A stretch of 25,186 bases of DNA from a virus, in IMG/VR virus record IMGVR_UViG_3300032296_002609, positions 1-25,186 of that record. One strand, 5' to 3'. This document shows positions 1 through 25,186 of the stretch, one piece after another. Within the stretch, counting starts at the first letter, position 1. Every line of letters begins with the position of its first letter. A program made the translations under genes and the position numbers. The notes under the pieces are model-generated. The model had not been told where the DNA came from and made no database searches. It worked only from the letters and a program-made list of their open reading frames with translations.

Positions 1-1074
1 GTAACAGGATTGGGTGTTCTTTTTGCAGGGGCATCGGTTTCTGTAATGATAATGGCATCTTCATTGGAGCTTGCAAAGTTAGTTGCTGCAACATATTTGA
101 AGCAAAAATGGGATGAAATTGGTGGATTTAACAAATGGTACTTAACTATTTCAGTAGCAGTATTGATGTTAATCACATCGGCCGGTATTTTTGGATATCT
201 CTCCAATGCTTTTCAGGCACAATCTTTAAAGTTACAAGTTGTGGATAGAGAAATTGCGGTGTGGCAAACAAAAATTACCGTAAATGAGGAGCAAATTAAT
301 CAATTTACCGCACAGATATCTAATTTACAGCAAAATTCGGGTACTTTATTAGATAAAGGTAAAGTAAATTCACGTCTTATACGTTCTATCGATAACAGAG
401 ATAAAGAAATATCTAAAATTAACGATAAAATATCCAAACTACAAGAGGAAAATGCTAAAAATACGGAAAAAATCAATGAAATCAAACTTTCTAACTTGGA
501 TTTAGAGAAAGAAGTGGGTGGTTTTAGGTTTGTTGCGGAAGCATTTGGTATGGAATTGAAAAATGTAGTAAAATTCTTCATATTTTTGATTGTAATCGTA
601 TTTGATCCATTAGCAGTTGCCTTAATTATTGCATTTAATGGTTTAGTTTCGGATAAAAAAAGAAAACAAAAAGAACTTTTAACCGAAATTATGGAAAATG
701 ACCAAAAATTGGGATTATATGATAATTTAGATGATTTAATGGAAAAAAATTATGAAATTTACGGTGATGATGGAAAAAATTTATCAAAAGAAGAAGAAAC
801 TCCAATTATAGTGGAAAATAATATAAGAATTCCAATTGATTTGGATAGAGACGGTAATGTTGATGGATATGATACTGATGGTGATGGGATGATTGATGAG
901 TGGGTTCCGAAAACAGCTGCTAGAGCAAGAGAAATTAGAAACAAATTACCATACTATGCAAATTCCAGCTTTGATTGGTCCGATAAATCAAAATGGATAA
1001 ATGACCAAAATGCAGTTAATTATTGGCTTAAATACAAAAAAAGCCAGGAAGATGATCTAGTAAAAATTTATTAA
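1..1074 (+). CDS. Membrane protein with long coiled coil and Ca-binding-like motif (5' partial)
   Basis: The frame is open from base 1, so the true start probably lies upstream; the first in-window candidate is TTG at 10. Numbering from that codon, there is a hydrophobic N-terminus (about 1-30), a second membrane segment (44-64), a Gln/Lys/Asn-rich coiled coil (about 68-165), a third membrane segment (189-211) followed by a basic KKRKQK stretch, and an acidic tail. Residues 277-298 hold closely spaced Asp in a DxDxDG pattern, like thrombospondin type 3 or dockerin calcium loops. By the positive-inside rule the coiled coil would be periplasmic and the tail cytoplasmic. I do not recognise the family. 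Roles in the envelope, lysis or superinfection exclusion are guesses; the gene is followed by the accessory cassette. Confidence 0.75.
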   Translation, partial: VTGLGVLFAGASVSVMIMASSLELAKLVAATYLKQKWDEIGGFNKWYLTISVAVLMLITSAGIFGYLSNAFQAQSLKLQVVDREIAVWQTKITVNEEQINQFTAQISNLQQNSGTLLDKGKVNSRLIRSIDNRDKEISKINDKISKLQEENAKNTEKINEIKLSNLDLEKEVGGFRFVAEAFGMELKNVVKFFIFLIVIVFDPLAVALIIAFNGLVSDKKRKQKELLTEIMENDQKLGLYDNLDDLMEKNYEIYGDDGKNLSKEEETPIIVENNIRIPIDLDRDGNVDGYDTDGDGMIDEWVPKTAARAREIRNKLPYYANSSFDWSDKSKWINDQNAVNYWLKYKKSQEDDLVKIY

Positions 1075-1114
1075 TCATTTGGTAATTTAGAATATTTTTA
1101 CTATATTAGTATCT

Positions 1115-2056
1115 ATGAATATAGGATATGCATGTATTAATATGACAATGGGTAAGCACGTAAGTACAAATCGTGCTATGGTTAAGAAAACCTTCAATAC
1201 CAAAGGTTTAGATTACGTTTCCGAACTTGCACTTAAGAATTCTTCGGATATTATTAGAATTTTGGAGTGGAACAGAATGAATGGAATTAAATTCTTCCGT
1301 TTATCATCGGCAGTAATTCCTTGGGGTGACCACATCGACCTAACCAAACTTAAAGATTACAAAGAAATTAAAAGAGAATTGAAAAAAGCAGGTGATTTTG
1401 CTAAATTTCACAATATGCGTATAAATTCTCACCCTGGTCCATTTTGTGTACTAACATCACCAAAAGAATCGGTAGTTGAAAACGCTATTGCGGATTTGGA
1501 ACTACATGGTAAGATATTTGATATGATGGGATTAGATAAATCACCTTACAATAACATTAATATTCATTGTAATGGGGTTTACGGAGATAAAAAGAGTGCA
1601 ATGGATAGATTTATCACAAATTTCAAAAGGTGTTCTAAATCGGTTCAAAAGCGGCTTACATTAGAAAATGATGATAAGAATAGTATGTATTCCGTAAGAG
1701 ATTTGATGTACATTCACGAAAGAACCGATATTCCTATTGTATTTGATTATCACCATCATCAATTTTGTACAGGAGATTTATCCGAAGAAGATGCACTTAA
1801 ATTAGCAGCAACAACTTGGCCTAAAGGAATCACACAGGAAGTACATTATTCCGAATCAAAAGCATTACACGAAAATAACATCAAACTTAAACCTCAAGCG
1901 CATTCCGATTACATTAATTCTCTTCCAAATACTTACGGATTGGATGTAGATATTATGGTTGAAGCAAAAGCAAAAGAATTGGCAATATTACCATTTATAA
2001 ATGAAAATAAAGTATGCCAATATAGTGGATTGGTTTCAGTTCAAGAATATTATTAA
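1115..2056 (+). CDS. uvsE: UV damage endonuclease (UvdE/UvsE family)
   Basis: A 313-residue protein resembling the UvdE TIM-barrel nucleases, which nick DNA 5' of cyclobutane dimers, 6-4 photoproducts and some other lesions to start excision repair. It opens with the family-type start MNIGYACIN. Residues 183-188 read LENDDK and 210-217 read FDYHHHQF; both are hallmark metal-site segments. RLSS near residue 63 and the INIHCNG strand near 149 also fit. Length is close to the usual 300 or so residues and no catalytic segment seems lost. The ATG follows a 40-base gap without a Shine-Dalgarno. In a phage it likely repairs UV-damaged phage genomes, as T4 DenV does by another chemistry. The family assignment is strong; substrate range is not visible. 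Confidence 0.93.
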   Translation: MNIGYACINMTMGKHVSTNRAMVKKTFNTKGLDYVSELALKNSSDIIRILEWNRMNGIKFFRLSSAVIPWGDHIDLTKLKDYKEIKRELKKAGDFAKFHNMRINSHPGPFCVLTSPKESVVENAIADLELHGKIFDMMGLDKSPYNNINIHCNGVYGDKKSAMDRFITNFKRCSKSVQKRLTLENDDKNSMYSVRDLMYIHERTDIPIVFDYHHHQFCTGDLSEEDALKLAATTWPKGITQEVHYSESKALHENNIKLKPQAHSDYINSLPNTYGLDVDIMVEAKAKELAILPFINENKVCQYSGLVSVQEYY

Positions 2057-2071
2057 TTAAAAATCAATAAA

Positions 2072-2437
2072 ATGAAAAAATACGCATTGTATATTGGAAG
2101 ATGGCAGAACTGGCATAAAGGACATGAATGGTTAATCCGCCAACAAATGGATAAAGGAAAAAATGTTTGGGTAGCAATTAGAGATGTTCCAAAAGATGAG
2201 AACAATCCTAAATCAGCAAACGAAGTATTATTAATGTTACAAAATGAACCATTCTTTCAACAAAATTGGGATAAATTGTTTATATCAATTATTCCTGATA
2301 TCGAAAGTGTAAATTATGGTAGAGGTGTGGGGTATGAAGTAATTTATCACGAACCACCAACTGAAATTGCTGAAATAAGCGGAACTAAAATTAGAAAGGG
2401 AGAAATAGATGCCACAGGTAAAGAGACACATAGCTAA
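2072..2437 (+). CDS. Small NadM-like nucleotidyltransferase (adenylyl/cytidylyltransferase fold)
   Basis: A 121-residue protein with the two signatures of the HxGH nucleotidyltransferase superfamily. HKGH lies at residues 15-18 after a GRWQNW segment close to the GRFQPxH of NadM/NadR NMN adenylyltransferases. ISGTKIR at 102-108 matches the ISxTxxR phosphate-binding motif. It would transfer AMP or CMP from a nucleoside triphosphate to a phosphorylated substrate. It is shorter than typical NMN adenylyltransferases (about 170 residues) and nearer the TagD-like cytidylyltransferases in size, so NMN is likely but not certain as substrate. The 3' end overlaps the next gene by 29 bases in another frame, which suggests coupled expression. 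No other NAD-salvage gene is in the window. Confidence 0.7.
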   Translation: MKKYALYIGRWQNWHKGHEWLIRQQMDKGKNVWVAIRDVPKDENNPKSANEVLLMLQNEPFFQQNWDKLFISIIPDIESVNYGRGVGYEVIYHEPPTEIAEISGTKIRKGEIDATGKETHS

Positions 2438-2621
2438 AAGTATAACTTATAGAATAGTTGGAACATTAACAACTATTGGATTAACTATTGCAGCTGGGTT
2501 GCCAATAAAATGGGCAGGTATGGTTGGTGTCGCGGAACTTTTATTCAAACCATTCATATACTTTCTGCATGAGAGAATTTGGTATAATTGGATTAAATAC
2601 GGATTAAAAAATAAAAAATGA
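2409..2621 (+). CDS. DUF2061 family small membrane protein
   Basis: A 70-residue protein matching DUF2061 along its length. The N-terminal KSITYRIVGT segment (about 10-19), a central hydrophobic region forming two short membrane helices (about 17-32 and 36-53), and the C-terminal KPFIYFLHERIW signature (about 47-58) are all present. The function is unknown. In bacteria the domain is often beside, or fused to, adenylylsulfate kinase or other small nucleotide-handling enzymes. Here it overlaps a nucleotidyltransferase by 29 bases and the peptide deformylase by 4 bases (ATGA). The ATG at 2409 is supported because the conserved signature begins only a few residues later. Confidence 0.88.
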   Translation: MPQVKRHIAKSITYRIVGTLTTIGLTIAAGLPIKWAGMVGVAELLFKPFIYFLHERIWYNWIKYGLKNKK

Positions 2622-3253
2622 AATTAGTAATTGACAAAGACAAAAATGGTTTTGAAACCAAAGAATTCAGAGAGTATCTAAAAACACCATGTGTTAAAAC
2701 GGAAATGACACAAGAAGAAGCGGATATGTTGAGAGATACACTATCTATGGGTATGGAAACGTATCCAGGTTTAGGAATTTCTGCTACTCAATTGGGTATC
2801 AAAAAGAGAGCGTGTTTAATTAGATTTGGTGATGAAGAATTATTTCTTTTAAACCCTGTTATTAAAGAAAAATCAAAAGAGGGGTTTCTATTTTATGAAG
2901 GATGTCTTTCTATCCCTAGAACAATTGAAAGACCTATTAGAACAATCAGAGCATGTAAAGTTGTTATTGATACGGATAATTTGGGGGAATTAACATTTGA
3001 GATTAATCCGGATGGTGATAAACAAAATGAACAAATTTCAAAAGAAACAATGATGACTGTTATTGTTCAGCATGAGATTGACCATTTGGATGGATTTACA
3101 ATTAAAGATCGAGTTTATACTACCACAGTTGTTAAAAAACAAACTTACGGAAGGAATGATAAAGTTGTAATGAAATCTCCCGATGGTGAAATGGTTGAGA
3201 TTAAATATAAAAAAGCAAACGATTATTTTTTAAAGGGATATGAAATAGTATAA
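2618..3253 (+). CDS. def: Peptide deformylase
   Basis: A 211-residue zinc or iron hydrolase that removes the formyl group from nascent N-terminal methionine. All three family motifs are intact: GLGISATQ at 51-58 (motif I), EGCLSIP at 94-100 with metal ligand Cys96 (motif II), and QHEIDHLDG at 151-159 with ligands His152 and His156 and catalytic Glu153 (motif III). The N-terminal helix region is complete, so this is not the minimal form seen in some cyanophages. The roughly 45-residue tail after motif III is lysine-rich and unlike the short amphipathic helix of many cellular enzymes. The start overlaps the DUF2061 stop by 4 bases. Phage deformylases are thought to keep maturation of phage-made proteins going during infection. 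Confidence 0.95.
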   Translation: MKLVIDKDKNGFETKEFREYLKTPCVKTEMTQEEADMLRDTLSMGMETYPGLGISATQLGIKKRACLIRFGDEELFLLNPVIKEKSKEGFLFYEGCLSIPRTIERPIRTIRACKVVIDTDNLGELTFEINPDGDKQNEQISKETMMTVIVQHEIDHLDGFTIKDRVYTTTVVKKQTYGRNDKVVMKSPDGEMVEIKYKKANDYFLKGYEIV

Positions 3254-3254
3254 T

Positions 3255-3515
3255 ATGGAAATAGGATTATTTATAATATCAATACTCTTTGGATTATCTA
3301 TTTATATCATTTTTAATTTGCTAAAAAAATTAGAAAGGTACGAAGATGTAGTAGAACAATACGAAGAGTTTATACAAACCGAAACCCAAAGAAACGAAGC
3401 ATTACTGGAGGCATTAAGACAGATTGATAATCGTCAAATGTTTGAGAAGGATGATGATGTAGGTTCTATATTTTATCAAATAAAAGAAACTATTGAACGA
3501 TTCAAAAAACAATAA
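3255..3515 (+). CDS. Small membrane-anchored helical protein, unknown function
   Basis: Eighty-six residues: one N-terminal membrane helix (about 3-22), then LLKKLER and a charged helical stretch rich in Glu and Gln (about 25-60) likely to form a coiled coil, ending in a basic IERFKKQ. The basic residues just after the membrane helix predict a cytoplasmic C-terminal part. That argues against an inner-membrane spanin, which would place its coil in the periplasm. It sits 1 base after the deformylase and 2 bases before the sigma factor, so it is co-expressed with them. I do not recognise the family. Confidence 0.75.
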   Translation: MEIGLFIISILFGLSIYIIFNLLKKLERYEDVVEQYEEFIQTETQRNEALLEALRQIDNRQMFEKDDDVGSIFYQIKETIERFKKQ

Positions 3516-3517
3516 AA

Positions 3518-4207
3518 ATGCCAAGAAAAAAAAATCAAAAACAATATTTTACAAAAGATACGGAAGATGCTATTATAGAGTATAATTTAACCGAAGACCA
3601 ATTAATTAAAGATAAGATTTATAGAGAACGTATAAAATCTGCCTTCGATAAACTTGCAGAAATAGTTTACAATAAATGGAAGTTCACATATTTTGATGAT
3701 GACCCGCAAGATGTTATGTCGGAGGTGGTAACCTTTATGATTGAAAAAATACACATGTACAGAGCAGGTAAAGGTAAGGCGTTTTCGTACTTTACTATTG
3801 TTGCAAGAAACTATCTTATTCTAAATAATAATGCAAACTATAAAAGATACAAAGATACGGATGTTATTTCAAATATGCCAGAAAATTGGGATAAAGAAAA
3901 TAATTTTAGAGAGGAAGTTCGTAATGATGAATATAGAGTATTCAATAATTTAATGTTGGATTATTGGGATAAGCATTTGGAAAATTACTTTCCAAAGAAA
4001 AGAGATATGCAAATAGCAGATGCAGTATTAGAGTTATTTAGGAGAGCAGAGTATATAGAAAATTTTAACAAAAAATCTTTGTATCTCTTAATAAGAGAAA
4101 TGACAGGCCACCCAACACACTATATAACAAAAGTTGTAAATAAAATGAAAGAAAAACAGCTGGAGTTATATAATGAATTTGATAGAAGTGGAGATATTAA
4201 AATTTAA
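3518..4207 (+). CDS. 55: Late-transcription sigma factor, T4 gp55-like
   Basis: A 229-residue protein resembling the reduced sigma factor of T4-like phages, which directs host RNA polymerase to late promoters that have only a -10-type element. Residues about 35-115 look like sigma region 2: an acidic helix with DDDPQDVMSEV, then KGKAFSYFTIVARNYL, the counterpart of the gp55 segment ending in FAYFTQI, then a basic RYK stretch. There is no region 4 helix-turn-helix, as expected for gp55. It is longer than T4 gp55 (185 residues), with a helical C-terminal extension, and the last residues could carry the sliding-clamp contact. It lies just upstream of the carbamoyltransferase and the structural block it presumably activates. 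General sigma-70-like similarity is the main alternative. Confidence 0.8.
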   Translation: MPRKKNQKQYFTKDTEDAIIEYNLTEDQLIKDKIYRERIKSAFDKLAEIVYNKWKFTYFDDDPQDVMSEVVTFMIEKIHMYRAGKGKAFSYFTIVARNYLILNNNANYKRYKDTDVISNMPENWDKENNFREEVRNDEYRVFNNLMLDYWDKHLENYFPKKRDMQIADAVLELFRRAEYIENFNKKSLYLLIREMTGHPTHYITKVVNKMKEKQLELYNEFDRSGDIKI

Positions 4208-4209
4208 TT

Positions 4210-5922
4210 ATGATTCAATTAGGATTATCAGGATTCTACCATGATTCCGCAGCAGCATTGGTTATTGATGGAAAAGTAATAGCAGCAATAGAAGAAGAGA
4301 AACTATCAGGCATTAAGCATGATAGTTCTTTTCCGTTTAAAGCAATCCAATGGGTATTAGATTACACACACATTACAATAGATGAGGTTGATATGGTTTG
4401 TTGGTATGAAGAACCTAGTTTAAAATTCAAAAGAGTTAAGAAATCTATTACAGGAAATTGGAAAGATTTTTTAATAAATTCCGCTAATGGTAAGTGGAAA
4501 GGATTTCTTAAAAGATGGTCACAGGGTGAAGGTAATATAAGTGGAATATTAGAATCCATCGGATACGATGGTGTAGTAGTTTATACAAAGCACCACCTTT
4601 CTCATTTGGCTTTTTCTTATTACACATCCCCATTTGATTCTGCAATAGGAGTTTCGGTTGATGGCGTCGGTGAAGAAGAAACAATATTAGCTACACTTTG
4701 TAGGGATGGTAAATTTCAAGAACTTACAAGAGTGACATTTCCAAATTCATTGGGATTAGTTTATTCCGCATTTACCGCATATTTAGGATTTAAACCAAAC
4801 GAAGGTGAATACAAAGTTATGGGATTGGCACCATATGGTGATGCAACAAAATACGAATACGTTTTCGAAAAAATAGAAAAGTATGATAGATTAGGAGAAT
4901 TGTTACAAATAAATGAAAAATATTTTACATATAAAAAATCGGAAAATGATATGTTCAATCAAAATTTGATAGATTTGATTGGATTTTTACCTAGGTTTAA
5001 AGATGAACCAATTGAACAACATCATAAAGATTTATCCGCTGCATTACAAAAATGGTATGAAAAAATATTTTACTTTATACTAAATAGAGTCAATAGTAAT
5101 TGGAGTAGTCCTAATTTAGTATTGGGAGGTGGGTGTGCATACAATGGAACTGCAAATGGCAAAATAAAGGAGCACACAAATTTTAAAAATGTTTGGATAC
5201 CATTTGCTCCATCGGATGCCGGTTCTGCTATTGGTGCGTGTTTATATCATTGGCATATAACATTCGGTAATCCAAAAGTAAAAGGTGGTGATAACCAATC
5301 ACCATATTTAGGCCCAGAGTGGAATGATAATGAACTATTTGATATTATTACTAAAACCAACAATGGAGTACGAATTCAGTTTATAGGTGATGATAGTGAG
5401 TTATGTAAAGTAGTGGCAAATCTGATAAAAGATGGTAATATTGTTGGATGGTTTCAAGGTAGAACCGAATTTGGTGCAAGAGCGTTAGGAAATCGTTCTA
5501 TTTTAGGTAATCCACATCTTCCAGATATTAGAGATAGAATTAATAAGGTTGTCAAAAAGAGAGAGATGTTTAGACCATTTGCTCCAACCGTTACGTTTGA
5601 GGATTACCAAAATTATTTCAAATCGGAAGAAGCAGTACCATATATGAATCAAGTTGTAAATGTGGTTTCCAAAATACCAATCCCATCCGTTACACATGTG
5701 GATAATAGTGCTAGAATTCAAACAATAAAAAGGGAGGAAAATCCATTGTATTACAATTTATTAAGAGAATTTGAAAAATTAACAGGAACGCCAATCTTAT
5801 TGAATACATCATTCAATTTAAAAGATCACACAATGACAAATACTCCACAAAAAGCAATTTGGACATTTTTAAATTGTGATATGGATTATTTAGTATTGGG
5901 TAATTATTTGATAAGTAAATAA
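4210..5922 (+). CDS. Carbamoyltransferase (NodU/CmcH/TobZ family)
   Basis: A 570-residue protein, full length for the family. The N-terminal ASKHA/Kae1-like part has GLSGFYHDSAAAL (6-18), the metal-binding HHLSH (128-132), an SVDGVGE turn, EYKVMGLAPYG and GGGCAYNG. The C-terminal YrdC-like part has GWFQGRTEFGARALGNRSIL (from 413), MFRPFAPTV and a closing LLNTSFN. The family makes carbamoyl-AMP from carbamoyl phosphate and ATP and moves the carbamoyl group to a hydroxyl. Substrates include sugars and antibiotics, and a viral member has been reported to act on 5-hydroxymethylcytosine. No cytosine hydroxymethylase is in this window, so the substrate is open: modified DNA, or a sugar on a surface polymer. 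It starts 2 bases after the sigma gene stop. Confidence 0.95.
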   Translation: MIQLGLSGFYHDSAAALVIDGKVIAAIEEEKLSGIKHDSSFPFKAIQWVLDYTHITIDEVDMVCWYEEPSLKFKRVKKSITGNWKDFLINSANGKWKGFLKRWSQGEGNISGILESIGYDGVVVYTKHHLSHLAFSYYTSPFDSAIGVSVDGVGEEETILATLCRDGKFQELTRVTFPNSLGLVYSAFTAYLGFKPNEGEYKVMGLAPYGDATKYEYVFEKIEKYDRLGELLQINEKYFTYKKSENDMFNQNLIDLIGFLPRFKDEPIEQHHKDLSAALQKWYEKIFYFILNRVNSNWSSPNLVLGGGCAYNGTANGKIKEHTNFKNVWIPFAPSDAGSAIGACLYHWHITFGNPKVKGGDNQSPYLGPEWNDNELFDIITKTNNGVRIQFIGDDSELCKVVANLIKDGNIVGWFQGRTEFGARALGNRSILGNPHLPDIRDRINKVVKKREMFRPFAPTVTFEDYQNYFKSEEAVPYMNQVVNVVSKIPIPSVTHVDNSARIQTIKREENPLYYNLLREFEKLTGTPILLNTSFNLKDHTMTNTPQKAIWTFLNCDMDYLVLGNYLISK

Positions 5923-5945
5923 TTATTAGTATATAAAATGTAAAT

Positions 5946-6353
5946 ATGGCATCAGAATTTCAATTATTTGATGGTAAAAACCTATCATCATTATTTAAAG
6001 ATATATACGAAAACCAACTAAATAAAAAGAAAAATATTTCCGATTTGATTGAATCATTAAGGAAGTTAATTAAGAATGTTGGTGAAGCAACGGTTATTGC
6101 ACCTATCATAAAAGACCTTATTGAGGTATCGGTAAAAAACGATGACCACTTAATTAAACTTGCAACAATTGCACAAAGATTAGCTGCAGCTGAAGCCAAA
6201 GGTATTGGTGAAGATGGTTGGTTGAGTGAAACGGAAAAGGCACAACTATTACAAGATATGGAAGATACTATAAATGCAGTTGAAGAAAAAGCAAATGAAA
6301 AATTGGTTGATTTAGAAATAGAAATAGAAGAAATAAAAACCAAAGTAAAATAA
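5946..6353 (+). CDS. Helical protein at the head of the baseplate block, unknown
   Basis: A 135-residue, almost wholly helical, charged protein without membrane segments. Residues about 1-60 are mixed; about 70-90 are alanine-rich (RLAAAEAKG); 95-135 form a Glu/Lys-rich coiled coil ending in KTKVK. The stop and the next gene's ATG share one base (TAATG), so it is translationally coupled to the gp5-like spike gene. A baseplate, assembly-factor or chaperone role would fit the position, but no family is recognised. Confidence 0.75.
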   Translation: MASEFQLFDGKNLSSLFKDIYENQLNKKKNISDLIESLRKLIKNVGEATVIAPIIKDLIEVSVKNDDHLIKLATIAQRLAAAEAKGIGEDGWLSETEKAQLLQDMEDTINAVEEKANEKLVDLEIEIEEIKTKVK

Positions 6354-7567
6354 TGGAAGCATTTTTAGCAACGGTTAAAAAAATATATCTAACAGAAGAT
6401 GATTTTAAAGAGTTAGATACCAAAAATGATTTTGTAAAATACTATAATAATAACAAAAACTTTTTAGGTAAGGATAGTCGTTTTTTGGGTGCAATTGAAT
6501 TTGCAAGAGATTCATCTTACAAGTTAGAAAACTATGCATTTCCGTTTGATAAAAATAATATGACGTTTCCAATAGCTGGTGAGACGGTTTTTATTATAAT
6601 AAATAACAGAGAGTATTTTTGGATGCCATTTTCAAATAATCAATATCCAAACTATAGAGAAGATTATAAAACATCAGAAGCATCAAAGGATAAACAGTTA
6701 GAAAATATAGATAATACTTCTAAAAATCAACAATATAAAGAAAATAAAACAACAGGTACACCAAATACCAAACCAAATCTGAGCGAATCAAAAAAGAAAA
6801 CTTATGAGGTAAAAGAAAAGATAAAATACTTAAAACCAAAGGAAGGGGATACGATTATAAGTGGTAGAGTTGGTAATACGATTAGGTTTTCGGAATTTTT
6901 CTTATCTTCCGATAATAAGACATCATCCCCGGCCATATTCATACGTAATAAACAAAATCCTGAATTTGATAATAAAAAAATTGGAGAGTTAGTTGAGGAG
7001 GATATAAATAAAGATGGTTCATCGGTATATATTACATCCGGTAAAGTAAAGATACCATTCAAAGAAACTATAAAAAAACAAAAAATAGGATTTAAAAATT
7101 ATCCAAATTCAAAAGATCTTGATGGAGATCAAATTTTTATTAATTCGGATAGGGTATTGCTATCAGCAAAAGCTTTTGAATTTATAATATACGGAAAAAC
7201 AAATACAGGAATAATAACTGATGGTAATTTTTCAGTAGATGCTGAAAAGGAAATATACCTTCATTCCAATAATAAAATAACAATACATTCGGCCGGGAAT
7301 AATCAAATATTTTTAAATTCGGAAAATGGTAAAATATATTTAGGAAAAAATAAGGGTGAGGGAAACGAAGGAGCAGATGTTCAAAAAATGGTTTTAGGTG
7401 GTGAATTGGTGGCAATAATGAAAGAGTTAATTGATGCAATAAATCAACAACAATATTTAACCCCATCTGGACCATCGGCCACTGGCCCGGTCAATAGGTC
7501 AACATTTACATCTATTAAAAATAAATTAAACAAACTCTTATCGAGTACAAACTTTTTATCAAAGTAA
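6353..7567 (+). CDS. 5: Baseplate hub/central spike protein, T4 gp5-like, without lysozyme domain
   Basis: A 404-residue protein with the architecture of a contractile-tail spike. The N-terminal part (about 40-100) looks like the OB-fold domain: FLGAIEFARD, then FPIAGETVFIIINNREYFWMPFS. Next comes a low-complexity Lys/Asn/Ser linker (about 105-145), then a GDTIISGRVGNTIRFSEF segment (about 162-180). A beta-helix-like region follows (about 265-330) with short hydrophobic-polar strands ending in GKIYLGK, as in gp5 and VgrG proteins. The tail carries LTPSGPSATGPVN. No T4-lysozyme-like catalytic segment is visible. Position upstream of gp25 and gp6 supports the call; another baseplate spike family is the alternative. 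Confidence 0.75.
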   Translation: MEAFLATVKKIYLTEDDFKELDTKNDFVKYYNNNKNFLGKDSRFLGAIEFARDSSYKLENYAFPFDKNNMTFPIAGETVFIIINNREYFWMPFSNNQYPNYREDYKTSEASKDKQLENIDNTSKNQQYKENKTTGTPNTKPNLSESKKKTYEVKEKIKYLKPKEGDTIISGRVGNTIRFSEFFLSSDNKTSSPAIFIRNKQNPEFDNKKIGELVEEDINKDGSSVYITSGKVKIPFKETIKKQKIGFKNYPNSKDLDGDQIFINSDRVLLSAKAFEFIIYGKTNTGIITDGNFSVDAEKEIYLHSNNKITIHSAGNNQIFLNSENGKIYLGKNKGEGNEGADVQKMVLGGELVAIMKELIDAINQQQYLTPSGPSATGPVNRSTFTSIKNKLNKLLSSTNFLSK

Positions 7568-8115
7568 TGTCATGGACAACATTTAAATCTACTTTACTAC
7601 CCGCCATGCAATCGAATTTGTTTGGTAATAATATAAATGGATTTGCAAAAACATTTACAACCGCATACGATATTGCAATAAAATCCGGTAAGGAAACAAT
7701 TAATCCAATTCCATTACTCAAAGGAAATACCGCAGCAATGGAATCGCAATTAATATTATTTTTAACACAGACACAAATGTCTAAATCACTTACATTGTTA
7801 GATGTCATAGGGCCGGCAATAATATCATATTGGGCGGGCGGTACTATGGCACCAATTCCACCATTAATACCGGCACCAGGAGCAATTGCAAATATTGCAC
7901 TAACACAGGGTACTGTATTGAATCCTGGAACTTGGAGTCCAATACCCGTTCCACCAAACAATGATTCATCTGTTTTTTTAAATGCATTTGTAACGGCAGC
8001 AAAAATTCATCTATCAACGGTTAGTGGTTTATATGTAGTATTGGCACAATATCCACCACCCGCTCCTCCGGCCCCCGGAGTTTTACCTTGGACTGGGTAT
8101 GTTGTACCTGATTAA
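7567..8115 (+). CDS. Probable baseplate-associated protein, proline-rich, unknown
   Basis: A 182-residue protein coupled to the spike gene by a TAATG overlap. It has a helical N-terminal half (about 5-75), a hydrophobic Pro/Gly/Ala segment around 90-115 (PIPPLIPAPGAIA), and a C-terminal stretch rich in prolines (PPPAPPAPG) ending in Val-Pro-Asp. The hydrophobic segment is broken by prolines, so it is probably not a membrane helix. No family is recognised. The position between gp5-like and gp25 genes suggests a hub or spike-associated virion protein. Confidence 0.75.
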   Translation: MSWTTFKSTLLPAMQSNLFGNNINGFAKTFTTAYDIAIKSGKETINPIPLLKGNTAAMESQLILFLTQTQMSKSLTLLDVIGPAIISYWAGGTMAPIPPLIPAPGAIANIALTQGTVLNPGTWSPIPVPPNNDSSVFLNAFVTAAKIHLSTVSGLYVVLAQYPPPAPPAPGVLPWTGYVVPD

Positions 8116-8128
8116 ATTTTAACTTTTT

Positions 8129-8136
8129 ATATTTAT
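8129..8136 (+). promoter_or_regulatory. Candidate phage promoter element ATATTTAT (copy 1)
   Basis: Exact octamer within TATATTTATTA in the 35-base gap before the 166-residue gene; it ends 14 bases before the ATG. It is one of six exact copies, all intergenic. The promoter role is an inference from position and recurrence. Confidence 0.5.
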
Positions 8137-8150
8137 TAAAAACAATTATT

Positions 8151-8651
8151 ATGGATTCGAAATTATTAGTCGGATTAATCAAAGAAGTTGTAAAAAACGA
8201 AGTTAAGCAACAAGTCAAAGAAGAATTGACAAAATTGATTAAATCCGGCGCAGTTACATTGAACAAAGAAAGAAAGCAACCATCATTAATGGAAATGACG
8301 GAAGTAAATAGTACTGCTCCTATAAAAAAACAGAGTGTAGTACCAACACAAAACAGAAGTGTAAAAGAATACACAAAAAATCCTTTATTAAATGAGGTAT
8401 TGAATCAAACAATCCCCTTCACAGCAAAGGAAAGGGTGGAAGGTCAATCGTTGGGAACGGATGGTGGTAGTGTGTTGGATATGATACAACCGCAAAAAAC
8501 TATGGAGAGTGATTGGGAGACATTGGATTATAGAACATTACAAAACATTCCATCAACTGTACCAAATTTTGAATCGACAGGGGATGATTTACAAGATGCA
8601 ACAATAAAAGCATTGACAAGAGATTATAGAGAATTAGTAAAAAGATTTTAA
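8151..8651 (+). CDS. Unknown protein with N-terminal helical segment, upstream of gp25
   Basis: A 166-residue hydrophilic protein. Residues 1-35 form a highly charged amphipathic helix (KEVVKNEVKQQVKEELTKL), the middle (about 45-140) is polar and probably disordered, and the last 20 residues form a second helix ending in DYRELVKRF. Helix ends joined by a flexible middle would suit a scaffold or linker role in assembly. It is preceded by one of the few real gaps in the block, which carries the ATATTTAT element, and is followed 3 bases later by gp25. No family is recognised. Confidence 0.75.
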   Translation: MDSKLLVGLIKEVVKNEVKQQVKEELTKLIKSGAVTLNKERKQPSLMEMTEVNSTAPIKKQSVVPTQNRSVKEYTKNPLLNEVLNQTIPFTAKERVEGQSLGTDGGSVLDMIQPQKTMESDWETLDYRTLQNIPSTVPNFESTGDDLQDATIKALTRDYRELVKRF

Positions 8652-8654
8652 TAA

Positions 8655-9092
8655 ATGGCAATAGAGTTAGGTAGAGTAAATGTAAGAGATTTAACTGAAA
8701 ATAGTTATAAAAAAATTGGTATTGGGATTAATAGTAATCCGAGTACAGATGGTATATTTTCTACAAATTACACTACATTAAGTCAAGCTAAAGATAATAT
8801 TAAAAATTTATTACTAACACAAAAGGGTGAAAGATTAATGCAACCTGATTTTGGTTGTGATATTTGGAGAGTTCTATTTGAACAATCGGTTGATGGTGAT
8901 ATAGATTTTTTAATAGAAAATGCGGTAGTAGAAGCCGTTAATATTTGGTTACCTTACTTAACCATAAATCAAATCATTATAGATAATGATGATGAACAAA
9001 AAGATAATAATAGAGTTGGTTTGGAAATTAACTTTTCTTTGGCATCGAATCCAAATTTAAGAGAATCCGTAAAAATAGTATTAAATAATTAA
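8655..9092 (+). CDS. 25: Baseplate wedge subunit, gp25/GpW-like
   Basis: A 145-residue member of the GPW/gp25 family, the sheath-initiating wedge protein that contacts gp6 and gp53 in T4. The typical core is present: a helix with AKDNIKNLLLTQKGERLMQPDFGCDIWRVLFE-like features at about 45-75 (Q56-K-G-E-R60 is the signature turn, followed by the PDFG loop), then a helix with IENAVVEAV and a final beta-strand pair. Length is close to T4 gp25 (132 residues). The stop is 2 bases from gp6, the usual neighbour. Confidence 0.92.
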   Translation: MAIELGRVNVRDLTENSYKKIGIGINSNPSTDGIFSTNYTTLSQAKDNIKNLLLTQKGERLMQPDFGCDIWRVLFEQSVDGDIDFLIENAVVEAVNIWLPYLTINQIIIDNDDEQKDNNRVGLEINFSLASNPNLRESVKIVLNN

Positions 9093-9094
9093 TA

Positions 9095-11122
9095 ATGGCT
9101 ATAAAAAGTGTAAAAAAATCTTGGGGTACAAATAAAGACATAAATTATGTCGGTAAAGATTTTGAATCATTAAAACAAAATTTAATAGATTATACAAAAA
9201 CTTACTTTCCAAATACTTACTCCGATTTCAATGAGGCCTCACCTGGTATGGTTTTTATAGAACAGGCCGCTGCCATTGGTGATGTATTAGCATTTTATCA
9301 GGACACACAGTTAAAAGAATCAATGTTAGCATATGCAACGGAGAGAAAAAATGTGATGGCATTGGCACAGGCGATGGGATATAAACCAAAGGTAACAACA
9401 CCCGCAGTTACAACATTGACTGTTTACCAACTTGTTCCTGCAAAGGGTTCATCTGGTAACTATGCGCCTGATGAAAATTACTATTTGAAAATAAGTGAAG
9501 GAATGCAAGTGGCTTCCACTACAAATTCAAATGTGATATTTAGAACTACGGATGTTGTAGATTTTGCAAGCGAAACGGATAGAGAAATATCTGTACATGA
9601 TAGAAATACTTCAACCGGAGAACCTACATTTTATTTAATAACAAAAAAAGTAAAAGCCATTTCAGCAAGTGAAGTATCTACAACCGTTTTTGTTCCAGCT
9701 GGTGATTTGGATTATCCTACTATCAATTTGAATGATACCAATATCATAGAAATAACTTCTATAGCAGATGAAAACAATAACAAATATTATGAAGTACCAT
9801 ATTTAGCACAAGAAAGTGTTTTTGTAGAAAAACCAAATAAGGATACTAATAGTAATTTATCAGAGTATTCAAATACGGTTCCTTACATATTGGAATTACA
9901 AAAAGTTCCAAGAAGATTTTGTGTTTTAATAAATTCCGATAATACAACTACAATTCAATTTGGTAGCGGTGATGTAAATATGAACGATGAGGTAATACTA
10001 CCAAATTCTAAAAATTTAGGATTAGGTCTTGCAAATTCTATAAAAAGAGTAAATCAAGGAATTGATCCATCTAATTTTTTAAAAACAAATACGTTTGGTA
10101 TAGCGCCTGCAGGGAAGGGTTTAACTATAAAGTATTTAGTAGGTGGTGGTGTTGAATCAAATGTTAATCAAAACGATTTAACTACCATAAATAGAATCGA
10201 ATTTGATGAAGATTTACTATCAATATCTAATATTGATTTACCATTATATGAGACTATGAAAAATTCCATTGCAGTGGAAAATGAAGAATCCGCTGTCGGT
10301 GGTAGGGGTGTTGAATCGATAGAAGAAATAAGACAAAACGCATTGGCAACATTTGGTTCGCAAAATCGTGCAGTAACAAAAGAAGATTATGTTGTTAGAG
10401 CGCTTTCAATGCCAGAAAGGTATGGTAGTGTTGCAAAGGTTTATGTTAGTCCCGATGGTGAGATTGATAACAATTCTCCAGCATCCATACTGGCTTCACC
10501 TAAAAACGTAGCCGAGTTTGTAGGTGTAGTAGAAGGATTAAAAGATAAAACAACAAGTGAAATACAAAAAGAATTAGTTAAGTATCTTTCTCAAAAGAAA
10601 ACATCAATATCTGAAGTAAATAATCCATTTGCAATTAATATGTATGTTCTCGGATTTGATTCAAATAAAAAATTAACGAATCTAAATCAAGCGGTTAAAG
10701 AAAATTTAAAAACATATATAGGTGAATATAGAATGCTCACAGATGCGGTAAATATAATAGATGGGTTTGTTGTTAATATAGGATGTGATTTTGAAATAAT
10801 AGTTTATTCAGAATATAATAAGAGTGAAGTTGTAACGAAGTGTATAACCGAATTACAAGATTATTTTAATATAGATAATTGGACATTCAACAAACCAATA
10901 AACATTTCTGAAATAGAATTGATAATTGCTAATGTTGAGGGTGTTATGAGTGTACCATCTGTAAAAATTTATAATCTATGTGCAAGTGATGGTGGAAACT
11001 ATTCACCAAATAGATATAATATAGTAGAGGCTACAAAGGGTAAAATTGTTTATCCATCGTTAGATCCTTGTGTTTTTGAAGTTAAATTTCCTAACAAAGA
11101 TATTAAAGGGAGGGCCTTATAA
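9095..11122 (+). CDS. 6: Baseplate wedge subunit gp6 (baseplate J-like)
   Basis: A 675-residue protein, very near the 660 residues of T4 gp6, which forms the inner ring of the baseplate wedge. The N-terminal region has DFESLKQNLIDYTKTYFP and SPGMVFIEQAAAIGDVLAFYQD (about 23-75), typical of the family. The baseplate J-like core holds VTKEDYVVRALSMPERYGSV (from about 427), and the C-terminal part repeats strand-helix units ending near the NISEIELIIANVEGV region. No truncation is seen. It overlaps the following gene by one base (TAATG). Confidence 0.93.
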   Translation: MAIKSVKKSWGTNKDINYVGKDFESLKQNLIDYTKTYFPNTYSDFNEASPGMVFIEQAAAIGDVLAFYQDTQLKESMLAYATERKNVMALAQAMGYKPKVTTPAVTTLTVYQLVPAKGSSGNYAPDENYYLKISEGMQVASTTNSNVIFRTTDVVDFASETDREISVHDRNTSTGEPTFYLITKKVKAISASEVSTTVFVPAGDLDYPTINLNDTNIIEITSIADENNNKYYEVPYLAQESVFVEKPNKDTNSNLSEYSNTVPYILELQKVPRRFCVLINSDNTTTIQFGSGDVNMNDEVILPNSKNLGLGLANSIKRVNQGIDPSNFLKTNTFGIAPAGKGLTIKYLVGGGVESNVNQNDLTTINRIEFDEDLLSISNIDLPLYETMKNSIAVENEESAVGGRGVESIEEIRQNALATFGSQNRAVTKEDYVVRALSMPERYGSVAKVYVSPDGEIDNNSPASILASPKNVAEFVGVVEGLKDKTTSEIQKELVKYLSQKKTSISEVNNPFAINMYVLGFDSNKKLTNLNQAVKENLKTYIGEYRMLTDAVNIIDGFVVNIGCDFEIIVYSEYNKSEVVTKCITELQDYFNIDNWTFNKPINISEIELIIANVEGVMSVPSVKIYNLCASDGGNYSPNRYNIVEATKGKIVYPSLDPCVFEVKFPNKDIKGRAL

Positions 11123-12228
11123 TGCATAAATTTTTCTCATCATCATACGATGCCAGTATATATCTTCAACAACCGGATCAGAATGCGGGTAGAGATGGTT
11201 TACTGGAAGTTGGTAAACTTTATTATGGTGCAACAGGAGCCGAAACAAAAGATATAGCTAGATCTCTAATAAAATTTAATACCAATCCAATATCACAATC
11301 CCTACATACCAACAATATTACAGGAAGTTGGAAATGTTACTTAAATTTAAAAACAGCAGTGGCCGAAGAAATACCATTGGAATATACGTTGTATACAAAT
11401 GCCGTTTCTCAAAGTTGGACAATGGGTACGGGTACTAAATTTGATAATATAACATCGGATGGTGTAAGTTGGAAATATCGTAATGGTATAGATAAGTGGC
11501 AAGATAATACAATTGCAGGTACTGCAACTTATGTGGCCGGTACTACAGGATCTGCCAATGCGGAAGGTGGAACGTGGTACACTTCAAATGAATCTTCCCA
11601 ATCTTTTAATTATTCCGCATCGGATTTAAGAATGGATGTAACCGGAATAGTTGATTATTGGATTAGTGGAACATTGCCAAATAATGGGTTCATAATACAC
11701 CACAGTTTAGATAATGAATATAATAATTCGTTAGATTATGGTATTATAAAATTTTTCTCAAAAGAAACAAATACTATATACGAACCAAAATTAGAATTAG
11801 TTTGGGATGATAGTTCGTATGTTACAACCGGTTTGACGGAGGTATCTGGTACTTTATATGATGATGATTATAAAATTGTTTTGACAAATTTAAGAACAAA
11901 ATACCCAAAAGATTCGGTTATTAAAATAAGATTAAAAGCAAGAGATGCTTATCCTTTGAAGTCTTTTGGAACAACATTCGCATACGACCAAAATAAATAT
12001 TTACCAACAGGATCTGCATATTATCAATTGGAAGATTATGTTACAAGAGAGGTAATAGTTCCATTTGGAGAATACTCTAAAATAAGTTGCGATGCATCGG
12101 GCAATTATTTTAAAATAGATTTATCAACACTTCCTATAACTAGAAATTATTTATTAAAAATAAGAATAGATGAGGATGGTGTACATACCATAATTGATAA
12201 TAAATTGATGTTTGAAATAGTAGAATAA
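11122..12228 (+). CDS. Virion structural protein with DNRLRE-like beta domain
   Basis: A 368-residue protein. Residues about 1-230 resemble the DNRLRE-type beta-sandwich: an N-terminal SSSYDASIYL strand, SLIKFNT near 53, DVTGIVDYWISG (172-183), NNGFIIHH, an IIKFFSKET strand and PKLELVWDD (222-230). Such domains occur on extracellular and phage surface proteins and often bind carbohydrate or build fibres. The rest (about 235-368) is beta-rich with LKARDAYP and a LPITRNYLLKIRIDEDG stretch. One-base overlaps at both ends tie it to gp6 and to the next gene, so it is likely an outer baseplate part replacing a T4 gp8 to gp11 type component. The domain call is by eye. Confidence 0.6.
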   Translation: MHKFFSSSYDASIYLQQPDQNAGRDGLLEVGKLYYGATGAETKDIARSLIKFNTNPISQSLHTNNITGSWKCYLNLKTAVAEEIPLEYTLYTNAVSQSWTMGTGTKFDNITSDGVSWKYRNGIDKWQDNTIAGTATYVAGTTGSANAEGGTWYTSNESSQSFNYSASDLRMDVTGIVDYWISGTLPNNGFIIHHSLDNEYNNSLDYGIIKFFSKETNTIYEPKLELVWDDSSYVTTGLTEVSGTLYDDDYKIVLTNLRTKYPKDSVIKIRLKARDAYPLKSFGTTFAYDQNKYLPTGSAYYQLEDYVTREVIVPFGEYSKISCDASGNYFKIDLSTLPITRNYLLKIRIDEDGVHTIIDNKLMFEIVE

Positions 12229-13397
12229 TGGCAGGAGAACTTACATCACTAGAAGCAATAGCTCAGAAATTACAAGAGAAGAGAAAGGAAGATTTAGAAA
12301 AAATCCTTTCTAGAGATGGATCATCTGCTTCTGCTAAAAACGAATACAATATAACAAATGTTAAAGAGGATAATGTCGCTTCTTCTTTGTTATTTAAATC
12401 TCTTATCAAACCAAAATATGACAATGAAGAACTATTAAAAGCGGTCGATACGGAAGTTAAAGAATTAAAACCAAATATTCCCGTACCTAAAAAGGATTTA
12501 GTTCCAAAACCATTATATGATGAACAATTAGCAGTAAACGATGATTTAACTAAACAATTAAAAACTGCAACAGATTCAATTGAAAAATTACAGTCCGATA
12601 TTGCAAATGTGAGATCACAATTGCAAACGGAAATAAATAATAGATTATCAATTGAACAATCAAATGATACATTGGTTAATCAATTAGATACATTAAGTAA
12701 AACCATTGATGATTTTGCTATTCAGATATCTACTGCATTACAAAAATCAATAGAAGAATCGATATTAAGAACATCATTACAAGCACAAAATACAGGCTTC
12801 AAAGCACAAATAAAAGCATTGATTAAACAAATAGATACATTAAACTCTATAATAGAAGGATTACAAGCACAACTTGGAGCAGTACAACAACAGCAAGCAA
12901 TTGTACAAGGAACACAGGCAGAAGCATTGGCAGCTGGTGCAGATGTTATCAATGATGTAGTTGTATCTAAATTAAAGGTAAAAGCAAATCCAAATAGACC
13001 AGAAATATTCGCAGTGTTGAAATCCGGAGGTGGACATAAATGGATAAATGGACAAACTCTTATTTTAACTAATAATGATAAAAATCCTGTTGATGTTAAC
13101 TTGGTTGTAAATTTTAAAGGTGGTAACCCTGCTTGGTTTAATTTGAATGAAACTTCTTTTAGTTTGCCTGCAAATGGTGGTACTAAAGAAATAGAATTGA
13201 GAGTAAACGAAGGCGCAGCTGCAAACTATAAATCTTATCCAAAAGGTGGTTGGTTCGGTGGACACTGGGGCTCGGTAGAATATAGTGGAAATGATTTAAA
13301 AGTAAGTATAAAAAGGGTCGATGGTACTGAAAAATCCAAATTTTATAAAATGAGTATGATAAAGTCACATCCTGGCTCTTACGACGGAACAAACTAA
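12228..13397 (+). CDS. Long coiled-coil virion protein with beta-rich C-terminal domain
   Basis: A 389-residue protein in three parts: a charged N-terminal region (1-85) with a Pro-rich hinge around 78-92 (IPVPKKDLVPKP); a long Gln/Leu/Ile heptad coiled coil (about 95-235), probably trimeric; and a C-terminal domain (about 245-389) with alternating strands (HKWINGQTLILTNND, VNLVVNF, TKEIELRVNE) suggestive of an Ig-like sandwich, with a Gly/Trp-rich GGWFGGHWGSVEY loop. This layout is that of a short fibre or spoke. It is coupled to the DNRLRE-like gene by TAATG. The family is not recognised. Confidence 0.72.
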   Translation: MAGELTSLEAIAQKLQEKRKEDLEKILSRDGSSASAKNEYNITNVKEDNVASSLLFKSLIKPKYDNEELLKAVDTEVKELKPNIPVPKKDLVPKPLYDEQLAVNDDLTKQLKTATDSIEKLQSDIANVRSQLQTEINNRLSIEQSNDTLVNQLDTLSKTIDDFAIQISTALQKSIEESILRTSLQAQNTGFKAQIKALIKQIDTLNSIIEGLQAQLGAVQQQQAIVQGTQAEALAAGADVINDVVVSKLKVKANPNRPEIFAVLKSGGGHKWINGQTLILTNNDKNPVDVNLVVNFKGGNPAWFNLNETSFSLPANGGTKEIELRVNEGAAANYKSYPKGGWFGGHWGSVEYSGNDLKVSIKRVDGTEKSKFYKMSMIKSHPGSYDGTN

Positions 13398-13401
13398 TAT
13401 T

Positions 13402-14709
13402 ATGAGTATAAAAAAATATACAAATTTTGATAGTATAAATTTAAAAACCGAAAATGAAGGTAAGTTTTTAAATAAAGAAGATATTTTTATTGTAACCAAA
13501 AATGAAATAGAGGGAACGGAATTTGGTGAGTGTAAGTACGATGTTATGGAGGTTGCGGTTTATGATATAAACAATAACCTACTACCACAAAAATCAGGAA
13601 AGAATGTAGCATATATCAAAACAAATGATATTAAAAATTATTTGTATAATATAACAAACCGAACTGGTCTAAAAGAAATTGCCATTGATATTGAAAAATT
13701 ATTAAAAGATTTGGGATTTACAAATGGTATATTAAAAGTCAATATAAACTTTGTAAGAAATACGGTTGGTTCCGATGATATATTGAATAGAGTCTGGATT
13801 CAAGAAATATCACCATCAAGAGAGGAAATAAGAATTATACCTTTAAAAACAAAAGATGAAAAAATAACCGAACTTAATAAAAAAGAATTTTCAAATTTAA
13901 ATAATTTAAGTAAAGATTTTTCTTTTTATAAAAAAACACTATTAGATACGTTATCATCTTTTGAAAATAATTTTTTAACAAAGGTAGATGATTATTTGGA
14001 ATCAAAGTATGGAAAAGATTTTTTTTCGATATTAAAAAAAGATTTTGGATTAAGTAGATTTGATAATTTTAGAAAAAAAATATTTGATGAATTTAAAACA
14101 TCAGTAAACTACTATTTAACAAATAAACATTTTAAAATAACAGAAACAAATTTTGGTAAACCATCCGATATTAGATTTGAAGATTGTGAAAAATATGTTT
14201 TTTCTGATATATTAAAAAATATTAATGATATTTTATTTATCTGTATAGAGTACAATTCTTTTTTCTTAAAAAGAAGAAATGTAAAAATAGAATCGATACC
14301 TGAAGAATTCAAAGTTATTGAATTAGAAAAACAAATACAAAATAATTTGGATTCGTTTCCAACACCCGTTGTTGAGAAAGTAAATGTGTATAGTCCTTCT
14401 AACACTAATTTTCAATTTGATGATACTTTACCAAAAGAATTTGTGATATTAGATCCTGGTCCGATACAACCAAGATTACAGGATCCAATAATAGAAGAAC
14501 CTACAATTGAAGAACCAATAATTAGAGAACCGGAACCGACAACCGAACCGGAACCTGTAATTAGAGAACCACAACCGACAACCGAACCTGAAATTGTTAT
14601 CTCCGGTGGAGGTGGTGGTGGAAGAACTGGCGGTGTGATGGTAAGAGATGAATCCGGCGGTGGCGGAACTTTTGGTGAAACATTTATACCAAGAGAATTT
14701 TTTGAATAA
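13402..14709 (+). CDS. Probable baseplate/tail structural protein with Glu-Pro repeat tail
   Basis: A 435-residue protein. The N-terminal 150 residues are beta-rich, with VWIQEISPSREEIRIIPL (about 132-149), a strand-turn-strand unit that I associate with T4-like virion proteins. The middle (about 155-310) is helical with many Phe, Asn and Lys. The C-terminal part has short Glu-Pro units (about 365-395) and a glycine-rich ending. The DNA of the Glu-Pro stretch contains a 39-base tandem duplication. It lies 4 bases after the coiled-coil gene and 18 before the giant wedge gene. The function is otherwise unknown. Confidence 0.7.
   Translation: MSIKKYTNFDSINLKTENEGKFLNKEDIFIVTKNEIEGTEFGECKYDVMEVAVYDINNNLLPQKSGKNVAYIKTNDIKNYLYNITNRTGLKEIAIDIEKLLKDLGFTNGILKVNINFVRNTVGSDDILNRVWIQEISPSREEIRIIPLKTKDEKITELNKKEFSNLNNLSKDFSFYKKTLLDTLSSFENNFLTKVDDYLESKYGKDFFSILKKDFGLSRFDNFRKKIFDEFKTSVNYYLTNKHFKITETNFGKPSDIRFEDCEKYVFSDILKNINDILFICIEYNSFFLKRRNVKIESIPEEFKVIELEKQIQNNLDSFPTPVVEKVNVYSPSNTNFQFDDTLPKEFVILDPGPIQPRLQDPIIEEPTIEEPIIREPEPTTEPEPVIREPQPTTEPEIVISGGGGGGRTGGVMVRDESGGGGTFGETFIPREFFE
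14521..14598 (+). repeat. Two 39-base tandem units coding for a Glu-Pro repeat
   Basis: Units 14521-14559 and 14560-14598 both begin ATTAGAGAACC and share AACCGACAACCGAACC; they differ mainly in two bases near the middle and in the last third. Each codes for 13 residues (IREP.PTTEPE-type). An imperfect 15-base pattern (xIxEEP) precedes them. Being in frame, copy-number change would alter linker length only. Confidence 0.85.
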
Positions 14710-14710
14710 A

Positions 14711-14718
14711 ATATTTAT
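14711..14718 (+). promoter_or_regulatory. Candidate phage promoter element ATATTTAT (copy 2)
   Basis: Exact octamer in the 18-base gap before the 1895-residue wedge gene. Only 9 bases separate it from the ATG, so a transcript started from it would have almost no leader. Confidence 0.45.
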
Positions 14719-14727
14719 ATAAAAAGA

Positions 14728-17700
14728 ATGGCATTAGAATCACCATCTGAAAATCTTTTTGGCGGAGATGTTACCACAAATAATCAATCACTTACAGGTG
14801 ATGGGCCGCAGATATCTCCAATCATTGGGGATACACTATTAGGTGTTGGTGGTGGTGGAGGTGGTGGTACGACATTGACCGGTACTACATCGGACACACC
14901 AATCGGAGTATGGGTTCCAACTACAGGGAATGAGGGAACATTAAACATATCATTAAAATCATCAGAACCAGCTAGATTTTTAGAAAACAGTACAGATGTT
15001 GGAATCGGAAGTGCAGTTAAACTAACATATTCTCCATCTCTAACTTTTGGTAATTCAAAAACATATACAGCGGAAGTAGAAGGTAAACGTGCTACAAATT
15101 ATTTTATAGTATCCGTAAAATCTACACAATCTATAACCGGAAGGTTTTTAGCATCTGATCAGTTGTTTGTAGAAGAATATGCTTATGATAAATCAAGTTC
15201 AAATTACGTTTTAGCAAACGTTAAAGAATTGGAAACAACAACGGGTACGATAGATTTACAGTTTTCGTTTGAGGCAAAAACCAGGCCCATCCTTACTTTA
15301 AATCCTGAACCGGATCCTCCAATATCCACACCACAGGACGATACAACGGTTGGATATGAAATTGCATTTGCAACAAATCTTACATCCGAAATCGGTGATA
15401 CCATATCTTTAAAATATAAATTATCAAATAATACAAATGATATAATCGATGAGGGCGTTATATCATTATCGGAAGGGTCTACCGATGGAAAACAAATAAA
15501 AAAATCATTATTAGATAACGGATACGTTATTTTTGAAATAGATGGGATGTTACCAAAAAATACATCCTATTCTGGAATATATTGGGCAAATAAAACAATA
15601 GCAGAAGCAAATATAAATGATTTTACAAAGTGGAACAAAACCAACGAAGCGTTTAAAATATCTGCGCAGGAATTATTAAACGGTGTTGTTGTATTTGCTC
15701 AATTAGAAAAATTAGTACCATCCGAAAGACCAAAAATAACAGCAATAAGAGATAGATATGATATTGAAGTAAAAGAATCTGATAAAGAGAAGGTAGTATT
15801 TGTTGAGTTTGCAACACAAAACGCTGATTATGTAAATGCATACATTTCCGCAGATAAATTCATTAAAGTAGATGCTAAATCGGGCGGAGTTGATTTATTT
15901 TTTATAAAAGATTTTTTAGAAGTATATGGATTAAAAAAAGTTATTTTAGTAGCCGAAAGTGAGGCATATGGTACGGGAGATAGGATTGAAATAATGTTGA
16001 ATTTTATTTCAATAAATGACTTTCCATCTATAACTCAAATAGTTTTTCCGAATGAAATAGATATACCAAGTTTTTCTGATTACAATATATCATACGATAT
16101 TACATATAATACATTTGCAGCAACGCATATAAATGTAGAATTATTACAGAAAGATAAAACAAAAACTGTTTTATTTAAAAATCTACCTCCAAATAATTTT
16201 TTCAAAATAAATTTAAGAGATTTAGCAAATAAATTTCAAAATTGGAATGGAAGTGATAATGTAACATTAATACTTACACCATTAAATACGGGGGGCCCAG
16301 AGGAATTGGTTGGTAATTCTTATGAGATTACTACAAAATTAATCATACCATCCATAAAATTAGATGAAGATTCTATAAGAAAATCCATCTTTGATGCATT
16401 TGTAGATACTATTACATTTTCACAACCACAATTAGAAAGCAAGTATTTAACACATCTTGCTAATTTTGGAAATGATGAGCAAATATTAATTTCTTCTTGG
16501 GAAGATGATAACTGGACTCTATCGGATAAAAAGGAAGATGAGTTCGGGAACATTACAATTACTAAAGAGGTAAAAGCAACAATATTAAAATTATATAGTC
16601 CTTTACCACCAAACGTAGCAGATAATTCAACTTTTTGGATTACAAAATTAATGGCAAATCCATTAATAGAAACCGTTATATTAAATGAACAAGATTCCGT
16701 AAGTTGTCCTCCATTGAAGGGGCCAAACTTTGGTATTGATATTGATTTTGTAAAAGGTAAATCGACAAACTACGAATCCCTTGATGATTTAATATTGAGT
16801 TCATCTGTATCAAGTTCATCCGAATTAATACAAACATATTTAAGTAGTTCGGTTTTTGATACTACCAATTTGAATGTACAATATTATAGTGGTTCTAATA
16901 TAGACAACGGAACTATACTTTGGGAAAACTTTGTACACTTTAGTTCTGCGAAGGAAAGAGTTGATAATTTTGTGTATAAAGTTCAGTTAATTGAAACATA
17001 TGAAAGTGCAATTTCCGCTTCGTTATCCACAGGATCTAATACGGCAACAGGCATACATACCGGCTCAATTGCTGCAGTACAGGAAAGAGAAAAAAGTTTA
17101 AATAAAAAGAGAAAAATTATACAAGGATTTGATGGGTTTGAATCATTCTTATATGAATCATCATCATTTGGTTGGCCGTATTCGGGAAGTTTTAGATTAC
17201 CATCAAGTGATACTGGAAGTGTTGCGCCTTGGTATGAAACTATAATAGAATTGGCTGAGGTTTATGATAATATGAACTACAACTATGTTCTTAATAACAT
17301 ACCCGCATACATATCCGATTATTCCGAAAATGAAAGTTATTTATTATTTCTTTCAATGATAGGACATCACTTTGATAACATATACTTTTATACAAAAGCA
17401 ATTGAAAGAAGTAGGGGATTGGGTTATAAATCAAAAAATGGAATATCTGATAAACTATTATATGATACCCTAAAATCCTTCAATTGGAATGCGTTGACAT
17501 TGGATTCAAATGCTCAACTTTGGAAATTGGTATTTGGTATGGATTCGGATGGTAATACTAAACAAACAAATCCATCAAAAGAAAGAACATATGAAGTTTG
17601 GAGAAGAATTGTAAATAACTTACCATACCTTTTAAAACATAAGGGTACTAAAAGAGGAATATATGCACTAATGGCTTGTTATGGTATTCCAGCTTCAAAT

Positions 17701-20415
17701 CTATCAATAATAGAGTTCGGGGGCCCGGAACCTACTGATTTAGAAACTAATAAATCTAAATTTGTATACGATAACGTAACAAATACGTTGATATTCAACG
17801 ATGGTGCATATATTGAAATGCCTTGGAAAGATACGGATAAAGAAAGAAGGCCCGATACTATCGAATTATTCGTAAAACCATCATATGCAAATGAATGGAC
17901 ACTTGTTACCGGTAGTGGTGATTGGAATATATCATTAAGTGGATCCGCAAATAGTAGTTATGGTAAAGTTATATTTGATTACGGAACGGGTGTTTTACAA
18001 ACATCTACTTTACCAATATTCAATGGTTCTTTTTTTGGAGTATGTTTGACAAGAGAAATAGGTTCTCCAAATGATACTTTTGTTTTGAGTGTTAAACAAT
18101 CAAATAAAGAAAGAACAATATTTGAAGATAGTGTAACTGTTTCACTCTCAACCGGTGGCCACAATTATGAGGATGGTAGTATATTAAGAATAGGTAATAA
18201 TCAAAGTTATAGTGGTAGTTTGGATGAATTCCGTTTGTGGAGTGAACCATTGGATAAAGATGTTTTTTATCAACACGTTGCATTCCCCGAAATGTTAAAC
18301 GGAAATAGTATTACCGCATCTACTTCTGATTTATATTTCCGTTTGGATTTTGAATATCCAAAAAATTTAGGAGTTCTACCATATTTTATAAATGTAGATA
18401 CTAATATATACTATCCAACAATACAACTAACCCCATCCAGTTCTTTAAAAATAACAAGGAATATATTAGAAGAAACGGGATCTGTAAACTTAAATACTGA
18501 TGTATTAAAATCGGTTAATCCGAATACAATATATTCCGCATCTGCAGTTGGATTTAATCCGTTCGCCGATTTTACAATTATTACTGCTGGTAGTGGATAT
18601 ACCGGTACTACCGCAAATGTTACAATTACGGGAGGAGGTGCATCTACCAATGCAACTGCGACAGCATATATTGATACAAATGGTTCAGTTTCTCATCTAA
18701 AATTATCAACATTTGGTGAGGGATACACATCATCACCAACGGTTGTTATAGATCCTCCAGTATCAGGCATACAGGCCACCGCTAGTTTATCTTTAAAATC
18801 ATATCCTTTTAATTTTGAAGCAATTGATAGAAGTATTGTTTTGGAAATGCCAAACATAGGTTCATCAAGATATTCAACAAATAAAGTTAGATTTGAATCA
18901 CAGCAAAATTTTGATGGAAATGATGTATCTGGTGGTGTAGATTTATCGGTAAAAAGTAGAGTAACTAAAAAAGCATTTGATCAATCACCAATTGATTCAA
19001 ATAGAGTTGGATTATTCTTTTCTCCTACAAAGGAGTTAAATATTGATATTGCAAAATCTATAGGTGGGTTTAATTTGGATAACTATATTGGAGACCCATC
19101 GGATAAGTACAAATCTAATTACAAATCATTAGATGATTTAAGAAAATATTATTTTAAAAGATACGATAATAGAGACATATATCAGTATATAAATCTTATC
19201 AAACTATATGAGAAATCAATGTTTGATGATATTAAGAAGATGCTACCTGCAAGGGTTAAGGCAACTACAGGTTTATTAATAGAGCCGCACTTTTTAGAAA
19301 GAAGTAAGATACAGCAGAATAAACCAACAGGATCAAATGATTATAATGAAACAGAATTAGATACTACCGAAAATAGATTATTATCTGCGGAAACTTCTGA
19401 TATAAATCTGTATATAGATACTAATGATGAATATGATTTGGGTGGTGAGGATAATCAATATGAAACAACATTAACCGATACCAAAATTGAAGATGTAAAC
19501 GCAGATGAATATCAAAACGATGTTATAATAAATTTAGATGAAACCAATTTAATTTCGGCTGATAATGAATATTACGAAACTACTCTTGATGCCAAATCGG
19601 ATGAACCGACGTTACAATTGGAATCAGAAAACCAATCGTTTTCAACATTCGGACAAGATGAATCAAGTAATTTAGGATTCGGAATTTATTCCATGAATGG
19701 ACATTCTATAAGGTCATACTACGATAGTAATGGAATATTAAGAACGGAAAGAGTAATCGTATATTATCTTACAGAAGAAAAAACAAAAACATATGTAACA
19801 TTTAAAGAATTTGTCGATGGTGTTGGTGACCCTAGAGGTGGATATAATGTAACAACAATTCCATATTCGGAAACTACGTTGAATATAAAACCTTTAGAAG
19901 AAATACAAGTAGGTGATTTAATTACAATACCCGCAATAGATTTGGAAGATGATGAAATAACAATCGCAGATTCGGTATTAACAGAATTTGTTTGTGATTT
20001 AATACTATTAGATAGACAAAATGGTAAATTAGAATTTAGATACCCACAAACAACAGGAACAATATATTATGCGGATTTATTGGGAATAGATAACCAAAAC
20101 GGTGCAGTTGCCGAAGGTTATGATCTGGATTTCATAACTGCTCCTGGTGGAAGCACTACCTATGGTGGATTCCCTGCGGTGGGTGGTAGAATAACTAATG
20201 TAATTCGTGTTGACGGTTATACGAAATATCATTACAAAAGGGTTGGTGATTTAACAAAAGGATTACAAAATTCTTTCTATAATGGGTCGAAAAATACGGC
20301 CGCAACTACATTGGATGGTTCACCTCCTGTTGAAGTGTTTGTTACAAATCCAAATACATTGAGAGTAAATAAAGCAGGTAGAGATTCTAATGAACCTATT
20401 TTGGAAGTTGAATAG
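14728..20415 (+). CDS. Giant multidomain baseplate wedge protein, gp7-like
   Basis: An 1895-residue protein, nearly twice T4 gp7 (1032). Order by eye: glycine-rich N-terminus (about 48-60); several beta-sandwich modules (about 65-540); a wedge core (about 550-1010) with the tail-protein-I/gp7 signature LPYLLKHKGTKRGIYALMACYGIP from residue 965, followed by SIIEFGG; a LamG/concanavalin-like domain (about 1011-1210) with GSLDEFRLW at 1163; a GSGYT/GEGYTS strand-repeat unit (about 1280-1360); a helical region with YKSNYKSLDDLRKYYF and LLIEPHFLER (1516-1525); an acidic Thr/Asp linker with recurring YETTL (about 1538-1648); and a beta-rich C-terminus. It probably forms the outer wedge with binding modules. 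The core call is good; calling it gp7 rests also on its place downstream of gp6. Confidence 0.8.
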   Translation: MALESPSENLFGGDVTTNNQSLTGDGPQISPIIGDTLLGVGGGGGGGTTLTGTTSDTPIGVWVPTTGNEGTLNISLKSSEPARFLENSTDVGIGSAVKLTYSPSLTFGNSKTYTAEVEGKRATNYFIVSVKSTQSITGRFLASDQLFVEEYAYDKSSSNYVLANVKELETTTGTIDLQFSFEAKTRPILTLNPEPDPPISTPQDDTTVGYEIAFATNLTSEIGDTISLKYKLSNNTNDIIDEGVISLSEGSTDGKQIKKSLLDNGYVIFEIDGMLPKNTSYSGIYWANKTIAEANINDFTKWNKTNEAFKISAQELLNGVVVFAQLEKLVPSERPKITAIRDRYDIEVKESDKEKVVFVEFATQNADYVNAYISADKFIKVDAKSGGVDLFFIKDFLEVYGLKKVILVAESEAYGTGDRIEIMLNFISINDFPSITQIVFPNEIDIPSFSDYNISYDITYNTFAATHINVELLQKDKTKTVLFKNLPPNNFFKINLRDLANKFQNWNGSDNVTLILTPLNTGGPEELVGNSYEITTKLIIPSIKLDEDSIRKSIFDAFVDTITFSQPQLESKYLTHLANFGNDEQILISSWEDDNWTLSDKKEDEFGNITITKEVKATILKLYSPLPPNVADNSTFWITKLMANPLIETVILNEQDSVSCPPLKGPNFGIDIDFVKGKSTNYESLDDLILSSSVSSSSELIQTYLSSSVFDTTNLNVQYYSGSNIDNGTILWENFVHFSSAKERVDNFVYKVQLIETYESAISASLSTGSNTATGIHTGSIAAVQEREKSLNKKRKIIQGFDGFESFLYESSSFGWPYSGSFRLPSSDTGSVAPWYETIIELAEVYDNMNYNYVLNNIPAYISDYSENESYLLFLSMIGHHFDNIYFYTKAIERSRGLGYKSKNGISDKLLYDTLKSFNWNALTLDSNAQLWKLVFGMDSDGNTKQTNPSKERTYEVWRRIVNNLPYLLKHKGTKRGIYALMACYGIPASNLSIIEFGGPEPTDLETNKSKFVYDNVTNTLIFNDGAYIEMPWKDTDKERRPDTIELFVKPSYANEWTLVTGSGDWNISLSGSANSSYGKVIFDYGTGVLQTSTLPIFNGSFFGVCLTREIGSPNDTFVLSVKQSNKERTIFEDSVTVSLSTGGHNYEDGSILRIGNNQSYSGSLDEFRLWSEPLDKDVFYQHVAFPEMLNGNSITASTSDLYFRLDFEYPKNLGVLPYFINVDTNIYYPTIQLTPSSSLKITRNILEETGSVNLNTDVLKSVNPNTIYSASAVGFNPFADFTIITAGSGYTGTTANVTITGGGASTNATATAYIDTNGSVSHLKLSTFGEGYTSSPTVVIDPPVSGIQATASLSLKSYPFNFEAIDRSIVLEMPNIGSSRYSTNKVRFESQQNFDGNDVSGGVDLSVKSRVTKKAFDQSPIDSNRVGLFFSPTKELNIDIAKSIGGFNLDNYIGDPSDKYKSNYKSLDDLRKYYFKRYDNRDIYQYINLIKLYEKSMFDDIKKMLPARVKATTGLLIEPHFLERSKIQQNKPTGSNDYNETELDTTENRLLSAETSDINLYIDTNDEYDLGGEDNQYETTLTDTKIEDVNADEYQNDVIINLDETNLISADNEYYETTLDAKSDEPTLQLESENQSFSTFGQDESSNLGFGIYSMNGHSIRSYYDSNGILRTERVIVYYLTEEKTKTYVTFKEFVDGVGDPRGGYNVTTIPYSETTLNIKPLEEIQVGDLITIPAIDLEDDEITIADSVLTEFVCDLILLDRQNGKLEFRYPQTTGTIYYADLLGIDNQNGAVAEGYDLDFITAPGGSTTYGGFPAVGGRITNVIRVDGYTKYHYKRVGDLTKGLQNSFYNGSKNTAATTLDGSPPVEVFVTNPNTLRVNKAGRDSNEPILEVE

Positions 20416-20434
20416 TATTTTTTTAATAAAAACT

Positions 20435-20442
20435 ATATTTAT
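20435..20442 (+). promoter_or_regulatory. Candidate phage promoter element ATATTTAT (copy 3)
   Basis: Exact octamer within TATATTTATTA in the 49-base gap after the giant wedge gene; it ends 22 bases before the next ATG. The flanks match copy 1 over 11 bases. The rest of the gap is A/T-rich with no GC-containing hairpin. Confidence 0.5.
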
Positions 20443-20464
20443 TAACAAACGATAATTATATAAT

Positions 20465-21088
20465 ATGGGATACTTAAGTAATACAGAATTGACAGTTGAT
20501 GCAATTCTTACTAAAAAAGGTAGAGAAAAACTTGCAGCAGGATTGGGTTTAAATATAACTCAATTTGCATTAGCAGATGATGAAATTGATTATTCATTAT
20601 ATGAACCGGCACACCCATTAGGGTCTGCTTATTACGATGCAGCAATTAAAAATATGCCTGTATTGGAAGCTTCACCTGATGAAACTCAAGTTATGAGATA
20701 TAAGTTGGTGACTCTCCCAAAAAATACAACAAGAATACCTGTTGTTGAATTTGGTGTTCCCAATATATCTGTAAATCAAAGAAGTGGTGAAGTTGCGTTA
20801 TCACCAACCACATCACCTGCAGGAAATAGAACTTTGGGATATACAATTGTATTAGCTAATAAAAATGCAGGAGATATAGTAGGCGAAGGAGTAACATCTG
20901 AAGTTGGTTCTGTTCCTGTATTTATTGGTGATGATGTATCCGCAACGGCAGCAATTGCGAAGGGATTAACTTTTAAATTTATTCCAAACCCATCGTTAAC
21001 TGCGACTATCAAAACAACTATAACCGTATATGGTAACGAAACGGGTGGTTCACAAACAATTCCAGTAACAGTAACATACGTTCAATAA
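20465..21088 (+). CDS. Virion structural protein with LTKKGRE N-terminal motif
   Basis: A 207-residue protein. The N-terminus (1-50) carries TVDAILTKKGREKLAAG and then QFALADDEIDYSLYEP. I have the impression this is a recurring signature of structural proteins in environmental T4-like phages, but I cannot name a curated family. The C-terminal half (about 90-207) is beta-rich with many Thr, Val and Gly, consistent with an Ig-like domain. It is preceded by an ATATTTAT element and lies 8 bases before the next structural gene. A tail or baseplate-surface role is inferred from position. Confidence 0.7.
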   Translation: MGYLSNTELTVDAILTKKGREKLAAGLGLNITQFALADDEIDYSLYEPAHPLGSAYYDAAIKNMPVLEASPDETQVMRYKLVTLPKNTTRIPVVEFGVPNISVNQRSGEVALSPTTSPAGNRTLGYTIVLANKNAGDIVGEGVTSEVGSVPVFIGDDVSATAAIAKGLTFKFIPNPSLTATIKTTITVYGNETGGSQTIPVTVTYVQ

Positions 21089-21096
21089 TATAAACT

Positions 21097-22353
21097 ATGG
21101 CAATAATTAGAGACAATAGAGGATCCCTTTTAGCAAGTAATTTAGCACAATACTTGTCAGCAGTATCAAATACATCGGGTACCCCTGTAGACACAAATGA
21201 ATTGGTAAACATTGTAAACCAATTTTTAGGACAAGGAGAACAAATAAGTGCAGAATTTACTACTATAACAAATGGTATTTATAAAAAATTTGGACCTGTT
21301 GATAAGGTTACAAATAGAACGGAAATAGTTACATCCGGAATATGGAGTGATGATACGGGATCTTTAACGGCTTTTTATACTGCATCTGAACAAATTCAAG
21401 ATGTAAGTGGAAAATATTATATAGATGTATATTCTACTGCAAATACAGGATCCTCCGAAGTTCAGTTTTCAATTGCATATGGTGATATTAGTGGATGGGG
21501 TGCACCAACATTGGAGCAAGATGATAAATCATTTTTATCCACCAAAGCGGTATATTCACAATTGAGAAATGTACTACTTGGAACCGGCGATGATAAGTTT
21601 AGTGTATATGGTGGGACAGTTGCGGGTGCAACTGATTTGGATGCATTTTATGCAATCAATATAAACAGATCCAGATACAAAGAAAGATTGGATCCAGGAA
21701 ACATATCAATAAAATTAACGGGTGCTACAAAAACTGTAACACTAATTGATGATAGTGGTGGAACCGATGAAAATGTATCAACATCAGGAAGAGTATACAA
21801 TATGGTTAGTGGTTCTTTAAATATTGGAAGTGCACTAACCGCATCTATAAACACATATACATGTTCGGCTGCAAATGGTAATCAGGGTTGGGGATTATTT
21901 TATCCTGATATGGGTATCATTTTATTGAATCCAACTGCATTAAAAGATGTGGATTCTAAATTAGCAAGAGCAAATGCATCACATGTTGGTGTTTATCATA
22001 ATAATTCGTTAAGTGGATCAACATACTCAAATAATTCAGGCTCTGTTGCATTACTTAATGTACTTAATTCCGGCGCAGATTTCCAAGCTCGTAGAACTGA
22101 AAATGTTTCTACATCACACTATTTCGTAAGAGCAAATAATAGGGAATTTAATATTTCAAATAATCCAACATTCGTAACAGGATCAACTGGACAATTTGTT
22201 CAATCTACATTTGAAAGAAATCCAAGAGTTTATCTAACCACAGTTGGATTGTATGATGATGCAAATGAATTATTAGCAGTTGCTAAAGTATCTAAACCGA
22301 TTGAAAAATCATTTGATAAAGAAGTAGCAATAAAAGTTAAATTAGATTTCTAA
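21097..22353 (+). CDS. Virion structural protein, paralogue A (shared C-terminal module)
   Basis: A 418-residue protein. The N-terminus is helical (LLASNLAQYLSAV and ELVNIVNQFLGQGEQI), the centre is beta-rich with Thr/Ser/Gly, and the C-terminal part (about 330-418) has EFNISNNP, then LTTVGLYDDANELLAVAKVSKPI and a final IKVKLDF. That C-terminal part reappears in the 332-residue protein downstream (EFNISTNP, ITAIGLYDD, LVAIAKLPKPI). A middle strand-turn (WGLFYPDMGIILLNP) also has a counterpart there (FYSQGLIVL). The gene ends at a strong terminator. It may be a distal tail, collar or fibre component; no named family is recognised. Confidence 0.75.
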   Translation: MAIIRDNRGSLLASNLAQYLSAVSNTSGTPVDTNELVNIVNQFLGQGEQISAEFTTITNGIYKKFGPVDKVTNRTEIVTSGIWSDDTGSLTAFYTASEQIQDVSGKYYIDVYSTANTGSSEVQFSIAYGDISGWGAPTLEQDDKSFLSTKAVYSQLRNVLLGTGDDKFSVYGGTVAGATDLDAFYAININRSRYKERLDPGNISIKLTGATKTVTLIDDSGGTDENVSTSGRVYNMVSGSLNIGSALTASINTYTCSAANGNQGWGLFYPDMGIILLNPTALKDVDSKLARANASHVGVYHNNSLSGSTYSNNSGSVALLNVLNSGADFQARRTENVSTSHYFVRANNREFNISNNPTFVTGSTGQFVQSTFERNPRVYLTTVGLYDDANELLAVAKVSKPIEKSFDKEVAIKVKLDF

Positions 22354-22372
22354 AGGAGTATAACTAACCACC

Positions 22373-22391
22373 CTATGGATAGTATCCATAG
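22373..22391 (+). other. Perfect 8-bp hairpin upstream of the terminator
   Basis: CTATGGAT and ATCCATAG are exact inverted repeats separated by AGT. No T-run follows, so it is not itself a classical terminator. It lies 19 bases after the paralogue A stop and 4 bases before the terminator stem. It could protect the 3' end of the upstream mRNA or bind a dimeric protein; both are inferences. Confidence 0.7.
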
Positions 22392-22395
22392 ATTG

Positions 22396-22424
22396 AAACC
22401 CAATCCCGTAAGGTTGGGTTTTTC
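22396..22424 (+). terminator. Rho-independent terminator
   Basis: Stem AAACCCAA (22396-22403) pairs with TTGGGTTT (22414-22421). A further CC/GG pairing is possible inside the loop, and a run of five T follows (22419-22423). It is the only clear GC-containing stem plus T-run in the window. It closes the structural run after paralogue A and separates it from paralogue B. Confidence 0.85.
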
Positions 22425-22433
22425 GTTATTAAG

Positions 22434-22441
22434 ATATTTAT
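22434..22441 (+). promoter_or_regulatory. Candidate phage promoter element ATATTTAT (copy 4)
   Basis: Exact octamer 10 bases after the terminator T-run and only 7 bases before the next ATG. A promoter directly after a terminator makes sense, but the spacing would give a nearly leaderless transcript. Confidence 0.5.
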
Positions 22442-22448
22442 ATTTGAT

Positions 22449-23447
22449 ATGTTAAAAAGAATACCAAAATCAGATATTAGCATTAGACCTTTCAAAGTTT
22501 ATAAAGAATGGTCTTTTGATCAAAATACCGCATCGGGATCATCTGTATTTATTTATAGTGCAAGTGTTGGAAATGTTGTAAACGATTATCAAATAGACAC
22601 CGTTTATAACCCAAACACAGAACAAACTATATCTTACTACCCATACTCAATATATGGACAATTACGTGCCCAATTTTACAATGGAAATGAAGATAATCCG
22701 TTTACAAGATTTGGTAGTAAAACAAATGAGTATAATACAGATGTATCCAATAAAGAAAGATTTTTACAAAATGATGCGAAGGTTATATCTATTCCTCAAA
22801 TTTTAATGGGAGAAAGTATTAAAAAAGGATCCGTATCATTAATAAATGGTAGTATAACGTATTTCGATGATAAATATAGTAATTTAATTCAAAGTGGTAG
22901 TACGCATAGAATTGGAAATGTATTTTATAGTCAAGGATTAATTGTTTTGACAAGTGGATCAAATTCAATACTTACTTCTAGTTGGGAATTAAATTATAAA
23001 TCAACAGAAACGATTTATGAGCATGAGTATTTATTAGTAGTAAATGAAAGTGAATTTAATATATCTACTAACCCATCATCATATGTTTTGGTAGGTAGAG
23101 AAACATCCAGTTTTACAGATTCTGATGGTAAAACTTTTATGGTAGTAAATAATCCAGGTGTAAAGTATATAAGAAAAAGAAGTACTTTGGAAAATGGAGA
23201 TATATTAGATTATACATATTCAGGATCAATATCTTCATCCGCAACAAATAGTTGGATATCTGGTGGGTTTGAGCACTATGATTTAAGTTCTTCAGTCGAT
23301 TCTACTGGATCATTTCTAACTCCATTTATAACTGCCATCGGATTATACGATGATGATTGTGATTTAGTTGCAATTGCAAAATTACCAAAACCAATAAAAT
23401 CGGAACCTGATATACCTCTTAACTTCATTGTTCGATTCGATACATAA
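22449..23447 (+). CDS. Virion structural protein, paralogue B (shared C-terminal module)
   Basis: A 332-residue, mostly beta-rich protein with many Ser, Thr, Tyr and Gly. The C-terminal third holds NESEFNISTNPSS (about 197-209), FLTPFITAIGLYDD, LVAIAKLPKPI and a closing IVRFDT, matching paralogue A in order and spacing except for an insertion between the first two blocks. The N-terminal region (FKVYKEWSFDQNTASGSS) differs from paralogue A. It follows a terminator and a candidate promoter, so it may be expressed apart from the upstream genes. No named family is recognised. Confidence 0.75.
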   Translation: MLKRIPKSDISIRPFKVYKEWSFDQNTASGSSVFIYSASVGNVVNDYQIDTVYNPNTEQTISYYPYSIYGQLRAQFYNGNEDNPFTRFGSKTNEYNTDVSNKERFLQNDAKVISIPQILMGESIKKGSVSLINGSITYFDDKYSNLIQSGSTHRIGNVFYSQGLIVLTSGSNSILTSSWELNYKSTETIYEHEYLLVVNESEFNISTNPSSYVLVGRETSSFTDSDGKTFMVVNNPGVKYIRKRSTLENGDILDYTYSGSISSSATNSWISGGFEHYDLSSSVDSTGSFLTPFITAIGLYDDDCDLVAIAKLPKPIKSEPDIPLNFIVRFDT

Positions 23448-23466
23448 TTATATACTTATTATAAAA
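23444..23466 (+). promoter_or_regulatory. 23-base intergenic repeat, copy 1 (variant promoter element)
   Basis: ATAATTATATACTTATTATAAAA-type sequence matching 23891-23913 at 22 of 23 positions; the one difference turns ATATTTAT into ATACTTAT (23452-23459). It begins within the last codons of paralogue B and ends 4 bases before the ATG of the next gene. Likely a regulatory site of the same class. Confidence 0.5.
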
Positions 23467-23470
23467 GATT

Positions 23471-23881
23471 ATGGAAAATTTAATTACAATTATTTTTATA
23501 TCATTTATCCTAACTGGATTTGGTTATTCCGTTTATAGGGCATTTAAGAAAAAATCAAACAATATACCACCATACAATCCATTTCCATCCGATGATACGG
23601 GTGATTATCCAGTAGATAGTGGTATATATGCAAAATTTGAAGTAACTTTTGATTCCGATAGCGCCTTTAATGTTTGCTTTACAAATAAACCAAAGGTAGT
23701 GATATACGGATCTAAATTACCTTTTTGTGAAAATGATAGATTTAATAGCCCTGGTGGTGAATTTTCAAATTACAATAACGGATCAATCTTATATGTTGGA
23801 TACGAAGGTAATTATATAACGGTTATTACAGATGGAACTAACTATGCGACTAGACAATCCCAATGTTCCGTTTGTGAGTAG
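23471..23881 (+). CDS. Membrane-anchored small protein, unknown
   Basis: A 136-residue protein with one N-terminal membrane helix (about 3-22), a basic RAFKKK stop-transfer stretch and a Pro/Asp-rich linker (about 32-50). The soluble domain has several short strands and five cysteines (VCFTNKP, LPFCEND and a terminal QCSVCE). The basic flank predicts a cytoplasmic domain, where the closing CxxC could bind metal. No lipobox is seen. It lies between two copies of the 23-base repeat, as a single-gene unit. The family is not recognised. Confidence 0.72.
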   Translation: MENLITIIFISFILTGFGYSVYRAFKKKSNNIPPYNPFPSDDTGDYPVDSGIYAKFEVTFDSDSAFNVCFTNKPKVVIYGSKLPFCENDRFNSPGGEFSNYNNGSILYVGYEGNYITVITDGTNYATRQSQCSVCE

Positions 23882-23890
23882 TTTTATTCA

Positions 23891-23913
23891 ATAATTATAT
23901 ATTTATTATAAAA
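23891..23913 (+). promoter_or_regulatory. 23-base intergenic repeat, copy 2, with exact ATATTTAT
   Basis: This copy contains exact ATATTTAT at 23899-23906 and matches 23444-23466 with one mismatch. The octamer ends 15 bases before the ATG of the 69-residue gene. GTTTTAT (23881-23887) and ATAAAAC (23908-23914) form a 7-base inverted repeat around the octamer. Confidence 0.55.
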
Positions 23914-23921
23914 CAAAACTT

Positions 23922-24131
23922 ATGGCAACAATTTTAGACTTATACGCAGCGCAAAAATCCGCAATTGGAGTTGATAAAATTTCATTCGATGCAGGTGTTG
24001 CGGCTAAGACCCCATATACTACCAATGATTTGAAAAAAGCAGATACACAAGTATTAAACGCAGCTAAATTAAAAATTGGTAGGGGTGGTGAACTTAACGC
24101 TAAAAAATATAGCGATAATCCACCAAAATAA
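23922..24131 (+). CDS. Small unknown protein (69 aa)
   Basis: A short, basic, soluble protein without a membrane segment or cysteine, rich in Ala and Lys (LDLYAAQKSAIG, ADTQVLNAAKLKIGRGG). It starts 15 bases after an ATATTTAT element and ends 9 bases before endonuclease I. Codon and composition patterns match the neighbours, which supports real coding. No family is recognised; a small virion or DNA-associated protein is possible. Confidence 0.62.
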   Translation: MATILDLYAAQKSAIGVDKISFDAGVAAKTPYTTNDLKKADTQVLNAAKLKIGRGGELNAKKYSDNPPK

Positions 24132-24140
24132 TTTATTTTA

Positions 24141-24557
24141 ATGGCAAAAAAAGTTACAAAAAAGAACAACTCTAAATGGGTTGCAAAGAAATATGGATTT
24201 AAGTCAGGTCTTGAAGAAAACGTTTCCAATCAAATTGCAAATAGAGGGATATCTGTCCAATATGAATCCGAAGAGGTATCTTATGTTATACCTGCTTCTG
24301 AACATACTTACCATCCTGATTTTAAGTTACCGAATGGTATCAGGGTAGAAACGAAAGGTAGATTTGTTCTTTCAGATAGGAAAAAACATCTATTAGTAAA
24401 ACAACAACATCCAGAATTGGATATCCGTTTTGTATTTACAAATTCCAAAAACAAAATAAGTAAAAAATCCAAAACTACATATGCTATGTGGTGTGAAAAA
24501 AATGGATTTAAATACGCAGACAAAGAAATACCGGATGAATGGTTTTTAGAACCATAA
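24141..24557 (+). CDS. T7-type endonuclease I (Holliday junction resolvase)
   Basis: A 138-residue protein closely matching T7 gene 3 endonuclease I (149 residues), a dimeric PD-(D/E)XK nuclease that cuts four-way and branched DNA. The T7 catalytic set maps directly: Glu25 in SGLEENV (T7 Glu20), Asp60 in YHPDF (Asp55), Glu70 and Lys72 in VETKG (Glu65 and Lys67), with identical spacing between Asp and Glu. Strong further matches are VIPASEHTY, DRKKHLL, QHPELDIR and the closing IPDEWFLEP. Only the basic C-terminal tail of T7 is missing. T4 uses the unrelated gp49 endonuclease VII, so this is a mosaic replacement or addition. It probably resolves recombination and replication branches before packaging. 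Confidence 0.95.
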   Translation: MAKKVTKKNNSKWVAKKYGFKSGLEENVSNQIANRGISVQYESEEVSYVIPASEHTYHPDFKLPNGIRVETKGRFVLSDRKKHLLVKQQHPELDIRFVFTNSKNKISKKSKTTYAMWCEKNGFKYADKEIPDEWFLEP

Positions 24558-24574
24558 AAATTTGGTAATATCAA

Positions 24575-24582
24575 ATATTTAT
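24575..24582 (+). promoter_or_regulatory. Candidate phage promoter element ATATTTAT (copy 6)
   Basis: Exact octamer in the 39-base gap before the primase, 14 bases before the chosen GTG start. A weak ATTTG/CAAAT inverted repeat precedes it. Confidence 0.5.
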
Positions 24583-24596
24583 CGTATGTTTGTTAG

Positions 24597-25186
24597 GTGT
24601 TGAAGCAGACTGATAAAAATATCGTAGTATCCACGTTGTCTAATACGTTGGGTAGTTACTCTACATTAAAGGGTAACGAATTGGCATTTTATTGTCCGTT
24701 TTGTAATCACCATAAACAAAAGTTACAAGTTAATACCGAAACACAAAAGTGGCATTGTTGGACTTGTAATAGTGGTGGTAAGAAATTGACATCCCTACTT
24801 CGTAAACTTGATGTGGATAGAAAAACTATATCCATAATCAGAGAAATGTATGGTGATAGTAATTGGACACCACAACAGGAGGATGCCGAAACAAAGGTAT
24901 TCATTTCCCTACCAAAAGAATTTATTAGTTTATCGGAAGAACCTAAAGGGTTTAATCCTGAATATAAAAATGCATTCTATTATCTCACTCAACGAGGTAT
25001 TACAATGAAAGATATTGTAAAATATAATATCGGATATTGTAAAGAAGGATTGTATGGACAAAGAGTAATTATACCATCATACAATTCCGATGGGTCTCTT
25101 AATTACTTTGTTTCTCGTTCATATTATCCGGAGAACAAAATGAAATACAAAAATCCCCCAATCTCCAAAAATGTAATATGTTTTGA
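24597..25186 (+). CDS. DNA primase, N-terminal part (3' cut by window end)
   Basis: An open frame of 196 codons to the window edge. The start is GTG 24597 (TTG 24600 also possible) because TAG at 24594 closes the frame upstream; ATG 24586 is in another frame and stops after five codons. Residues 33-57 form a zinc ribbon: CPFC, then WHCWTC. Such a finger is found at the N-terminus of T7 gp4-like and DnaG-like primases, where it reads the primer initiation site. Further on, about 130-190, YYLTQRGIT, YGQRVIIPSYN and KMKYKNPP fit the segment leading into a Toprim domain, which would lie beyond the window. Whether a helicase domain is fused cannot be seen. Confidence 0.85.
   Translation, partial: MLKQTDKNIVVSTLSNTLGSYSTLKGNELAFYCPFCNHHKQKLQVNTETQKWHCWTCNSGGKKLTSLLRKLDVDRKTISIIREMYGDSNWTPQQEDAETKVFISLPKEFISLSEEPKGFNPEYKNAFYYLTQRGITMKDIVKYNIGYCKEGLYGQRVIIPSYNSDGSLNYFVSRSYYPENKMKYKNPPISKNVICF

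Follow-up and report, generated by a model that had tools for sequence, protein, structure and literature searches.

A compact HxGH nucleotidyltransferase paired with DUF2061 in phages: a candidate sulfate adenylyltransferase

Introduction

Two non-homologous kinds of ATP sulfurylase, Sat and CysDN, are described in the excerpt available from PMC6286981. Sat-type enzymes carry an HxGH motif, a GRD loop that contacts APS and an SGTxxR motif whose arginine swings to the sulfate, as set out in parts of PMC3779200 and PMC11697783. Most SAR11 are stated to lack ATP sulfurylase (PMC10356861, in excerpt). Among viruses, cysC is a known but unvalidated auxiliary gene in aquatic environments and phage sulfotransferases of unclear function have been reported (excerpts of PMC12713726 and PMC10580990, respectively). 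DUF2061 is listed as, or called, a membrane protein of unknown function in the excerpted text of PMC3751524, PMC12442407 and PMC12632274.

The locus discussed here lies in a 25,186-base virus record, referred to as the window, which is the whole stretch of DNA that was analysed. It encodes a short nucleotidyltransferase (NT) that a previous sequence-only reading had considered as a possible NMN adenylyltransferase. Comparison with viral and cellular relatives points in another direction: NT is probably a minimal sulfate adenylyltransferase with a NadM/CoaD-type fold, which would act with an APS kinase to make PAPS for sulfation and would have DUF2061 as its membrane partner.

The gene and protein in the window

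The features of the window to which the text refers are the following.

1115-2056: UvdE endonuclease, upstream of NT
2072..2437, + strand: NT, a 121-aa HxGH-superfamily nucleotidyltransferase, proposed compact sulfate adenylyltransferase (ORF, motifs, alignment, model)
2114..2125, + strand: HxGH motif (HKGH, residues 15-18), nucleotide binding; H15, G17 and H18 invariant in 34/34 aligned sequences
2315..2335, + strand: YGRGVGY signature (residues 82-88), family-specific loop; Y82, G83, R84, V86, G87 and Y88 invariant in 34/34
2375..2395, + strand: ISxTxxR motif (ISGTKIR, residues 102-108); S103, I107 and R108 invariant, I102 and T105 conserved in at least 90% (34 aligned)
2409..2621, + strand: DUF2061 protein, 70 aa, proposed membrane partner (PF09834, 46.4 bits, cut-off 23.1)
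2409..2437, + strand: 29-base overlap of the NT and DUF2061 ORFs, which lie in different frames (ORF coordinates)
2618-3253: peptide deformylase, downstream of DUF2061

Further along, a 229-aa ORF at 3518-4207 shows a weak match to sigma-70 region 2 (E 0.022, below cut-off) and is possibly a phage sigma-like factor. Downstream of the deformylase, positions 4210-5922 encode a carbamoyltransferase of the surface-decoration type (Carbam_trans N and C, E 4e-59 and 2e-64; PHROG 'Nol-like').

The sequence-only reading had correctly described a 121-residue ORF with HxGH and ISxTxxR motifs (H15-K-G-H18 and I102-S-G-T-K-I-R108), overlapped over 29 bases by DUF2061 in another frame. When 34 members from viruses, phages, bacteria and archaea are aligned, G9, R10 and R37 join the invariant residues given above. 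The hallmark of the aligned family is a YGR[G/D]VGY block, in which the fourth position is either G or D and whose loop is inferred to have a substrate or ribose role; many members read SAT instead of SGT. The core of about 110 residues has the same length in cellular relatives, so that NT, short as it is, does not appear truncated, and its reading as a truncated NadM was rejected. In both NT and DUF2061 outside the overlap, dN was lower than dS in seven pairwise comparisons, with dS saturated in some; between the window and locus L003 the dN/dS values are 0.043/0.380 for NT and 0.104/0.478 for DUF2061.

Profile, fold and nearest families

Against Pfam CTP_transf_like, the window NT gives a weak match of 15.2 bits (cut-off 21). 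Its nearest solved relatives by sequence profile are NMN adenylyltransferases (1f9a, E 8e-12, over the N-terminal part at profile positions 4-75), and this comparison with solved proteins lists 48 sequences up to E 1, none of them an ATP sulfurylase chain. Curated NadM profiles, on the other hand, are far from reached: TIGR01527 scores 26.3 against a cut-off of 181.2 bits and NF002243 28.2 against 127, and five cellular relatives attain at most 49.5 bits with the latter. The HxGH and ISxTxxR motifs are found in NT as in NadM, but they are common to the whole superfamily and hence not specific to NadM. PF01747, the Sat family, gives no match in the window NT up to E 1, and the NT-kinase fusion protein of L133 scores 15.9 bits, below the cut-off of 24.3.

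The AlphaFold2 model of NT has a mean pLDDT of 84.8, with residues 81-88 below 50. It aligns with CoaD and NadM at a VIA-align Z of about 9, mostly over 105-113 residues, and ATP sulfurylase is absent from the 50 VIA-align matches listed. Foldseek likewise gives NadM and CoaD the top ranks (lowest E 0.0036, no match reaching 0.001), with an ATP sulfurylase at rank 41. Assignment of NT to the NadM/CoaD-type HxGH fold class is thus fairly secure. The suggestion of a NadM-like enzyme holds for the fold and the nearest solved relatives, but not at the curated cut-offs. The structural comparison proposed in the sequence-only reading recovers the fold class without separating the substrates, because NadM, CoaD and, at rank 41, ATP sulfurylase all match the model.

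Pairing with DUF2061

The 70-residue DUF2061 protein is modelled by AlphaFold2 as two long helices, residues 2-28 and 33-61 (mean pLDDT 76.9, pTM 0.50). Its association with NT was followed in the best 80 of 252 viral stretches that encode an NT relative, which together with the window make 81 distinct sources; L001 was not counted because its sequence is part of the window. In 81/81 sources, many of them near-identical, NT is followed on its own strand by a DUF2061 ORF. The two ORFs overlap in 58 of the 81 loci and are separated by more than 50 nt in the other 23. Once redundancy is removed, 36 loci are left: in 23 the ORFs overlap by 14-32 bases (29 bases in 10 of them), and in 13 they lie 112-1655 nt apart.

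Those gaps that were read mostly hold an inserted gene, encoding a 2OG oxygenase, a sulfotransferase or a methyltransferase-like protein. The junction is an insertion hot spot, with different genes inserted in different phages.

Inserts at the NT-DUF2061 junction: L012:4379-4909, L017:4366-4905, L030:4376-5591, L052:2956-3561, L079:4368-4988, L080:2042-2653

The reverse search, seeded with DUF2061, gave 115 loci that were reduced to 61 non-redundant ones, two further loci being left out. NT is present in 57 of these 61 viral loci (56 within 2.5 kb) and the kinase discussed below in 47, although the set represents the near part of the DUF2061 family, as the queries were taken from NT loci; four loci have neither (L274, L304, L332 and L340). 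When 50,697 phage records were searched by tblastn with the DUF2061 protein of the window, no match was returned. The reciprocal co-occurrence (81/81 and 57/61) supports NT and DUF2061 as a real functional pair rather than a chance arrangement, in agreement with what the overlap had originally suggested.

An APS kinase homologue as the usual partner

No partner enzyme gene had been noticed beside NT, which is accurate for the window: neither a kinase HMM nor a sulfotransferase motif finds a match there in any of the six frames. Relatives, however, do have such a partner, and it is a homologue of APS kinase. Pfam APS_kinase was searched for in 50 of the 80 viral records, selected mostly for their length, and 13 contain a match: in 12 of these the kinase closely precedes NT, with one gene between in L040, and in one, the L025 phage, it is encoded elsewhere. 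A wider search with a family-specific HMM covered the 4 kb around NT in 70 non-redundant viral loci. It detected the kinase in 64, DUF2061 in 59 and a sulfotransferase-type P-loop ORF in 28; kinase or DUF2061 is present in 69 loci and all three in 25. The counts for kinase, DUF2061 and sulfotransferase are 37, 30 and 13 in the NT-seeded subset (n=41) and 27, 29 and 15 in the DUF2061-seeded subset (n=29). Gene order varies between kinase-NT-DUF2061, DUF2061-kinase-NT, NT-kinase and DUF2061 fused to the kinase, which indicates that the link between NT and kinase does not reflect one frozen block.

The viral kinase of L041 scores 72.5 bits with APS_kinase (PF01583), above the Pfam cut-off of 21.1, and 73.7 bits with TIGR00455, below the cut-off of 138.7. 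The DGD motif, a double mutation of which abolishes human APS kinase according to an excerpt of PMC11697783, is kept in 106 of 115 non-redundant kinases. One viral kinase used as a tblastn query matched four of the 50,697 phage records.

Fusions tie the two enzymes together more closely. An APS kinase is fused in front of NT in Saprospiraceae (L107, APS_kinase 138.6 bits) and in Bacteroidetes (L113), and NT precedes the APS kinase in DPANN archaea (L130 and L133-L137; L133 174.5 bits). Two Stenotrophomonas phage proteins (Bhz60 and DLP_6) are kinase-NT fusions. DUF2061 is itself fused to APS kinase beside NT in five cellular loci (L125, L127, L128, L129 and L131) and three viral ones (L160, L190 and L206). 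The best NCBIfam match of the L133 protein is 'bifunctional sulfate adenylyltransferase/adenylylsulfate kinase' (188.8 bits, cut-off 669); the alignment starts at residue 44 and so takes in the second half of NT.

Other arrangements were observed as well. L160:3998-4738 joins NT to a mannose-6-phosphate isomerase-type cupin, and L221:3941-4750 joins it to DUF6717. In two DPANN fusions, L133:3720-4631 and L137:3436-4344, the fused kinase domain is without DGD and a separate kinase gene lies near. Fungal Sat also has a kinase-like domain, a parallel layout, and by analogy the DPANN domain is possibly a regulatory pseudokinase.

In the phage clade with the order UvdE-NT-DUF2061, to which the arrangement in the window corresponds, no kinase adjoins NT. 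The L025 phage (201,940 bases, 81% NT identity to the window) has its kinase and NT about 158 kb apart on the contig; in the 12 kb of listed ORFs at that kinase locus no sulfotransferase was recognised, but glycan-type genes were. The window may be too short to include the kinase, or a host kinase may serve.

Neighbouring genes and the choice of substrate

Viral neighbours were sampled without regard to names, the two closest ORFs with 110 aa or more being taken at each of the 70 loci; NT, kinase, DUF2061 and ORFs of 700 aa or more were left out. This selected 133 of 471 neighbour ORFs. Their commonest Pfam families are Sulfotransfer_3 (16) and Sulfotransfer_1 (15), followed by 2OG oxygenase (5), and no NAD-salvage family occurs among the 25 most frequent of the 59 families. 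A sulfotransferase motif is found within 4 kb in 28 of the 70 loci and none was seen in the other 42. In the cultured Stenotrophomonas phage Bhz60, a sulfotransferase-like gene, NADAR and the kinase-NT fusion are three consecutive genes. The first of these, Bhz60_00032 (L082:4576-5154), is annotated as hypothetical and scores 26.2 bits with Sulfotransfer_4 (cut-off 22.8).

A scan of cellular genomes yielded 48 NT loci, of which L090, apparently a viral contig within a MAG, was set aside. The kinase lies within 4 kb of NT in 39 of the remaining 47; the exceptions are L091, L094, L108, L110, L111, L112, L114 and L120. A sulfotransferase-like ORF follows NT directly in L125 (27.3 bits against a cut-off of 27), L128 and L129 and comes about 250 bases after it in L131, and sulfotransferases are also near NT in L123, L126 and L133. 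Phosphatases of the Inositol_P family (CysQ-type) are near NT in L123, L126, L130, L133 and L137. A cluster of sulfite reductase, CysH and NT occurs in four of four Nitrospirales loci (L108, L110, L111 and L114), and these four keep the cluster though their genomes also hold Sat.

Such neighbourhoods bear on the idea, raised in the sequence-only reading, that NT restores NAD against defence systems. NT would then be an NMN adenylyltransferase forming with the kinase a NadR-like pair that leads from nicotinamide riboside to NAD and counters NAD-depleting defence. The best profile and solved-structure matches are indeed NMN adenylyltransferases, NADAR is the gene immediately upstream of the kinase-NT fusion in Bhz60, and NadR is a nucleotidyltransferase-kinase fusion in the excerpted text of PMC9503650. 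According to the same excerpt, NadM-bearing phages all carry NadV as well; the annotation of Bhz60 lists no NadV over positions 9,894-56,562 of 56,562. The kinase, moreover, scores as an APS kinase in L041 and, at 139-174 bits, in the cellular fusions, albeit less clearly in Bhz60, where AAA_33 (38.7 bits) exceeds APS_kinase (28.2). With sulfur genes as neighbours and the NCBIfam cut-offs for NMN adenylyltransferase far above the scores of NT, this reading appears improbable and the proposed NAD restoration finds no support in the gene context. An anti-defence role was also considered more generally and rejected: the kinase matches VakA weakly (22 bits), which looks like general P-loop similarity, and PADLOC returned no match for NT or DUF2061.

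An equally doubtful alternative is that NT adenylylates some other small acceptor, for instance a phosphorylated sugar or lipid precursor, and that kinase and sulfotransferase act on the product in the decoration of surface glycans. Glycosyltransferases, 2OG oxygenases, sugar dehydrogenases and a carbamoyltransferase near some loci would fit, as would the NT-cupin fusion of L160, but the sulfite reductase-CysH-NT clusters are left unexplained, and so are the genomes that have an APS kinase and lack a known ATP sulfurylase. That NT is a non-catalytic regulatory or helper domain for the APS kinase, as its very small size, the low-confidence loop of the model and the presence of Sat in some NT genomes might suggest, is highly improbable given that HxGH and ISxTxxR are invariant or nearly so and that NT is intact in L133 and L137, where DGD is missing from the fused kinase domain. 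Sulfate activation by NT is more likely than rebuilding of NAD, because partner kinase, fusions and neighbours all point to sulfur.

ATP sulfurylases in genomes with NT

If NT activates sulfate, it might replace the known ATP sulfurylases. Neither Sat nor CysD is found in 37 of the 48 NT genomes (36 of the 47 cellular ones). Sat is present in eight, including all four Nitrospirales, and CysD in three others, the same three in which CysN is above cut-off; these 11 of 47 cellular genomes count against sulfate activation by NT.

Two lineages allow a comparison with relatives that lack NT. Among 149 Marinimicrobia genomes, seven have NT and all seven have an APS kinase match, one with an internal stop codon. 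Sat or CysD is found in none of the seven, whereas among the 82 genomes without NT whose APS kinase match is strong (E under 1e-19), 74 have one of them. Similarly, CysD occurs in none of the five genomes with a DUF2061-kinase fusion, versus 179 of 194 NT-negative Chitinophagales with APS kinase. The Chitinophagales control comprises 298 genomes, searched for CysD alone of the two ATP sulfurylases, and is centred on G090, itself one of the five; another of the five, L127, is placed only as Bacteroidia. The 298 include two NT-positive genomes, G090 and G370, and the latter has CysD. Fisher values of 9e-7 for Marinimicrobia and 6e-6 for the fusion genomes overstate independence, because the NT-positive genomes are mutually related assemblies of MAG or single-cell type and of unstated completeness. 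Both contrasts are indications, short of proof, in favour of sulfate activation by NT.

A proposed sulfate-activation module

The genes, motifs, fold class, fusions, co-occurrence and neighbours of the NT module were observed directly, and they are consistent with the following pathway. NT would convert ATP and sulfate to APS and PPi, and its usual partner, the APS-kinase-like enzyme, would phosphorylate APS to PAPS. With PAPS as their substrate, nearby sulfotransferases would then transfer sulfate to a target of the phage or the host, probably a surface glycan or a small molecule. DUF2061 would most likely hold the enzymes at the membrane or handle sulfate there. For the phage in the window, the kinase would be encoded elsewhere on the genome or supplied by the host.

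On a broader level, it seems somewhat likely, judging from the sequence comparisons, that NT represents a third class of ATP sulfurylase: a single domain of about 115 residues from the NadM/CoaD branch, occurring in uncultured bacteria and DPANN archaea and on viral contigs that number at least in the hundreds. With a phage cassette of sulfotransferase, APS kinase, mini ATP sulfurylase and DUF2061, a virus could make its own PAPS and sulfate a target during infection. NT may thus be an undescribed compact version of a basic enzyme of sulfur metabolism. No earlier description of it in a sulfate-activating role was found in the titles and abstract openings of the open-licence matches listed, and an NT of this kind is not described, among the matches listed and in the portions of text they offer, in the literature on phage NAD salvage, viral cysC, phage sulfotransferases or ATP sulfurylases.

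Should the proposal be right, the sulfur metabolism predicted for Marinimicrobia, marine Bacteroidota and DPANN archaea would have to be revised to include a third, tiny ATP sulfurylase. Phage sulfotransferases would gain a PAPS supply of their own, and the functionally uncharacterised membrane family DUF2061 would be assigned to a pathway. Caution would also be due before every short NadM-like phage protein is called a NAD-salvage enzyme.

Comparison with known systems

Viral auxiliary cysC and phage sulfotransferases are reported without mention of NT or DUF2061 in the excerpts of PMC12713726 and PMC10580990. In PHROG 10255, labelled 'kinase', the first part matches viral kinases and the last part NT, and the kinase-NT proteins of Bhz60 and DLP_6 are named only kinase or hypothetical protein in their records.

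NadM (TIGR01527) and CoaD/PPAT share with NT the GRxQPxHxGH start, the overall fold and ISxTxxR. In contrast to archaeal NadM, NT is about 50 residues shorter and adjoins APS kinase, not NAD genes. The YGRGVGY block of NT takes the place of the acceptor-site region of NadM.

Sat (PF01747), which also forms the C-terminal domain of animal PAPS synthase, is, like NT, an HxGH-type adenylyltransferase with SGTxxR and a GR[D/G] loop, and like NT it can share an operon with APS kinase or be fused to it, in either order. The HxGH, GR[D/G] and SGTxxR-type motifs of NT follow one another as in Sat within about a quarter of the length, with the QxRN of Sat unmatched, such short motifs being weak evidence. 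Whereas Sat has about 400 aa, NT has about 115, falls below the PF01747 cut-off and is nearer NadM by profile; the extra domains of Sat are absent from NT. On the reading proposed here, NT would function as an ATP sulfurylase while standing outside PF01747. The assimilatory ATP sulfurylase CysD/CysN, finally, carries out the reaction proposed for NT and has the same partner, CysC, but the two are not homologous.
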